Under the pieces are notes generated by a model that was not told the DNA's origin, made no database searches, and was given only the letters and a program-made list of their open reading frames with translations. 64,000 bases of DNA from Phycisphaeraceae bacterium (lineage in GTDB: Bacteria; Planctomycetota; Phycisphaerae; Phycisphaerales; Phycisphaeraceae): the NCBI GenBank assembly GCA_028277745.1, contig JANQFR010000079.1, positions 62,001 to 126,000 of the forward strand, in the 5' to 3' direction. Positions 1 through 64,000 of this stretch are shown piece by piece (the first letter of the stretch is position 1; each line of letters starts with the position of its first letter). Made by a program: the position numbers and the translations under genes.

Positions 1-1136
1 CCGGCGAACGCGGCGTCGCCGTGGATGAGCATGACCATGCCCTTGTCGCCGCGGGTGGCGAGGCCGGAACGGTCCTGCTTGGCGCGCATACGCCCGAGGG
101 CGACGGTGTTCACGTACTCGAGGTGAGAAGGGTTGAAACACAGTGAAAGGTGGATGTTCTGGCCGTGGCGGGTGCGCCAGTCGCCGGAGTACCCCATGTG
201 ATACTTGACGTCTCCGCCGCCGAGGTAGCGCCGGGGATCGACGTCTTCGAATTCACGGAAGATCTTCTGCGGGCTCTTGCCGATGATGTTGGCGAGGATG
301 TTGAGCCGGCCGCGGTGAGCCATGCCGATGATGACCTCACGGACGCCCTGGTCGCCTGCAGTTTCGAGCGCCAGGTCCATCAACGGGATCAGCGACTCGG
401 CGCCCTCGAGGCTGAAGGACTTGGCGCCGATGAACTTGCGCTGGATGAACTGCTCGAAGATCACCGCATCCGTGAGGCGGGTCAGGATGCGGATCTGCTC
501 CTTCCGGGTGAGCTGGGTGCGGTTCTCCGAGCGTTCAACCCGGCGTTGGAGCCACTCGCGGACCCGAAGGTCGTCGATGTGCATGAACTGCACGCCGATA
601 TTGCGGCAATAAATGTTGCGGAGTTGGGCGATGATCTCCCGGACCGTGGGGCCGCGGAGGTTGGAGGTGACCACCGGCCGATCGAGGTCGGCGTCACTGA
701 TGCCGTAATAGCGGGGGTTGAGTTCGGGCGGCTCCTCGTTACGTTGACCCAGCGGATCGAGGGCGGCGACGATGTGGCCCCGGACGCGATAATTGCGGAT
801 CAACTGGTCAACCCGGTGCTGCAGGGAGGCATCGAGATGGCCCGGAGGAGGCGACGTGGGAGCGAGCGGCGCCGGGACGGCGGCGCGGCCGTTGCCATTA
901 CCATTGCCGTTTGTGGGAACCGACTCGGGTTCAGCGGTGGGCGGATCAAACACGGAGCGACGGGTGAAGGAGGGGCCCACCCGCCCCACATATGGCGCCG
1001 ACCGTTCGCCGGACCATTGGTCGAACTGTCTCCGCCAGACCGGTTCGACCGCGTTGGGGTCCTGCAGATAACGGGCGTAGAGGCCCTCCACGTAATCCAG
1101 GTTTGCACTATTGGGCCAGTCGTCCTGATCAGCCAT
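1..1136 (-). CDS. sucA: 2-oxoglutarate dehydrogenase E1 component, N-terminal part (cut by window edge)
   Basis: This is the beginning of the thiamine-diphosphate E1 enzyme that decarboxylates 2-oxoglutarate in the TCA cycle and hands the succinyl group to lipoyl-E2 in the cytoplasm. Reading leftward from the ATG at 1136, about 378 residues are present; full enzymes have roughly 930. Visible are the E1 N-terminal segment (residues 13-27, LDYVEGLYARYLQDP), a short Asn-Gly linker near residue 80, the conserved FMHIDD and RKFIGAKSFSLEGAESLIP stretches, and GMAHRGRLNIL of the thiamine domain. No frameshift is seen. No E2 or E3 gene is in view, and lipA lies 50 kb away. Confidence 0.93.
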   Translation of the reverse strand, partial: MADQDDWPNSANLDYVEGLYARYLQDPNAVEPVWRRQFDQWSGERSAPYVGRVGPSFTRRSVFDPPTAEPESVPTNGNGNGNGRAAVPAPLAPTSPPPGHLDASLQHRVDQLIRNYRVRGHIVAALDPLGQRNEEPPELNPRYYGISDADLDRPVVTSNLRGPTVREIIAQLRNIYCRNIGVQFMHIDDLRVREWLQRRVERSENRTQLTRKEQIRILTRLTDAVIFEQFIQRKFIGAKSFSLEGAESLIPLMDLALETAGDQGVREVIIGMAHRGRLNILANIIGKSPQKIFREFEDVDPRRYLGGGDVKYHMGYSGDWRTRHGQNIHLSLCFNPSHLEYVNTVALGRMRAKQDRSGLATRGDKGMVMLIHGDAAFA

Positions 1137-1628
1137 CACACCAGCCATCCGTCTCGCGTTTCACTCGGCCGCGCTGCAAATCGGCATCGACGCCTCTCCG
1201 GCATTACAGGCCCTTTTGATCAAGGCCAACAGGTTACCACATCGGCTGCCGGTCAAAAGCTACATGATCGTAGGCGGATGGCCGCCGTGCGGTTCACCCG
1301 ATAACCCGGGCCAAATCAACAAACCGTCTTTTTCCACTCTTGTCGTCGGACCCATTCCGGCAAACGCGGGGCGATAATCTATTCAAAATAGGGTGAAACA
1401 CCGCAATTAGGGAAAACCGCCCATTTGCAGTAAGTTCTTCAAACAACGCTTGATAGAAACCCTTCAACTAACATAAACTAAGTGGCCGGCAGTGTCTGTA
1501 ACGAACCATCCGTGTCGCTTAGTCCAAGCGGAGCCAACGCAATATCAGGCTATCGGATGCTGCTTTAATGCTGGCGCCGCAGCGTGCTGCCCCCGCGACG
1601 CCTCTGGGGGGAGGGTAGGACCCTCTCA
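1137..1628. other. Intergenic region between divergent sucA and LacI-type gene
   Basis: About 490 bases lie between two divergent genes and should hold both promoters. The part from 1310 to 1560 is clearly more AT-rich than the coding flanks. I see no convincing gene, and no strong palindrome that would serve as a LacI-family operator. Confidence 0.5.
1450..1479 (+). promoter_or_regulatory. Possible sigma70-type promoter for the LacI-type gene
   Basis: TTGATA (1450-1455) and TAAACT (1474-1479) are separated by 18 bases in the AT-rich gap, 150 bases before the regulator start. The match is moderate and rests on sequence alone. Confidence 0.3.
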
Positions 1629-2654
1629 ATGCCGGTAACCATCAAGCAAATCGCCGAGGCCAGCGGTTTCTCGGTGCCCACCGTCAGCCAGGTGCTCAAC
1701 AATAAAGGTCACCTTTACCGCGCCGAAACGCGGCAGCGCATCCTGGACATCGCACGGGAACTCGGCTATCGGCCCAATTCCTACCGATGGGCGCTGCGCA
1801 CCGGCCGATTCAACAACATCGGCGTCCTGACTCTGCAGCGCGAGGAAGGCGACCCGCTGCTGACCGACGCCTGCGCCGGCATCCTCGACGTGCTCGCCCG
1901 GCGCGACATGCACCTGACCGTCGGTGCGTTGCTCAATGACCGCGAAGAGCCCCCGGCCGAAGCATCGACCGACCTGTCAACCCCCAAGATGTTGCGCGAA
2001 TGGTCGGTCGACGGCCTGATCATTCACCGATGCCACCCGCTGCCTCGCTACATCTTGAACCTGATCACGGAGCACGCCATCCCCTGCGTCTGGCTCAACG
2101 ATCGTCACCGCCGTAACAGCGTCTATGCCGATCGTCGGGGAGGAACGAAACAGGCGGTCCAATCGCTGGTTCAAATGGGGCACAAACATATCGGCTTCCT
2201 GACCTCCGGGGAGGGGCGCCCCGACGAGATGGGCGACTGCTGGCTGGGCTACCGTGACGCGATCGAGTCGGCTCAACTCAAGCCGATGGATCTTCGCGCC
2301 ACGCAGCGCTTCACCGGCCCGCAACGCCGTGCGTTCTGTCTGGCGTTGCTTGAAGCCAACAATCGGCCGACCGCGTTAATCACCGCCGACTCGCGCTCTG
2401 CGGTCACGGCGCTCCACGCCGCCTGTGAGCTCCAACTCAGGGTGCCGGAGGACCTTTCGATCATCGGCGTCGGCTCGCGACGCATTGATTGTGCGGGCGT
2501 CAACGTGGACACGCTCCTCATCGACGCCGCCGCACTCGGCCGTGAAGCCGCGACGATGCTGCTGGCCCGGGTGGATCGGCCTAAAAAATCCCTGCCCTCC
2601 CAGGCGATCCCGCTTCAACTCCTCGACGGCGAAACCACCGCCCCGCCCTCCTGA
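1629..2654 (+). CDS. LacI-family transcriptional regulator
   Basis: A DNA-binding regulator that probably senses a sugar or related ligand. The 341-residue protein starts with the typical LacI helix-turn-helix (residues 2-50: TIKQIAEASGFSVPTVSQVL, then the hinge helix with ILDIARELGYRPN). A periplasmic-binding-protein-like effector domain follows, with GHKHIGFLTSGEGRPDEMG and a late NVDTLLIDAAALGREAATML segment. I chose the ATG at 1629 because it sits directly before the HTH and follows a purine-rich stretch (GGGGGGAGGGTAGGA); the upstream ATG at 1584 would add a non-conserved tail. No sugar operon is adjacent, so the ligand is unknown. Confidence 0.85.
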   Translation: MPVTIKQIAEASGFSVPTVSQVLNNKGHLYRAETRQRILDIARELGYRPNSYRWALRTGRFNNIGVLTLQREEGDPLLTDACAGILDVLARRDMHLTVGALLNDREEPPAEASTDLSTPKMLREWSVDGLIIHRCHPLPRYILNLITEHAIPCVWLNDRHRRNSVYADRRGGTKQAVQSLVQMGHKHIGFLTSGEGRPDEMGDCWLGYRDAIESAQLKPMDLRATQRFTGPQRRAFCLALLEANNRPTALITADSRSAVTALHAACELQLRVPEDLSIIGVGSRRIDCAGVNVDTLLIDAAALGREAATMLLARVDRPKKSLPSQAIPLQLLDGETTAPPS

Positions 2655-2689
2655 CGCCGGCCCGGACGCCGGGTTACACTACCCACCGC

Positions 2690-3499
2690 GTGCCAATCGA
2701 GCTCTACAGCCTCACCAACATCGCCATCCTCGCGGGCATCGGCTTCGTCGCGGGTGTGCTCGGCGGGCTGCTGGGCATCGGCGGCTCGATCATCATCATC
2801 CCCCTGCTGACCATCGCCTACGGCAATCCGTACCAGCATCTCTACCAGGCCGCCGCGATGATCGGCAACGTCGCGATCGCCATCCCCGCCGCCCTGCGGC
2901 ACCGCAAGGCCCAGGCGATGGTCCCCAAAGTCCTCAAATGGATGTTGCCCGCGGCGATCGTCACGGTGCTCATCGGCTCTTTCTTTAGCAACTTCGTCCC
3001 TGGCGTCGTGCTCGGCCGCATCCTCGCCGCATTCATGATCTACGTCGCCGCGGCCAATGTCATGAAACTCATGCCCAAAGCGAAGGAAGAATCGCTGCAT
3101 GACGCCCGCGTCACCCGGACGCGGAGCCTGACCGTGGGCGGCGCCCTCGGCTCCTTCGCCGGCCTGCTGGGCATCGGCGGCGGCGCGATCGCCACGCCCC
3201 TCCAGCAGACCCTCCTCAAGCTCCCGCTGAAAAACTGCATCGCCAACTCCACCGCCATCATCTGCCTTTCCTCCGCCGTCGGCGCCGCCTACAAAAACGC
3301 CACTCTCGCCTCGGTCGCAGGCCACGGCTACCACTGGTATGACGGCCTGCTTCTCGCCGCCTGCTTCATCCCCACCGCCATCATCGGCGGCCGACTCGGC
3401 GCCGCCCTGACCCACCGCCTGCCGATCCGGCAGATCCGCGTCGCTTTCATCCTCCTCATGGTCGCCGCCGCCTGGAAAATGGCAGCGATACCAACCTGA
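2690..3499 (+). CDS. Sulfite exporter TauE/SafE family permease
   Basis: An integral membrane protein of the TauE/SafE (DUF81) family, known for export or uptake of sulfite, sulfoacetate and related organosulfonates; the substrate here cannot be told. The 269 residues contain about eight hydrophobic segments. Two internally repeated signature regions are visible, GVLGGLLGIGGSIIIIPLL near residues 22-40 and GLLGIGGGAIATPL near residue 160, the usual two-fold repeat. Translation begins with GTG at 2690. It follows the LacI-type gene by 35 bases in the same direction, so the two could be cotranscribed. A GC-rich inverted repeat (GCCGG...CCGG, 2655-2672) lies in the gap. Confidence 0.85.
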   Translation: MPIELYSLTNIAILAGIGFVAGVLGGLLGIGGSIIIIPLLTIAYGNPYQHLYQAAAMIGNVAIAIPAALRHRKAQAMVPKVLKWMLPAAIVTVLIGSFFSNFVPGVVLGRILAAFMIYVAAANVMKLMPKAKEESLHDARVTRTRSLTVGGALGSFAGLLGIGGGAIATPLQQTLLKLPLKNCIANSTAIICLSSAVGAAYKNATLASVAGHGYHWYDGLLLAACFIPTAIIGGRLGAALTHRLPIRQIRVAFILLMVAAAWKMAAIPT

Positions 3500-3501
3500 T
3501 T

Positions 3502-3531
3502 TTTGACAATGATTTACAGCGTTTTGTCAAA
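3502..3531. repeat. Short inverted repeat upstream of htpX
   Basis: TTTGACAA (3502-3509) and TTGTCAAA (3524-3531) form an exact 8-base inverted repeat with a 14-base spacer, directly after the permease gene and 80 bases before htpX. It could be an operator or a weak terminator; no T-run follows. Confidence 0.4.
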
Positions 3532-3613
3532 CCCGTGCGACGCCGCGAACCCCGGCATATGATTTGCGTATGGATAGACGAATACAAATTCCGGAAAGGA
3601 TGAACGCTCCACA

Positions 3614-4453
3614 ATGATCAGCTTTGTCAACAACCTGAAAACCGTCGGCCTGATGGGGCTGATGTTCGGCCTGATCCTCGCGGCGGGGTACATCCTCGGC
3701 GGGATGCAGGGCCTCACTCTCGCGCTGATCATCGGCGGCGTGATGAACTTCGGCGCGTACTTCTATTCCGATAAGATCGCCATCGCCGCCATGCGCGGGC
3801 AGGAGGTCAATGCCAAAACGGCGCCCGACCTCATCGAGATGGTGAGCCGGCTGGCCAAGAACGCCGACCTGCCCATGCCGCGGGTCTACGTCTGCCCCCA
3901 GCAGGCCCCCAACGCGTTCGCCACCGGACGTAACCCCAAGAACGCCGCGGTGGCCGTCACCCGCGGCGCCCTCGCCCTGCTCAACTACGATGAACTCGAG
4001 GGCGTCGTCGGCCATGAACTGGCCCACGTGAAGAACCGCGACACGCTCACCAGCACGATCGCGGCCACCATCGCGGGCGCCATCTCCTACATCGGCTGGA
4101 TCTTCATGTTCGGCGGCGGCAACCGTGACATCCACCCGATCTTCGCCCTGCTGTTCATCATCCTCGCGCCCCTCGCGGCGGTGGTGGTGCAGATGGCGAT
4201 CAGCCGCAGCCGCGAGTACGTCGCCGACGCCGACGGCGCCACGATCGCCGGATCGCCGAACGGCCTGATCAGCGCCCTGCAGAAGCTCGAAGCTTCGGCC
4301 AAACGCATCCCGATGGACCACGAGATGCCGTCTTCGAACCACATGTTCATCGTCCAGCCGCTGTCGGCCGGTGAGAGCATGGCCAAGCTCTTCTCCACCC
4401 ACCCGGCGACCAAAGACCGCATCGCCAAACTCCGTCAGCACGACCTGGCGTAA
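3614..4453 (+). CDS. htpX: Zinc metalloprotease HtpX
   Basis: A membrane-bound M48-family zinc protease that degrades misfolded membrane proteins as part of envelope quality control. The protein has 279 residues, normal for the family. Two N-terminal membrane segments (about 10-28 and 33-50) precede the catalytic HELAH motif at 134-138. Two further hydrophobic segments (about 148-168 and 175-196) and the third-ligand region SREYVADADGA near 199-209 follow. The purine-rich GGAAAGGA ends at 3600, 13 bases before the ATG, which is long. A five-codon ORF (ATG at 3600) ends on a TGA overlapping the htpX ATG, so translational coupling is possible. Confidence 0.93.
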   Translation: MISFVNNLKTVGLMGLMFGLILAAGYILGGMQGLTLALIIGGVMNFGAYFYSDKIAIAAMRGQEVNAKTAPDLIEMVSRLAKNADLPMPRVYVCPQQAPNAFATGRNPKNAAVAVTRGALALLNYDELEGVVGHELAHVKNRDTLTSTIAATIAGAISYIGWIFMFGGGNRDIHPIFALLFIILAPLAAVVVQMAISRSREYVADADGATIAGSPNGLISALQKLEASAKRIPMDHEMPSSNHMFIVQPLSAGESMAKLFSTHPATKDRIAKLRQHDLA

Positions 4454-4467
4454 CGATACCTAGACAG

Positions 4468-4496
4468 CCCCCGGGACGCCGGGGGTTATCTTTTTT
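4468..4496 (+). terminator. Rho-independent terminator after htpX
   Basis: CCCCCGG (4468-4474) pairs with CCGGGGG (4479-4485) over a four-base loop and is followed by a T-rich tail (TTATCTTTTTT). It lies 15 bases after the htpX stop and overlaps the stop codon of convergent murD. Confidence 0.8.
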
Positions 4497-5847
4497 GAAC
4501 CAGTGCCGTGAACGCGTTCCCCCGCTGTTCGTAGTTGTCGAACTGGTCCCACGACGCACACCCCGGCGACAGCAGCAGCACGTCGCCGCTCGCCGCCCGC
4601 CCCACCGCTTCCTTCACCGCGGCGTCCAGCGTCCCGCAACGCAGGGCCCCATCCGCCGCATCAGAGATCGCTTCGCCCGTCGCCCCGATCGTATACACGC
4701 CCCTGCACCGCTCGGCCGCTAAAACGGCCAGCGGCTTGAGGTCGACGCCTTTGTCGTACCCGCCCAGGATCACATGTACGGTTCCCGGCTCAAAGCTCTC
4801 GATCGCCAGCCGCGCCGCCTCCGGCGTCGTCGACTTCGAGTCGTTGTAGCATCTCACCCCCGCAAACTCGCCCACAAACTCCAGCCGGTGCGGCAGGCCG
4901 GGGAATGCCTTCAGAGCCGAGCACACGGCTCGGGATTCCTCGAACCCCACCACGAGCCCGATCACCGCCACGGCCAAGGCGGCGTTCCAGGCGTTATGCT
5001 CTCCAGGTATCGGGATCCGGTCAGGAAAGGGGGCGTTGACCAGATGAACGCGCGCCGCTGACTCGTTCTGCAACGCTTCTCCCAACTCACTGGTGGTGAC
5101 CAACCAATCTTCATCGACGTTTGAACCGACGGACGACCAGGGGCGCTGGTATTCGAAGATCGCAAACTTGGCCCGGCGGTAGGCCGAAAAGCTCCCGTGC
5201 CAGTCGAGATGGTTCGGCGTGATGTTGGTGATGACCGCGATGTGCGGCGACCAGCGATCCTCCCGCAGCCCCTCCAGCATAAAACTCGACAATTCCAAGA
5301 CCACCCAATCTTCCTGGCCGATCTGATCGACAACATCCAGCAGCGACCCGCCGATATTCCCACCCACCCAGACCTTTCCTGCTGTCCTGCTGTCCTGCTG
5401 TCCTGCCTTTTCCAGAAGATGCCCGATCATCGCGGTCACGGTGGACTTGCCCGCGGTGCCGGTGACGCCGATGGTGCGCCGCCGGTTTGGCAGGCGTGAC
5501 ACGAGCAGCCGGATCTCGCTCGTGACGGGGATCCCGGCCGCCCTGGCCGCCCGCAAGAATCGGTTATCGGGCTTGACGGCCGGGCTGGCGACGACCAGGT
5601 CGCAGGTGGTGAAGTCGCTGACGTTGTGCCCGCCCAGCCGGAAGTTAAGGTCGAGGCCGTCGAGAGCCGCGAGGCTGTCGGCCAACCGATCGGCGGGCTC
5701 GAGGTCGGTCACGAGCACGTCGGCGCCCTGCGCCGCCAGGTATTTCACGACGCCGACGCCCCCGCCGAAGCGGCCGAGCCCCATGACCGTGACGCGCTGG
5801 CCCGCCAGGTCCGGGGGAGGGGTTGGCCGGGGCGTTGGGGCCGGCAT
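4486..5847 (-). CDS. murD: UDP-N-acetylmuramoyl-L-alanine--D-glutamate ligase (MurD)
   Basis: A cytoplasmic ATP-dependent ligase that adds D-glutamate to UDP-MurNAc-L-Ala in peptidoglycan synthesis. The 453-residue length fits the family. In order: an N-terminal Rossmann-like domain (VTVMGLGRFGGGVGVV near residue 18), the ATP-binding loop GVTGTAGKSTVTAM in the Mur central domain, NITPNHLDWHGSF, then the C-terminal domain with YNDSKSTTPEA and VHVILGGYDKGVD, and a late LLLSPGCASWDQF. I chose the ATG at 5847; a longer reading would overlap the upstream gene with an Arg-rich tail. The preceding CvpA-like gene ends at 5850, so the two are tightly linked. It indicates that the organism makes peptidoglycan. 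Confidence 0.95.
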   Translation of the reverse strand: MPAPTPRPTPPPDLAGQRVTVMGLGRFGGGVGVVKYLAAQGADVLVTDLEPADRLADSLAALDGLDLNFRLGGHNVSDFTTCDLVVASPAVKPDNRFLRAARAAGIPVTSEIRLLVSRLPNRRRTIGVTGTAGKSTVTAMIGHLLEKAGQQDSRTAGKVWVGGNIGGSLLDVVDQIGQEDWVVLELSSFMLEGLREDRWSPHIAVITNITPNHLDWHGSFSAYRRAKFAIFEYQRPWSSVGSNVDEDWLVTTSELGEALQNESAARVHLVNAPFPDRIPIPGEHNAWNAALAVAVIGLVVGFEESRAVCSALKAFPGLPHRLEFVGEFAGVRCYNDSKSTTPEAARLAIESFEPGTVHVILGGYDKGVDLKPLAVLAAERCRGVYTIGATGEAISDAADGALRCGTLDAAVKEAVGRAASGDVLLLSPGCASWDQFDNYEQRGNAFTALVQKR

Positions 5848-5849
5848 GG

Positions 5850-7541
5850 TCAGGGCACGCGGAGGTCGACAGCCTGGGTCGTCTTGCCGACGTGGTAGCT
5901 GGTGATGGTGAGGCCGCGATCGACAAGGAAGTAAAGGTAGAGCTTGTCGTTGCCGGTCATGGAGGAGATCGGCAGTTGCGAGGCCGAGCGGATGGGCGCG
6001 GCGGCGTCGACGGAGATTTCCTGATCGCCGTTGCCCTTGAGGACCACGTAAGCGGTGGGCTCCCACCTGTCGCCGCGGGTGTCTTCGAGCCAGACCCCAC
6101 CGAGCCGGGCGGCCGAGGCGCGGGCGGCGCCGAGGAGGGACTGGGCCTTGTCGCGGGTGAGTTCGAGGCGGACCATGCCTTTGTGGCCGGGCTTGAAGAT
6201 CTTGGTGGCGCGGGTCCGGCTGCTGAGCGATCCGACGCCTTTTTTAACCGTGTCGCTCCCGGACATGATGGCGTCGTTCTGGTACTGAAGGCCTTGGGCG
6301 TTGTTCTTACTGATATGGGCGGGGAGCGCATCGGTCAGCACGATCTCCCTCGCGACGCTGCCGGTCCGGGGGCCGTCGCGGTCGTCGACCGTTCCGGTAG
6401 CGGGCGGGGAAGACGCGGCGGCGCCTGTCGCGGCGGCTTCGCTCTCGACGGAGCCAACGACCGCGACGAGGTTCTCGGTGTCGCGGTCCCAGATCACCTG
6501 GTTGCCTTGAAGCGAGAGACGCAGATTCCGGACCATGATGTACTGCGGCTCTTCATCCGCGGGCACGAGGAACACCCAGCCGATCTCATCCCGGGAGGTG
6601 GAGAAGGCGAAGACCCGGTCGTTGTCGAATGGGCGGAAGATGCGCGGGCCTTCGCGTGTGCCTTTGGCCTCGGCGACCGGGGGATACTCCGTGATCACGG
6701 TGCGTCCGCCGCTGCGTTTGCGGGTGACCAGTCGGACCTGGGTCGCGGGGATGCGGGCGGTGGCGTCGGCGTCGTACGTGCCGACCCGTCCCAGCTTGTT
6801 TTCCCAGACGGTGTCGACGATCACGACCTTCCGGTCGGCCCGCTTGAAGTCTTCACCCAACGCGTCGGCGACCAGCAGCGGCAGTTCGGGGATGGGGGCC
6901 TGGTGTTCATACACCTTGGACAACTCCACATCGCCGGGCACCGCGACGATCGACGCGTTCTCGTCATAACGCAGACGGACCAAGGCGGCCTTCATCGCCA
7001 GTTCAGGCCGATACTCGGCCAACGGGGTGGACGTGCCGAAGGGACCGGCCGACAGTTTCTCGAAGATGCCGACTGTGAAAGTATCAACGGGCAGCCATAA
7101 GCCGGAGTCGGACGGCTGGACCCGCCCGTCGGCGGTCACCACCAGCGGCTGATACCCCGCGAAACTCGGCCCGAGCGGGAGGAACCCCAGGCCGACGATC
7201 ACGAGCCCGGCGGTCAGCACGCCCGAGATGAGGCCGCACGCCGCGCCGCCGACGTTATCGATGATCGGGACAAAATGCATGTTCATCGGCACCAGCTTGT
7301 CCATGGCGACCCGCAGGACAAACAGGATCAGGATAAACGGGCCGATGAGGCCGATGGTCCACGCAGCGGCGGGGAAACGGTAGATGATGAACGAGAGGAC
7401 CAGCGGCTCCCAGAACGACAGCGCTATGGCGCCGGCGACGATGGTGAGGCAAAGGTGCAGGAAGCCGGAAAAGAAACCCTGCTTGGCCCACCAGCCGGTC
7501 ATGCCGAGCAGGAAGACGATGATGATGATGTTCAACAGCAT
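5850..7541 (-). CDS. CvpA-family membrane protein with large C-terminal domain
   Basis: The first 130 residues carry about four hydrophobic segments in the arrangement of CvpA (colicin V production) proteins, starting MLLNIIIIVFLLGMTGWWAKQGFFSG. The remaining 430 residues are soluble and beta-rich in appearance, much longer than enteric CvpA (about 160 residues). I recognise no enzymatic motif there. It contains an Ala/Ser/Pro-rich low-complexity stretch around residues 370-395 (EAAATGAAASSPPATG). Placement between the GspE-like gene and murD suggests an envelope role, but no specific function can be given. It ends 2 bases before the murD start. Confidence 0.7.
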   Translation of the reverse strand: MLLNIIIIVFLLGMTGWWAKQGFFSGFLHLCLTIVAGAIALSFWEPLVLSFIIYRFPAAAWTIGLIGPFILILFVLRVAMDKLVPMNMHFVPIIDNVGGAACGLISGVLTAGLVIVGLGFLPLGPSFAGYQPLVVTADGRVQPSDSGLWLPVDTFTVGIFEKLSAGPFGTSTPLAEYRPELAMKAALVRLRYDENASIVAVPGDVELSKVYEHQAPIPELPLLVADALGEDFKRADRKVVIVDTVWENKLGRVGTYDADATARIPATQVRLVTRKRSGGRTVITEYPPVAEAKGTREGPRIFRPFDNDRVFAFSTSRDEIGWVFLVPADEEPQYIMVRNLRLSLQGNQVIWDRDTENLVAVVGSVESEAAATGAAASSPPATGTVDDRDGPRTGSVAREIVLTDALPAHISKNNAQGLQYQNDAIMSGSDTVKKGVGSLSSRTRATKIFKPGHKGMVRLELTRDKAQSLLGAARASAARLGGVWLEDTRGDRWEPTAYVVLKGNGDQEISVDAAAPIRSASQLPISSMTGNDKLYLYFLVDRGLTITSYHVGKTTQAVDLRVP

Positions 7542-7570
7542 GGCGTGTATCGCGTAATAAGGTTCTAGGT

Positions 7571-9220
7571 TCAGGCGGGGCTGGGCGCCGCGGCTTTTTT
7601 CCGCCCCTCGCCGAGGGCGCGGGTGATTTCCTTGATGTCGGTGACGCCTTCAACGACCTTGGCGAGCCCGGCCTCCTGGAGGTAGAGCATCTTGTTGCGG
7701 CGCAAATGAGTGCGGAGCCCGTCAAGGTCGCCGGCGGCGATGAACTTGCGGGCTTCGTCATCAAGCACCATGATCTCGAACACCGCGACACGGCCACGGT
7801 AGCCGATGCCCTGGCAGAGCGGGCAGGTGGTCGGCTTGTCCTTGACCAGCACCTGCCCCGAGGCGCGGAAGAGTTGGCCGACCTTGTCGACCGGCAGATT
7901 CATCTTCTTGAGCACCGCCGGGTCGGGTCGGTACGGTGCGCGGCAGGTCGGGCAGAGCTTGCGGACGAGGCGCTGGGTGACGACGCCCCCGAGACTGGCG
8001 GCGGCGAGCTTGGGGTCGTTGATCGCCTTGACCCAGGTGCGGACGGCTTTGAAGGTGTTGTCGATCGGCAGGCCGACGTAGAAGCGGATTTCATCCTTGG
8101 CGTAAGGCGCAATGATCCGGGCGGTCTGAGCGTCGGGCAGCCGGTTGAGGCCGACCACCGACGGGTCGGTGCGGAGCACGGCGGCGAGCTTCTCGTTGAA
8201 CTGGCCGGCCGCGATGCCGGGGGGGAGCCGGTTGTGGCTGACGCCCTCGATCTCGAAGACCTCCTCGTCCTCGAGGGTGACCACCGATTGGGTGTAGGGA
8301 TCGTGCTCCTGGAGGAAGGAGTAAAGAGTGGTGGTGAGGCCCGTGCCCGGCGCGGCGGCAATGATGATCGTCTTGCCTTCCTGACGGATGAGTTTTTCGA
8401 CCTGTTCGGACTGGGCGTCGAGCAGGCCGATCTCGTGCATCCCCATCTGCTGTTTGGCGGCGACGTCGACGGCCATGGACATGGTCAGGCCGCGGGTCGA
8501 TCCGGCGGTGGTGATAGTCAGCTCATGTTTGCCATGCTCCGCGGCGTCGAAACGTATCGTGCCGATCTGCTTCTTGCGACGGTCGTCGATGTCGAGCTCG
8601 GCGGTCTTTTTCAGATAGTCGATCACCTCCAGGGCTTCGCGGGGGCCCAACTCGGGCTGGGGGTATTTGACGCCGTCGACCACGGCGACGAGAGCGGCGC
8701 GGTCGGAGGTGACGACCATGTCGATCTGCTCGGCGCCGCGGGGGAGGGCGAAATCGACGACCGCGCTGAAGACCTCGTGGGCGCGGGCCTCGGGCGTATC
8801 GCCGCTGGGCACCTCGATGACGCCGTCGTCGCGCGTCATGAGGGTGATCGTCGCCCGCTTCTGGGCCAGGGCGTGCTGCCGCTGCTCGTGTTTCTGCTTG
8901 ATCGAATCGAGCGACAGCGTCCACCGGGCCTGCTCGGGCACCTGGGTGTTGCGGTAATAGGCGTAGGCGAGGATGCCCCCGACCAGCGGCAGCAGGCCGA
9001 CGATGAGCCCGAGGATGAAGTAGGGGATGAGCAGCATCAGCCCGAAGCCGACGATCCCCGTGGCCATCAGGGCGAGGTTCGTCCACGGCCGGGGCAGGTA
9101 GTAATACTCGGCGTCTTTGTCGATGTGCGAGACGACCCACGCCCAACCGCCGACAAGCACGGCGAAAAACAACGGCGTGAACCAGTTCATCAGGAAAGCG
9201 GATTGAGCAAGAACGTTCAT
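7571..9220 (-). CDS. GspE/PilB-like protein with degenerate nucleotide-binding motifs
   Basis: Related to the assembly ATPases of type II secretion and type IV pili, but altered. The 549 residues start with three hydrophobic segments (about 10-30, 48-66, 68-88), unusual for a cytoplasmic motor. The Walker A position reads APGTGLTTTLYS (residues 290-301), with Leu295 where the invariant Lys should be. The Walker B region reads LRTDPSVVGLNRLPD (349-363), lacking the GE pair of active enzymes. The C-terminal four-cysteine zinc module (CPTC...CPLCQGIGYRGR) is intact. I infer a membrane-anchored partner or scaffold that has lost ATP hydrolysis. It lies downstream of a pilT-like gene. Confidence 0.82.
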   Translation of the reverse strand: MNVLAQSAFLMNWFTPLFFAVLVGGWAWVVSHIDKDAEYYYLPRPWTNLALMATGIVGFGLMLLIPYFILGLIVGLLPLVGGILAYAYYRNTQVPEQARWTLSLDSIKQKHEQRQHALAQKRATITLMTRDDGVIEVPSGDTPEARAHEVFSAVVDFALPRGAEQIDMVVTSDRAALVAVVDGVKYPQPELGPREALEVIDYLKKTAELDIDDRRKKQIGTIRFDAAEHGKHELTITTAGSTRGLTMSMAVDVAAKQQMGMHEIGLLDAQSEQVEKLIRQEGKTIIIAAAPGTGLTTTLYSFLQEHDPYTQSVVTLEDEEVFEIEGVSHNRLPPGIAAGQFNEKLAAVLRTDPSVVGLNRLPDAQTARIIAPYAKDEIRFYVGLPIDNTFKAVRTWVKAINDPKLAAASLGGVVTQRLVRKLCPTCRAPYRPDPAVLKKMNLPVDKVGQLFRASGQVLVKDKPTTCPLCQGIGYRGRVAVFEIMVLDDEARKFIAAGDLDGLRTHLRRNKMLYLQEAGLAKVVEGVTDIKEITRALGEGRKKAAAPSPA

Positions 9221-9342
9221 ATCGGATCGTTGAGGACTGATGGATGATGGAGATCAATGACGGAAAAAAACGTTGCGGAGCGAAGCGTCAAACCGTCGAA
9301 GCCGTTTGTCTGCTTCACCGGCCGCATCGCACATCCGTTCAT

Positions 9343-10518
9343 TTAAGTCGATATACCGCGGAGGCGCATCTTGACCTCCTCGGGAGACGTCGCGTTCTGT
9401 TGAGCGACCTTGGGGTGAATAAACTGCCTCTCAACCAGTTCGACGAGGCTGTCGGTGAATGTCTGCATGCCGGCCTCCCTGTGCTCCTTCATGACTTTGG
9501 GCAGTTCGTCCTCGCGGTTTTCGATGATGAACTTGCGGGTCGGCGGGGACTGGAGCAGGACCTCGACGGCGGGGACGCGCTGGATCTCGGGCTTGAGGGT
9601 CGGCAACAGCTTCTGATAGATGAAACCCTGCATCTGATAAGCGAGCAGGTTGCGGATCGCTTCACGCTCCTCCTGAGGGAACAGGTCGTAGATGCGGGCG
9701 AAGGCCTGGGACGCCGACGAGGCGTGGATCGTGCCGAAGACCAGGTGCCCGGTCTCGGAGGCCTGCAGCGCGGCTTCAAAGGTTTCCTTGTCGCGCATCT
9801 CGCCGATGAGGACGACATCGGGGTTCTCGCGGACCAGGGCGCGGAGGGCGGTGGGGAAGTCGGGCACGTCCATGCCGACCTCGCGCTGGTTGATCATCGC
9901 CTTCTTGTCTTCGAACAGGTACTCGATCGGGTCTTCGATGGTGACGATGTGGCAGGCGCGGTCATGGTTGATCTTGTCGAGCATGGCCGCGATGGTGGTG
10001 GACTTGCCCGACCCGGTGACGCCGCAGAGCAGGATCAGGCCCTGCCGACATTCACAGAGCTGGTTCATGATCGGCGGGAGGTAGAGCTCCTCGAAGTTGA
10101 GGATCTCCGCCGAAACGCGGCGGGCGGCGATGGAGGAGCGGCCGCGGGTTCGGAACAGGTTGATGCGGAAGCGGTGCGTACCGCCTTGGATCTGAAAATC
10201 GACCCCGAGGTCAAGCGATCCCATGTCGGCGTAATGCTGCCACTGCGCCTCGCTCAAGGACGATTCGATCCAACGCTCGAAGTCGGTCGAGTCGATCGGA
10301 GGGACATCGATGTTCTTGAGGGCGCCTTTGAGCCGGAGCTTGGGGATCTGACCGCCGCGGAGCAGGAGGTCGGACGATTCAAAACGAACGGCCGCCTCGA
10401 AGAACTTGAACAGCGGCGTGTCCGCGATGGACTTGCGTTCGTCGATGTGGTCCACCGGGGCGGCGGCGACCGCGGCGTCGGGGGAATGAAGGGGTTCCAG
10501 GGACGAAGCGTCACTCAC
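9343..10518 (-). CDS. PilT-family ATPase (second copy)
   Basis: A hexameric ATPase of the PilT/PilU group, which powers type IV pilus retraction. The 391-residue protein has the N-terminal PAS-like region, Walker A GVTGSGKS (166-173), an Asp box near IVTIEDPIEY, Walker B VVLIGEMRD (235-243) and the His box HLVFGTIHASSASQ. All catalytic motifs are intact. It has about 30 extra residues at the N-terminus and a longer C-terminus than classical PilT, so PilU-like is possible. The start is GTG at 10518, preceded by AAGGA at a spacing of 7. It probably heads the run with the degenerate GspE-like, CvpA-like and murD genes. Confidence 0.85.
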   Translation of the reverse strand: MSDASSLEPLHSPDAAVAAAPVDHIDERKSIADTPLFKFFEAAVRFESSDLLLRGGQIPKLRLKGALKNIDVPPIDSTDFERWIESSLSEAQWQHYADMGSLDLGVDFQIQGGTHRFRINLFRTRGRSSIAARRVSAEILNFEELYLPPIMNQLCECRQGLILLCGVTGSGKSTTIAAMLDKINHDRACHIVTIEDPIEYLFEDKKAMINQREVGMDVPDFPTALRALVRENPDVVLIGEMRDKETFEAALQASETGHLVFGTIHASSASQAFARIYDLFPQEEREAIRNLLAYQMQGFIYQKLLPTLKPEIQRVPAVEVLLQSPPTRKFIIENREDELPKVMKEHREAGMQTFTDSLVELVERQFIHPKVAQQNATSPEEVKMRLRGIST

Positions 10519-10641
10519 AGGCGGGTCCTTAAAGAATCACGGCATGATGTCAAGTCGGCTCATCCTCATCGCCGCGTCGCGACGATGCCCCGGCCCCACT
10601 TTCGCGAGGGATTCCAACAGTGTAACACAGGATCACTAACA

Positions 10642-11547
10642 TCATATCTCGGTCAGGACCCGCACCGGCAGGCCGGCCCCCGCCAGCGCTTGTTTCGCCT
10701 CGGCGATGCTGTACTGGCCGTAGTGGAAAATGCTCGCCGCCAGCACCGCGTCCGCCCGGGTCTGTTGGAGCACCTCGACCATATGACCGGGCCCGCCGCA
10801 CCCCCCCGACGCCACCACCGGCACATCCACCGCGTCCGACACCCGCCGGGTGATCTCGATGTCGTACCCGTCTTGTGTGCCGTCCGCATCCATGCTGGTC
10901 AGCACGATCTCACCGGCCCCTAACGCCACCACCTGTCTGGCGTATGCAACCGCCTCCAGCCCCGTCGGCTTGCGGCCGCCGTGGGTGTGGACCTCGAAGA
11001 TGACGCCGGAGGGCGGATCGGTGAGGTCAGGTGAACGGTCTAGGGCATCCACGCTCAACCACCCGCCGTCCGCGGTCCGCCATCCGCCATCCGCCGGGAG
11101 GGTTTGCCCGCTGGCTTCGAAATGTTCGAGGAACTCGGCGGCGCTGACCCGCTTCGGGTCGATGTTGACCACCGTGGCGCAGGTCCCGAACCGGCGCGCG
11201 GTCTGCTGGACGATCTGCGGGTCCAGCACGGCGGCGGTGTTGATGCTGACCTTCTCGGCGCCCGCCTGGATCAAGGCCGTGACGTCGTCGATCGTGCGGA
11301 TGCCGCCCCCGACCGTGAATGGCATGAAGCACTGCTCGGCGACGCGGGTCACCATGTCGTACATGATGTCGCGGTTCTCGTGGCTGGCGTTGATGTCCAG
11401 GAAGACCAGCTCATCGGCGCCGGCCTGGTCGTACTGCCGGGCGATCTCCACGGGGTCGCCTGCGTCGCGCAGCTCCACGAAATTGACGCCCTTCACGACG
11501 CGGCCCGCCTTGACGTCGAGACACGGGATGATGCGGTGGGTCAGCAT
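10642..11547 (-). CDS. hisF: Imidazole glycerol phosphate synthase subunit HisF, with internal insertion
   Basis: The cyclase half of IGP synthase, a (beta-alpha)8 barrel that closes the imidazole ring in histidine biosynthesis using ammonia from HisH. Hallmarks are [16 protein letters not shown] with catalytic Asp11, [15 protein letters not shown] with Asp130, [24 protein letters not shown] and VVASGGCGG. At 301 residues it is longer than the usual 250 or so. The extra length is a segment of about 45 residues between the Asp130 strand and [12 protein letters not shown], containing a Trp-Arg-Thr-Ala-Asp-Gly-Gly type repeat. The reading frame stays open. The start at 11547 ([11 protein letters not shown]) is the conserved one. 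No other his gene is adjacent. Confidence 0.93.
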
Positions 11548-11688
11548 AACATTATTCAGTGTATGCGGACGCCGCCCCGACGGCATCCGGACGACCGAGC
11601 CCGGCACGGACTCCGCCGCTCAGCCATCCTCCCGACGGCCGGGCGGGGCTGAGCGTGAGGCCCTCACGAAAGATACACTATTCCGCTT

Positions 11689-13026
11689 ATGACTCGACGC
11701 GTTGTGATTACTGGATTGGGCCCCGTGACCGGGCTGGGGCTGGGCATCGAAGCGACCTGGACGAAGGCGACGGCCGGGGAATCCGGGATCGGGCCGATCC
11801 AGGCGTTCGACCCCGCGGGGTTCGACTGCCGCATCGCCGCCGAGGCGCCCCCGTTCAAGATCCGCGACCATGTGCCCAAGACCTACCGCAAGGCGACCAA
11901 GGTCATGGCCCGCGATATCGAGCTCGCGGTCGTGGCCGCGGACCTGGCGGCCCGCGACGCCGGCCTCCAGACCCCCGGCACCACCAACGGCGACGAACGC
12001 TCCTACGCCCCCGATCGGGTGGGCTGCCACATCGGCGCCGGGCTGATCGCCGGCGAGATCGACGAGCTCACCGCCGCCCTGGCCGAGGCGCGGACGGCCG
12101 AGGGCGCCAGCGGGGGCGACTTCGACATGCACAAGTGGGGCGAGTCCGGCATGAGCCACCTCACGCCGCTGTGGCTCCTCAAGTATCTGCCGAACATGCT
12201 CGCCTGCCACGTCACGATCGTGCACGACGCTCAGGGCCCGTCCAACACCATCACCTGCGGCGAGTCGTCCTCGGGCCTGTCCATCGGCGAATCGCTCCGC
12301 GTCATCCAGCGCGGCGCGGCCGACCTGTGCTTCTGCGGCGGGACCGAATCCAAGCTCAACCCGATGGCCTTCCTCCGCCAGGTGCTCACCGGGCGTCTCA
12401 ACACGACGAGCAACGACCGGCCGGCCGACGCAGTGCGCCCCTTCGATAAGCGGGCGACCGGCATGGCCATCGGCGAGGGCGGCGGCATCGTTGTCCTGGA
12501 GGCCGCCGACACGTTCGACGGCCGCGACGGCGCCCAGGCCTACGCCGAGGTGCTCGGCTTCGCCGCGTCGCAGACCGTCAACCGGCAAACCAAGAACCGC
12601 ACGCCTGACCCCGAGGGCCGGGCGATCGGCGCGGCCATCCAGAACGCCATCGCCGACGCGGGAGTGAGCCCGGCCGACATCGACCTGATCGTCCCCTTCG
12701 GCATCGGCTGCCCCGAGTGGGACCGGGCCGAGGCGGCCGCGCTGCGGCGCGTCTTCGGCGACCGGCTCGCCCAGGTCCCCGTGCTGTCCAGCAAGGCCCA
12801 GGTCGGCAACTGCGGCGCCGGCTCGGGCGGCGTCGACCTGGCGTTCGCCGCCAAGGCCCTGCAGGCCCAGACCGTCCCGCCGATCCTTAATCGCGACGCG
12901 CCCCTCGACGGCCTGGGCCCGGCCGTGAACGAGCCAACCGCCGCCGACCTCCGGCACGCCGTCGTGTACTCCACCGGCTACGGCGGCCAGAACACGGCAA
13001 TCGTGTTGGGGCGGCTGGAGCAGTAA
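11689..13026 (+). CDS. FabF-like beta-ketoacyl synthase lacking both catalytic histidines
   Basis: A thiolase-fold protein of the FabF/KAS II family, 445 residues. The Cys of the active site is present (Cys190 in TITCGESSSG), and Lys369 is kept in VLSSKAQ. The first catalytic His is replaced by Phe337 (IVPFGIG where active enzymes have AHGTGT), and the second by Asn374 (VGNCGAG for GH). Claisen condensation is therefore unlikely. By analogy with paired KS-alpha/KS-beta systems it may partner the complete ketosynthase at 13871; that is inference. It is divergent from hisF and is followed after 3 bases by the RlaP-like gene. Confidence 0.85.
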   Translation: MTRRVVITGLGPVTGLGLGIEATWTKATAGESGIGPIQAFDPAGFDCRIAAEAPPFKIRDHVPKTYRKATKVMARDIELAVVAADLAARDAGLQTPGTTNGDERSYAPDRVGCHIGAGLIAGEIDELTAALAEARTAEGASGGDFDMHKWGESGMSHLTPLWLLKYLPNMLACHVTIVHDAQGPSNTITCGESSSGLSIGESLRVIQRGAADLCFCGGTESKLNPMAFLRQVLTGRLNTTSNDRPADAVRPFDKRATGMAIGEGGGIVVLEAADTFDGRDGAQAYAEVLGFAASQTVNRQTKNRTPDPEGRAIGAAIQNAIADAGVSPADIDLIVPFGIGCPEWDRAEAAALRRVFGDRLAQVPVLSSKAQVGNCGAGSGGVDLAFAAKALQAQTVPPILNRDAPLDGLGPAVNEPTAADLRHAVVYSTGYGGQNTAIVLGRLEQ

Positions 13027-13029
13027 GCC

Positions 13030-13857
13030 ATGGCTGACCCTGCCGTCCACACCGAAGGCCTGGGGATCGACCCCGCGGTGGATCAGGTCAGGCCGCTTGT
13101 CCGCAGTCACCTGCGCCGGCTCGAACAGGAGCGTGACCTCCGGGTTGTCTTTGCCTGCGAGAGCGGAAGCCGTGCGTGGGGGTTTGCGTCCTCGAACAGC
13201 GACTTCGATGTCCGTTTCATCTTCGTGCGGCCGGCCGCGCAATACCTCAGGCTCCGCCCGCCCGCCGATGCATTCGATATCCACGGCGAAAACGACCTCG
13301 ACCTGGCGGGCTGGGATATCCGCAAAGCGGCCGAGCTGATGCGAAAGAGCAATTCGCCGCTTCTGGAATGGCTCGATTCCCCCATTGTCTACGAAGCCGA
13401 CGGCGTCGTCTCTGGGCGTCTGGTCAAGCTGCGACAGCGGTATTTCGACGCCAAAAAATCCGTCTATCATTATCTGAGCCTTGCAGGCAACGTCTGGGAT
13501 AAATACATCAGCGGCCACCCGGAGCCGGTTCGGAAAAAATACCTGTACGCCCTACGGCCGCTCGCGTGCGTCCGTTACATCAACATCCATCAGCGGCAAC
13601 CGCCGACGCCGTTCGCGGCCGTGCTCGAAGGCATCACCCTGCCGGTCGACGTCCGCGACGCGATGTCTACACTTATTACGGATAAGAAAGCAGACCGCGA
13701 ATTGGGCGCCGCCCCCGCCAGCGGGGTCCTCAATCAATGGATCGAGCAGATGATCGACGACGGGCGGAAGCTGGCTGAAACATTGCCGACCAGCGAGGTC
13801 TCCAACCAGGAATTGGACTCACTGATCGCGGACGCGATCATCAATCCCGGAATGTAA
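13030..13857 (+). CDS. RlaP-type nucleotidyltransferase (DNA polymerase beta superfamily)
   Basis: A 275-residue protein with the pol-beta nucleotidyltransferase signature ESGSRAWGFASSNSDFDVRF (residues 44-63), where GSR plus the spaced DFD supply substrate and metal ligands. The overall pattern fits the RlaP group (COG3541, PF10127), members of which sit in RNA-repair operons; no RNA ligase or other repair gene is near here. It is wedged between two ketosynthase genes, 3 bases after the first and 13 before the second, and uses more AT-ending codons in places, so it may be an insertion into an older pair. The RNA or DNA substrate is unknown. Confidence 0.75.
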   Translation: MADPAVHTEGLGIDPAVDQVRPLVRSHLRRLEQERDLRVVFACESGSRAWGFASSNSDFDVRFIFVRPAAQYLRLRPPADAFDIHGENDLDLAGWDIRKAAELMRKSNSPLLEWLDSPIVYEADGVVSGRLVKLRQRYFDAKKSVYHYLSLAGNVWDKYISGHPEPVRKKYLYALRPLACVRYINIHQRQPPTPFAAVLEGITLPVDVRDAMSTLITDKKADRELGAAPASGVLNQWIEQMIDDGRKLAETLPTSEVSNQELDSLIADAIINPGM

Positions 13858-13870
13858 AGGGAGTCGGATC

Positions 13871-15157
13871 ATGAGCGAACGCATCGTCATCACCGGCATG
13901 GGCTGGATCACGCCGCTGGGCCACGACATTGAGAGCGTCTGGTCCAACTTGCTGGCGGGCGTGTCCGGCATCACGCCGATCGCGCATTTCGACGCGTCGA
14001 CCTTCCCCACAACGTTCGCCGCGCAGGTGAAAGACTACGATTGGCGGCCCTATGTCGACGACCCATCGCTGCACGAGGGCGTCGGGCACAACACCGGCTT
14101 CGCGCTCGGCGCCGCGGCCCAGGCTTGGAAGCACGCCGGGCTCGACGCCTTCGCCGACCTGGACCCGACCCGCCTGGGCATTTACCTCGGCTCAGGGGAG
14201 GGCTCCATCGACTTCGACAATTACGTCGCCTCCTGCCTCGCGTCGTGGAGCGCCGACGACCGGGCGTCCGACAGCGTGGCCTGGGCCAGGACCGCGGCCC
14301 AACGCATGACCGCCGACCGCGAGATCGAGCAGGAGCCCAACATGCCGCTGACCCATCTCGCGCTGGAATTCAACGCCATGGGGCCGACCTACAACTGCCT
14401 CACCGCGTGCGCCGCATCGACCCAGGCCATCGGCGAAGCCACCGAGATCCTCAAACGCGGCCACGCCGACGTGATGGTCACGGGCGGCGCCCACACCATG
14501 ATCCACCCCTTCGGGGTCACCGGCTTCAACCGGCTCACCGCCCTGTCCAACCGCAATGACGACCCGACCACCGCGTCCCGGCCGTTCTCCCGCGACCGCG
14601 ACGGCTTCGTCCTGGGCGAGGGGGCGGGCATGCTCGTGCTTGAAACCCTCGAACACGCCAGGCAACGCGGGGCGACGCCCCTCGCCGAGATCGCCGGCTA
14701 CGGCTCCACCGCCGACGCCTACCGGATCACCGACATCCACCCCGACGGCCGCGGCGCAGCCAAAGCCATGCGCGACGCCATGCAGCACGCGGGCGTCGGC
14801 CCCGAAGAGGTGGACTGGGTCGCCGCCCACGGCACCGGCACCAAGGAAAACGATTCGATCGAGACCAAGGCCATCAAATCCGTCTTCGGCGAACGCGGCG
14901 ACGCCCCGCCCGTCTCCTCCATCAAGTCCATGATGGGCCACCTCATCGCCGCGGCGGGCGTCGTCCAGGCCATCACCGCCGTGCTCGCCATCCGTGACGG
15001 CAAGCTCCCCCCCACCGCCAACCTTCACGACCCCGCCCCCGATTGCGACCTCGACTACATCCCGCTCCAGGCCCGCGACGCGGCCGTCAACACCTGCCTG
15101 TCCAATTCATTCGGCTTCGGCGGCCAGAACGACACCCTGATCCTCCGCCGCATCTGA
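13871..15157 (+). CDS. fabF: Beta-ketoacyl-ACP synthase II
   Basis: A condensing enzyme that extends acyl-ACP by two carbons with malonyl-ACP in fatty acid or polyketide synthesis. All catalytic residues are visible: Cys180 in NCLTACAASTQ, His320 in VAAHGTGTKEND, Lys352 and His357 in SSIKSMMGHLIAAAG. The C-terminal CLSNSFGFGGQN loop is also present. The 428-residue length fits the FabF family (410-430). It starts with ATG at 13871 after AAAGGGAGTCGG. No acyl carrier protein gene is in view. A hydrolase- and His-deficient homologue lies two genes upstream, so the pair might act together. Confidence 0.9.
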   Translation: MSERIVITGMGWITPLGHDIESVWSNLLAGVSGITPIAHFDASTFPTTFAAQVKDYDWRPYVDDPSLHEGVGHNTGFALGAAAQAWKHAGLDAFADLDPTRLGIYLGSGEGSIDFDNYVASCLASWSADDRASDSVAWARTAAQRMTADREIEQEPNMPLTHLALEFNAMGPTYNCLTACAASTQAIGEATEILKRGHADVMVTGGAHTMIHPFGVTGFNRLTALSNRNDDPTTASRPFSRDRDGFVLGEGAGMLVLETLEHARQRGATPLAEIAGYGSTADAYRITDIHPDGRGAAKAMRDAMQHAGVGPEEVDWVAAHGTGTKENDSIETKAIKSVFGERGDAPPVSSIKSMMGHLIAAAGVVQAITAVLAIRDGKLPPTANLHDPAPDCDLDYIPLQARDAAVNTCLSNSFGFGGQNDTLILRRI

Positions 15158-15263
15158 CGGGTTGCTTCACGCCAAGAACGGCGTTTCTTCTGAAAAGTAC
15201 CGAACGAATAATTCTTGCCGTTGGGACTTTCGCAGCCGTCCAGTTCAGCGTTCCAGAATCAGT

Positions 15264-15333
15264 TGAACCACAGAGGCGCAAAGGACACAGAGCTTTCTAC
15301 TCTTTTCCGCGCCCTCTGCGCCTCTGTGGTTCA
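15264..15333. repeat. Inverted repeat with ACCACAGAGG-type arms
   Basis: Exact 17-base arms (TGAACCACAGAGGCGCA at 15264-15280 and its complement at 15317-15333) enclose a 36-base middle that itself contains an AGGACACAGAG sequence. It lies between convergent fabF and the fibro-slime gene and could act as a bidirectional terminator. A related arm occurs near 45340-45361, so it belongs to a dispersed family. Confidence 0.7.
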
Positions 15334-15421
15334 TATCGTCTCCAAATAAAAGACGGCGGCGCGGGCTTTAAGAAGCGCCGCGCCGCCGCGAGTCGGATGA
15401 AGTCGTTTTCAGAGACGAGGG

Positions 15422-16231
15422 TCAGTCGTACAGCGGGCTCACCGTCGTCGGCTCGACCTCGACCAGCGTCAGCGTGGTTTCGATGCGGAAGTTGGACTCG
15501 CTGGTGTGGCGCTCGGCGAAGAACAGGTCCAGGCTGTAAGTGCCGCCGGCTTCGAGGCCGAGATCGGCAGCCTTCTCATCCAGATTCACCGAAGCGCTCT
15601 GCTGGCTGTGCACGCCGCCGAGGTCGACCGCGAGCTTGCCGTTAATGAAGACCCACACGTCGTCATCGCCCGTAAACTCGAACATCAAGGCCTGATCGCG
15701 CTCATTGGGATCGGTGTAGGTGAACTCGGTCTTCAGCTCATAGGTGAAGTGGAAGTTGTGCACCCCGCCGGACTCCCACTTGAGCGGGTGACCGGGCATC
15801 GGGTAGGTCAGGCCCCAGCCCATCTCGTCGATCGGGAAGAAGTAGTTGTTCGGGGCTGGCATCTGTTTCTCACGGGCGAACCAGTACACGCCCGGCTTGG
15901 TGGGATGCTCCGCCAGCTCGATCGAGTGCGGGATCGCGATGTTCACGTCAGGGACGTCGCGATACCACTGGGCGAACGATTCGGGGGAATGAACCGACTG
16001 CTTGTCCGTCCCCTTCTGTTTGTTGTAGTGCTTCATGTCGAGCACGGGCTTGCCGTCCGCGTCGAGCGTTGTGGCGACCTTGTTATAGGTGTTGGGGTAT
16101 GTCTCGAAGTCGGGGTGATCGACCTTGAAGTCGCGGATAACGCCGGTGAGCGCGATCGGCTCGGCGCCCGCGACCGCGGCGCCGGCGATCACCGCCCCAC
16201 CTGCCAGGATGGTCGGAAGCTTGCGCAACAT
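15422..16231 (-). CDS. Secreted fibro-slime domain protein
   Basis: A 269-residue exported protein. Residues 1-23 form a signal peptide (MLRKLPTILAGGAVIAGAAVAGA, cleaved after AGA). The rest resembles the fibro-slime domain described in Fibrobacter and social amoebae, with aromatic-rich GVHNFHFTYELKTEFTY and the PA14-like core DDDVWVFINGKLAVDLGGVH near residues 180-200. Such domains are linked to adhesion or carbohydrate binding on the cell surface. I chose the ATG at 16231 because it directly precedes the signal peptide and follows GGAAAGGG. It is the last gene of the leftward pilus block, so surface attachment is a reasonable guess. Confidence 0.8.
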   Translation of the reverse strand: MLRKLPTILAGGAVIAGAAVAGAEPIALTGVIRDFKVDHPDFETYPNTYNKVATTLDADGKPVLDMKHYNKQKGTDKQSVHSPESFAQWYRDVPDVNIAIPHSIELAEHPTKPGVYWFAREKQMPAPNNYFFPIDEMGWGLTYPMPGHPLKWESGGVHNFHFTYELKTEFTYTDPNERDQALMFEFTGDDDVWVFINGKLAVDLGGVHSQQSASVNLDEKAADLGLEAGGTYSLDLFFAERHTSESNFRIETTLTLVEVEPTTVSPLYD

Positions 16232-16488
16232 GAACTGCCCTTTCCATAATCTGCCTCCAACCGGCCGCTCCCCACGCCCGAACACCGGACGCGGCAACGA
16301 AACGGCCAACCGTTATCGAACCTTACGATTCCCCGGAAAGCTGGTCCAGTAAAGCAAGGAAGGTTAGGCGATCCGTGGTTTACCTGATCGTTACCACCGG
16401 CAAAACCTCACGCCCGATCCGCAACAGAACGCCGATTGAAGCCGGCGTCCCGTGTCAAACTTTTGATGTCAGGCGGCCGCTGGGCGGC

Positions 16489-17115
16489 TCAGTTCAACCG
16501 GCGCGGCATGGTCGACGCCACCACCCGCGAAGCGGGCGTGTTGGCCGATTCGATCGCCAGCGTGGCGTCCGTGTCGGGCTGGACCGTGATATCGACCGAC
16601 GCCCGCTCCAGAACCCACACCCCGCTGCTGTCCTGTCGCCGCAACGCATGGAAGGTGGCGGCCGTCACCCCGCTCAAGAGGGGCTGGGTCACCGTGGCGC
16701 CCCCTCCAAAAGGCTTTTTGATCAGCCACAATTCGTCATTGGCCGGGCGGTATTCGATGCGCAGTTCATTGCCGCGGTTGTCGATCAGCGTAAGATGTCG
16801 GCTCTCCAGCGTGTCGCCGGTCAGCGTCACCGGCCAGGTCGCGTCGACCGAGGGTTCGAGCGGTCCGTGGGCCGTCGAGGTCCGCACCAGCGTCAACAAT
16901 CGGTGGGTGACCATGCGCGTGGCGGTCTGGGTGCTCGCCGACTCGGCCGCCGAAGCGTAGGCCCGGAAGCTCGCGTCGATGGCGACCATCGTCGCGCTGA
17001 GCAGCAACGCGACGATCGCCAGCGACACCAGCAATTCGACCAACGACAGGCCCGCCGCGCGGCGCCGGGCGGACGGCTTGGGGGGAGTGATGCGTGATGC
17101 CTGATGAGCGTTCAT
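16489..17115 (-). CDS. Prepilin-like protein (PilW/GspJ type)
   Basis: A minor pilin or pseudopilin of 208 residues. After a basic leader, the type III signal sequence is GLSLVELLVSLAIVALLLSA (Gly at about 22 before the cleavage site, Glu at mature position 5). A prepilin peptidase would cut and methylate it in the inner membrane. The C-terminal domain is beta-rich and has no further recognisable motif; the pattern of a long first helix and ITVQPDTDATLAIE-type strands fits PilW/GspJ. It is third in a run of pilin-like genes that starts at 20155. Confidence 0.78.
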   Translation of the reverse strand: MNAHQASRITPPKPSARRRAAGLSLVELLVSLAIVALLLSATMVAIDASFRAYASAAESASTQTATRMVTHRLLTLVRTSTAHGPLEPSVDATWPVTLTGDTLESRHLTLIDNRGNELRIEYRPANDELWLIKKPFGGGATVTQPLLSGVTAATFHALRRQDSSGVWVLERASVDITVQPDTDATLAIESANTPASRVVASTMPRRLN

Positions 17116-17171
17116 GGCGCTTCCTCGGGCCGAACGCGCGCGTTGCGGCCGCCTGTCTCTGAAGACCTCAA

Positions 17172-19511
17172 CTACGGCGTGCCTTCGTAATACGTCTGAT
17201 AAATCGGCCGGAACTCGATCGGCCCGTTAATCACATCGGGCATCGGGAGGGTCGGGTCAAGGCGGACCTGGATCACGCCCAGGCCGGTCGTCGGGACCTC
17301 GGCTTCCAGGTCGCCCTGGCTCTTGGAGAAGTAACCCAGCGTGGTGTTGAACTGCGGCGAGGTGTCGCCGAGCACCGGGCCGGTGTTGCTCTGAGGCTCG
17401 AACGTGGTGATGATCGACCCGTTGACGGTCACCTGGCCGCGCATGTCCAGCACGCCCGCCACGATCGTCCCCGACAGGTCGACCGTTTCATTGTTGTCGT
17501 GCGGGGCGATGAAGGTGCCCATCTCCACCGAGACGTGCGGCGTCAGGATCGTGCTCCGCTTGTAAAGCTGCTTTTCTTCGTCCGTGAGGTAGGCCGAGTT
17601 ATCGATCTCGAACTGCGTCCTGCCGGTAAAGGCGACTTTGTTGCGGACGTGCGCGAATTCGTTGGGCGCATCCGAAACCACCGTCCCTTCGAAGCGGCAG
17701 CCGTCAAAACGGATGTTGTTGGCGATCGTCTTGGTGTCGTAGACGTCCTGCCCGTCGATGCTCACGAAACGGTCCGGGTGTTTCTGCTCCCCGTCGGCCT
17801 CCTGCATCCCCGCGTAGTTGAAGTCGGCCTGACCCGCGATATTGGTCTCGGTCTCGACGAACGTGACGCCGATGAAGGTGCAATTCTTGAACAGCGCATT
17901 GGTGCCCTTGGGGATCCTCACGTTGGTGAAGGTCATGTTCTCGTAGACCGGGCGCGTGTAGTAATCGTAAGGATGGGCGGCGCCGAACGGGACCGATTCG
18001 GTCACCTCGTTGCCCAGCGGCTGCGGGCCGTCGGGGTCGACGCCGCCGGGGTTGGCGGCGACCTGAGGCAACGCCTGCGCATCCAGCTCGTTGTTCGGGT
18101 CCGAGACGAGGTTCCGGTAGTAGTCGACGTTGAAGTCGCTGGGGCCGAACTGATACTTGTCGACCTCGCCGGACTGGAAATTCATAGCGTTTTCGTTGAA
18201 TTCCGGCTGGATCGGGCCCTGGACATAGGACTCGTACGCGCCGCCCGCGGCGCCGGCGTTCCAGCTGGCTTCATCGGACTTGAGGTGGATCTCGCCCCGC
18301 AGCTTCGAGTAGCGGTCCAGGCTGTCGATGACGCCGTCGTTGTAGCCGTCGCGGGTCGGATCGCCGAAGGTGTCGATCAACTTCACGAGCTGCGACGCCT
18401 GGACGGCGCCGACGCCCCCCGTCTCCAGGGCGGTCGTCGTGACGCGGTACCGCCCGGTGGTGGCGTCAAGCGTTCCGAACTGGCCGAGGAAGAGGTCGAG
18501 CTCGTCGATGTAGCCGTCATTGTCGAAGTCGAAATCGTTCGCCTCGTCGTAGTCTGGCGTGGAAGGGTCGTCGAGGTTGCCGGTTTCGACGAAGTTGCCG
18601 ATCCGGAGACGGTTGTCGCCGTCGGTGTCTTGATGGTCCACCCCGGTGACGGGGTCGACCGTGCCGCCGATGATGGAGCCGAGCAACAGGTCGAGCTTCG
18701 CGTCGAGATCGGGGTGCAGCCCGCGGAAGTCGGACTCGATCTGGACCGGGTGGCCGTTGTTCAGGTTCGTCTCGGTGAACCGGGAGCCGATCGGGCCTTC
18801 GATAATGACGTTCTTGCCGATCATCACCCGGCTTTTGGAGAGGATGGCGAACCGGTTACGCTTGTCGATCTTGAAGTCCATCGACAGCGTGCGTTCGATC
18901 CGGTTGCCCGTGGGGCCGTCATACGCGGTCACGGAGACGCGGACCCAGGTCGCATCGAGCGGATTGGCGGAGCTGACGCCCATGCTCTTGTAGGGCTCGC
19001 GCTTATAGAAATCCGCGTTGTACTGAAGGTTGCCGTTGGGATGAGCCAGCGGGTGCGGCTCGAGGGTGGCCATGAACGTCGGGCCGCCCGGCGAGACCTC
19101 GATCTCGGGGATGGTCAGCTTGCCGTTGACCGTCTGAAAGGACTTGGTCTGGTACTGGAAATCGGTGGAAAGCGAATCGATCAGGCCCTGCCGCAATTGG
19201 GCCCAGAGCTGAGTCACGTCTCCATCGGGGTGCACCGACCCGGAGCTGTAGCTGGATCTGGCGGGGTCGTAGATCAGGCCGGCTTTGGTGGTGACGCCGG
19301 CGGCGACGGTGTCGACCCGGAACATGATGAAATCCATGCCGGTCTCGGCCGCGGCCATGGCGCGATTGATCTTCAGGTGTGAATCCGCCGTGGCGAGATT
19401 CCCCTGCGACACGATCGCCATCGCGGCCGCCAGCGACGAAAAAATCACCAGGAACATCATCGCCAGGATCGCGGCGGCGCCGGCGTCATGATGTCGATTC
19501 ATTCGAACCAT
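17172..19511 (-). CDS. PilX-like pilus assembly protein with calcium-loop-like repeats
   Basis: A 779-residue protein with one N-terminal membrane segment (residues 10-32, AGAAAILAMMFLVIFSSLAA) of the kind seen in PilX N-terminal domains of minor pilins; it lacks a classical GFTLIE motif. The large exterior part contains Asp-rich loops DTDGDNRLRIGNF and DFDNDGYIDELDLFLGQFG (residues 295-345) and DGYNDGVIDSLDRYSKLRGE, which resemble dockerin or EF-hand calcium loops. Later residues form a repetitive beta-rich region. The ATG at 19511 follows GAGG at a good spacing. It sits between PilV-like and PilW-like genes. Calcium binding is an inference from spacing of the Asp residues. Confidence 0.72.
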   Translation of the reverse strand: MVRMNRHHDAGAAAILAMMFLVIFSSLAAAMAIVSQGNLATADSHLKINRAMAAAETGMDFIMFRVDTVAAGVTTKAGLIYDPARSSYSSGSVHPDGDVTQLWAQLRQGLIDSLSTDFQYQTKSFQTVNGKLTIPEIEVSPGGPTFMATLEPHPLAHPNGNLQYNADFYKREPYKSMGVSSANPLDATWVRVSVTAYDGPTGNRIERTLSMDFKIDKRNRFAILSKSRVMIGKNVIIEGPIGSRFTETNLNNGHPVQIESDFRGLHPDLDAKLDLLLGSIIGGTVDPVTGVDHQDTDGDNRLRIGNFVETGNLDDPSTPDYDEANDFDFDNDGYIDELDLFLGQFGTLDATTGRYRVTTTALETGGVGAVQASQLVKLIDTFGDPTRDGYNDGVIDSLDRYSKLRGEIHLKSDEASWNAGAAGGAYESYVQGPIQPEFNENAMNFQSGEVDKYQFGPSDFNVDYYRNLVSDPNNELDAQALPQVAANPGGVDPDGPQPLGNEVTESVPFGAAHPYDYYTRPVYENMTFTNVRIPKGTNALFKNCTFIGVTFVETETNIAGQADFNYAGMQEADGEQKHPDRFVSIDGQDVYDTKTIANNIRFDGCRFEGTVVSDAPNEFAHVRNKVAFTGRTQFEIDNSAYLTDEEKQLYKRSTILTPHVSVEMGTFIAPHDNNETVDLSGTIVAGVLDMRGQVTVNGSIITTFEPQSNTGPVLGDTSPQFNTTLGYFSKSQGDLEAEVPTTGLGVIQVRLDPTLPMPDVINGPIEFRPIYQTYYEGTP

Positions 19512-19534
19512 CGTGCAGTCCTCGGCCTCCGGTT

Positions 19535-20155
19535 TTACTGGGTCACGATCCATGACAGCGACGTCACCTGTTTCTGGCCGTTGACCGGGTCGTTATAAAG
19601 GATGTCAACGGTCATGCGGACAACCGTCCGTTTCCCCAAACCCGCGTCGATCAGCGTGTCCAGCGCGGGCAGGGTCGGGCCGCTCGGGGCGTTGATGTAG
19701 TCTTCCCACACCCGTTCAACCATGATCCGTTGAGACCAACGGGCCATATCCGCCACCGGCTGGCGTAACGCATTGATCGGGGGGCTGATGGTCATGCCGG
19801 TTCCCTTGCCGGTCGCGTCGACCGTGCCCGCGAAGTCGTCCAGGTCATCGAACAACGACACATCCGGGCTGCCCGCGACGATCTCATTGGATTCGGGCCC
19901 GAGGTTCGTCGATCCGGTGATCGGGTCGTGGACCGGCATCGACAGGCTCAGCTCGCGGATCTCGTTGGCCAGCAACATCGCCGTGCCGGTGCGCTGGGCC
20001 CAGTCATTCTTGCGGTGGTACGCCTGCTGGGCGGCGACGATCGACAGGACGCCCGTGCCGATGATCACGGTCGCCAGCGCCGCTTCGATCAGCGTAAAGC
20101 CGCCGGCCCGACGCGACAGACGATGATGGGGCTGTGAGAAGCAATGCGGGTTCAT
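19535..20155 (-). CDS. Prepilin-like protein (PilV/GspI type)
   Basis: A 206-residue minor pilin or pseudopilin. The leader ends in RRAGGFTLIEAALATVIIGT, a textbook prepilin peptidase site (Gly-Phe, Glu at mature position 5) followed by a hydrophobic helix. The globular remainder shows a pattern common in GspI/PilV proteins but no enzyme motif. The gene ends 23 bases before the PilX-like gene and follows the gspF gene, all leftward, so it is probably part of one transcript. Confidence 0.8.
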   Translation of the reverse strand: MNPHCFSQPHHRLSRRAGGFTLIEAALATVIIGTGVLSIVAAQQAYHRKNDWAQRTGTAMLLANEIRELSLSMPVHDPITGSTNLGPESNEIVAGSPDVSLFDDLDDFAGTVDATGKGTGMTISPPINALRQPVADMARWSQRIMVERVWEDYINAPSGPTLPALDTLIDAGLGKRTVVRMTVDILYNDPVNGQKQVTSLSWIVTQ

Positions 20156-20295
20156 GGCTCGTGAATCTCTCGCGGGTCAATCCATACGATCCAATCCTGG
20201 CGATGCGCACCGGGACGGGATGTTTACCGGACGATTTCCATCTTGCCCGCCCGTTAAGACCGTCATCATCCGCGCAGCCTCACTCTCGTGGGAGG

Positions 20296-21522
20296 TCACT
20301 TGACCAGAGTCGAAAGCTTGAAGATGGGCAGGATGATCGCCATCGCGATGAAGCCGACGACCGAGCCCATGACGATGATCATGATCGGCTCGATCATGCT
20401 GGTCACCATCTTGATGGCTTCTTTGAGCTGGCGGGTGTAAAACCCGGAAACCTCGTCGAGCACCTCGCCGAGTTTGCCGGATTCCTCGCCGGCGCCGATC
20501 ATCTGGACCACCGCCGTCGGCAGCAGCTTGGTTTTTGTCAGCGGCTGAGCGATCTTCTTGCCCTGCTTGACCGAGTTGTAAACGCTCGCCCACAGGCGTT
20601 TGAACAGGCGGTTGCCGCTGATCTCGCCGGTGATCGCGATCGTGTCGAGCATCGGCACGCCCGCGTTGACCAGCTCGCCCATGGTCTGCAACGACCGGCT
20701 GATGTACAGAGCGCGGAACATCTTCTTAAAGATCGGGAACCGCAGCTTCGTCGCGTCAAACCACCACCCGCCGGGCTCGGTCTTGACAAACATCACAAAC
20801 CCGACGAGCGCGACGATCAGGCCGCCGATGACCGCCCAGTACCACTGCACCATGAACCCCGAGAGGTTCATCAGGAAAATCGTCGGCCAGGGCATCGCGG
20901 CTTCCTTGCCTTCAAACACCGCGGCGAACCGGGGCAGGACGAAGGTCAAAAGGAAGATCGTCACCGCGACGGCCAGCCCGCCGATCACGCTCGGGTAGAT
21001 CATCGCGCCGATGACCATCGCGCGGGTCTCGATCTGTTGCGCGAGGTAAGCGGCGATGCGCTCGAGCATCTGGCTGAAGCTGCCCGACATCTCCGACGCC
21101 CGGACCATGTTGATGTACAGCGGGCCGAACAGCTTGGGGTGTTTTGCGAGCGCCTCGCTGAACTGCTTGCCGGACTCGACGTCCTGCTTGATCTGCAACA
21201 GGATGTCACGGAATTTCGCGTTCTCCTGCTGCTCAGCGATGCCCTCGAGCGCAGCTCGGATGCTGATGCCCGCCCGGATCATGACCGCGAGCTGCGTCGT
21301 GAAATTCAGGATGTCGCGCTGCGACGGCCCGGACGTGTAGTTCAACGCCTTGAACCACTCGGCGGCCGTCTTCTTACGCCGCTGATTCACCGGCGTCAGT
21401 TGAAGAACCGTGTGCCCCTGCGAACGCAGCTGTTGAGCAGCGGACAACGCGTTGTCCGCGCTGAGCATGCCGACCGATGTGTCTCCTCCCGTCGTGCGCG
21501 TCTGGTAGCGATAGGTAGGCAT
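20296..21522 (-). CDS. Type II secretion system F / PilC platform protein
   Basis: The inner-membrane platform protein of type IV pili or type II secretion, linking the cytoplasmic ATPase to the pilin filament. At 408 residues it fits GspF/PilC. It has two tandem GspF domains (about 75-195 and 280-400), each with an ATP-motor-facing four-helix bundle, separated by membrane segments near 175-198 and 215-245, plus a third at the C-terminus (IEPIMIIVMGSVVGFIAMAI). Typical family text such as GERISQGFSLS-like LESGKQFSEALAKHP and GAGEESGKLGEVLDEV is present. It lies 59 bases downstream of pilT and before the minor pilin genes. Confidence 0.92.
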   Translation of the reverse strand: MPTYRYQTRTTGGDTSVGMLSADNALSAAQQLRSQGHTVLQLTPVNQRRKKTAAEWFKALNYTSGPSQRDILNFTTQLAVMIRAGISIRAALEGIAEQQENAKFRDILLQIKQDVESGKQFSEALAKHPKLFGPLYINMVRASEMSGSFSQMLERIAAYLAQQIETRAMVIGAMIYPSVIGGLAVAVTIFLLTFVLPRFAAVFEGKEAAMPWPTIFLMNLSGFMVQWYWAVIGGLIVALVGFVMFVKTEPGGWWFDATKLRFPIFKKMFRALYISRSLQTMGELVNAGVPMLDTIAITGEISGNRLFKRLWASVYNSVKQGKKIAQPLTKTKLLPTAVVQMIGAGEESGKLGEVLDEVSGFYTRQLKEAIKMVTSMIEPIMIIVMGSVVGFIAMAIILPIFKLSTLVK

Positions 21523-21581
21523 ATGGATTTCTCGTCCCTGATCGGCAGCAAGCCCTGCGGTGAACTAATACCGGCGGTCCA

Positions 21582-22637
21582 TTACGCAACGAGCGCACGC
21601 TCGAGTTTCTCGGGGTAAGCCGCCTGAGCGATCGCGTCTTCGCGGCTGACCATGCCGTTGAAGTACAGCTCGGCGATCGCGTTATCCAGGCTGTTCATGC
21701 CCAACGCACGGTTGGTCTCGATCACGTTGGGGATCTCGAACGCCCGGTTCTCGCGGATCAGGTTACGCACCGCGGGGGTGCAGAGCATGATCTCCACCGC
21801 GGGCACCATGCCTTTCTTGTCGATCCGCTTGAACAGCGTCTGCGAGATCACCGCCTGGAGCGTGTTGGCCAGCATGGACCGGATCTGGTTCTGCTGGTCG
21901 GCGGGGTACATGTCGATGATACGCTCGATCGTCTGCGAAGCGTTGACGGTGTGCAGCGTCGAGAGCACCAGGTGGCCCGTTTCCGCCGCGGTGATGGCGG
22001 CGGCGGTGGTCTCGAGGTCGCGCATCTCGCCGACGAGGATGATGTCGGGGTCTTGACGGAGCACGTGGCGCAGGCCGGACGCGAAGGTAGGCGTGTCCGC
22101 CCCGAGCTCCCGCTGCTCGATCATGCACTTCCTGCTGTGCAACGCGTACTCGACGGGGTCTTCGAGGGTGATGATGTGCTTGTGGTACCGCTGGTTCATC
22201 GCGTCGATCATCGCGGCGAGGGTGGTGGATTTACCCGAGCCGGTGTCGCCGGTGACGAGGATGAGGCCGCGCGGGAGGTAGGTCAGCCGGCTGATCACTT
22301 CCGGCAGGTTCAGCTCTTTGAGCGGGGGGATCTCGGTCTTGATGGCCCTCAGCGCGATGCCGACGGTCCGCCGCTGCAGGTGGGCGTTGACGCGGAAACG
22401 GCCGAGGTCTTCGACCTCGTACGAAAAGTCCGCGTCCTTGATTTTTTCGAAGACTTTCATGGAGTCTTCGCCGGCCATGTGCTTGAGCATGGCCATGACG
22501 TCCTCAGGCGCGAGTTCAGGGAAATCCATCGGCGTCATGACCGTATGAACCCGCGCCATCGGGCGGTGGTCGGAAACAAGATGGATGTCTGAAGCGCCGT
22601 GCTCAACGGCGGTTTTGAGGATGGTGTCGAGTTGCAT
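21582..22637 (-). CDS. pilT: Type IV pilus twitching motility ATPase PilT
   Basis: The retraction motor of type IV pili, a cytoplasmic hexameric ATPase. The 351-residue protein has all family marks: HGASDIHL at the N-terminus, GDTGSGKSTTLAA (Walker A), HIITLEDPVEY (Asp box), IEQRELGADTPTF, LRQDPDIILVGEMRDLETT (Walker B) and HLVLSTLHTVNASQ (His box), then the AIRNLIRE-like LIRENRAFEIPNVIE segment. This is the closer of the two PilT copies to the classical protein. It precedes gspF and is preceded by a PilZ-type gene in the same direction. Confidence 0.95.
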   Translation of the reverse strand: MQLDTILKTAVEHGASDIHLVSDHRPMARVHTVMTPMDFPELAPEDVMAMLKHMAGEDSMKVFEKIKDADFSYEVEDLGRFRVNAHLQRRTVGIALRAIKTEIPPLKELNLPEVISRLTYLPRGLILVTGDTGSGKSTTLAAMIDAMNQRYHKHIITLEDPVEYALHSRKCMIEQRELGADTPTFASGLRHVLRQDPDIILVGEMRDLETTAAAITAAETGHLVLSTLHTVNASQTIERIIDMYPADQQNQIRSMLANTLQAVISQTLFKRIDKKGMVPAVEIMLCTPAVRNLIRENRAFEIPNVIETNRALGMNSLDNAIAELYFNGMVSREDAIAQAAYPEKLERALVA

Positions 22638-22857
22638 TCAACCCTCGCATGCAAGAAGCCGCTTCGACGAGGCCGGGGACGCACCGGAGCCTCGGAGAAG
22701 TCATCGACGCGACAGCGCGGCGTCATGAGCAGGGAGGCAGAGTCCGATCATTGGCCTGCTTCACCGATCGTCATCATCGTCATGACCGTTACAGGCCGAA
22801 CCGTCTCGCTATGGGTGCGACGGCGCAAACCGTATGCAGGCAACGGTTTCAGCAGAT

Positions 22858-23325
22858 TCATGCCGGCTCGGCGATGAGCCGACGCACGTCGATGGGATGG
22901 TCGAACTCGACGCCGGTGTCGTAGAGTTCTTCGTCGAGTCGCCTCCGCCAGACGACGCGGCCGACGGCGATGACGCCGCACCCGCCGCGCCCCTCGATGG
23001 CCAACGCACAGCGAACGCCCGGCTCGAGCTGAGCGGTGTGGACAAAACCGATGCCTCTTTCGCCCAGATTACGCGAGCGGACGCCGAAGATGCCGATGTG
23101 GTCTCCCCCGTCGTCGATACGGAGCATACAGCGGAGGTCCGCGAAGAAACGGTCCGCCCGCCGGTCCGGGGCGTCGCGCCGCGCGGCGCGACGGTCTTGA
23201 CCGGTGGCCGACACCCGCTCCAGCAGCTCCAGCCACTGATCGTTGCTCATCCAGACCCGGATGGTGTCCGCCCCGGCGGGCCGAAGGTCATCGTCGCGGC
23301 CGAATTTGCGTAAGCGCATCGCCAC
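22858..23325 (-). CDS. PilZ-like domain protein
   Basis: A 155-residue soluble protein whose C-terminal two thirds look like a PilZ domain, the cyclic-di-GMP receptor fold: a basic stretch RRAARRDAPDRRADRFFA (about residues 46-63) where PilZ proteins have RxxxR, then ILGVRSRNLGERGIGFVH, corresponding to the D/NxSxxG motif, and a late YDTGVEF strand. The Ser of that motif appears as Arg-Asn, so ligand binding is uncertain. It lies 220 bases upstream of pilT on the same strand, which suggests control of pilus function. The first ATG at 23325 and an internal one near residue 26 are both possible starts. Confidence 0.65.
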   Translation of the reverse strand: MAMRLRKFGRDDDLRPAGADTIRVWMSNDQWLELLERVSATGQDRRAARRDAPDRRADRFFADLRCMLRIDDGGDHIGIFGVRSRNLGERGIGFVHTAQLEPGVRCALAIEGRGGCGVIAVGRVVWRRRLDEELYDTGVEFDHPIDVRRLIAEPA

Positions 23326-23413
23326 AATGCGACTATCGACCCTCCCATTCGCTCGCTTGAGTCTGATTCCGGGTTACACTGATATTGAACGCGGTTCGCG
23401 ACGGGATCCGACC

Positions 23414-24652
23414 ATGCTGGTGTCCACATTCATCCAGGGCTTGGGATCGACCGGTTTTTTCGGCTCACGCGCGTTTCTGCCCGCCTTCATCACCGCCGCA
23501 GCGATGCGTTACGGCCATCATGTGCCGCTGTTGAAAGACAGCGGCATGATTCAGGGCCTCGAGGGCGCGCCGACCTGGTTCACCAGCGAATGGTGCGTGC
23601 TCATCCTCGGGCTGTTGGCCGGGCTCGAGATCGCCGCCACGAAGGTCCCCGAGGCGCGGCAACTGTTGGCGGAGGTGGATAAATACAGCAAGTCGGTCAT
23701 GGCGCTGGTGACATACATGGGCGTGGCGACCGCATCGGACGCCCGCTTCATCCAGGACAACCTCATGCCCCAGGCCGCGGGGCTGCTCGACTTTTTCCCG
23801 GCGTTCCTGATCGCAGCGGCGGTGTTCTGGATCGCGTCGGTCCGCGGGGCCGTGATGGGCTTCCTCAGCGACGCGGATGAGGATGACGACGCCGGCGTGC
23901 AGGGCCTCTTCAGCTGGGCGGAAGACGTCTGGGCGTTGGCGGGGCCGCTGTTGTTGATCCTCTTCCCCCTGCTGATGATCGCATTGATCGCGGCGGCGAT
24001 CGGCATCATCGCCCTGATCCGCTGGCGGCTGGCGGTGCGTGAAGAAAAGACCAAAACGCCCTGCCCTTCGTGCGGGACGATGCGCTATCAGGCGGCGATG
24101 GCGTGCCCCTCGTGCGGGCTCAAGAACACCGCACCGCACGCGATCGGCGCCCTGGGTCAGGGCAAGCCGTACCCGACCACGGATATCGATCGGCACCCGT
24201 TAAGGCTGGCGTCGAAAAAACGCTGCCCGGTGTGCGCGACCCGCTTCGATCGGCGTGATCCTCACCAGACATGCGCCGCCTGCGGGCATGTGTTGTTCAA
24301 TGATCCCGATTTCGTGAAACGCTATCTGGGATACATCGACAGGCGCGTGCCGCTGGTGGTTCTGGTCAGCCTGCTGTTCTCGCTCGTGCCGGTGGTGGGA
24401 CTGATCCCGGGGGTGATTTATTACCGCATGACGATCGTCGCGCCGTTCCGGCAATACGTACCGCTGCACCGCAGCTTCCTCATCAAGTGGGCGATCCGGC
24501 TCCTGTTCTTCGTCTTGATCGCTTTCCAGTGGGTCCCGGGGCTGGGTGGGTTTGTCGTGCCGGTGATGGCGATCGTCAGCTACGTGTCCTATCGCACGAC
24601 CTTCCGCAACTCGCTCAACCCCGGCGAACCCAGCGCCGCCGCCGCGGCGTAA
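23414..24652 (+). CDS. DUF4126-like membrane protein with zinc ribbons
   Basis: A 412-residue membrane protein. The first 150 residues resemble DUF4126 (FIQGLGSTGFFGSRAFLPAF, ending in ADARFIQDNLMPQAAG), and a second membrane section follows at 160-250. Then come two zinc-ribbon like cysteine groups, CPSCGTMRYQAAMACPSCG and CPVCATRFDRRDPHQTCAACG, and two or three more C-terminal membrane segments. Function is unknown; the cysteine groups suggest structural zinc sites on the cytoplasmic side. The ATG at 23414 starts directly before the conserved part. It is convergent with topA. Confidence 0.65.
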   Translation: MLVSTFIQGLGSTGFFGSRAFLPAFITAAAMRYGHHVPLLKDSGMIQGLEGAPTWFTSEWCVLILGLLAGLEIAATKVPEARQLLAEVDKYSKSVMALVTYMGVATASDARFIQDNLMPQAAGLLDFFPAFLIAAAVFWIASVRGAVMGFLSDADEDDDAGVQGLFSWAEDVWALAGPLLLILFPLLMIALIAAAIGIIALIRWRLAVREEKTKTPCPSCGTMRYQAAMACPSCGLKNTAPHAIGALGQGKPYPTTDIDRHPLRLASKKRCPVCATRFDRRDPHQTCAACGHVLFNDPDFVKRYLGYIDRRVPLVVLVSLLFSLVPVVGLIPGVIYYRMTIVAPFRQYVPLHRSFLIKWAIRLLFFVLIAFQWVPGLGGFVVPVMAIVSYVSYRTTFRNSLNPGEPSAAAAA

Positions 24653-24685
24653 GAACTTTCCTCTCATGACACGGCGGAGGTTGGC

Positions 24686-24737
24686 TTAGCCGGGCCGCTA
24701 CGCGGCCCGGCCCAGGCGGGCGTAGCCCGCCGGCTAA
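24686..24737. repeat. Cloverleaf-like inverted repeat between convergent genes
   Basis: An outer stem (TTAGCCGG at 24687-24694 with CCGGCTAA at 24730-24737) encloses two hairpins, GCCGGGCCGC/GCGGCCCGGC (24689-24711, overlapping the outer stem) and GGCGGGC-GTA-GCCCGCC (24715-24731). The same design is seen at 28969-29022. It probably ends transcription from both sides, but no T-run follows. Confidence 0.65.
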
Positions 24738-24780
24738 AAGGGAAAGCGATCGACTGGTTGATCGGCTCTAACGGCGGGGA

Positions 24781-27426
24781 TTACGCGGCGTCCGCGGCGT
24801 CGGCCGGCGCCTCTTCGCCCGCGATGACGGGCAGGTACTGCTCGTCTTCAGCAATGACATGACCTGCGGTGGTGCGGATCTCGGGCACCGGGTTCTCTTT
24901 CTTCCACCGGGCCCAGGCGTCTTCAAGCTCCTTCTGCTTGGCCTCTTCGAGCTTGGAAAAGCCCAGCCGCCCGCGGCACTTGGGGAACCGTGAGCAGGCC
25001 AGCCACAGCCCGTTCTTGGACTCACGCAGCACGAGCGTGGCCTGGGTTTCCTCCCCGCATTTGGGGCAAAGCACATCGGTGGGCATCGGCGGGGTCTTGG
25101 GCAGAACCACCGCGCCGGTCTTCGGGTCCAATTTGATGATGTATTGCACCTCGGGGTAGTTCGACGAGGCGAGGAACGGCCCGAAACGTCCGGTGCGTTT
25201 GATCATGGGCTGGCCGTCCTCGGGGCAGAGGATGTCGGTCAGCTCGGGTTGCAGCGGGTTGCCGTCCCGATCGATCGGGGCGGCGTACTTGCAATCGGGA
25301 TACCGGGAGCAGGACAGGAACTTGCCGTTCTTGCCGAAGCGGTAAACCGTCGGGGCGCCGCAGGTCGCACACGCGTGCGGCGCCGGCTCCGTCTCGGCCT
25401 TCGCGTGGGTCATGGACTCGTGGGCGTTGTCCAGCTGCTCCTTGAACGGGCTGTAGAACGCGTGGAGCATCTTGACCCAGTCGAGGTTATCCGTCTCGAT
25501 TTCGTCGAGGTGCAGCTCCATCTCGCGGGTGTAGCCGACGTCCATAATCTTGGGGAAGGCTTCGATGAGCTTGTCGTTGACGACCATGCCCAGATCGGTG
25601 GCCCGCAGGCGCTTGTCGCGGGGGGTCAGCGTTTCGACGTATTTGCGGTCCTGGATGGTGCCGATGATGGCGGCGTACGTCGAAGGCCGGCCGATGCCCT
25701 CCTCTTCGAGCTTCTTCTGAAGCGAAGCCTCGGTGTAACGCGGCGGCGGCGAGCTGAAGTGCTGGGTCGGGTCGAGATCAATCGGGGCGACCGGCTGCTT
25801 CTGCTCGAGCTTCGGCAGCATCAGCTCATCGGCCCGGGGCAGCCCCATGATCTTGAGGAAGCCGTCGAACACCAGCACGCGGCCCGAAGCGCGGAACGTC
25901 GCGTCGACCCGGTCGGGCTTAATCGTCACGGCCGTCGCGTCCCACTCCGCGGGCGTCATCTGACAGGCAACGAAGCGGCGCCAGATCAGATCGTACAGCT
26001 TGAACTGCTCGTCGGTCAGACGCGACTTGATCGAATCGGGCGTGATCGTCACGTCGGTCGGCCGGATGGCTTCGTGGGCCTCCTGGGCGTCCTTGTTCGA
26101 CGACTTGTAGAAGTTGGGCTTCGGCGGCAGGTAGGCGTCGCCCAGTTGCGCGATGTATCCGCGGGCCATGTCCAGGGCCTCATCGGTGAGGTGGGTGGAG
26201 TCGGTCCGCATGTAGGTGATCAGGCCGGTCTGGCCGCGGGCGCCCTTGAGGTCGACGCCTTCGTAGAGCTGCTGGGCGATGCGCATGGTCCGCTTGAGGT
26301 TGAAGCCCAGGCGGTTGGCGGCGGCCTGCTGCATCGTCGAGGTGATGAACGGCGGCGACGGACGCGACTTGGTGCGCTTGGTCTCGATCGCGTCGATCAC
26401 GTAATCGGGGGCGTCGGCGATCGAGCCGAGGTAACGGCAACGGAAACGGGCCGGGCCCTTCGCGGACTCATCCTGCCACTCGCGCGCGTCCTCGAGCTCG
26501 AAGCCCAGCTTCTGTGCGGCGGCCAGGGCGGCGTCACGGTTGTCGGGGCTGAATTTGCCGCCTTCGTACTCCACCAACTCGGCCTTGATCACGCCCCGTT
26601 CGCCGAGCCAGGCGTTCTGCTCCTTAACGGTGCGGTCGTTTTCGTCTTCGCCGGTGTGGTAGAAGGCCCGCCAAGCGTCGCCGAGCTGGGCCGCCTGGTC
26701 CGGCGTCGGGGTGAACAGCCCGGTGACCTTCCAGTGTTCATCCGGGATGAAGGCGTCGATCTCGCGCTCCCGCTCCACCACAAGGCGGGTCGCCACGGAC
26801 TGCACCCGGCCGGCGCTGAGCCCGCCGGCGACCTTTTTCCACAGCAACGGGCTGACCTGATACCCGACGATGCGGTCCAGGATCCGCCGGGCCTGCTGCG
26901 CGTTCACACGGTTTTCTTCGATGCCCCGGGGCTGAGCGAAGGCGTGCTCGATCTCGGATTTGGTGATCGCGTTGAACACCACCCGCTTGGCTTGTTCGAC
27001 CGGCACGCTCAACGCGTGAGCCAGGTGCCAGGCGATGGCTTCGCCCTCACGGTCGAGGTCGGTGGCGAACCAGACGTCGGCGGCCGTCTTGGCGACCTTC
27101 TTCAGCTCGGTCACCGTCTTCCTGCTGTCGGGCATCACCTCATAGGTCGGCCGGAAGTCGTGCTCGAGGTCGACGCCCGGGACCGGGTGGTCTTTGCGTT
27201 TGGCGCCTTTGGGAGGCGACTTGGGCAGGTCGCGGACATGGCCGACGCTGGCCATGACGACGTAGTCGGGCCCCAGGTACTTGTTGATGGTCTTGGCCTT
27301 GGTGGGCGACTCGACAATCACCAGGTGCTTGCCCTCGGCATTGGCGGGCGTGACCCGCGCACGGCCGGCGGTCCCTTTGCGGGATCGGGTGGAGGGCGTC
27401 TTCTTTCTGGTCGATTTCTTGGCCAT
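24781..27426 (-). CDS. topA: DNA topoisomerase I
   Basis: A type IA topoisomerase that relaxes negative supercoils by cutting one DNA strand. The 881-residue protein has a Lys-rich N-terminal tail, the Toprim domain (HLVIVESPTKAKTI near 34 and DLDREGEAIAWH near 123), GLSAGRVQSVATRLV near 202, and the active-site Tyr405 in GLITYMRTDS. Three C-terminal zinc modules follow (CATCGAPTVYR...CSRYPDCKY, CPEDGQPM..., CPKCGEETQAT...CSRFPKCRG); the middle one has lost most cysteines. A Pro/Glu-rich end is present. The ATG at 27426 is the only sensible start. The gene is divergent from the zinc-ribbon gene at 27743. Confidence 0.95.
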   Translation of the reverse strand: MAKKSTRKKTPSTRSRKGTAGRARVTPANAEGKHLVIVESPTKAKTINKYLGPDYVVMASVGHVRDLPKSPPKGAKRKDHPVPGVDLEHDFRPTYEVMPDSRKTVTELKKVAKTAADVWFATDLDREGEAIAWHLAHALSVPVEQAKRVVFNAITKSEIEHAFAQPRGIEENRVNAQQARRILDRIVGYQVSPLLWKKVAGGLSAGRVQSVATRLVVEREREIDAFIPDEHWKVTGLFTPTPDQAAQLGDAWRAFYHTGEDENDRTVKEQNAWLGERGVIKAELVEYEGGKFSPDNRDAALAAAQKLGFELEDAREWQDESAKGPARFRCRYLGSIADAPDYVIDAIETKRTKSRPSPPFITSTMQQAAANRLGFNLKRTMRIAQQLYEGVDLKGARGQTGLITYMRTDSTHLTDEALDMARGYIAQLGDAYLPPKPNFYKSSNKDAQEAHEAIRPTDVTITPDSIKSRLTDEQFKLYDLIWRRFVACQMTPAEWDATAVTIKPDRVDATFRASGRVLVFDGFLKIMGLPRADELMLPKLEQKQPVAPIDLDPTQHFSSPPPRYTEASLQKKLEEEGIGRPSTYAAIIGTIQDRKYVETLTPRDKRLRATDLGMVVNDKLIEAFPKIMDVGYTREMELHLDEIETDNLDWVKMLHAFYSPFKEQLDNAHESMTHAKAETEPAPHACATCGAPTVYRFGKNGKFLSCSRYPDCKYAAPIDRDGNPLQPELTDILCPEDGQPMIKRTGRFGPFLASSNYPEVQYIIKLDPKTGAVVLPKTPPMPTDVLCPKCGEETQATLVLRESKNGLWLACSRFPKCRGRLGFSKLEEAKQKELEDAWARWKKENPVPEIRTTAGHVIAEDEQYLPVIAGEEAPADAADAA

Positions 27427-27742
27427 CTTACCGGTCGGTACGCCGTCTTCCGGACGTCGGTTCAGGGCTTCTCATCGGCCCAAAGACGGTGGGACACTTG
27501 AGCAGGGAGAAGGCGGAATGTCAAGCTCACTATATAAGACTATATTTAACAGTATTTTAGGGTTTTTCAGCACATGCTGAGAAACCCCCTGCCCCTCCCG
27601 CCGATAGAAGAAACCGGCTCTGAGGCGCGAGCCAAAGCGACGCGGGGAACGTACCGATATATAGTTTAGATGTCGGCGGCGCCCCCGCCGATATGTCTGG
27701 CCCTCTCCGCGCATCGGTGTTTTTTCATATGGCGGCCCCTCG
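27427..27742. other. AT-rich divergent promoter region with a palindrome
   Basis: The 316-base gap before topA and the zinc-ribbon gene is the most AT-rich stretch nearby (TATATAAG, TATATTTAAC around 27530-27551). A palindrome at 27560-27587 (GGGTTTTTCAGCA against TGCTGAGAAACCC, one mismatch, two-base centre) sits in the middle. It may bind a regulator of either gene. No ORF of note is present except a five-codon one ending on the GTG start at 27743. Confidence 0.5.
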
Positions 27743-28927
27743 GTGAAATTGACCTGCCCCAAATGCGGAACGAAGCTCCACCTCGACCCCGGATTTGCCG
27801 GCGGCGTATGCCGTTGCTCGGGCTGCGGGACCATGATGAAAGTGCCGCGCGACCGCAAGACCGACAAGCCCCAGCGTCCCAAGCCACGCCCGGACATGCC
27901 CTTATCGCCCCAAGTCAACCGGCCTCGACCCACCCCGCAGCCCAACGCGTCCTCGTCCAGCGGATCATCTTCCAGCGCCCGTAGCGGCAGCGGCAGCGGG
28001 TGGCTGTCGGAAGCCGTAGCCGGGGGCGGCGTCTCAGCCCCCGAGCCCGAGCCCATGCCGGCCGCCGCCCCGGAGCCCACCGAGCGGCCGTTCGAGTGGC
28101 AGCCCGCGCTGATCGGCGCGACCCTGACCCTGTCATCGGTCGCCATCCTGCTCGTGCTGGTCATGCTGCTGGTGAACTGGCGCGGCAGCGGCGGCGGCCC
28201 CAGCACAGCCGTGGCGGATCAATCGCCGCGGAACACCGCCGACATGACGCCCGTCGCCGCCGATCCCCGCCCCGCCGCCACGCCCACGCCCACCCCCACG
28301 CCTCGACCCGCGGCGACGCCGGCGCCCCGACCCGCCGCTCAACCCCAGCTCGCGCCACGGGCGGCCGCGCCGAACGATCCGGACAACCCTTTCACCATGA
28401 ACCGTCCCAACGTGATCGGCCTGCCGGCTCGCGCCCGGACCGCGGTCGTGGTGGACGCGATCGCCAAGTCCAAGCCCTGGCTCAATGACGTCAACGCCGC
28501 CCTGCGGGCCGGCCTGGCGCGGCCCGGCGGGGGCGCCACCGTGCGGGTGTTTTATCTCAGCGATCGGAAAGTCCACACCACTAGCGATCAATTCACCGCC
28601 ACCGGCCGGGCCTTTTCCGACACGCTCACCGAGACCCAGCAGAAAATCAAGCCCGCCGGCACAAGCGGCTTCTGGACCAGCTTCGACGCCGCCCTCGCCA
28701 GCGGCGCCGACCGCGTCATCCTCATCACCGGCCGCACCAAGTGGGCGCCCGTGCTCGAGATGATGCGCAACAAGATCAACGGCAGCCCGCGCAAACCTTC
28801 CCTCAGCGTGGTCAACCTCGACGCCTCCGTCCCCGATCTGAAGAAGTTCGTGTCGGAGATGCGCGGCGACTACGAATCCATCTCGACCCAGCAACTCGAA
28901 CGCTGGCGTCAGCAAGCCAACCGGTAA
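27743..28927 (+). CDS. Zinc-ribbon, single-pass membrane protein with VWA-like end
   Basis: A 394-residue protein starting at GTG 27743. Residues 4-29 are a zinc ribbon (CPKCGTKLH...CRCSGCG). A Pro/Ser-rich linker follows, then one membrane segment (about 130-147, SVAILLVLVMLLV), a Pro/Thr/Ala-rich linker with PTPTPTPRPAATPAPRP, and a C-terminal domain of about 180 residues. That domain has a VWA-like hydrophobic start (ARTAVVVDAIAKSKPWLNDV) and a late ADRVILITGRT strand, but the metal-site DxSxS motif is missing. I do not recognise a specific function. Similar zinc-ribbon plus membrane plus VWA-like proteins are common in planctomycetes. Confidence 0.6.
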   Translation: MKLTCPKCGTKLHLDPGFAGGVCRCSGCGTMMKVPRDRKTDKPQRPKPRPDMPLSPQVNRPRPTPQPNASSSSGSSSSARSGSGSGWLSEAVAGGGVSAPEPEPMPAAAPEPTERPFEWQPALIGATLTLSSVAILLVLVMLLVNWRGSGGGPSTAVADQSPRNTADMTPVAADPRPAATPTPTPTPRPAATPAPRPAAQPQLAPRAAAPNDPDNPFTMNRPNVIGLPARARTAVVVDAIAKSKPWLNDVNAALRAGLARPGGGATVRVFYLSDRKVHTTSDQFTATGRAFSDTLTETQQKIKPAGTSGFWTSFDAALASGADRVILITGRTKWAPVLEMMRNKINGSPRKPSLSVVNLDASVPDLKKFVSEMRGDYESISTQQLERWRQQANR

Positions 28928-28968
28928 CTCTTAGAGCGTTTCATCTTGGCCTGCATCGTTGGGCTCCC

Positions 28969-29022
28969 ATTTAGCCGCGGGGCTTGCCTCGCGTTCACCC
29001 GCCGCAAGCGGCGGGGCTAAAT
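28969..29022. repeat. Second cloverleaf-like inverted repeat
   Basis: ATTTAGCC (28969-28976) pairs with GGCTAAAT (29015-29022). Inside are a wobble-paired hairpin (GCGGGGC-TT-GCCTCGC) and a strong one (CCCGCCGC-AA-GCGGCGGG). Outer stem and two-hairpin layout match the repeat at 24686. It lies between the convergent zinc-ribbon gene and miaA. Confidence 0.65.
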
Positions 29023-29047
29023 CATCAAAGCGATAGACTTGTCCGTC

Positions 29048-30031
29048 TCAACGAGGCGCAACGCGGCCGGCGATATCATCCAACGCCCGGCTAACCACAT
29101 CCTCACACGGCATCTCGATCCAGCGCACGCCCCGGAAGCGCCGCATCCAGGTGCGTTGCTGTTTGGCGAAACGGCGGGTCAGGATCTTCGTCCGCTCGAA
29201 GGCCTCGTCCGGGTCGGGGAGGGTCAACACCTGCTTATACCCCAATGCTTCGCGGGCTTGTTCACCCAGCAGCCCCGCGGCGTCGAGCCGGCGCGCCTCG
29301 TCCGGCAGCGACTCGCCGTTGGGGCAGACCTCGGCCGCCAGTTCCGGCTCGACCTTGCCGGGCTCAAACATCGCCTTGACCCGGAGATTGATGCGGCGGT
29401 TGATCGCGTCCGTCGGCCACTGCAGGCCCAGGAGGATCGGATCGAAGCGGTAATCGGCCGACGCCGCGTCGGCCCACTGGGTCTGATGCTCGCTCAACGG
29501 GCGGCCGGTGACGTGATGCACCTCCAGCGCACGGACCAGTCGCTTGCGGTCATTGGGCGCGATCCGCGCGGCGGCCTCGGGGTCGAGCGGCCCCAGGCGT
29601 TCGTGCAACTGCGGCGCGGCGACGCCGTCGAGGGAAGCGCGGAACGCGGGGTCGGCCCGCGGGCCGTCGAACAGGCCTTCGAGCAACGCCTTCAGGTAAA
29701 GATTGGTTCCCCCGACGACGATCGGCCGCTTGCCGCGCGACCGGATGGCGGCGATGGCGGCCTCGGCGCGGACGAGCCAGTCGTGGACGGAGAACGGATC
29801 GATGGGTTCGACCACATCGATCAGGTGGTGCGGAACGCGTTGGCGTTGAGCCGCCGTGGGTTTGGCGGTGCCCGCATCCATGCGGCGGTAGACCTGCATC
29901 GAGTCGGCGCCGATGACCTCCCCCCCGCTCGCCAGTCGCTCCGCCAGCGCAACCGCCAGTTCGGACTTGCCCCCGGCGGTGTTGCCGAGGATGACGAGGG
30001 GACGCAAGACCGGATCAACGGGCGGAGCCAT
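29048..30031 (-). CDS. miaA: tRNA dimethylallyltransferase
   Basis: Transfers a dimethylallyl group to A37 of tRNAs that read codons starting with U, improving decoding. The 327-residue protein has the P-loop GNTAGGKSELAVALAERL near residue 16, the IGADSMQVYRRMDAGTAKPT segment (substrate and catalytic Asp/Ser/Thr), VPHHLIDVVEPIDPFSV, VGGTNLYLKAL, and DRKRLVRALEVHHVTGRPLS. A late RRFAKQQRTWMRRF helix fits the tRNA-binding part. Leu-Val-Ile-Leu-Gly-Asn replaces the more common GPTASGKS start, but the Lys-Ser is intact. The ATG at 30031 precedes the P-loop by 15 residues. It is divergent from a GNAT gene. Confidence 0.93.
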   Translation of the reverse strand: MAPPVDPVLRPLVILGNTAGGKSELAVALAERLASGGEVIGADSMQVYRRMDAGTAKPTAAQRQRVPHHLIDVVEPIDPFSVHDWLVRAEAAIAAIRSRGKRPIVVGGTNLYLKALLEGLFDGPRADPAFRASLDGVAAPQLHERLGPLDPEAAARIAPNDRKRLVRALEVHHVTGRPLSEHQTQWADAASADYRFDPILLGLQWPTDAINRRINLRVKAMFEPGKVEPELAAEVCPNGESLPDEARRLDAAGLLGEQAREALGYKQVLTLPDPDEAFERTKILTRRFAKQQRTWMRRFRGVRWIEMPCEDVVSRALDDIAGRVAPR

Positions 30032-30081
30032 GGCGCGATTGTAAATGGTCGCGTATGGACCGTGGCGATAGACTGACCTGG

Positions 30082-30651
30082 ATGTCTGAAGAAACGGCGG
30101 AGATCCTGGAATGGTCGTCGATGGACGCGGCTGACGTATCACAGATCGCGGCGGTACGGGTCGTGGCGTTCGAGGTAAAGGAGGAAGACGCCGTTTCCAA
30201 CTATGCGGAGCGGCTGCATTCGATCCGTTCGGGCCACACCGGTTCCCCGGAGACCTCGACACGGTGTGCGGTGGTCCGCATCGACGGGAAGATCATCGCC
30301 ACCGCGGACAGTTTTCTGCGCCGGATCGCCACGCCCGCGGGCCCCCTTCGCGTACTGGCCCTGGCGGGGGTGGCGTGCCTGCCGCAGCACCGCGGGAACG
30401 GGTACGGACGTCGCGTGGCCCGGACGATGCTCCAGCGCGTTGACCAGCGTGCGTTTGACCTTTCTCTGTTCCAGACCGGCGTCGCCCCGTTCTACGAAAA
30501 GCTCGGCTGCCGGCTGGTGAGCAACCGCTTCGTGAATTCACTGGCCGACGACCCGGCCGCCAACCCGTGGTGGAATCCGCAGGTGATGATCTACCCGGCC
30601 GCGGCGGGCTGGCCCGACGGCACGATCGACCTGCTCGGCCCGGGTTATTAA
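30082..30651 (+). CDS. GNAT-family N-acetyltransferase
   Basis: A cytoplasmic acetyl-CoA dependent acyltransferase of about 189 residues with unknown substrate. The acetyl-CoA loop is VACLPQHRGNGYGRRVARTM (motif A, Q/RxxGxG/A form), followed by a motif B helix with FYEKLGC. The preceding strand ATADSFLRRIATPAGPLRVLALAG fits motif D. I chose the second ATG (30082) as it is just before the conserved part; the ATG at 30055 would also fit. Divergent from miaA, with only 50 bases between starts. Confidence 0.7.
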   Translation: MSEETAEILEWSSMDAADVSQIAAVRVVAFEVKEEDAVSNYAERLHSIRSGHTGSPETSTRCAVVRIDGKIIATADSFLRRIATPAGPLRVLALAGVACLPQHRGNGYGRRVARTMLQRVDQRAFDLSLFQTGVAPFYEKLGCRLVSNRFVNSLADDPAANPWWNPQVMIYPAAAGWPDGTIDLLGPGY

Positions 30652-30719
30652 TCGGCCCGGCGAAAAAACGAGGCCTAGGATAACGCTCTCGGCTTGACGA
30701 CTTTCAGGAGCGCGTCACG

Positions 30720-31601
30720 ATGTCGATAGCGTCGATCGCATTCGATGCAGCGGCGTGGGCATTGCGGACCTACGCCCGGATCACGCCGACCGGGCGGGGC
30801 GGATACCGGTTGGTTCGGGCGGTGCGCCGGCTCGCTCCACGATCGACCCTGGTCCGCCAATACCGTACGCCGCACGGGATGAGGCTCAAGCTCGACCTGT
30901 CCACGTATCCCGACTGCACCATGGCGTTCGGCCTGTACGAACTGACGACCGCGCGGTTGATCCAGCGGCTGCTACGGCCGAATGATCACATGGTCGACGG
31001 CGGCGCCAACCTCGGCTACTTCACCATGCTCGCCGCACAATGCGTCGGACCGACCGGCCGCGTCGACGCGTTCGAGCCCCAGCCCGACAACCGCGCGAGG
31101 CTGGTCGAGCATCTCCGCCTCAACGGCCTGACCGACCGCGTCCGCGTGCACGACGCCGCCCTCTCCGACCGCGCGGGGACCGCCACGATCCACTACTTCG
31201 GCAACACCGACCGGTACAACCACGGCAGTTCGTCGTTGTTCGACGACCCCGACGACCCGGCCGTGAAAAAGACAACCGTCCCGACCGTGCGCATGGATGA
31301 GCACCTTGCCGGCGCCTCACCCCGCTTGATCAAGCTCGACCTCGAGGGCGCCGAGGCGATGGCGGCGGCGGGGATGACCGGCCTCCTGCAGGGCGACCCC
31401 CCGCCCGCCGTCGTGACCGAGTTCGACGCAAACAACGCGCGGGCCGCCGGTGTCGAGCCGACGACGTACATCGAACGGTTGCTCGCCGCCCAGCCCGCCT
31501 ACGGCGTGTGGGTCATCGGCGCCCGGCTCAAACGGATCGACCCCACACCCCGCATCATGGCCCGGCTCGGACAGGTCAATCTTCTGTTCCGCCAGGCATA
31601 G
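30720..31601 (+). CDS. FkbM-family methyltransferase
   Basis: An S-adenosylmethionine-dependent methyltransferase of the FkbM type, often acting on sugar hydroxyls in polysaccharide or natural product synthesis. The 293-residue protein shows MVDGGANLGYFTMLAA (motif I) near residue 91, VDAFEPQPDNRARLVEHLRLN (motif II) near 117, LIKLDLEGAEAMAAAGM near 207, and a late conserved PPAVVTEFD. No other polysaccharide gene is next to it, so the acceptor is unknown. A 32-base inverted repeat lies 12 bases after the stop. Confidence 0.82.
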   Translation: MSIASIAFDAAAWALRTYARITPTGRGGYRLVRAVRRLAPRSTLVRQYRTPHGMRLKLDLSTYPDCTMAFGLYELTTARLIQRLLRPNDHMVDGGANLGYFTMLAAQCVGPTGRVDAFEPQPDNRARLVEHLRLNGLTDRVRVHDAALSDRAGTATIHYFGNTDRYNHGSSSLFDDPDDPAVKKTTVPTVRMDEHLAGASPRLIKLDLEGAEAMAAAGMTGLLQGDPPPAVVTEFDANNARAAGVEPTTYIERLLAAQPAYGVWVIGARLKRIDPTPRIMARLGQVNLLFRQA

Positions 31602-31613
31602 AACGCGTGCGCT

Positions 31614-31693
31614 AAGCCGGACCTGAGCGCAGCGAAGGTCCGGATCGAGTCGGGGAAATCCATCCGGACCTTCGCTACGCTCAGGTCCGGCTT
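31614..31693. repeat. Long inverted repeat after the methyltransferase gene
   Basis: 32-base arms at 31614-31645 (starting AAGCCGGACCTGAGCGCAGC) and 31662-31693 match at 31 of 32 positions, with a 16-base loop. A degenerate copy of one arm is at 42553-42594. It may stop transcription before acnA and belongs to a dispersed repeat family. Confidence 0.75.
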
Positions 31694-31872
31694 GATCACA
31701 CGGTCACTTGAATCACTTCTCACGCACTTTCTCAAGGAAAACCGCCGCCAACGCCCCGCGGTTTTGCCCACCCGCAACGCGGCTGGTACGATGATAAGCC
31801 CGCAGCATCACCCGCCTTGCGACGCCGACCGCCCTTCCCGGCCGGCGGCGCTCTCTTCCCGAAGAGGATCTT

Positions 31873-34671
<2,799 letters not shown>

Positions 34672-34691
34672 GAAAAAATAGAGTGCTGCTA

Positions 34692-35159
34692 ATGGCTCAC
34701 TCGATTGTTACATTCCGAGGCAGACGTTTCGATGTCCATGACGACACGCTCGAGCTATTGAGTTACGTCCTCGAATCCGTCTGGAAACAGGAACCGGATA
34801 AACACTCCAAAGCTTTCGCGCAAAACATGACCAATCTGCTTTCGGATTGGGAGGATCAACGCAACTGGGCTTTTGGCGCCGGCTGTGCTGATCTGCATCT
34901 GGATCACCACCTCAACGACGATCCGTCAAGCCAGGGATTCTTGAGAATCGCCAAACACGCCTTGAAAGTCATTCAGAGTTGGCCCGATCCCGTTAGTTTG
35001 GCGGTGCGCTTGCGCTACGAACCCCCGTCGACTAAAGATGTAGAGAAGGACATCCCAAGAAAGTACTACGTTCGGGCTTGCGAATGCCTTATCGCAATTC
35101 TCGAAGGCAGCGACCATCCCGACGCGATGTATGAGGTCAGCCGTCTTCGGCGGCGATGA
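34692..35159 (+). CDS. Hypothetical protein, 155 residues
   Basis: A small soluble protein starting MAHSIVTFRGRRFDVHDD, 20 bases after acnA on the same strand. I do not recognise a family. It is rich in charged residues, has several predicted helices (LELLSYVLESVWKQ, RIAKHALKVIQSW) and no signal peptide. Base use is clearly less C-ending than in acnA just upstream, so it may be acquired. A single-domain immunity-type or regulatory protein would look like this, but nothing proves it. Confidence 0.6.
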   Translation: MAHSIVTFRGRRFDVHDDTLELLSYVLESVWKQEPDKHSKAFAQNMTNLLSDWEDQRNWAFGAGCADLHLDHHLNDDPSSQGFLRIAKHALKVIQSWPDPVSLAVRLRYEPPSTKDVEKDIPRKYYVRACECLIAILEGSDHPDAMYEVSRLRRR

Positions 35160-35268
35160 GGTCGAGGGCGGCGTAGAGACGAAAGAAGACGTCGAGGGTG
35201 GAGAGTAACGGTCGTTTTCGAGCAAGCTCACGTCGTGACGCACGATGGCGACGCGGCGGGCGCGACGG

Positions 35269-35299
35269 CGGAGCCCCGCAAGCGCTTGCGGGGCTTCGG
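35269..35299. repeat. REP palindrome, copy 1
   Basis: A perfect 24-base palindromic core (AGCCCCGCAAGC followed by its complement, 35272-35295), extended to 31 bases by CGG at the left and TCGG at the right. It lies between the 155-residue gene and the metallopeptidase gene. Six other copies are within 4 kb. Confidence 0.9.
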
Positions 35300-35334
35300 G
35301 GCGTACGTACCTATGGGGTGACGAAACGACGAAA

Positions 35335-36279
35335 TCAGTCGCCCGACTCTTCCGTCAACTCCGCGTTGGCCGCGGCGGCGGCGCGGATGAACGTGGGCAA
35401 CAGTTCGACGAGGCTCACGTCGTAGACCTCGCGGCAGGCCGCCTCTCCGCGGTCTTCCCGCGACGCCATTTCGAGCAATCGCGTGAACCGCGACCGGTCC
35501 GCATTCATGAGCGTGCCCACCACCGAGTGCGCCAGCAGGTAGGTCAACCCGTACGCGTCGTCGGACCCGCAGAAGCCTTCGCCGCTGAAGAACGCGTCGA
35601 TCCGGCCCGGCGTCCAGTAGCTGCGGTGCAACTCGATCATCTGCGGGTGCGGGTCGTAAGCCCCGTTCGGCGCCACGGCGTTTTCGAGATGCGTGACCAG
35701 CCCCTCCTCGAGCCACACCGGCAGGTCCAGCTCCGTCAGCCGGCCGTGCGCGAGCTCGTGCGCCAGCACGGGCTCGAGGTTCGCCGCGCTGGCCCCGTGC
35801 GCCGCGATGTGAACCGAGATCTGGCGGATGCACATCCCGCCGCTCACCGCGCCGGCGTGCTGCTCGTCGTCGACGTCGCAGATGAAATCGAGGTAGTCCT
35901 CCACCCGCCGACACACCACCGTCACGTCCAGGCCCGACACGCCGTCCGAATACTTCGCCAAACCCAGCTTGGTGAGGCAACGCATGATCGTACTCAGCGC
36001 CGAGTTGATAAACCGCAGCACCCGCTGCGCCTCGGCGTCGGGCAGGTCGGTGGTCAGCAGGCTCTCGCCCTGTTCCAGCAGCCGAAAATCATCACCCCAC
36101 GCCTCGGCCAGCGCGCGCTGCCACGCCCGTTCCACCGCCGACCACGCCGCGGGCCGCTCATCGTCCGGCAACGCCAGCCACCGCGCCCGCACCTTGCCCC
36201 AGTCCGGCCGGGGCAGGCCCTCACGCTCGTCCATCAACCCCAGCAACGACTGGCCCAGGTTATCCTCCGCTTCACCCAT
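35335..36279 (-). CDS. Peptidase MA-like zinc metallopeptidase
   Basis: A 314-residue protein with the gluzincin-type zinc site HELAHG (H174, E175, H178) and a downstream WLEEGLVTHLE segment whose Glu would be the third ligand, the layout of peptidase MA-like proteins. No signal peptide or membrane segment is seen, so a cytoplasmic location or non-classical export is likely. Substrate unknown. The ATG at 36279 was chosen; a longer reading would begin inside REP copy 2 with a repeat-derived peptide. The gene is flanked on both sides by REP palindromes. Confidence 0.7.
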   Translation of the reverse strand: MGEAEDNLGQSLLGLMDEREGLPRPDWGKVRARWLALPDDERPAAWSAVERAWQRALAEAWGDDFRLLEQGESLLTTDLPDAEAQRVLRFINSALSTIMRCLTKLGLAKYSDGVSGLDVTVVCRRVEDYLDFICDVDDEQHAGAVSGGMCIRQISVHIAAHGASAANLEPVLAHELAHGRLTELDLPVWLEEGLVTHLENAVAPNGAYDPHPQMIELHRSYWTPGRIDAFFSGEGFCGSDDAYGLTYLLAHSVVGTLMNADRSRFTRLLEMASREDRGEAACREVYDVSLVELLPTFIRAAAAANAELTEESGD

Positions 36280-36306
36280 CACGCCAGCATACCCCAACAC
36301 TTCCAG

Positions 36307-36337
36307 CGGAGCCCCGCAAGCGCTTGCGGGGCTTCGG
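36307..36337. repeat. REP palindrome, copy 2
   Basis: The same 31-base element as copy 1 (core 36310-36333, exact), between the start of the metallopeptidase gene and the end of the transposase-like gene. Confidence 0.9.
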
Positions 36338-36344
36338 GGGACGT

Positions 36345-36917
36345 TCAACCGATGTAGCGCGTGTCATCAATCCGCACGAGGCCGCCCTCGGCGGTGTGGG
36401 CGGGGAGGTAGTCGGTCATCAGGTGCGACAGGTGCTGCGGTGTCCGCACCGGGGTGAGGTCCCAGCCGCGGGAAAACCAGCGGCGGCCGACCGCTGGAGC
36501 CGACGACGACAACGCCATGCCGGCGTTTTTCTTGAAACGCCCGGCGGCCTTCTCGGCGGACGTCCTCGCCGGGCACCCGCGTTGGCAGTAGTCGGGCGGA
36601 GCCCCGCAAGCGCTTGCGGGGCTTCGGCACGTGCAGAGGGGGTGGTGGTACGAGAGGATCAGATGCGCGTGCGTCGCGGTGACGGCGGCGGCGTGCAGCC
36701 GTATATCTCGCCGTTTCATCGTCGCCAACGCGGCCTCGTGGATCAACGCCTGCTGCGTCGCGTCAAACCGCACCGCGGGCTGTTTCTGCAGCGCCCGCCG
36801 CGCCCGGTGCAGCCGCTCGTTGGGCGGCTTCAACCCCTCGCTGCGCTGCACATAGCCCCTCGGATGGTTCTCCGTCCACGAGCCGAACGCGTGGACGGTC
36901 AGGTGATACACCGGCAT
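36345..36917 (-). CDS. REP-associated tyrosine transposase-like protein (RAYT/TnpA type), with an in-frame REP
   Basis: A 190-residue protein resembling the single-strand-DNA transposases that mobilise REP palindromes (RAYTs, IS200/IS605 TnpA relatives). It starts MPVYHLTVHAFGSWTENHPRG, as planctomycete family members do. The HUH metal motif is THAHL (His83, His85), and a late LMTDYLPAH segment supplies a candidate Tyr (Tyr170). REP copy 3 lies inside the gene and is read through in frame as CRSPASACGAPP, between the HUH strand and the C-terminal part. The start at 36917 fits the family; another ATG is at 36935. Seven REP copies surround it. Whether the interrupted protein is active is unclear. 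Confidence 0.72.
   Translation of the reverse strand: MPVYHLTVHAFGSWTENHPRGYVQRSEGLKPPNERLHRARRALQKQPAVRFDATQQALIHEAALATMKRRDIRLHAAAVTATHAHLILSYHHPLCTCRSPASACGAPPDYCQRGCPARTSAEKAAGRFKKNAGMALSSSAPAVGRRWFSRGWDLTPVRTPQHLSHLMTDYLPAHTAEGGLVRIDDTRYIG
36597..36627. repeat. REP palindrome, copy 3 (inside the transposase-like gene)
   Basis: An exact 31-base copy (core 36600-36623) lying within the RAYT-like coding sequence and keeping its frame. Because the core is a palindrome, both strands read the same peptide in the relevant frame. Confidence 0.9.
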
Positions 36918-36959
36918 GATGCGACCGTAATCCATTTCCGCGTTCCATGTCAATGTCAC

Positions 36960-36990
36960 CGGAGCCCCGCAAGCGCTTGCGGGGCTTCGC
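36960..36990. repeat. REP palindrome, copy 4
   Basis: Exact core at 36963-36986, last base of the right flank changed (TTCGC). It separates the transposase-like gene from the divergent fucosidase gene. Confidence 0.9.
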
Positions 36991-37013
36991 TCCCGTGGTA
37001 TCGTCAAGTCATC

Positions 37014-38396
37014 ATGCCGCCCACTCCCGCTCAACCCGGACCGTACGACGCCACGTGGACCTCGCTCCGCCGGCACCGGACCCCGCCGTGGTTGATTGAC
37101 GCGAAGTTCGGCGTCTATTGCCACTGGGGCCTCGGCTCGATCACGCAGCAGCCGGGCCGCGGACACCTGACCCATGAGCAGGCGCTCGAGCACTTCACCG
37201 CGGACGGGTTCGACCCCGAAGCGTGGGCCGAGTTGTTCGAACGCGCCGGCGCGAAGTTCGCCGGGCCCGTCGCCTGGCATGGCGGCCCGCTGCTGCACTG
37301 GGACAGCCGGATCGACCCGTTCAACACGGTGAAGCGGAACCCACATCGCGACATCCTCGGCGAGCTCGCGCCCGCCATCCGCGCCCGGGGACTGAAGTTC
37401 TTCGCCTCCTTCCACGCCATCGGCGACGACGGCTGGGTCGAACGCGCGACCGAGGCCGTCGACCAATACCACCCCGACGTCTTCTGGGTCGACGCCAGCT
37501 TCGGCGGGACCAAGCAGGCACACCACCTCAAGCTCGTCCATCAGTCGCACTACCTCGGCGGCGACGCCGCGCCCGCCGACCCTGATGCGCCCAACCCCGG
37601 GCATCACCCGGCCGACGTCCTGCAGCAGCTCTCCGACCATCACCAGCGCGCTTTCCTCGCGCACCTGTTCAACGACGCGCAGCGACGCGGGCAGGAGGTC
37701 GAGTTCGTCTACAAGTCTCACGACATCCCGCCCGGCATCGGCATGCGCGACCTGGAGAACGGCCTGCTCGACCAGACCGCCTACGACACGTGGATGACCG
37801 ACCTGGACATGAACCTCGTGCCCGGCTGGAACGTGCACGGCTGGTTCCACCGGGAAGGCCTGCCCCTGCGTTCCGCGGCCAGCATCATCCACCGCCTGAT
37901 GGACGTGGTGAGTAAGAACGGCGTGCTCCTGCTCAACGCCCCGCCGCTGCCGGACGGCGGCTTCTCCGACGAGGTGCGCGACACGCTCGAGACGATCGGC
38001 CGGTGGCTGGGCGTCAACGGCGAGGCGGTTTATGGCGCGTCGCCCTGGTCGCTGTTCGGCGAGGGGCCGACCGAGGTCTCGCCCAACGCCGCCGGCTCGT
38101 TCCACCACAACGACCACTTCGGGAAGCTGGCCTTCACGCCCGAGGACGTCCGCTTCACGGCCAACGGCCCGTCGCTGTACGCCGCCTGCCTCGGCCGGCC
38201 GCGCGACCCGTTCACGATCCGCGCCCTGTCCGCCGCGTTCAAGATCAAGCCCGGCCGCATCGCCGCGGTCCGCCTGCTCGGGCATGACGCCCCCCTCACC
38301 GGCTGGACGCACGACGAGCGGGGGCTGACCCTCCCGCTCCCCCCCGGCCACGCGCTCGACGACGCGGCGAACGTCTTCAAGATCGATTTCACCTGA
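37014..38396 (+). CDS. GH29-like alpha-L-fucosidase
   Basis: A glycoside hydrolase family 29 type protein, 460 residues, that would release alpha-L-fucose from glycans. Family text includes DAKFGVYCHWGLGSI near residue 29, FDPEAWAELFERAGAKF, FFASFHAIGDDGW, DVFWVDASFGG with Asp160 where the nucleophile is expected, and VVSKNGVLLLNAPPLPDGG near 300. The common HHxGFxxWxS motif is altered to WHGGPLLHWDS, so substrate choice may differ. No signal peptide is seen, which suggests a cytoplasmic enzyme. It lies between REP copies 4 and 5; a sulfatase is 11 kb away. Confidence 0.8.
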   Translation: MPPTPAQPGPYDATWTSLRRHRTPPWLIDAKFGVYCHWGLGSITQQPGRGHLTHEQALEHFTADGFDPEAWAELFERAGAKFAGPVAWHGGPLLHWDSRIDPFNTVKRNPHRDILGELAPAIRARGLKFFASFHAIGDDGWVERATEAVDQYHPDVFWVDASFGGTKQAHHLKLVHQSHYLGGDAAPADPDAPNPGHHPADVLQQLSDHHQRAFLAHLFNDAQRRGQEVEFVYKSHDIPPGIGMRDLENGLLDQTAYDTWMTDLDMNLVPGWNVHGWFHREGLPLRSAASIIHRLMDVVSKNGVLLLNAPPLPDGGFSDEVRDTLETIGRWLGVNGEAVYGASPWSLFGEGPTEVSPNAAGSFHHNDHFGKLAFTPEDVRFTANGPSLYAACLGRPRDPFTIRALSAAFKIKPGRIAAVRLLGHDAPLTGWTHDERGLTLPLPPGHALDDAANVFKIDFT

Positions 38397-38406
38397 ACCG
38401 CCGCAC

Positions 38407-38437
38407 CGGAGCCCCGCAAGCGCTTGCGGGGCTTCGG
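38407..38437. repeat. REP palindrome, copy 5
   Basis: Exact 31-base copy (core 38410-38433) 10 bases after the fucosidase stop codon. Confidence 0.9.
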
Positions 38438-38558
38438 CCGACGGGTGCGCGGTTTCCGGGCGCAGAACAGGGAAATCGGCATTGGGGGACGCCCGGGCGC
38501 GCGTTAGGCTGAGGGGGCTGGCGGGAGACCCGACCCCACCGAGAAAGGAGCGTGAGCC

Positions 38559-38999
38559 ATGTCGATGCAGGCAACGAGAGAGGCGATCTGGGTCGCCACG
38601 GTCGAAGACAAGCCCGGGGGGCTGGCGGCGAAGCTGACGCCGCTGGCCGAGGCGGGGGCGAACCTGCGGTTCGTGGTCGCCCGGCGGGGGGACGCGGGGC
38701 TTGGCGGCGAAGCGCCGGACCCGGGGGTGGTGTTCGTCACGCCGCTGGAGGGCGACCGCCAGCAGAACGCGGCCCGCGTCGCGGGGTTCCACGTCAGCAC
38801 GTCGATGCACGGCGTGCGGGCCGAGGCCCCCGACCGCTCGGGGCTGGGCGAGGTGGTGACCACGACCCTCGCCGAGGCGGGCATCAACCTGCGGGGCCTG
38901 TCCGCCGCGGCGATCGACGGCCGGTGCGCGATCCATCTTGCGCTGGACTCCGACGACGACGCCGACCGCGCGGTCGAGCTGTTGAAGCAGCTCCACTGA
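38559..38999 (+). CDS. Small protein with two ACT-like domains
   Basis: A 146-residue protein. The start EAIWVATVEDKPGGLAAKLTPLAEAGANLRFV has the beta-alpha-beta pattern and Lys-Pro-Gly-Gly turn of ACT domains. A second copy follows near residue 95 (LGEVVTTTLAEAGINLRGLSAAAIDGRCAIHLALDS). ACT domains bind amino acids and regulate enzymes, but this protein has no catalytic part, so it is probably a free-standing sensor. AGAAAGGAG precedes the ATG at a good spacing. Its stop codon overlaps degenerate REP copy 6. Confidence 0.7.
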   Translation: MSMQATREAIWVATVEDKPGGLAAKLTPLAEAGANLRFVVARRGDAGLGGEAPDPGVVFVTPLEGDRQQNAARVAGFHVSTSMHGVRAEAPDRSGLGEVVTTTLAEAGINLRGLSAAAIDGRCAIHLALDSDDDADRAVELLKQLH

Positions 39000-39026
39000 G
39001 CCCCGCAAGGGCTTGCGGAGCTTCGG
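38996..39026. repeat. REP palindrome, copy 6 (degenerate)
   Basis: TGAGCCCCGCAAGGGCTTGC and following bases match the REP core with a few changes. The stop codon of the ACT gene (38997-38999) lies inside it. Confidence 0.75.
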
Positions 39027-39064
39027 AGCGCTTGATGACGCGCGATACGCCGGTTGCCCCCCGT

Positions 39065-39088
39065 AGCCCCGCAAGCGTTTGCGGGGCT
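39065..39088. repeat. REP palindrome, copy 7
   Basis: The 24-base core with one change (GTTTGC for GCTTGC), between the ACT gene and the convergent transporter gene. Confidence 0.8.
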
Positions 39089-39102
39089 CCCCCCACGCGG
39101 CG

Positions 39103-39996
39103 TCACCCGTCCGCCTTGGCTTTGGCCTGGGCCCGCTGGACCAGGGCCATGCCGACGAAAGCGAGGGGGACGCCGAGCAAGAGGGTCCAGACGATGGGGG
39201 TGTGGAAGTAGTAGTAGCCGATCGCGATGCCGATGAGGGGCATGATGTAGCCGTAGAGGCTGACGAAGACGCCGCCGGCGCGTTTAGCCAGGACGTAGAG
39301 GATGAGGTTGGGGATCGCGGTGGAGATCAGGCTCAGGATGAGGAGGTTGATCCAATCATCGGCGTTGGGGCGGGCGTCGAGGGGGGACTCGAGCGCAAAC
39401 GCCAGCACCCACAAGGCGATGCCGGCGTAGAGGATGGAGACGCCGGCGGCGGGGGCGGGGGCGAGGCCTTTGGTCAGTCTTTCGGCCAGGACGCAGTAGA
39501 CGCCGAAGCAGAAGTAACCGCCGGCGCCCCAGGCGAAGCCGGTGAGGGTGGCTTCGCTGTTCAGCAGCCGCTCGGGGCCGATGGCGAGCACGAGGCCGGC
39601 CGCGCCGAGGATAAGGCCGACCCAGCCGGTCCAGCGGACGCGGGCGGAGATGGGCGGCAGCGCGGTGACGATCAGCGCGGCGCTGGGGACCATGACGACC
39701 AGGAGCGTGGCCATGGCCGAGTCGATGGTCTGCTCGGCGATCGGCATCATGGACCAGAGGGTCGCGATGCCGACGACGCCCAGTAGGGCCATCGACCCGG
39801 AGCGTTTGAAGGCCGGGGCGAGTTTCTGCCGGGAGATCAGGCAGAAGAGGAGGATGGCGACCGAGCCGATGATGGCCCGGGCCGCGCCGATGAAGATCGG
39901 CGGGAACGCCTGATCGAGCACCTTGATGATCGCCAGGCCGACGGCCCAGGGCGTGGCGATCGACAGGAGCAGAGCGACGTTGACGAGGAGACGCAT
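39103..39996 (-). CDS. EamA-family (DMT superfamily) transporter
   Basis: A 297-residue inner-membrane permease with about ten hydrophobic segments arranged as two EamA repeats (roughly 5-140 and 150-285). Repeat marks are AIIGSVAILLF in the first and YLLAKRAGGVFVSLYGYIMPLIGIAIGYY-like text in the second. Members export metabolites such as amino acids or purines; the substrate cannot be read from sequence. The ATG at 39996 begins directly with the first membrane segment. Confidence 0.85.
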   Translation of the reverse strand: MRLLVNVALLLSIATPWAVGLAIIKVLDQAFPPIFIGAARAIIGSVAILLFCLISRQKLAPAFKRSGSMALLGVVGIATLWSMMPIAEQTIDSAMATLLVVMVPSAALIVTALPPISARVRWTGWVGLILGAAGLVLAIGPERLLNSEATLTGFAWGAGGYFCFGVYCVLAERLTKGLAPAPAAGVSILYAGIALWVLAFALESPLDARPNADDWINLLILSLISTAIPNLILYVLAKRAGGVFVSLYGYIMPLIGIAIGYYYFHTPIVWTLLLGVPLAFVGMALVQRAQAKAKADG

Positions 39997-40044
39997 CGGA
40001 ACATGCTAGCTCAGGCCGGCCGTGGCCGCCGGGACGGGAGCGGC

Positions 40045-40175
40045 CGTGCGCGCACAATCCGGCGCCGTCCCGCAACAAAATCGGCGGCCGTCAAAAAAAT
40101 TTCACCCCCCCTCACGCGCCGCCAGGCACGATTTTGGCGGGTTTCAGCCGTTTGGCGCACCGGGTTGTGCGCACG
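40045..40175. repeat. Imperfect 131-base inverted repeat upstream of a beta-propeller gene
   Basis: CGTGCGC and ACAA-CCGG-CGCC blocks at the left end (40045-40066) reappear inverted at 40153-40175, and a CCCGC-AAAATCG block at 40070-40082 pairs with CGATTTTGGCGGG at 40129-40141. It could be a miniature inverted-repeat element or fold as a structured RNA. The middle contains a poly-A and a poly-C run. Confidence 0.45.
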
Positions 40176-40269
40176 TTCGTTGCGCCGCGGCCAAGGGTGA
40201 GGGGATTTGCGAACCGGGCGCGAATCAGCCAAGTATGGCTCATCAAACCCCGTAAACAGGAGTCCCGTT

Positions 40270-41256
40270 ATGAAATGGATTCTCACATATATAGCAGCAC
40301 TGAGCGTGGCGTGGCCCGCGTTGGCGGACACGCTGATCGTTTGCAACAAATACGAAGGCACGGTCAGCTTCATCGACCTGGAGCGCGGCGTCGAGGCGGC
40401 GCGTGAACGGACCGGCCTGTCGCCGCACGAGGTCGCGCTGTCGCCCGACGGGACGCGGGCGGTGGTGGTCTCCTACCTCGAAGACGGCTACGTGGGCCAG
40501 GAGCTCAACGTCTTCGACGTCGCGACGGCCGAGCTGGTCAAGACGATCCCGATCGACCCGCACCTCGCGCCGCACGGGATCGCGTGGATCGGTGACAGCC
40601 CGAACGTGCTGGTGACGACCGAGGAGACGCGCGACGTGATCAAGGTCGACACCCAATCCGGACAAGTCGTCGGCTCGGTGGCGACGGACCAGGACGGCTC
40701 GCACCTGCTGGCGCTGTCGCCCGACGCGAAGCGCGCCTACATCACCAACCGCGGCTCGGACACGGTCAGCTTCATCGACGTGGACCAGATGCGGCTGCTC
40801 GACACGGTCAAGGCGGACCGCGGGCCGGAGGCGGCGGATGTCAGCCCCGACGGCGCCGAGCTGTGGGTCGGGAACAACCAGTCGGAGAACATCATCGTGT
40901 TCGATCCGCAGAGCATGGAGCGGCTCGGGTCGATCGAGGTCGGCTTCCTGCCGATCCGCGTGAAGTTCCACCCCGACGGCCAGACCGTGGCGGTCGCGGA
41001 CCTGCGGGGCGACCGGGTCGTCGCGTACGACGCGGAGACACACGAGCAGCTGGCCGCGGTGGACCTGGCGCCGGTCGGCGCCAAGGGCCCGGCGTCGCTG
41101 CTGTTCTCGCCCGACGGGGCCTTCCTCTACACGGGCGCCCAGGACGGCTCTCAGGTCGTGGAGATCGACGCGCGGACGTGGACATTGGCGCGCGTGTTCG
41201 ACGCGGGCGAGGGCGCCGACGGCCTGGCCATCAGCCCGGTCCAGGTGAAGCCTTGA
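40270..41256 (+). CDS. Exported YVTN-type beta-propeller protein
   Basis: A 328-residue periplasmic or surface protein. Residues 1-19 are a signal peptide (MKWILTYIAALSVAWPALA). The rest is six or seven propeller blades with repeating units such as LSPDGTRAVVVSY, LSPDAKRAYITNRGSDTVSF, VSPDGAELWVGNNQSENI and FHPDGQTVAVADLRGDRV, typical of YVTN/NHL-like propellers. These serve as binding scaffolds or in electron-transfer complexes; no catalytic motif is visible. AGGAG precedes the ATG. Its last 26 bases overlap the end of a convergent gene. Confidence 0.85.
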   Translation: MKWILTYIAALSVAWPALADTLIVCNKYEGTVSFIDLERGVEAARERTGLSPHEVALSPDGTRAVVVSYLEDGYVGQELNVFDVATAELVKTIPIDPHLAPHGIAWIGDSPNVLVTTEETRDVIKVDTQSGQVVGSVATDQDGSHLLALSPDAKRAYITNRGSDTVSFIDVDQMRLLDTVKADRGPEAADVSPDGAELWVGNNQSENIIVFDPQSMERLGSIEVGFLPIRVKFHPDGQTVAVADLRGDRVVAYDAETHEQLAAVDLAPVGAKGPASLLFSPDGAFLYTGAQDGSQVVEIDARTWTLARVFDAGEGADGLAISPVQVKP

Positions 41257-41701
41257 AGGTTAAGTCCGCCGGCGCTTCAAGAGGCGGACGCCCGAAGCGC
41301 CGGCGGAGTTTGTTGAGCAGGCCGAGCAGCCGGGGGGAACGGAGCAGACGTTGCTCGAGCCGGCGTTTGCCGGGCAGGTCGAGCAACAGCAGGGCCATGG
41401 CGAGGGTGAGCAGGCCCTGGCCGGGGAGGATGAGCATGGCCAGCCCCGCGATCGCGAGCAGGGCGCCGGCGGTGTTCTTCAGGACACGCAGCGTCCAGCG
41501 GATCACGGGATGCCGACGGCGCCAGTCGTCGGGCGGCAGCGCCGCGGGGGACGCGGCGCGCACGAGGAAGTCCGCCGGCAACAGCACCGCGATCACCGGC
41601 AGCGTGAGCAGACTCACCACCAGCATCCCCGCCGAGCCCCAGACGACCCAGGCGACGAGCGTGTCGTGTTCTTCAATCAATGCGCGGATCGTGTCGAACA
41701 T
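41231..41701 (-). CDS. Small membrane protein, PGPGW-like
   Basis: A 156-residue protein with three hydrophobic segments (about 17-40, 77-93 and 93-112). The LAMLILPGQGLLTLAMALLLL segment resembles the PGPGW family of putative membrane proteins, with Gln in place of one Pro/Gly. The C-terminus is Arg-rich. Function unknown. The ATG at 41701 begins the conserved part; longer readings extend into the upstream gap. Its end overlaps the convergent propeller gene by 26 bases. Confidence 0.6.
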   Translation of the reverse strand: MFDTIRALIEEHDTLVAWVVWGSAGMLVVSLLTLPVIAVLLPADFLVRAASPAALPPDDWRRRHPVIRWTLRVLKNTAGALLAIAGLAMLILPGQGLLTLAMALLLLDLPGKRRLEQRLLRSPRLLGLLNKLRRRFGRPPLEAPADLTFKASPGPG

Positions 41702-41849
41702 GTCGGCCGAAGTATAGTGTCGCCTCTGGCGAGGGGCCTGAAACACGGAAGCCGGGCGGTGGGGTTTTCTCCGCAGCGGCGGTGGAGGATAATCCACAAG
41801 CTGCGGCAGCGCGTCAACAATAACCACGATGGCCAAAGGAACTCATCCG

Positions 41850-42548
41850 ATGAAAACACGACTCACCGCCTTGTGCTGGATGCTCGCCCTGTTGACGATC
41901 ACCGCGTCGGCCCCGGCTCAGCAGACGGCATCGCCGGTCTACCTGCCCGCGGGGAGCGTCGATATCGAGAAGCTGATCGGGCCGCCGCCCGCGGCCGACT
42001 CGCCCGCCATGCAGACGCAGCTGGCGATCGTGCTGTGGCTGCAGAAGACGCGGACGCCCGAGCAGGTGGCGTTCGTGAGAACGAAGCTGGACCTCGAACG
42101 TTTCGCGCCGCTTCTGGGAGACGGGTTGCTGAGCGTCGACGGGATCGACCTCAAGCAAACGATCGACGAGGCCATCGTCCAGGTCCGCGCGGATTACGAT
42201 GCGGTGAAGGACAAGTTCGGCGTGTCCCGGCCGTTTCAGACTTACGAAGAGGTCGAGCCGGTCATGAGAGCGAGGCCCGTCGGGTCCTACCCCAGCGGCC
42301 ACGCGATCCGGGCGATCGTGTACGCCCGGCTGCTGAGCGAGTTCTTTCCCGAACGCCGCGACGCGCTGATGGAGCTTGCCCGGCAGGTCGGCTACGGCCG
42401 GGTGATCGCGGGGGTGCACTACCCCATGGACATCGTCGCCGGGCAGAAAGCCGGCCACGCCTACGCCGACGCCATCATCGAGCAGGCGTCCTTCAAGGAA
42501 GCGGTCGAGCGGATCGGCGGCGTACAGGCGCCGGCCATAGGCGACTAG
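41850..42548 (+). CDS. Exported PAP2-type acid phosphatase (class A non-specific)
   Basis: A 232-residue periplasmic phosphatase of the PAP2/class A acid phosphatase group, releasing phosphate from organic esters by a vanadium-haloperoxidase-like mechanism. A signal peptide (residues 1-22, ending ASAPAQ) is followed by the three motifs KDKFGVSRPF, GSYPSGHAIRA and GRVIAGVHYPMDIVAG, with the catalytic His in SGH and GVH. The ATG at 41850 follows AAAGGA; the one at 41829 would add six residues. Divergent from the small membrane protein gene. Confidence 0.87.
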   Translation: MKTRLTALCWMLALLTITASAPAQQTASPVYLPAGSVDIEKLIGPPPAADSPAMQTQLAIVLWLQKTRTPEQVAFVRTKLDLERFAPLLGDGLLSVDGIDLKQTIDEAIVQVRADYDAVKDKFGVSRPFQTYEEVEPVMRARPVGSYPSGHAIRAIVYARLLSEFFPERRDALMELARQVGYGRVIAGVHYPMDIVAGQKAGHAYADAIIEQASFKEAVERIGGVQAPAIGD

Positions 42549-42552
42549 GATG

Positions 42553-42594
42553 ATCCGGACCTTCGGCCGCCTTCGGCGTCCTCAGAACCGGCTT
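42553..42594. repeat. Degenerate arm of the 31614 inverted repeat
   Basis: ATCCGGACCTTCG, then a changed middle, then CTCAG and CCGGCTTCG match the right arm of the repeat at 31662-31693. It lies between convergent phosphatase and amphi-Trp genes. Confidence 0.5.
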
Positions 42595-42604
42595 CGCTCC
42601 GCCG

Positions 42605-42829
42605 TTACGTGTTGGTCCACTTGATCTGGAACTCGATCTCCTCGTCCGCCCCTTCGCGTTCGTGCTCGATGTTGAACTCGGCGCGCACCGGCACGTAGAC
42701 CCGCTCGCCGGCGATCTGGATCTCGAATTTCTCGCCGCTTTCCAGCGCGTCGGCCAGGCGGCGGAGCTTGGCGACGAAGTCGGCGGTGGGGTAGGTCTTC
42801 TCGATGTCGCGTTCGGCTTTGTCGTTCAT
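42605..42829 (-). CDS. amphi-Trp domain protein
   Basis: A 74-residue protein matching the amphi-Trp pattern: a helix with FVAKLRRLADALESGEKFEI, then two strands, VYVPVRAEFNIEHE and EEIEFQIKWTN with the terminal Trp. Function of this domain is unknown; it is widespread in archaea and bacteria. The ATG at 42829 follows GGAGGAAACCTC. It is the last of three small leftward genes. Confidence 0.8.
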   Translation of the reverse strand: MNDKAERDIEKTYPTADFVAKLRRLADALESGEKFEIQIAGERVYVPVRAEFNIEHEREGADEEIEFQIKWTNT

Positions 42830-42903
42830 GAGGTTTCCTCCGGGTTCTGGATGAACCGGCATCCTAGCAAAGCCGTTTGTATGCATTTTGTGTTCAGCCT
42901 GGT

Positions 42904-43221
42904 TCAACCCGGCAGCAGGAAGCGGGCAAACAGCCCTCGCCGGGGGAGGACGGTCAACGCGTGTAGCAGCGGGGGCTTGAGCCGCAGGGTGAGGTGGAAG
43001 TGAGAGGACAGCGGGGTCACCGTGGGTCGGAGAGCCGGCCACGACCGCCGCATCGCCCGCATCGAGGCGAACGCGGTCAGTTCAACTGTGACGGTGTCCT
43101 CACGGGCGAACACGCGGATCGGCCGGCCGTCAAGCGTGCCCTCCAAGCGGCCGGCCAGGCTCAGTTTGGGGAGCCGTCCCGGTCGCGGGTGTGGATCTTG
43201 AGCGATCCATTGAGGACCCAC
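42904..43221 (-). CDS. Hypothetical protein, about 105 residues
   Basis: Second of three small leftward genes. The conserved-looking part begins LSLAGRLEGTLDGRPIRVF and continues TVTVELTAFASMRAMR to the end. It overlaps the 3' end of the first gene by 61 bases if the ATG at 43221 is used; a later non-ATG start is possible. No signal peptide or known family is recognised. The beta-rich N-terminus and a Leu/Pro-rich C-terminus are all that can be described. Confidence 0.5.
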   Translation of the reverse strand: MGPQWIAQDPHPRPGRLPKLSLAGRLEGTLDGRPIRVFAREDTVTVELTAFASMRAMRRSWPALRPTVTPLSSHFHLTLRLKPPLLHALTVLPRRGLFARFLLPG

Positions 43222-43373
43222 TCGGCGTGCTCGGCCTGCGGGCCGGCCCCGCTGGGGACCTTGATGTGCATGTCGGCGAAGTCGTAGGTGATCTCGGCGT
43301 TCCGGCCGGTCAGCCGGTCGTACAGGCCGATCGCCAACTCGGGCCAGGTCTTGGTGTGGGGCGCGTCAGACAT
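43161..43373 (-). CDS. Hypothetical protein, 70 residues
   Basis: First of three small leftward genes ending with the amphi-Trp gene. It reads MSDAPHTKTWPELAIGLYDR and then ITYDFADMHIKVPSGAG, a helix followed by two or three strands, similar in size and secondary structure to amphi-Trp proteins. No family is recognised with confidence. AACGGAGCTGAACACC precedes the ATG at 43373. The gene overlaps the next one by up to 61 bases. Confidence 0.6.
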   Translation of the reverse strand: MSDAPHTKTWPELAIGLYDRLTGRNAEITYDFADMHIKVPSGAGPQAEHAEWVLNGSLKIHTRDRDGSPN

Positions 43374-43545
43374 GGTGTTCAGCTCCGTTGGTTTATCCCT
43401 GAATATCAAAACACAATAGCGCTGGCGACAGGAAGAGTCCAAGCAAAGGCTGGAATCTTGCCTGACGCGGTGCTGGGCATCGCCGTCAACTCGAAGGAAA
43501 AGCTCGGTCCCGTTGCGTGTTCGCAAGCCATGGAAGGCTGATGCG

Positions 43546-43671
43546 TTACTTGCCGGCTTCTTTCGCGAGCTGCTTGAGCGTCTTGATCTGGGCGCCGTGC
43601 CAGGCGGGGCGTTTGGCCGTTGGGTTCAGGGAGAGCAAGGCGTTGCGGATGCGTGGATCGCTGGGGGCCAT
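43546..43671 (-). CDS. Possible small protein, 41 residues
   Basis: A short ORF starting MAPSDPRIRNALLSLNPTAK, with RPAWHGAQIKTLKQLAKEAG near the end. It is basic and probably helical. Codon use fits a real gene but the size is marginal. Upstream (43686-43752) are two hairpins of a repeat. It may be a remnant. Confidence 0.35.
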   Translation of the reverse strand: MAPSDPRIRNALLSLNPTAKRPAWHGAQIKTLKQLAKEAGK

Positions 43672-43685
43672 GGGCGCGTTCTCCG

Positions 43686-43752
43686 GCCGCCGATGACATC
43701 GGCGGCTCTGTACGACGACACGCAGTATAAAGCCGCGGATGGCATCCGCGGC
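43686..43752. repeat. Two tandem hairpins of one pattern
   Basis: GCCGCCGATG-A-CATCGGCGGC (43686-43706) and GCCGCGGATG-G-CATCCGCGGC (43732-43752) are near-identical 21-base palindromes, 25 bases apart, both with a one-base centre and a CATG-like middle. They look like a paired REP unit of a second family. Confidence 0.7.
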
Positions 43753-43808
43753 CGCTCCCGCCCGCATTATCATTTCGGGATGGACCGTCGCACATCGGGA
43801 GCCGGTTG

Positions 43809-45266
43809 ATGGGACAGGCGCCGCATCAGGACCAGGAGCGGGCGCGGGTGTGGTGGCTGATCGCCCCACTGCTGCTGACGGGCGCGGCGGTCACGGGGGT
43901 GATCGTGCTGTCGATGTTGGGTCGACCCCCGGCGCAGGTTCCGGTCCCGGCGCCGGCGGCCGACCGTCTGTTCGAGTACGCGGAGTTCCGCGTCAGCGAA
44001 GCGCTGCACGACATGGGCGAGCCTGTGCCGACGTGGGCGTTGACCCGGCCGCCGACGCGCGAAGCGGTCGCGCTGGGCCGGTCGCTGATCCACACCGGCA
44101 AAGCGCCCGGCGCGGCGGCCGACGCGCCACGCCAGTCGCCCTACTTCACCTGCATCGACTGCCACAACGTGACGCGCGAAGACCCGGTCCTCGCCGAATC
44201 CAACCCCGCCGCCCGGCTCAGCTACCTCGCCCGCCGCAACGGCGCCCTGCTCCAGGGCTCCACGTTCTACGGCATGTACAACAAGACCGGTTGGTACAAC
44301 GGCTACTGGAAAAAGAAGTACGGCTCACTGGTGGACCAGGCGCAACACGACCTGCGGGCCGCGGTCCAGGTGTGCGCCCAGTATTGCTCGCAAGGCCGGC
44401 GGTTCACGGACGACGAGCTCGACGGAGTCATCGCGTACCTATGGCACAGGCAATACCGCGTGGGTGAGCTGTCGTTGAATGAAGACGGGTTCCGGCAGCT
44501 CGCCGCTGCGTTTGACCGGGCCGCGCCCGACCCGGCCGCGGCGGCGGTGATCCGGTCGGGCTACCTGCAGGTCACGCCGCAGACCAAGGGCGAGCCGCCG
44601 GCCGATCTTGAGAAGGGGTACGGGCTCGACGGCGACCCGAAGCGCGGCCGGCTCGTGTTCGACCTCTCGTGCCTGCACTGCCACAGCGGGGCGCCTGATG
44701 CCCCTGCTCCGTCGTTCGCGGACGCGCGCGCCGCGGCCAAGCGCATCATCGGCGACATCGGACAACGCAACGAAGACAACCTGTACATGATCCTCCGCAA
44801 CGGCACGGCGCAGCACCGGGCGTACATGCCCGAGTTCATGACGGAACGGCTGAGCGATCAACAGATCGCGGACCTGCGCCGCTACCTGGCGGAGTTGGCG
44901 GCCGGCGGCGGAACCCACGGGGATGACGCGCCCGGGACCGGGCCCGCGTTCACGCCGACGAACCCGCTGGACCGGGCGGTGACCGCGGTGTTCGAGAGCA
45001 AGTGCGTGATGTGCCACGACCACGCGCCCCGGGGCCCCGCTGCGGGGATCGGCTACCTGACCGACCTGCCGCGCCTGGCCCGCTCGCCGCTGGTCGAGCC
45101 GACGGGCGGCGCGTCCACGCTGGCGTCGGTGATTCAAAATAAAACGATGCCGCTACAACGCTGGAGCGGCATCGCGGGTCCGACCGGCATGAGCGAGGCC
45201 GATCGTCGCACGATTCTCGACTGGATCGCGCAGCGGGCGCCGGAGCTGGCCAAGCCCTCGCCTTGA
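43809..45266 (+). CDS. Membrane-anchored triheme cytochrome c
   Basis: A 485-residue cytochrome. One membrane anchor is at residues 15-36; the rest is periplasmic. Three heme sites CxxCH are visible: CIDCH (115-119), CLHCH (288-292) and CVMCH (399-403). The gaps between them are long, so it may consist of three cytochrome domains. Proline-rich linkers join them. It probably passes electrons in a respiratory or detoxifying chain, but no partner oxidase is nearby. ATG 43809 and the TTG at 43806 are both possible starts. It is divergent from the small gene at 43671. Confidence 0.85.
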   Translation: MGQAPHQDQERARVWWLIAPLLLTGAAVTGVIVLSMLGRPPAQVPVPAPAADRLFEYAEFRVSEALHDMGEPVPTWALTRPPTREAVALGRSLIHTGKAPGAAADAPRQSPYFTCIDCHNVTREDPVLAESNPAARLSYLARRNGALLQGSTFYGMYNKTGWYNGYWKKKYGSLVDQAQHDLRAAVQVCAQYCSQGRRFTDDELDGVIAYLWHRQYRVGELSLNEDGFRQLAAAFDRAAPDPAAAAVIRSGYLQVTPQTKGEPPADLEKGYGLDGDPKRGRLVFDLSCLHCHSGAPDAPAPSFADARAAAKRIIGDIGQRNEDNLYMILRNGTAQHRAYMPEFMTERLSDQQIADLRRYLAELAAGGGTHGDDAPGTGPAFTPTNPLDRAVTAVFESKCVMCHDHAPRGPAAGIGYLTDLPRLARSPLVEPTGGASTLASVIQNKTMPLQRWSGIAGPTGMSEADRRTILDWIAQRAPELAKPSP

Positions 45267-45941
45267 AGGGGCCGGGCGTAAAGAGAAAGCACAGGGGACC
45301 GGCTCGACGGCGTACCTTCAATGACCGTCGTCTCGGCGCCCCCTGTGCTCCCTGTGGTGAATCCCGGGGGGTTCTCGTCGGGCGGTTATCCGAACAACAT
45401 CCCGGGTCCAAGGCCTTTGCGGCGGCGGTGGGCGGCGGCGCGGCCACGGCCGGAACGCAAAACAGATGCAGCACCAATCTTGTTCTTCCTGAGAGTCAGG
45501 CCGACCCGAACCGCGGTGTCGGCTAACCCGTCACGCCATATGACGGATTACCGACCGATACGGCAAAACCGGCGGGTTGTTACAGCCGGCTCCGAGTCAT
45601 TCGAAGAGGCCGGGCGGTGGTGTTTGCAAGATGTCCGCAGGGAAAATGCCGACTGGCGGCCACGCGGCGGCGGCGTAAGATGATAAGAACCCAGACGAAA
45701 AAGAAAGCCGCCCGACCAGAGGTGAGCACGTCGTCTGGGCATCCAGGCCCGCGCCGTACGCCCCGTCGAAATGATGGGAAACCACGACGCGGGCTGCTTT
45801 GTGCGCAGGCCGGACAGTGCCTAAGATGTGTTGCCGTTTGGCCAGGGATGAGCAGCTGCTTATCGGTTAGGACGGAGCGTTCCGAGGGGCCGGGGGCCGG
45901 GGTTGAACGGACCCTCCCCCACCCCCTTGTTGAAGCCCGCT
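45267..45941. other. 675-base gap without a recognised gene
   Basis: The gap between the cytochrome gene and the small HTH gene holds no ORF I can support. It starts with an inverted repeat (AGCACAGGGG at 45288-45297 against CCCCTGTGCT at 45340-45349) related to the repeat at 15264, followed by TCCCTGTGGTGAA. The rest, including an AT-richer part at 45520-45720, shows no clear motif. Confidence 0.5.
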
Positions 45942-46181
45942 ATGACCGAAACCCGTCGTCTCGCCCGTAAGCTTGGAGTCACCGAGTCCACCATCCGAGC
46001 CCGCCGCTGCCGCGGCCAGCGCCTGGACGCCCCGCCGCAGATCCGGCTCACCCCCCGTCAGCAATACAACATCGCCCGGGCTGCCGGGACGACCGCCGAG
46101 GTGGCCGGGCGTTACGGGGTTTCGGTTTCGACCGTCAAACGCCTGCGTCGCCTCTACGGCTTGAGCCGCGCCGCGTCGTAG
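45942..46181 (+). CDS. Small helix-turn-helix protein, 79 residues
   Basis: A basic protein starting MTETRRLARKLGVTESTIRA, with two HTH-like units: residues 5-25 and residues 48-70 (TTAEVAGRYGVSVSTVKRLRR). This layout resembles Mor/Ner-like or transposase-type small DNA-binding proteins. A role as a transcription regulator is likely; its target is unknown. The preceding gap has no obvious promoter. It is followed by the candidate leader RNA at 46274. Confidence 0.6.
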   Translation: MTETRRLARKLGVTESTIRARRCRGQRLDAPPQIRLTPRQQYNIARAAGTTAEVAGRYGVSVSTVKRLRRLYGLSRAAS

Positions 46182-46242
46182 TCGGCCAGCTCCCCCAAAC
46201 CACTTTAAACCAGCTTTTTTCCTCCGATGGGCCCTTCCCCTC

Positions 46243-46270
46243 TTGACCTGAGGCCCGGCTTGGCTATCTT
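46243..46270 (+). promoter_or_regulatory. Strong sigma70-like promoter
   Basis: TTGACC (46243-46248) and TATCTT (46265-46270) are 16 bases apart. Transcription would begin near 46277, just at the 5' hairpin of the candidate leader RNA. Confidence 0.5.
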
Positions 46271-46320
46271 GGCACCGCTGAAGGCCAGCGGTTGGCCGAC
46301 GCACGGAGTCATGCACTCTC

Positions 46321-46422
46321 ATGCAGCACCCGATGATCCACAACCTGATCCAGGCATCGCCGCTCATGCTCAAAGTCCGTTGGACCCGCGTCTGCGGCGC
46401 CCCCTATGAGCCTCCGAGGTAA
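46321..46422 (+). CDS. Possible 33-residue small ORF inside the leader region
   Basis: ATG at 46321 reads MQHPMIHNLIQASPLMLKVR and then WTRVCGAPYEPPR to a TAA at 46422. A GGAG lies 12 bases before the ATG, which is long. The ORF ends 28 bases before the terminator. It could be a leader peptide or a coincidence. Confidence 0.25.
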   Translation: MQHPMIHNLIQASPLMLKVRWTRVCGAPYEPPR

Positions 46423-46450
46423 GTGTTGCATCCACCCGATGGACCCACCG

Positions 46451-46483
46451 AACCCCGAAGGCTCGCTCCTTCGGGGTTTTTTT
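46451..46483 (+). terminator. Rho-independent terminator
   Basis: ACCCCGAAGG (46452-46461 region) pairs with CCTTCGGGGT over a CTCGCT-type loop and is followed by seven T. A clear terminator or attenuator ahead of the gene at 46521. Confidence 0.85.
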
Positions 46484-46520
46484 AATGGGTCGATGGGGAA
46501 GGAATCGAAAGAGCATCACC

Positions 46521-46928
46521 GTGAACACACAACGCCTGATCAAGCCGTTTCAACAGATCGACGCCCGCGTCCGGGTGAGCCCGATGGCGGTGGGCCACGG
46601 CGCCCAGCCCGATGAGCCGGGCGTGCGGGTCACAGTCGCCCAGGACGCCCGGGGCTCGTTCATTGATATCCGTGCGGACTACCAGCGGGTCATGGACATC
46701 CACGTGCTCGATGTCGATGTGTCCGCCAGGCAACTGCTGCTGCGGGTGGAGGACTGGGGCATGAGGTTAACCGACTCGGGTGACGACCAGTCCCCGCTGT
46801 TCCTGGTCGGCCACGACGCGCTGTCGCTTTATGTCATGGCGTTGCCGCCGGCGTGCGGCGTCCAGACCGTCGAACAGGCCGGCGTGCTGCTCCAGCCCCA
46901 CGCCGCCCGCGACGCCCAACGCAACTGA
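46521..46928 (+). CDS. Hypothetical protein, 135 residues
   Basis: A soluble protein starting with GTG, reading MNTQRLIKPFQQIDARVRVS. Beta-rich pattern with VRVTVAQDARGSFIDIRAD and LLLRVEDWGMRLTDSG, no membrane segment or known family. The GTG was preferred over the ATG at 46485, which sits at the end of the terminator T-run and has no ribosome site, whereas GAAAGAG precedes the GTG by 7 bases. Its lack of an own promoter makes it dependent on read-through of the upstream terminator. Confidence 0.5.
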   Translation: MNTQRLIKPFQQIDARVRVSPMAVGHGAQPDEPGVRVTVAQDARGSFIDIRADYQRVMDIHVLDVDVSARQLLLRVEDWGMRLTDSGDDQSPLFLVGHDALSLYVMALPPACGVQTVEQAGVLLQPHAARDAQRN

Positions 46929-46950
46929 AGCTCTCGCTGGACCTTCGGGA

Positions 46951-46984
46951 GCCGTCGCCCCACTTCCGGATGCGGGGCGGCGGC
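46951..46984. repeat. GC-rich hairpin after the hypothetical gene
   Basis: GCCGTCGCCCC (46951-46961) pairs with GGGGCGGCGGC (46974-46984) with one G-T pair. It may end transcription; there is no T-run. Confidence 0.45.
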
Positions 46985-47166
46985 TTCATGGAGTCTAAAT
47001 CCCCGCAAACCCACCCCGTGACCGGCATGATCTGTAAAAACCCGGCAGCCGCCCCGGGCATTTTGGGGGGAAGACCTTAAACTGGAGTAGGGGGGCGGTG
47101 AATCTGAACGGCCGGGCGTGCGACACCTTCCCCTGTCTATCCCACGCACCCATGGGGAATCTGAGC

Positions 47167-48390
47167 ATGACCAACCCTTCCATCGCTGTCGACGACGGGC
47201 ACCCCCTTCTTGAACGCCTGACACCGCGGGAACGCGAAGTGCTCGAACTGGTCGGGCGCGGGCTAACCCTGCCCGAGATCGCCGAGCGGTTGTGCCGGAG
47301 TTTGAAAACCATCGAGAGCCACCGGCTCTCCCTCGGGCGGAAGCTTGAAGCGGGTAACCGCGTCGAACTCGCCCGGATCGCCATCGCCGCCGGTCTCGCG
47401 CCGCTCCAGGACCCCGACGCCGCCCCGCCCGACCCCGACGCCGGGGGCCGGCTCCGCGATCAGCTCGCGTCCGCCGACCCCGCCTGGCAGGCGCTGCAGC
47501 AACTTGAAGCCCTCACCCGCCATACCGCCGGCCCCGCCTATTTCCGCCAATTCGTCCAGCACGCCTGCCCCCTGCTCCAGGCCGACCTCGCCCTCGTCTG
47601 CGAGATCCTCGACGACGGCTTCCGGATCCTCGCCGCCTCGACCCCGCAATCCCTCATCGACTCCGGCCGCCTGCCCGCCTCGGTCGAGCCTTGCCGACAC
47701 GTCGCCGAAGACGGCTTCCTCCGCGTCGACCAAGGCTTCCAGGAGCGGTTCCCCGACCACCCGGCCCTGCGGTTCATCGACGCCCAGGGCTACGTCGGCA
47801 TCTGCCTCCACCGCGCCGACGGTCAGCCCACCGGGCTGATCAACCTGTTGTTCGAACGCCCTATCAACAGCGACGTGCAGCTCGAAGCCATCCTCCGCTT
47901 CATCGCCCCCCGCGCCGCGGCCGAGCTGGAACGCATCAATATCGCCGAGCAACTCCGTGAGACCCAGGAATCTCTCGAAGACACCGTCGCTCAGCGCACC
48001 CAGGAGCTTCAAGACGCCCTGCGCGAAGTCCGGGCCCGCGAGACCAAGTACCGCACCCTCGTCGAAACCATGTCCGACGGCCTGTGCGCGTTCGACCAGG
48101 ACTACCGCATCACCTACGTCAATCAGCGCCTTTGCGACATGCTCCACACCCTCCCCGATCACATGATCGGCCGGCTGCCGACCGACTTCATGCCCGAGGA
48201 GGACGCCGCCGAGTTCCTCGCCGCCGACGACCAACGCCAGCAGGGCACCCTTGGCCAATACCGCCTCCGCCTCAAACGCACCGACGGCTCCACGTTCCCG
48301 GTCATCATCTCGCCCCGCACCCTTTTCGACGAGCAAAGACGCTTCCGGGGCTCGTTCGGCGTCGTCACCGACCTCTCCCCACATCTCTGA
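47167..48390 (+). CDS. LuxR-type HTH regulator with GAF-like and PAS domains
   Basis: A 407-residue cytoplasmic regulator with unusual order. The LuxR-type HTH is at the N-terminus (residues 17-76, LTPREREVLELVGRGLTLPE and IESHRLSLGRKLEAGNR), not at the C-terminus as usual. A GAF-like sensory domain follows (about 95-240), then a coiled coil (245-295, QESLEDTVAQRTQELQDALR) and a C-terminal PAS domain (about 295-405, TLVETMSDGLCAFDQDYRIT). There is no kinase or receiver domain. The ATG at 47167 follows GGGGAATCTGAGC. Ligand unknown. Confidence 0.8.
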   Translation: MTNPSIAVDDGHPLLERLTPREREVLELVGRGLTLPEIAERLCRSLKTIESHRLSLGRKLEAGNRVELARIAIAAGLAPLQDPDAAPPDPDAGGRLRDQLASADPAWQALQQLEALTRHTAGPAYFRQFVQHACPLLQADLALVCEILDDGFRILAASTPQSLIDSGRLPASVEPCRHVAEDGFLRVDQGFQERFPDHPALRFIDAQGYVGICLHRADGQPTGLINLLFERPINSDVQLEAILRFIAPRAAAELERINIAEQLRETQESLEDTVAQRTQELQDALREVRARETKYRTLVETMSDGLCAFDQDYRITYVNQRLCDMLHTLPDHMIGRLPTDFMPEEDAAEFLAADDQRQQGTLGQYRLRLKRTDGSTFPVIISPRTLFDEQRRFRGSFGVVTDLSPHL

Positions 48391-48471
48391 AACCTGTTCA
48401 TCCACCATCGGAGAAGCCCGGGCCTCTACGGCATCAGCACGTTGGCCGCGGATCATGTAAGGTCGTGCGTC

Positions 48472-49260
48472 ATGGCCCGCGAAGCCGTCAGGCAACCCCT
48501 GAGCCCTTCGGTCCTGCAACGCATCGACGCGTGGCGGTCGGCGCCGGTCCTGGAAGACTGGCCCGCGGAGCCGCCCTATCGGCGGACCTTCACCCTGCTG
48601 GCTCAGCACGGCTGGGTGGACGGCAGCTTTCCGGTCGGCGTCCTCGAGCTGCAGCGCAGCGAAACCGACCGCCGGACCGGGCTGTTCGAGCTGTCCGTCC
48701 GGCAGAAACGGGCCGGGAATACCTTGCGGGAGCACCTGATTGACGCCACGCTGACCTGCCGGGAGGACGCGCTGGCGACGCCGGTCCGTTGGGAACTGGA
48801 GAGCCGGTTCACCGTCGCCCGGCAGCGTGAACTGCCCCGGCTGACCTACCGGGAAAGCGGCTGCCTGACGGACGGACGCCTGGAGGTGCGGATCGACGGG
48901 CGGCCCGCCCGGCGCGACGTCGGGCCCGCCTACACCTGCGACTGGAGTCTGCTGGACGCGGTCGGCCGCCTGCGCCAGGCGGCGATGACGCCGGTGTCGT
49001 TCGATGTCCTGCAGGACATGACGCTGGTCAAGCGCGGCCAGACGCTCACGTTCCGTGAAGACCGCAACGATCGCCTCGGGGACGCCAGCCCGCCGCTACG
49101 GTGTTTTGTTCAGCAGGGCCCGGGCAACCTCCCTTACGAGTACTGGGTCGATGACGAGGGCCGGCCGGCCTGCGTGGTCAACGCGTTCCACGCCTGGCTG
49201 CTCGACGATGAAGCGCCGCGCCGCTTCGACGACCAACTCATCCGGCTCGGCGCTCGTTGA
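48472..49260 (+). CDS. Hypothetical protein, 262 residues
   Basis: A soluble beta-rich protein starting MAREAVRQPLSPSVLQRIDA. I recognise no family; segments such as GVLELQRSETDRRTGLFELS and ELPRLTYRESGCLTDGRLEV alternate short strands. No signal peptide. It lies directly upstream of a sulfatase gene (23 bases apart), which may indicate joint use in sulfated-glycan metabolism, as in other planctomycete sulfatase neighbourhoods. AAGGTCGTGCGTC precedes the ATG at 48472. Confidence 0.6.
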   Translation: MAREAVRQPLSPSVLQRIDAWRSAPVLEDWPAEPPYRRTFTLLAQHGWVDGSFPVGVLELQRSETDRRTGLFELSVRQKRAGNTLREHLIDATLTCREDALATPVRWELESRFTVARQRELPRLTYRESGCLTDGRLEVRIDGRPARRDVGPAYTCDWSLLDAVGRLRQAAMTPVSFDVLQDMTLVKRGQTLTFREDRNDRLGDASPPLRCFVQQGPGNLPYEYWVDDEGRPACVVNAFHAWLLDDEAPRRFDDQLIRLGAR

Positions 49261-49282
49261 GCAACTCCCGCCTCCCACCGCC

Positions 49283-50587
49283 ATGACCGAACAACCCAAC
49301 ATCCTCTTCATCTACACGGATCAGCAGCACATCGATACGATCGCCGCCCTGGGCTGCCCGTATCTCCAAACGCCGGGCATGGATCGGCTGGTGCGGCAGG
49401 GGACGAGCTTCAGCCAGTCCTACTGCCCCAGCCCGCTCTGCGGGCCGTGCCGCGCCGCGGTGTACACCGGCCGCATGGCCAGCGAAGTCGGCGTGACGGA
49501 CAACGGCGCCCGCCCCGAGCCGGGCGTCCCGTTCATGGGCGAATGGCTACGCAAGCAAGCCGGGTACGAGACGGTCTACATGGGCAAGTGGCACGTGCCG
49601 CAATACTTCACGTCGAACGTGCCGGGCTTCGACGTGCTGTTTGGCGGCCGCGGTGGGCCCGGCGCCCTGTCTGACAACTCCTACACGTTCGCCGCCGACG
49701 CCTTCCTCCGCCAGTATGACGGGTCCAAGCCCTTCCTCATGGCCCTCAACTACATGCAGCCGCACGACATCTGCGAGTGGATGCGGCTCAACCAGGATCG
49801 CTTCGAGCGGCTGCCCTTTCCCGATCTGGAACACGAACTGCCCCCGTTGCCGGACAATTTCGACATCCCCGACCCCGAGCCCGCCCTGGTCCGGAAAGTG
49901 CGGGCCGGCAGCCCGAGCGTACAGGGCGGCTGGGACGAGCGACACTGGCGTTACTATCGATGGGCCTACCACCGCCACGTGGAGATGGTGGACGCCGAGA
50001 TCGGCCGCGTGCTCGACGCGCTGGACGCCTCGCCGCACCGTGAGAACACCCTGATCCTCTTCTCGTCCGACCACGGCGAAGGCTTGGCGCATCACCAGAT
50101 GACCCGCAAGTCGTTCCTGTATGAGGAAGCCGCGAAGGTCCCGTTGATCGTCAGCTGGCCGGGGCGCCTGCCGCAGGACGTCCGAGACGACCATACGCTG
50201 GTGACCGGCGTCGACCTGGTTCCGACCATGTGCGATTTCGCGGGCATCGACCCGCCGCCCAAGGCCCGGGGCCTGAGCCTGCGCCCCTTGCTCGAAAACG
50301 GCCAGGCCCTCGCCCGGACATTCGTGACATCCGAGATCGCGGACAACCGCGGCCAGATGCTCAGGTCGTCGAGATACAAATACATCGCTTACCTCGACGA
50401 CCCGACCGAACAGCTCTTCGACCTGAAGGATGACCCCGGCGAAACCCGCAACCTGGCCGGGGACGCCGCCTGCGCGTCTGTTCTACAGGACCACCGGGAC
50501 ATGCATCGGCAGTGGGTCGGCTCCCTGGAAGTCTCCCCGCGCGTCGCCCACCGCTGGTACGAGAGCCGCGCCCAGGCTGTCGGATAA
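49283..50587 (+). CDS. Sulfatase (formylglycine-type)
   Basis: An alkaline-phosphatase-fold sulfatase of 434 residues that would remove sulfate esters from glycans or lipids. The N-terminal NILFIYTDQQHIDTIAALGC supplies metal ligands. The activation motif is SPLCGPCRAAVYTGR (residues 50-64), in the C-x-P-x-R form, where Cys53 would become formylglycine; the residue before Arg is Cys instead of the usual Ser or Ala. Later, LILFSSDHGEGLAHHQ holds further metal ligands. No signal peptide is seen, so the enzyme may be cytoplasmic or use a non-classical route. No activating enzyme gene is in view. Confidence 0.87.
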   Translation: MTEQPNILFIYTDQQHIDTIAALGCPYLQTPGMDRLVRQGTSFSQSYCPSPLCGPCRAAVYTGRMASEVGVTDNGARPEPGVPFMGEWLRKQAGYETVYMGKWHVPQYFTSNVPGFDVLFGGRGGPGALSDNSYTFAADAFLRQYDGSKPFLMALNYMQPHDICEWMRLNQDRFERLPFPDLEHELPPLPDNFDIPDPEPALVRKVRAGSPSVQGGWDERHWRYYRWAYHRHVEMVDAEIGRVLDALDASPHRENTLILFSSDHGEGLAHHQMTRKSFLYEEAAKVPLIVSWPGRLPQDVRDDHTLVTGVDLVPTMCDFAGIDPPPKARGLSLRPLLENGQALARTFVTSEIADNRGQMLRSSRYKYIAYLDDPTEQLFDLKDDPGETRNLAGDAACASVLQDHRDMHRQWVGSLEVSPRVAHRWYESRAQAVG

Positions 50588-50607
50588 ACCGCTCAGCAAC
50601 AGCGCGT

Positions 50608-51705
50608 TCACGCCCGGGCGGCGTCTTCCATCTTGAGCACCTGGTCGTCGGCGTGGTACGACGAACGCACCAGCGGGCCCGACTCGCAGTGGCGGAAGCC
50701 GATCGCCTCGGCCTGCTGCTTGTACTCCACGAACTGCGCGGGGGTGACCCAGTGCGAGATCGGCAGGTGGTTGCGCGTCGGCTGGAGGTACTGGCCGATG
50801 GTGAGGATGTCGCACGTCTCGTGGACGCCCGGGTACGTCGCGTTGGGGTGGGACCGCTCTGCGATCCGCGGCGCGGCGTCCGGGGCGGCGGCGGGTTGCT
50901 GGTAGGTCAGCGGGGACGCGGGATCGGGGTGAGCGAACGGGTCGCGATTGGTCGCGGGGTCGTCGCGGGACACGCCGTCGACGCGCACGCCGTCGGCGAC
51001 GTCGCGCATCAACTCGATGACTTCTTCCTCGCGCTCGCCGATGCCGACCATGATGCCGGTCTTGACGGTCAGGCCCTGGGCCTTGGCGCGTCGGAGCAAT
51101 TCGATGCTGCGGTCGTACTTGGCCTGCGGGCGCACCGCGGGGTAGAGCCGCTTGACGGTTTCCATGTTGTGGTTGAGGATCTCGGGGCGTTCATCGAGGA
51201 CGAGCTGCAGCGCGTCCCAGTCGCCCTCGAAGTCGGGGATGAGGACCTCGATGTTCGTGCCGGGCGACTGGCGGCGGATCTGCCGGATGGTCTGGGCCCA
51301 GATGGCGGCCCCGCCGTCGGGCAGCTCGTCACGGTTGACGGAGGTGATGACGATGTGCTTGAGCCGCATGATGGCGGCGGCCTCGCCGACGCGGCGGGGC
51401 TCATCGGCGTCGTACTCGGGGGGTCGGCCGGTCTTGATGTGGCAGAAGCCGCAGGAGCGGGTGCAGACGTCGCCGAGGATCATCATCGTCGCGGTGCCGC
51501 GCTCCCAGCACTCGCCCATGTTCGGGCACATGGCCGACTCGCAGACGGTGTGCAGGCGGTGCTTGTCGACCAGGGCCCGGGTGTCGCGGAACCCCGGGCC
51601 AGCGGGCAGTTTGGCGCGCAGCCAGTCCGGCTTGCGGCGGCGGATGAAGGCCCCGCCGTCGACCGCGTTGTCCAGCACCATGTCAGAGAGATTAATCGGC
51701 TTCAC
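50608..51705 (-). CDS. lipA: Lipoyl synthase with internal insertion
   Basis: A radical-SAM enzyme that inserts two sulfurs into octanoyl groups on 2-oxoacid dehydrogenases. Auxiliary-cluster cysteines Cys55, Cys60, Cys66 (in [14 protein letters not shown]) and radical-SAM cysteines Cys81, Cys85, Cys88 (CTRSCGFC) are intact, as are [12 protein letters not shown] and [13 protein letters not shown]. The final RSSYHA serine is present. The protein has 365 residues, longer than the usual 300-325: a Pro/Asp-rich piece of about 55 residues (about 241-297) stands before [13 protein letters not shown]. The start is GTG at 51705. It is downstream of rpoD on the same strand. Confidence 0.93.
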
Positions 51706-51792
51706 GCTGGAAGTTTATCGGCGACGCGGCCCGGGTCCAGTCTGACAGCGCGGGGCGTGGCCCGCCGCGGATCAGGCCCCGTCACCCGGAGG

Positions 51793-53607
<1,815 letters not shown>

Positions 53608-53804
53608 GTCTAAGCCTCGCTTCCAAACCTGTCCGCAGCCACCGGGGGGCCGATTTGAAGGCCGCCGGACCACGGATCTTTTCCCTATAGGCCGCGTTTT
53701 CCGTCCCGCGGCCGTCTGTGTCGTCTCTGCTCCCGCCGATCCCCGGCGGGCGCCCGCGTCGGACGGGCTCATCTTCTCCTGCCTCGGGCTCTCGCCCTAC
53801 TCAT

Positions 53805-55721
53805 TTATGGCCCAAACCGTGCGATCCTGACAGGCGACGGGTTCGAGCGCCGGTGCTCGACCAGCCGCCGCAGGAGCTGCGATCGGTCAGCCGTGTCTTC
53901 ATGAAGCGACCGTCTGTCCTGCTGATACTGGCGCTCCCGGTGATAAGTTCGGACCGCCTCGGCCGCGGTAAGCAGGACCGCCTCGACCCGCTGCGGGTCG
54001 CCGCCGATGAGCTGCTCCAACTCGGCGTCGCACTGCGTCGCCAGGTCGGCCAGGCTCTCCAGCCGCTCGGCCGCGAGGTCGGCCAGCAACGACGCGAGGG
54101 TCAGCTCGGCGCCGTCGCACAACCGGTCATGCACCCGGCCGAAAAGGTCGCGGTTCATCGGCGTGGTAAAGTCGCCGGGGGCGACCGCTTCGTCCAGGTG
54201 CCGGCCGTCGGGCAGCTCCATGCCGAACAGGTCGCCGCGTGCGATCAATCCCGCGATCACCTGCCGCTCCGCCTGGGCCATGGCCTGAAGTCTACGCCGG
54301 GTTTCGGCGTCGGCCAGCGACGGGTCCGGGAAATCTGCGTCGCCTTCAGGCGTCGGGGCGTCGGCCTCGGGCGGCAACGGGGCGGGCGCCCGCGACGGCC
54401 GCGGAGAACGGGCGTTGAGCAGTGTCTGGATCGCCTGTTCGCTCAAGTGCAGCATCCCCGATAAACGCTGGATCACCAATGATCGGCGGATCGACCCGGC
54501 TCGCGCCAATCCCAGCTCGGCCAGCTTCGTCACATACCCCTCGGCGGCCCGCTGCCGGCCGGTGAGGGTGTCGGCCGCGTCGAGCTGCTGGCGGACCCGG
54601 TCGAACTGATGATCCAGCGCGTCCGTGGCGCCGGCGACCAGGCCGCGCCACCGCTCGATGCCGCCTTCCTCCTTCAGCAGCGAGTCGGGGTCATGCCCGT
54701 CGGGGAGGATGGCCAGGGCGACGTCGAGGTCTTCGGTGAGGAACACCTCGACCGCGCGGTCGGCGGCTTTCTGGCCCGCGTCGTCGCCGTCCATGACCAG
54801 GACGACTTTTTCGCAGTACCGCCGCAGTTCCCGGACGTGCTCGGCGGTCAACGCCGTGCCCAGGGCGGCCACCACGTTGTCCGCGCCGTGCTGGTGGCAG
54901 GCGATCACGTCCGTATAACCCTCGACGAGCACGGCGGTCTTGGCGTCGATGATCGGCTTCTTGGCGCGGTGCAGGCCGTAGAGGGTGGCGGACTTGTTGA
55001 ACAGCCGGGTCTCGGGGGAGTTGAGGTACTTGGGCTCATCCTCCTCGCGGAGCTTGCGTCCGCCGAAGGCGATCGGCCGGCCGATGCCGTCGTAGATCGG
55101 GAAGACCAGGCGGCAGCGCAGGGCGTCGTAGCGGCTGCCGTCGCCGCGGGCTTTGACAAGGCCGGCCAGGTCGAAGCCGGCCTGGTCCCAGCCGCGGTGG
55201 GCGATCGTCTCGGCCAAGCCGTCCCAGCGGTCCGGCGCCGCGCCGAGGCCGAAGGCCTCGACCATCTCGTCGCTGATGCCCCGCTGGGCGAGGTAGTCCC
55301 GCGCGACCCGGCCGTGCTCGGGGTGGCGGAGGATGCTCTGGAAGAAACCGACGGCCGATTCATTGGCGGCGGCGATCCGTTGACGCTCGCTGGGGCCCTG
55401 CTCGCCCTGCTCATCGCCCCCGCCGCCGTAACGCCGGAGGGTGATGCCGGACCGGTCGGCCAGGTGCTGCAGGGCTTCGGGGAAGGTCATCTTGTGGTAC
55501 TTCATGACGAACGAAAACGCGTCGCCGCCGGCCCCGCATACGAAGCACTTGAAGATCTGCTTCTGGGGGCTGACATACATCGACGGGTTCTTGTCGTCGT
55601 GGAACGGGCACAGGCAGGCGAACTCCTTGCCCTTGGGCTTGAGGGCGACGTGCTCCCCGATCAGCCGGACGATATCGGTCGCCGCTTGCACCTCGTTTTT
55701 CTGATCGTCACGGTGATGCAT
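53805..55721 (-). CDS. dnaG: DNA primase
   Basis: Makes RNA primers for DNA replication. The 638-residue protein has the zinc-binding domain at its N-terminus (CLCPFHDDKNPSMYVS and KCFVCGAGGDAFSF: Cys38, His41, Cys59, Cys62), the RNA polymerase domain with AVLVEGYTDVIACHQHG and the Toprim acidic pair in KVVLVMDGDDAGQKAA, and a C-terminal helicase-interaction part. A Pro-rich stretch (RPSRAPAPLPPEADAPTPEG) precedes the latter. The ATG at 55721 starts with MHHRDDQKNEVQAATDI, just ahead of the zinc domain; longer readings add a Ser/Arg-rich tail. It ends 200 bases before rpoD. Confidence 0.95.
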   Translation of the reverse strand: MHHRDDQKNEVQAATDIVRLIGEHVALKPKGKEFACLCPFHDDKNPSMYVSPQKQIFKCFVCGAGGDAFSFVMKYHKMTFPEALQHLADRSGITLRRYGGGGDEQGEQGPSERQRIAAANESAVGFFQSILRHPEHGRVARDYLAQRGISDEMVEAFGLGAAPDRWDGLAETIAHRGWDQAGFDLAGLVKARGDGSRYDALRCRLVFPIYDGIGRPIAFGGRKLREEDEPKYLNSPETRLFNKSATLYGLHRAKKPIIDAKTAVLVEGYTDVIACHQHGADNVVAALGTALTAEHVRELRRYCEKVVLVMDGDDAGQKAADRAVEVFLTEDLDVALAILPDGHDPDSLLKEEGGIERWRGLVAGATDALDHQFDRVRQQLDAADTLTGRQRAAEGYVTKLAELGLARAGSIRRSLVIQRLSGMLHLSEQAIQTLLNARSPRPSRAPAPLPPEADAPTPEGDADFPDPSLADAETRRRLQAMAQAERQVIAGLIARGDLFGMELPDGRHLDEAVAPGDFTTPMNRDLFGRVHDRLCDGAELTLASLLADLAAERLESLADLATQCDAELEQLIGGDPQRVEAVLLTAAEAVRTYHRERQYQQDRRSLHEDTADRSQLLRRLVEHRRSNPSPVRIARFGP

Positions 55722-56044
55722 ACAAGTCGTGGTCGACACCCCAGGGCGGGACCGGATCGCTACGACACAGCAAGGCCTCAGCGAGACCGAGCGCTGTTGA
55801 ACCGTGGATAGCCGGATCGAAGAGAGTCGTCGCTGCCTGGATCGTGAATGCGCGGTTGGGAGCCGTATTCCGAATCGAGCCTGCCTGTGCGTGGAGGCGG
55901 CTTCTCCGATTGTTGTCCCAACGAAAGCTAAAACCCGCTTTAATAGAAGACTAACACACAAGTCGCCCGAGTCAAGAAAACCGACCGGGCGGTCTGCATA
56001 TCGGACCCGACCTCGGGAAAACCCTTAGTCGGGCCGCATGTTCT
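55722..56044. other. 323-base gap upstream of dnaG
   Basis: Holds the dnaG promoter region on the minus strand, with an AT-rich piece at 55930-55960 (TCTATTAAAGC on the minus strand), and the end of rpmB on the other side. No gene recognised. Confidence 0.45.
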
Positions 56045-56317
56045 TTATGCCTCGGCCGTTTCCGGCTTGTAGGCGTATTTACGTTTCAGGGGTTTGACCA
56101 CGAGGCCGCAGCGGATCGCCTTGGCGGAGGCCTTGACCCGTCGGACCGAGCCGTCCTCCATGACCGCGGTCACGGTGCGGATATTGGGCTTGAACGTCCG
56201 CTTGGTCTTGCCGGTCACCTTGGTGCCGACGCCGCCGAGGTATTTGGCCTTGCCGCGGAGGGTGTAGGTGTGGCCGGTGGTGGTCCGGCGGCCGGTGAAT
56301 TCGCAAACGCGTGGCAT
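56045..56317 (-). CDS. rpmB: 50S ribosomal protein L28
   Basis: A 90-residue ribosomal protein. It starts MPRVCEFTGRRTTTGHTYTL, then GKAKYLGGVGTKVTGKTKRT, with the L28 N-terminal CxxTG-type motif reduced to CEFTG, and FKPNIRTVTAVMEDGSVRRV and ASAKAIRCGLV, which fit the family. Longer readings reach into the upstream gap. The start at 56317 is the canonical one. It is the first gene of the leftward run before dnaG. Confidence 0.93.
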   Translation of the reverse strand: MPRVCEFTGRRTTTGHTYTLRGKAKYLGGVGTKVTGKTKRTFKPNIRTVTAVMEDGSVRRVKASAKAIRCGLVVKPLKRKYAYKPETAEA

Positions 56318-56496
56318 CGCCTCGGCTCCCTGGGAGGTTCGGAGGGTCAAAGTCGAGCCCAGCAACATAGCAGATTGAGATGGGGGCTGCAACCCCCCAC
56401 CGCGGTGGTGGGGCGGGCAGCAAGTCCAGCGGCTCGTCTTGGCAGCCCTGGGCAAGGCTCGGGTATCCGCCGGCGGTGGGGCCGAAATAGCACAGG

Positions 56497-56517
56497 AGCA
56501 TTCTCGTTGAGAATGCT
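56497..56517. promoter_or_regulatory. Perfect 21-base palindrome, possible operator
   Basis: AGCATTCTC (56497-56505), loop GTT, GAGAATGCT (56509-56517). It lies upstream of rpmB, in the gap before the cassette array. It could be a regulator site or a hairpin. Confidence 0.4.
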
Positions 56518-56614
56518 ATCCGAATCCAACCATCAAGGGCGTTCCTTATCCGTTGGCTGAGGCGGGATTAACGCACAGATCGGGCTTCCTGGTCATCACT
56601 CAGCACAGTACACT

Positions 56615-56685
56615 CACGTCAGTGGATCGCTGGTTGGTGTCCGCATTTGCGGGCGACCGGCAAATGAACCTAATACGTCATAGGG
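56615..56685. repeat. attC-like repeat A (partial)
   Basis: GTGGATCGCTGGTTGG, then GCGGGCGACCGGC and ACGTCATAGGGC match the 3' half of the later copies. The 5' half is missing or degenerate. Confidence 0.5.
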
Positions 56686-56687
56686 CA

Positions 56688-57131
56688 ATGCAGATACGGT
56701 CCTTCCATCCCGATGACACCGCAGCGGTCGTTCATCTCTGGCAGGCATGCCAGTTAACACGTCCGTGGAACGATCCGATCAAGGACATCCAGCGGAAACT
56801 GCAGGTTCAACCCAAGATGTTTCTCGTCGCCGTCGCCGACGGATTGATCGTGGGGTCGGTCATGGCAGGCTACGAAGGCCACCGCGGCTGGATCAACTAC
56901 CTTGCCGTTGCTCCGGACCGCCAGCGGGAGGGCATTGGCCGTTCGCTGATGGAGCACGCCGAGCGTCTCCTATTTGAGGCCGGCTGTCCTAAGATCAATC
57001 TGCAGGTTCGTGCCGCAAACGGCGCGGCCGCTGCGTTTTACCGGGCCCTCGGCTACAAGATCGACGAAGTCGTGGGTATGGGTAAACGTCTCATCTCCGA
57101 CGATCTGCCGCGAACCAAACGCTGCAGTTGA
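56688..57131 (+). CDS. GNAT acetyltransferase, YpeA-like
   Basis: A 147-residue acyltransferase. The text LWQACQLTRPWNDPIKDIQR, FLVAVADGLIVGSVMAGYEGHRG, LAVAPDRQREGIGRSLMEHA and GCPKINLQVR matches the pattern of the YpeA group of GNAT proteins, cytoplasmic acetyl-CoA enzymes with poorly known substrates. The acetyl-CoA loop is RQREGIGRSL. The start at 56688 was chosen as it begins the conserved core (MQIRSFHPDD); the ATG at 56664 is another candidate. Its stop codon lies inside repeat B, as is sometimes seen in integron cassettes. First gene of the cassette-like array. Confidence 0.85.
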   Translation: MQIRSFHPDDTAAVVHLWQACQLTRPWNDPIKDIQRKLQVQPKMFLVAVADGLIVGSVMAGYEGHRGWINYLAVAPDRQREGIGRSLMEHAERLLFEAGCPKINLQVRAANGAAAAFYRALGYKIDEVVGMGKRLISDDLPRTKRCS

Positions 57132-57217
57132 CCGACAACGCCCGTGATGGATAATCCAGTGGCCAGTTGAACGTCTGCTCCCGCGGGCGACCCGTAGCTG
57201 AGCTAATTACGTGAGGC
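57109..57217. repeat. attC-like repeat B, 109 bases
   Basis: Starts with CGCGAAC, then CTGCAGTTGACCGACAACG and GATGGATAATCCAGTGGCC, CTCCCGCGGGCGACC and ends with GTGAGGC. Same length and order as copies C and D. Confidence 0.7.
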
Positions 57218-57236
57218 ATTTTTGGAGGTCCACCGT

Positions 57237-57644
57237 ATGCTCAAACGTCGAATATTGGTTGTCTCGATGCTCGTAGTTATGTTGTGCGTGGGCTTTGCGG
57301 GCGGTTTGCTGATGAGGCTCTCGCAACCCAATGTCAAATCCGTCGATCAAGGCATTGTCACCACGCGGCTGTTGCCATGGCAGGCCAACGAAGCGGCCAA
57401 CGCGTTCATCGCGGAAAAGGGCTGGACGCTTGTCACTTCAGAATCTCATCCATTTAAGACTTACTGGATCGCAACTCGGGCGGATGGCAGCGAAATCAAG
57501 TTGGAGGTGCTTCAAGAACGCACAAATGACAATGAAGTTGTCATTTTCATCACGCCAGTGGGCGGGGATGAAGCGACGGCCATTGCTCATGACCTTGCAT
57601 CGTCTATTTCTACTCGGTTCGGCTCTCGCAATTGGCGCCTGTAA
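57237..57644 (+). CDS. Hypothetical membrane-anchored protein, 135 residues
   Basis: An N-terminal membrane segment (residues 5-24, RILVVSMLVVMLCVGFAGGL) followed by a soluble part, QANEAANAFIAEKGWTLVTS and SEIKLEVLQERTNDNEVVIF. No family is recognised. GGAGG lies 8 bases before the ATG at 57237. It is in the cassette-like array, between repeats B and C. The 125 bases after the stop hold no gene. Confidence 0.65.
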   Translation: MLKRRILVVSMLVVMLCVGFAGGLLMRLSQPNVKSVDQGIVTTRLLPWQANEAANAFIAEKGWTLVTSESHPFKTYWIATRADGSEIKLEVLQERTNDNEVVIFITPVGGDEATAIAHDLASSISTRFGSRNWRL

Positions 57645-57769
57645 GTGCGTCCCTGGCCAGCACGATGTAAGCCGGGTTGTCAAGGGTGGATGATCGTCGA
57701 CAGGCGTTAAAAGAAAGAGCAGATACGTCCGGCGTCGTCCAAAGCGAATCGTGGCTTGACATTTGAGGC

Positions 57770-57878
57770 AGCTAACCGCCAGTTGCAGTTGACCGCAGAC
57801 GCCCATCATGCATAATCCAGTAGCCGGTCGGGAGCCTGTTTCCGCGGGCGGCCGGCGGTTGAGCTTTTTGCGCCAGGC
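57770..57878. repeat. attC-like repeat C, 109 bases
   Basis: Starts AGCTAAC, one base from RYYYAAC, then TTGCAGTTGACCGCAGACGC, CATAATCCAGTAGCCGG, CCGCGGGCGGCCGGCG and ends GCCAGGC. Confidence 0.7.
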
Positions 57879-57890
57879 GATGGAGGCATG

Positions 57891-58148
57891 ATGCGATATT
57901 GGGCCGTGAGTGCGATCCTGTTAAGCGCGGCAGGCTGCGCGATGCATCCCCAATCCCCGGTGAGGGTTGACCGCAGCTACCAGATCCGGCTTACCGATTC
58001 GCCAAACGTATCGCAGGTGCGCGTCATGGAAACCACGGGCGACTGGATTCGCCTCCAATACCACGAGAACTCACCGCGTGTGGATCCTGGCCTTGATGAT
58101 GTATGGGTCAACGCCAGTCACATTGTTTGGCTTGCGCCCTATGAGTGA
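57891..58148 (+). CDS. Small lipoprotein-like protein, 85 residues
   Basis: The N-terminus MRYWAVSAILLSAAGCAMHP has a lipobox (LSAAGC) after a short hydrophobic stretch. The rest is a small beta-rich domain, VRVDRSYQIRLTDSPN, VMETTGDWIRLQYHENSP and a late VWVNASHIVWLAPYE, of unknown family. GGAGG precedes the second ATG (57891); another ATG is at 57888. Third gene of the array, ending 7 bases before repeat D. Confidence 0.7.
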   Translation: MRYWAVSAILLSAAGCAMHPQSPVRVDRSYQIRLTDSPNVSQVRVMETTGDWIRLQYHENSPRVDPGLDDVWVNASHIVWLAPYE

Positions 58149-58155
58149 AACTGAC

Positions 58156-58264
58156 GCCTGACCACTGGCTGCAGTTGACCGGCGACGCCCGCGATGGATA
58201 ATTGGGTTGTCGGTTGGAAGCCTTTTTCCGTGGGCGGCCGACAATTGAACCTGTTACGTCAGGC
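58156..58264. repeat. attC-like repeat D, 109 bases, complementary ends
   Basis: Starts GCCTGAC (58156-58162) and ends GTCAGGC (58258-58264), exact inverse complements. The inner GTTGACCGGCGACGCCCGC is partly complementary to GTGGGCGGCCGACAATTGAAC with extra unpaired bases, the folding pattern of an attC site. The usual AAC/GTT triplets appear as GAC/GTC. Confidence 0.75.
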
Positions 58265-58271
58265 GGATGAT

Positions 58272-58526
58272 ATGAAACATTCCCTCCTCGCAATTCTTCT
58301 CTTGGCTTTGGTCGGATGTGCATCATCCTCCACGGTCGTCGGTTATGGTCAAGGTGAAACGCCTGCAGAAGCGACCCTGGCAGCCTGGGAAAACGCCCGC
58401 GCCAAGATGAACGCAGGCGGCTGGAGGAACTACAAACTTGAAAAAGATCAATTGTTGATTCATCAATCGTCAGAAGCAGGCGACTCATGGAAAACGAACA
58501 TCCGTTTTCGCGTCATCGAAAGATGA
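58272..58526 (+). CDS. Small lipoprotein, 84 residues (paralogue of next gene)
   Basis: A lipoprotein with signal MKHSLLAILLLALVGC, then SSSTVVGYGQGETPAEATLA and AWENARAKMN. The GxGxGxTxxEAxxxA...ARxxxN pattern recurs in the gene at 58613, so the two are related. A small periplasmic domain of unknown function. The start at 58272 is 7 bases after repeat D. It ends 2 bases before repeat E. Confidence 0.7.
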   Translation: MKHSLLAILLLALVGCASSSTVVGYGQGETPAEATLAAWENARAKMNAGGWRNYKLEKDQLLIHQSSEAGDSWKTNIRFRVIER

Positions 58527-58528
58527 AC

Positions 58529-58606
58529 GTCTAACTACGGTCTTCAGCGGCCGGTTGGACGTTTGCTCCCGCGGGCGGCCGGCCACTGAGCCGAGAGGTG
58601 ATAGGC
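58529..58606. repeat. attC-like repeat E (shortened)
   Basis: Starts GTCTAAC, a full match to RYYYAAC, then AGCGGCCGGTTGGACG, CTCCCGCGGGCGGCCGGCC, and ends GATAGGC. It lacks about 31 bases of the 5' half. Confidence 0.65.
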
Positions 58607-58612
58607 ATCATC

Positions 58613-58915
58613 ATGCATCACAGTCCCCAACTCACAGTCGTCCTGGCGATATTAATCCTCACTGTGTTATCGGGTTGCGGCACTAAACAGATCGTCACCG
58701 GCGTTGGCGAGGGCCCTACGGAGGAAGCCGCCACGAAAGCAATGCTCAGCAACGCGCGAGAGGTCATTAATCGGCTCAATCCTACGTTTGAGCTTTACCC
58801 TCTCGGAAAGCTGCAGAAGGGCACTGTGCAGAAGCGCAACGATGCCGACCCATCCCAACCTCCTGAAACGGTTTGGCGTGTTGTGGGTAAGTTTGAGGCG
58901 AGGCCGCCACGGTGA
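58613..58915 (+). CDS. Small lipoprotein, 100 residues
   Basis: Signal LTVVLAILILTVLSGC followed by GTKQIVTGVGEGPTEEAATK and AMLSNAREVINRLN. It is related to the lipoprotein gene just upstream by the shared GxGxGxTxxEA motif and by position of the following helix. The rest includes LQKGTVQKRNDADPSQPPET. It is the last gene of the array; no further repeat follows its stop. Confidence 0.7.
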   Translation: MHHSPQLTVVLAILILTVLSGCGTKQIVTGVGEGPTEEAATKAMLSNAREVINRLNPTFELYPLGKLQKGTVQKRNDADPSQPPETVWRVVGKFEARPPR

Positions 58916-59042
58916 TGATGCCGAATCACCACAGACACCCGCCAAACTCGATACTCGATCCTTTCTGTGCCGTTGATGTCATCGATCCTGGAAAAGGTCG
59001 CCGCAGTCAAACCGGGGGCGGTGAGGTAGACTCCACGCTCCG

Positions 59043-59408
59043 ATGAACCGCTCCGCCGCCGATGCCGCCGCCTCGCCCGCTTGTGAACTGTGCCGCCGCC
59101 GCGGGCTGCGTCTGACGCGTCATCACCTGATCCCGCGTTCGCGTCACCGCAAGCCGCGCACCCGCCGGCGGTTCACCCGGGAGCAGATGAACGGCCGCAT
59201 CGCCATGGTCTGTTTCGCGTGCCACGGCATGATCCACGCCACGCTGACCGAACGACAACTCGCCGACGATTACCCCACGCTCGACGCCTTGCGCGCCCAT
59301 CCCGACCTGGCCCGCTTTTTCGCCTGGGTCGCCGATCAGCCGACCCACCGCCGCGTCACGGTCCGCCGGGCCGCGGCCTACGCGCAGGGCGGGGCGCGCC
59401 GCGGCTGA
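59043..59408 (+). CDS. HNH endonuclease-like protein
   Basis: A 121-residue protein with Cys pairs CELCRRRG and CFACHGMIHA around RHHLIPRSRHR, the zinc and HNH layout of small HNH nucleases similar to bacterial YisB-like proteins. The His-Ile-Pro region carries the catalytic His. The C-terminal half is Arg-rich. Function as a nuclease is inferred; no toxin-antitoxin or restriction partner is adjacent. The ATG at 59043 follows CTCC. It lies after the cassette-like array but has no attC-like repeat of its own. Confidence 0.7.
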   Translation: MNRSAADAAASPACELCRRRGLRLTRHHLIPRSRHRKPRTRRRFTREQMNGRIAMVCFACHGMIHATLTERQLADDYPTLDALRAHPDLARFFAWVADQPTHRRVTVRRAAAYAQGGARRG

Positions 59409-59451
59409 CGACAGATCATCCAACACATGTCCTCCGCCTCCACGCGACAGC

Positions 59452-59468
59452 CCGGCCCTGCGGGCCGG
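59452..59468. terminator. GC hairpin after the HNH gene
   Basis: CCGGCCC (59452-59458), loop TGC, GGGCCGG (59462-59468). Perfect stem without a T-run; possible end of the HNH transcript. Confidence 0.4.
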
Positions 59469-59507
59469 CGCTCAACGGCGGGTCACCCGCCATCCATGTC
59501 ATGCGCC

Positions 59508-59536
59508 TTGGCGGAGCATCCCGAGCGGGGTATACT
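59508..59536 (+). promoter_or_regulatory. Sigma70-type promoter for hflX
   Basis: TTGGCG (59508-59513), 17-base spacer, TATACT (59531-59536). The start codon of hflX is about 125 bases downstream. Confidence 0.55.
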
Positions 59537-59661
59537 TTTTGTCTGAGTAGGAGCCGTCCGATGAAGCTGAGCTGATCAACCATTCGTTTTGTCGCCGTGT
59601 TGCACCCCGTACCGCGCGGCCGGTCTGATCATCCTATTGCTTCACCAAGGACGACCCTCTC

Positions 59662-60993
59662 TTGGAACAACTCACCCGCGAACAACTCTCGGTCGACCGC
59701 GAAAAAGCGGTCCTGGTCGGCTGCCTCCTGCCCGACACCAAAACCAACCCTCACGACCCGCTCGACGAACTGCGGTCCCTCGCCGACACCGCGAGCGCGG
59801 TGGTGGTGGACGAGCTGCTGCAGAAGAAGCACAAGCCCGAGGCGAAGACCTTCATCGGCAAAGGCAAGGTCGAGGAGCTGGCCGCGATGGTCAAAGCCCA
59901 CGACGCCTCGGTCGTCATCTTCGAGAACGACCTGACGCCGTCGCAGATCGGCAACATCGAGCAGGTCATCGAGGTCAAGGTTCTTGACCGCTCGGAGCTG
60001 ATCCTGGACATCTTCGCGTCCCGGGCCTCGACCCACGAGGCCCGGCTGCAGGTCGAGCTGGCGCAGCTCGAATACACCTACCCGCGGCTGCGGGCGATGT
60101 GGTCGCACCTGGAGCGGATCGTCGGCGGCGCGCCGGCGGGCATCGGCACCCGCGGCCCGGGCGAGCAGCAGCTCGAGATCGACCGCCGGATCGTCCAGCG
60201 CAAGAAGGCGCAGCTCAAACGCGAGATCGCCGACATCCAGTCCCGCAAGACCCGCGAGGTCGCGGCCCGTAACCAGGACCACTTCACCGTCGGCCTGGTG
60301 GGCTACACCAACGCGGGCAAGTCGACGCTGTTCAACACCCTCACCGACGGCCGGGCCTATGCCGACGACAAGCTGTTCGCGACCCTCTCGACCCGCACCC
60401 GCAAGTGGAGCCTCGGGGGCGGGGACGCGGTGATGCTCTCGGACACGGTCGGGTTCGTACGCGACTTGCCCCACAACCTCGTCGCGTCGTTCAAGGCGAC
60501 GCTGGAGGAGGCGGTGCACTCGGACCTGCTGCTGATCGTGCTCGACGTCGCCGACCCCCGGGCCGAGCAGGAGTACGAGACGGTGGTGCAGGTGCTCGAC
60601 GAGATCGGCGCCGACGAGCCGCAGCGGCTGCTGGTGCTCAACAAGATCGACAGGCTGCAACACAACGCGGAGCTGCTGCTGTTCACCGAGCAGCACCCCG
60701 ACGCCGTGCCGATCAGCGCACGCACGGGGCGCGGGGTGGACGTGCTGGTCGAGCGGGTCCGCGAGGCCGCCCACGGGCGGATGCAGGAGCTGCCGATCAC
60801 GCTCGACGCGGCCGACGGCAAGGCGATCGGCTTCCTCGAAAACCGGGCCCAGGTGCTCGACCGCCAGTACAACGATCGACACGTCACGCTCACGGTGCGG
60901 ATCGGTTCGCGCCAGCTCGATCGGCTCCGCGCCATGGGCAGCTCGGCCCGACTCCCCGGCGAGCAGGAGGCCGGCAAGGGGTGGGGACGCTGA
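59662..60993 (+). CDS. hflX: GTPase HflX
   Basis: A ribosome-associated GTPase that rescues stalled or heat-damaged ribosomes. The 443-residue protein has the N-terminal ATP-binding half (FIGKGKVEELAAMV, LDRSELILDIFASRA), the coiled part with GPGEQQLEIDRRIVQRK, and the G domain: GYTNAGKSTLFN (G1), DTVGFVRDLPH (G3) and NKIDRL (G4). The translation start is TTG at 59662, with AAGGA 11 bases earlier. A Lys-Gly-Arg type tail closes the protein. Confidence 0.94.
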   Translation: MEQLTREQLSVDREKAVLVGCLLPDTKTNPHDPLDELRSLADTASAVVVDELLQKKHKPEAKTFIGKGKVEELAAMVKAHDASVVIFENDLTPSQIGNIEQVIEVKVLDRSELILDIFASRASTHEARLQVELAQLEYTYPRLRAMWSHLERIVGGAPAGIGTRGPGEQQLEIDRRIVQRKKAQLKREIADIQSRKTREVAARNQDHFTVGLVGYTNAGKSTLFNTLTDGRAYADDKLFATLSTRTRKWSLGGGDAVMLSDTVGFVRDLPHNLVASFKATLEEAVHSDLLLIVLDVADPRAEQEYETVVQVLDEIGADEPQRLLVLNKIDRLQHNAELLLFTEQHPDAVPISARTGRGVDVLVERVREAAHGRMQELPITLDAADGKAIGFLENRAQVLDRQYNDRHVTLTVRIGSRQLDRLRAMGSSARLPGEQEAGKGWGR

Positions 60994-61172
60994 GCGCCCC
61001 CCGGCTCATCAACGCGGACCACGACCGATGGATGCCGACCCGGGCCGCCGGTCGACGTTGTCCCCGCGCCGCCCTCCGGTTTTAACTCAAACCAAACAGT
61101 TACGTCTCACTATTCGGCTGGGTTCCCCCGACAATCCTGTCTGATCGCTTCTGTCCCCAAGGAACCCTCCCC

Positions 61173-62750
61173 ATGGTCGCTTTCCAAGGCAGTCACAGCG
61201 ATGATGGAAGCAAGCCTGTGGATGGCATTGATCATTTCGATAACGAGCTGCTGCCGAACAAGCGGGACGAAATGAGCATGGGCGTAGGCCCAATCCGCGT
61301 CTATCCCGGCTGCTACCAGGCGGAGATTCATGGGAACCGCATCGACCTCTGGCCGAGCGAGCTGACGCTTCTGGTTCTGTTGATGCAGTATCGAGGCCGA
61401 ATCGTAAGCCGCAGGTCGATTCTGACGCACACGGTGGGGCACGTGGATGCGGCCGGGTTGCGGACGGTCGACCGCCGCGTGAGCCGGCTCAGGGCGAAGC
61501 TGGGGCCCGCGGCCGCTTGGATCCGAACCGTGCGCGCCGGGGGCTATGTGCTGTGCCCGCCGGATGAACCCACCCCTCGACGGCTGCTGAGCGTCATCGG
61601 CCTCCTGTTGTACGCCGCGATGGATCGGTCCTCACTATGGCTGACGGCCCGCCATCGCACGACATGGTTCGCGGGGCTTGCGGCGGGGGTTGTGGCGGTC
61701 GTCATCGGCCTGGCCTACGTCGTCCCGATGATTGTTCGGCACCACGCCCTGAGAGGACCGCATCAGGCGTTAAGCTACCTTGGATCGGTGACGACGCCCG
61801 GACCGCGCACGGATGGTTTCGGCACCTTCGGCGACGCGATGGCTTCGTTGGGACAGCCCAACCGGTTTGTCACCCTGATTCAACCGATGGCCTTGAACAA
61901 GAGACCGGCCCGGCTGCGGACCTTTGACCTGTACAGCCCGGCCGAGCCCTATGGGCCGGAAGACGCGACCTACCTCGTCGTCCGCGCCACCGATCGCCTC
62001 CGGGACCACTCGCACCCGGTCGCAGACGCCGCGTCGTGGTCGTTAGGCCGCGGACAGGCGTTTCGGATTGGTCCTGGAGGAACGCTGTTGGTGGTCGATC
62101 ATGAGGGGACGCGGATCATCGAGTTCGACAATACCGGGCGCTGGCTGCGGGACCACCCGCTGCGCTCCGATGGTTGGGCTTCTCAGGCGGGTGGCGTGGA
62201 GGCGTTGGCGGTGGCGCGGGACCAGATCGCGATCGTGGCCTCAAGATTGCCGGGCGGCGCGTCTTTCGGCTCCGCCGTCCCGGTGGTGGCTCTCGATCTG
62301 GAGACGGGCCAGACCGTCGCGGGCCGGTACAGCCTGGACGATCCTGCCGGGGAACTGCGCGATATGACCGCGATTGACGAGCGTTGGCTGCTGGTCGCCG
62401 AGAGCATCGGCCCCGCATCGGACCCGTCGAGTCGGGTCTATCTCATCGAGCGGGACGCGGTCCTTCGCGCGGCCCCATCCCACGCATCCCCAGCGCCGCC
62501 GTCGGCCGTAGACAAGCGCCTGGTGCTGGACACGTCCGCCCTTGACGCCGACATCGCGCGAAAACTCAATCGACTGCCGCTGCTCAGCATGGCGCTGGAT
62601 ACCCCGTCCGCCGATGGCGCGCGCCGTCTCGTCCTGGTCGCCTCCGGCCCCGCCGAACCCACGTTCCTCGTGGTGTTCAGGGTCGATATGCGATCCCTCC
62701 TGCCGTCCAACGCGTTGATCGGCGAACCGCCGGCCTCGATGGATCGATAA
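61173..62750 (+). CDS. ToxR/CadC-like transmembrane regulator
   Basis: A 525-residue protein with an OmpR/PhoB-type winged helix (about 42-128, including HGNRIDLWPSELTLLVLLMQ, GRIVSRRSIL and TVDRRVSRLRAKLGPAAAWI) at the N-terminus. Then come hydrophobic stretches around 139-150 and a clear membrane segment (165-188, GLAAGVVAVVIGLAYVVPMI), and a large extra-cytoplasmic part of about 330 residues with propeller-like strands (EGTRIIEFDNTGRWLRDH). This is the layout of membrane-bound sensors such as CadC and ToxR. AAGGAA lies 9 bases before the ATG. The sensed signal is unknown; the prepilin gene downstream may be a target. Confidence 0.75.
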   Translation: MVAFQGSHSDDGSKPVDGIDHFDNELLPNKRDEMSMGVGPIRVYPGCYQAEIHGNRIDLWPSELTLLVLLMQYRGRIVSRRSILTHTVGHVDAAGLRTVDRRVSRLRAKLGPAAAWIRTVRAGGYVLCPPDEPTPRRLLSVIGLLLYAAMDRSSLWLTARHRTTWFAGLAAGVVAVVIGLAYVVPMIVRHHALRGPHQALSYLGSVTTPGPRTDGFGTFGDAMASLGQPNRFVTLIQPMALNKRPARLRTFDLYSPAEPYGPEDATYLVVRATDRLRDHSHPVADAASWSLGRGQAFRIGPGGTLLVVDHEGTRIIEFDNTGRWLRDHPLRSDGWASQAGGVEALAVARDQIAIVASRLPGGASFGSAVPVVALDLETGQTVAGRYSLDDPAGELRDMTAIDERWLLVAESIGPASDPSSRVYLIERDAVLRAAPSHASPAPPSAVDKRLVLDTSALDADIARKLNRLPLLSMALDTPSADGARRLVLVASGPAEPTFLVVFRVDMRSLLPSNALIGEPPASMDR

Positions 62751-62797
62751 GCGGGGCCACGCGCCTTGCGCATCTCCGCGGCAGGGGACATCCGCTT

Positions 62798-62884
62798 TCA
62801 ATCATCCTCTTGAGCGGCGGACTCCGCCTTGCGTCGCCGAAACATACGCTCCTTGCGCACAAATAACCGCTTCTTAACCGACAC
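62798..62884 (-). CDS. Possible 28-residue small ORF
   Basis: GTG at 62884 reads (M)SVKKRLFVRKERMFRRR, then an acidic end (ESAAQEDD). GGGGGA lies about 9 bases before the start. It lies in the gap between the regulator and the prepilin gene. Very short and unsupported by homology I can see. Confidence 0.2.
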   Translation of the reverse strand: MSVKKRLFVRKERMFRRRKAESAAQEDD

Positions 62885-62896
62885 GTCCAGCAATCC

Positions 62897-62910
62897 CCCG
62901 CGATCGCGGG
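62897..62910. promoter_or_regulatory. 14-base palindrome upstream of the prepilin gene
   Basis: CCCGCGATCGCGGG is a perfect palindrome, 67 bases before the prepilin start. Could be a hairpin or operator. Confidence 0.35.
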
Positions 62911-62977
62911 ATCATAAACACCTCAGTTAAGCAGTCGAACATCGCCGGGAAAACCACGTTGTAAGGGAGCATGGAGA

Positions 62978-64000
62978 ATGGCACGCCAGATCACGCCAAA
63001 CGCCAGCAAGACCGCCCGTCGCCACGGCCGCACCGCAACGCTGAGGAGGAGGGGATTCACCCTCATTGAACTCCTAGTTGTTGTATCGATCGTAATACTA
63101 TTGATTTCAATTTTGCTCCCCGTTCTCGGCAACGCCCGCGAGGCGGCGCGTCAGGTCGCCTGCGCCGCTCACCAACGAGGCGCCGCGCAGGCCTTGGCCG
63201 TGTACGCCACCGACGAGAACGGCTGGTTCGCCGGCCCGCACACCAGCGGCTTCGGATGGAATCACTCGCCGAACCTGGGCGGCAACAGCTACGGCTTGGA
63301 TTCGATCGACCCCGGCGAGACAAGCCCCCGCACCCAGCCGCTTCAGAACATGGACTGGATCTCACCGACCCTTGGACAAAGCTTCGGCCTGCCGAACAAC
63401 GACCTGCGACGCGCGATGGAGATCTACGACATCGAGCTGCGCTGCCCCAGCAACGACCAGTTCTACAACGACACGTTCTCCGGCCAATGGCCGCTGCACA
63501 CGTACCGCCAGATCCACTTCTCCAGCTATACGGCCGCCATCACGTTTCATGGTTTCCCCAACGCCCAAGACCCCCAATACCCCGACGAGCATCCGCCGGT
63601 GTCGTCGTATTTCTCAGGCGTCACGATCCCATCCGATTACGCCCCACGCATGGATCAGATCGGATCGCCCGCGGCCAAGGCGTATCTCCAAGAAGGAGCG
63701 CGCTACGTCAGCAACGGAAGCGATGCGTACTTCATCTCGCTGAACCTCGCGCGTTACCAGAAACAAGGCGGCGGGTTCATGGCTTTGTCGCCCTACACCG
63801 CCGGTCCGGACACGCCGTTCGTGTTGCCCGGCGGGCTCTCGGGGTGGGACGGGTCGAGCCTGAGCCAGTTCAACCGGGACCTGGCCTTCCGACACAGCGG
63901 CGGCATGAACCTGGCCTTCTTCGACGGACACGTCGAGCACCAGAACGTGAAGCAGGCGGTCATACCCGACAAGTTCCTGCCGAGAGGCTCGATCATCGAC
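62978..64000 (+). CDS. Prepilin-type protein with H-x-DG domain (cut by window edge)
   Basis: A type II pseudopilin/prepilin of the kind abundant in planctomycetes (DUF1559/H-x9-DG type). After a 24-residue basic leader it has the cleavage motif [20 protein letters not shown] with Glu at mature position 5, then [20 protein letters not shown]. The C-terminal part visible includes [17 protein letters not shown], the H-x-DG signature. 341 codons are present up to the edge, and no stop is reached. GGGAG stands 8 bases before the ATG. The helix part uses AT-rich codons unlike its surroundings. Confidence 0.88.

Follow-up and report, generated by a model that had tools for sequence, protein, structure and literature searches.

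A cassette array lacking a detectable integrase in a Phycisphaeraceae bacterium, with attC sites that probably carry a promoter

A cassette array between rpmB and an HNH gene

The window analysed here is a stretch of 64,000 nucleotides from a Phycisphaeraceae bacterium (contig JANQFR010000079.1, positions 62,001 to 126,000). Between rpmB (56045–56317, minus strand) and a small HNH gene at 59043 it contains five small co-oriented genes alternating with copies of a repeat, A to E, as had been described in a reading of this DNA from its letters alone (the sequence-only reading). Genes and repeats all lie on the plus strand. The repeats belong to one element. B, C and D are full copies of 109 bases each from R′′ to R′, as claimed; A is partial and E is a short form. 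The distances from R′ to the following start codon are 2, 19, 9, 7 and 6 bases, in agreement with the 2–19 bases given before.

The head of the array is formed by A, a leader site of a distinct type (56570–56687). It has only the middle arm (56629–56645) and the 3′ arm (56648–56670) of the repeat, followed by a degenerate R′, GTCATAGGGC (56677–56686), and is fused to a different upstream module with a −10-like hexamer, TACACT (56609–56614); the 5′ arm of attC is absent from this site. Cassette gene 1 (56688–57131) encodes a YpeA-like GNAT acetyltransferase of 147 aa (NCBIfam NF002959, 193 bits at a cut-off of 124). It is followed by repeat B (57109–57217), in which R′ is altered to GTGAGGC, and by gene 2 (57237–57644), encoding a small membrane-anchored protein of 135 aa that belongs to no family. 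Repeat C (57770–57878) has an R′ altered to GCCAGGC and precedes gene 3 (57888–58148), which encodes a predicted lipoprotein of 86 aa, again of no family. The end boxes of repeat D (58156–58264), GCCTGAC and GTCAGGC, were confirmed as exact complements. Gene 4 (58272–58526) encodes a predicted lipoprotein of 84 aa, and repeat E (58529–58606), which lacks the 5′ promoter arm, comprises the previously noted R′′ GTCTAAC at 58529, an arm at 58545–58566, the 3′ arm at 58570–58592 and a degenerate R′. Gene 5 (58613–58915) encodes a third predicted lipoprotein, of 100 aa. Its own site has shrunk to what may be the R′′ remnant of a last, degraded attC, GATGCCGAAT (58917–58926), a weak assignment by sequence reading; the remnant is complementary to the end of E over 6 bases (GATGCC). 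A scan of the array region against Rfam gave no relevant match. The lipoproteins encoded by genes 4 and 5 are related (tblastn, 43% over 53 aa), and the two genes look as if one cassette had been duplicated and had then diverged.

The gap between rpmB and the HNH gene is 2.7 kb here and 233 bp in G009, where dnaG, rpmB, HNH and hflX are neighbours with no array. In G005 and G021, dnaG, rpmB and hflX also lie together with no array. As judged from gene order, in comparisons that are all between genera, the array is an insertion into the dnaG–rpmB–HNH–hflX block, which is uninterrupted in these relatives.

Identity of the repeats and search for an integrase

A covariance model was built from 22 sites of other genomes only, most of them genomes with an integrase; the relatives with named records belong to the Phycisphaerae and other Planctomycetota. 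The scores obtained in the window were far above background, with 103.8 bits for D (E-value 3.6e-29), 69.0 bits for B (2e-18), 60.4 bits for C (1e-15) and 19.5 bits for E (0.005). This model found 54 sites across the source genome, among which D scored highest. A weak match outside any array (30455–30541, 18.0 bits, E-value 0.014) is probably due to chance.

In G011, a member of a related genus, about 30 such sites directly follow an intact intI that exceeds the TIGR02249 cut-off, and the repeat family also occurs beside or near intI in G003, G019 and G061. An attI with a GTT core precedes the first cassette in intI-bearing relatives. In G011, R′′ of site n matches R′ of site n−1 at 96% over the first five positions, compared with 21–68% for the site's own R′. 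Counted as matching positions, the values are 6.3 of 8 versus 3.5 in G011 and 4.4 versus 2.9 in the source genome; the match is not intact among the cassettes of the window itself. Breakage and rejoining of cassettes at G/TT is the only process expected to leave such matching, and on this ground the repeats are identified as attC. The ends conform to the attC boxes RYYYAAC (R′′) and GTTRRRY (R′): TAAC is preserved in 91% and GTTA in 90% of the relatives' sites, and each of the two in 59% of those in the source genome; in the window, near-consensus R boxes are found in D and E only. The sequence-only reading had taken the changed GTT triplet as weakening the attC identity, which is better read as decay after integrase loss. 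The sites also form the imperfect hairpin of attC, with 5′ and 3′ arms paired in 91.4% of cells and bulges (G20, A27 and 33–34) exclusively on the 5′ arm, so that extra bases occur on the L′′ arm only.

Copies are spread across many contigs, as might be expected of dispersed intergenic elements of the REP or MITE type with no tie to integrons. This explanation is refuted by the matching of R′′ to the preceding R′ in canonical G011 arrays beside intI, and the attI ahead of the first cassette and the uniform small-gene cassettes likewise speak against it; we consider it extremely improbable. Among the intervals between sites in the source genome, 50 of 51 hold a sense open reading frame of at least 45 aa, which starts a median of 14 nt from the site, and the median cassette length is 521 bp. 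The proposal of an integron-like cassette array without an integrase is thus supported: we looked for covariance scores at background level, for identical gene order in distant relatives and for genome-wide repeats unlinked to small genes, and found none of the three. Taken together, the repeats are almost certainly attC sites and the array consists of integron gene cassettes, as far as sequence can tell; these predicted sites would be recombined by IntI. The G011 array has, at its distal end (L045:18076–18143 and 18571–18635; L046:1842–1907 and 2575–2642), several attC sites in which TG-rich simple repeats take the place of the 3′ arm.

The source genome is a draft of 5.1 Mb in 99 contigs with 95.6% completeness, and contains about 60 sites, grouped into about 12 arrays that are scattered over the genome. 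No intI above the TIGR02249 cut-off was found in this draft, the best matches being XerC and XerD. Matches to the integron integrase model reached at most 77 bits each, against a cut-off of 265, and XerC and XerD scored 288 and 295 bits for their own families compared with 130 and 107 for the integron model. Of the 294 genomes sampled from the phylum, 50 carry an intI above the cut-off. A complete integron, with intI and attI adjoining the array, was not found in the draft; the window array has at least two attC sites (B, C and D clear, E weak) and no intI. With about 60 sites in the genome and no detectable intI, the window array is a CALIN, an attC cluster lacking an integrase, which has been either lost or missed in the draft. 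There is a small chance that intI was overlooked owing to the draft state. The number of contigs, the completeness and the position of one array (L025) near a contig end would fit a working integron with intI in an assembly gap, in which case the arrays would not be truly orphaned. We regard this as improbable, because about 12 arrays are situated deep within contigs and have no intI, and both the R boxes and the match of R′′ to the preceding R′ have decayed relative to intI-bearing genomes.

Several arrays end in the 5′ half of an attC (L016:4738, L016 near 6404, L018:6248–6277, L025:5559 and L025:3575), and the array that follows often begins with a 3′-half site. An integration route that splits attC in its loop was considered for these ends and rejected, as the breakpoints vary from column 30 to column 84. 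Copies of the motif were not found in viral contigs, nor copies of site D in plasmids.

A promoter-like core in the long attC type

The long attC type holds a motif that the sequence-only reading had missed, TTGACC-(14–16)-[TG]ANNAT, directed at the gene of the next cassette; hexamers and spacing are of the sigma70 type. In the window it is present in B (TTGACC, 16 nt, GATAAT; 57128–57155), C (TTGACC, 16 nt, CATAAT; 57789–57816) and D (TTGACC, 16 nt, GATAAT; 58175–58202), and A and E are without it. Three matches in the window alone are not unusual (1.3 ± 1.4 in shuffles), and the case for a promoter therefore rests on the alignment. Among 108 aligned sites, TTGAC forms the most conserved columns (97–100%), and in the loop A47, A50 and T51 are conserved at 96%, 100% and 96%, compared with 38–63% for their loop neighbours. 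A −10-like hexamer at a spacing of 14–16 nt is found in more than 100 of 119 sites, with 16 nt in 79 and 14–15 nt in 27; the hexamers include GATAAT, TAAGAT, TAGAAT, GACAAT, TATGAT and GAGAAT. Sigma70 promoters usually have 17 nt between −35 and −10, and the shorter spacing of the 27 sites counts against a promoter. The attI regions of G011, G061 and G033 contain promoters of the TTGAC[AG] type, so that the style of the motif fits this group of bacteria.

Within the Planctomycetota the long type is patchy: 10 of 372 genomes of the phylum, from five families, have it. Among the carriers, the cultured Adhaeretor mobilis HG15A2 shows clear sites, and strain ZRK34 also possesses them. A minor attC subclass (L045 at 13292 and 14927, L014 at 8876, L164 at 1501–1603) has no good −10, and its three arms have changed together, with CGAGC/GGCTCG for CCGGC/GGCCGG. 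In a distant Planctomycetota genome, one long-type attC (G223:C35:68185–68294) lies on the unexpected side of intI (70963–71907).

Conservation of TTG and A27 has another possible cause, since TTG is paired with CAA in the attC stem and A27 is extrahelical; extrahelical attC bases of the A27 type are expected to be read by IntI. The array could accordingly be an ordinary CALIN, an element that is common (PMC9024848, PMC9668308), in which no promoter exists and the conservation of TTGAC and the loop A..AT reflects the geometry of the hairpin or recognition by the integrase. This is unlikely in our view, because bases of the loop reach up to 100% conservation without being paired, because the attC sites of other Planctomycetota integrons are short (about 55–65 bp) and lack this module, and because the promoter columns stay in the absence of an integrase while R boxes, L boxes and stem decay. 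When relatives with an integrase context were compared with the integrase-less source genome, using sites detected by a motif-containing profile, excluding copies without the 5′ half and adding 15 low-scoring sites to lessen this bias, mismatches rose from 2.4% to 22.2% in the AAC/GTT boxes (9.2-fold), from 3.5% to 18.1% in the 3′ arm (5.1-fold) and from 5.5% to 19.6% in the 5′ stem, and only from 2.0% to 4.2% in the promoter core (2.1-fold). Within the source genome, the difference between promoter and R boxes was significant (p = 3e-14). Of the 57 columns that are at least 95% conserved in the relatives, T24, T25, G26, A27, C28, A50 and T51 are the best kept in the source genome, and in the high-scoring set the promoter core persists in all 21 sites with a broken AAC or GTT. 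These different rates of decay once the integrase is gone make the recombination code and the proposed promoter code separable.

The attC variant thus probably supplies a promoter and a leader to the next cassette. We estimate the probability of the combined explanation, a CALIN with an attC-borne promoter, at roughly 0.73 on the sequence evidence. We also think it fairly likely that this attC family has absorbed a promoter together with an mRNA leader, that a cassette can thereby switch on its neighbour anywhere, and that selection outlasts the integrase and keeps the orphan arrays expressed.

Leader hairpin, proposed mechanism and relation to known cassette promoters

Pairing between the middle and 3′ arms is seen in 89% of cells, compared with 27–57% in slid controls. 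Changes in the middle arm are nearly all C to T (39%, versus 4% for G to A), a bias that is highly significant by Fisher's test both on cells (1e-48) and on genome-group by column (1.4e-8); the latter is the safer figure, because related sites share ancestry. No such bias was seen in the 5′ arm (4% and 4%). Sites of the attC type recombine on the bottom strand. A C-to-T change in the middle arm keeps U–G pairs in the sense RNA and creates A–C mismatches on the bottom strand, a pattern consistent with a hairpin at the 5′ end of the cassette mRNA that would leave the bottom-strand attC fold undisturbed. The middle arm is a direct repeat of the 5′ arm, and both are complementary to the 3′ arm, as would also suit a middle arm that competes for structure within the single-stranded attC hairpin, in control of recombination, and does not act as an RNA leader. 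We give this possibility a lesser but real chance: with the changes observed, pairing is preserved on the sense strand and lost on the bottom strand. They fit RNA pairing, avoidance of bottom-strand misfolding, or both. The sites are not proposed as general Rho-independent terminators, as only about half of them have a T-run behind the stem.

From these data we propose the following mechanism. The sequence itself shows that the sites are attC, where the cassettes begin and end, that no intI is detectable, that the array is inserted relative to other genera, that the motif is conserved, that the arms pair and that decay differs between the two functions; transcription from the motif and the action of the hairpin in RNA are inferred. 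The array was inserted between rpmB and the HNH gene, at a spot that is uninterrupted in relatives, with attC sites of a lineage-restricted long type (109 bp). Each would carry a sigma70-type promoter in the apical half of the hairpin, with −35 in the 5′ arm and −10 in the loop, directed at the gene of the next cassette. The transcript would begin near the middle arm, and this arm would then pair with the 3′ arm to form a 5′ leader hairpin of the mRNA, with the start codon directly after R′. The attC of each cassette would in this way drive the neighbouring gene or, in a cassette that exists as a free circle, the gene of that cassette, and expression would not depend on how far away Pc, the integron promoter, lies. 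Once the integrase had been lost, recombination features would decay and the promoters would be kept by selection for expression.

According to the standard view, integron cassettes are promoterless and depend on one promoter, Pc, at the head of the array, with only those near Pc being expressed. If attC itself carries a promoter, cassette expression would become independent of position and every inserted cassette would receive a ready start signal. One DNA segment would then hold two codes, one for a recombination hairpin on the bottom strand and one for a promoter and RNA leader on the top strand, and the retention of orphan arrays scattered through the genome would be explained. How distal and orphan cassettes are expressed is a long-standing question, which becomes testable now that the two codes can be told apart by their rates of decay.

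CALINs and attC sites in Planctomycetota are already known (PMC9024848, PMC8352920, PMC9668308), as are single promoter-bearing cassettes, promoter cassettes and, in Vibrio sp. DAT722, one promoter bridging an attC (PMC8876359, PMC11014356, PMC2945992). Being a CALIN, the array is a known kind of element, here carrying a new attC variant. It shares with CALINs as defined by IntegronFinder at least two attC sites, small cassette genes, no adjoining intI and attC decay, and differs from them in its long attC with an embedded promoter-like core, in the differently built leader site at the array head and in the number of such arrays, about 12 in this one genome (PMC9024848). In cassettes 20/21 of Vibrio sp. 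DAT722, a sigma70-type promoter with its −35 in attC likewise drives the next cassette, but its −10 lies in the following cassette and it is unique in its array (PMC2945992); here attC contains both −35 and −10, and almost all sites of the family, across several genera, conserve them. The gene-less cassette promoters of Vibrionaceae and Treponema integrons (PMC11014356, PMC6557892) and the promoters of cmlA, qac and qnrVC cassettes (PMC8876359) also provide Pc-independent expression; they are tied to particular cassettes, whereas the promoter described here is tied to a type of recombination site. The attC sites of the phylum are known and conserved enough to be modelled, as in the Planctomycetes covariance model, the main text of which mentions neither a promoter nor a third arm (PMC8352920). 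In the open-access literature we came across no description of a conserved promoter in an attC family, which is not proof of novelty.

Finally, six A-type sites were found in the source genome and none in 50 other genomes of the family. Each combines a TACACT-bearing module with the same middle–3′ hairpin and R′, and four of the six, including that of the window, are array heads. They look like replacement promoters at places where no upstream attC exists. An assignment as attI was rejected, as the attI of intI-bearing relatives looks different and A-type sites occur in this genome only. The upstream homology of two A-type sites in L018 derives in part from an unrelated terminator-like repeat. 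This repeat, around GAGCGCCGGAGCCCCGCATGCGCATGCGGGGCTGAGG, occurs at L018:6366–6440 and at about 60 other places on many contigs of the source genome, where it is not linked to attC.
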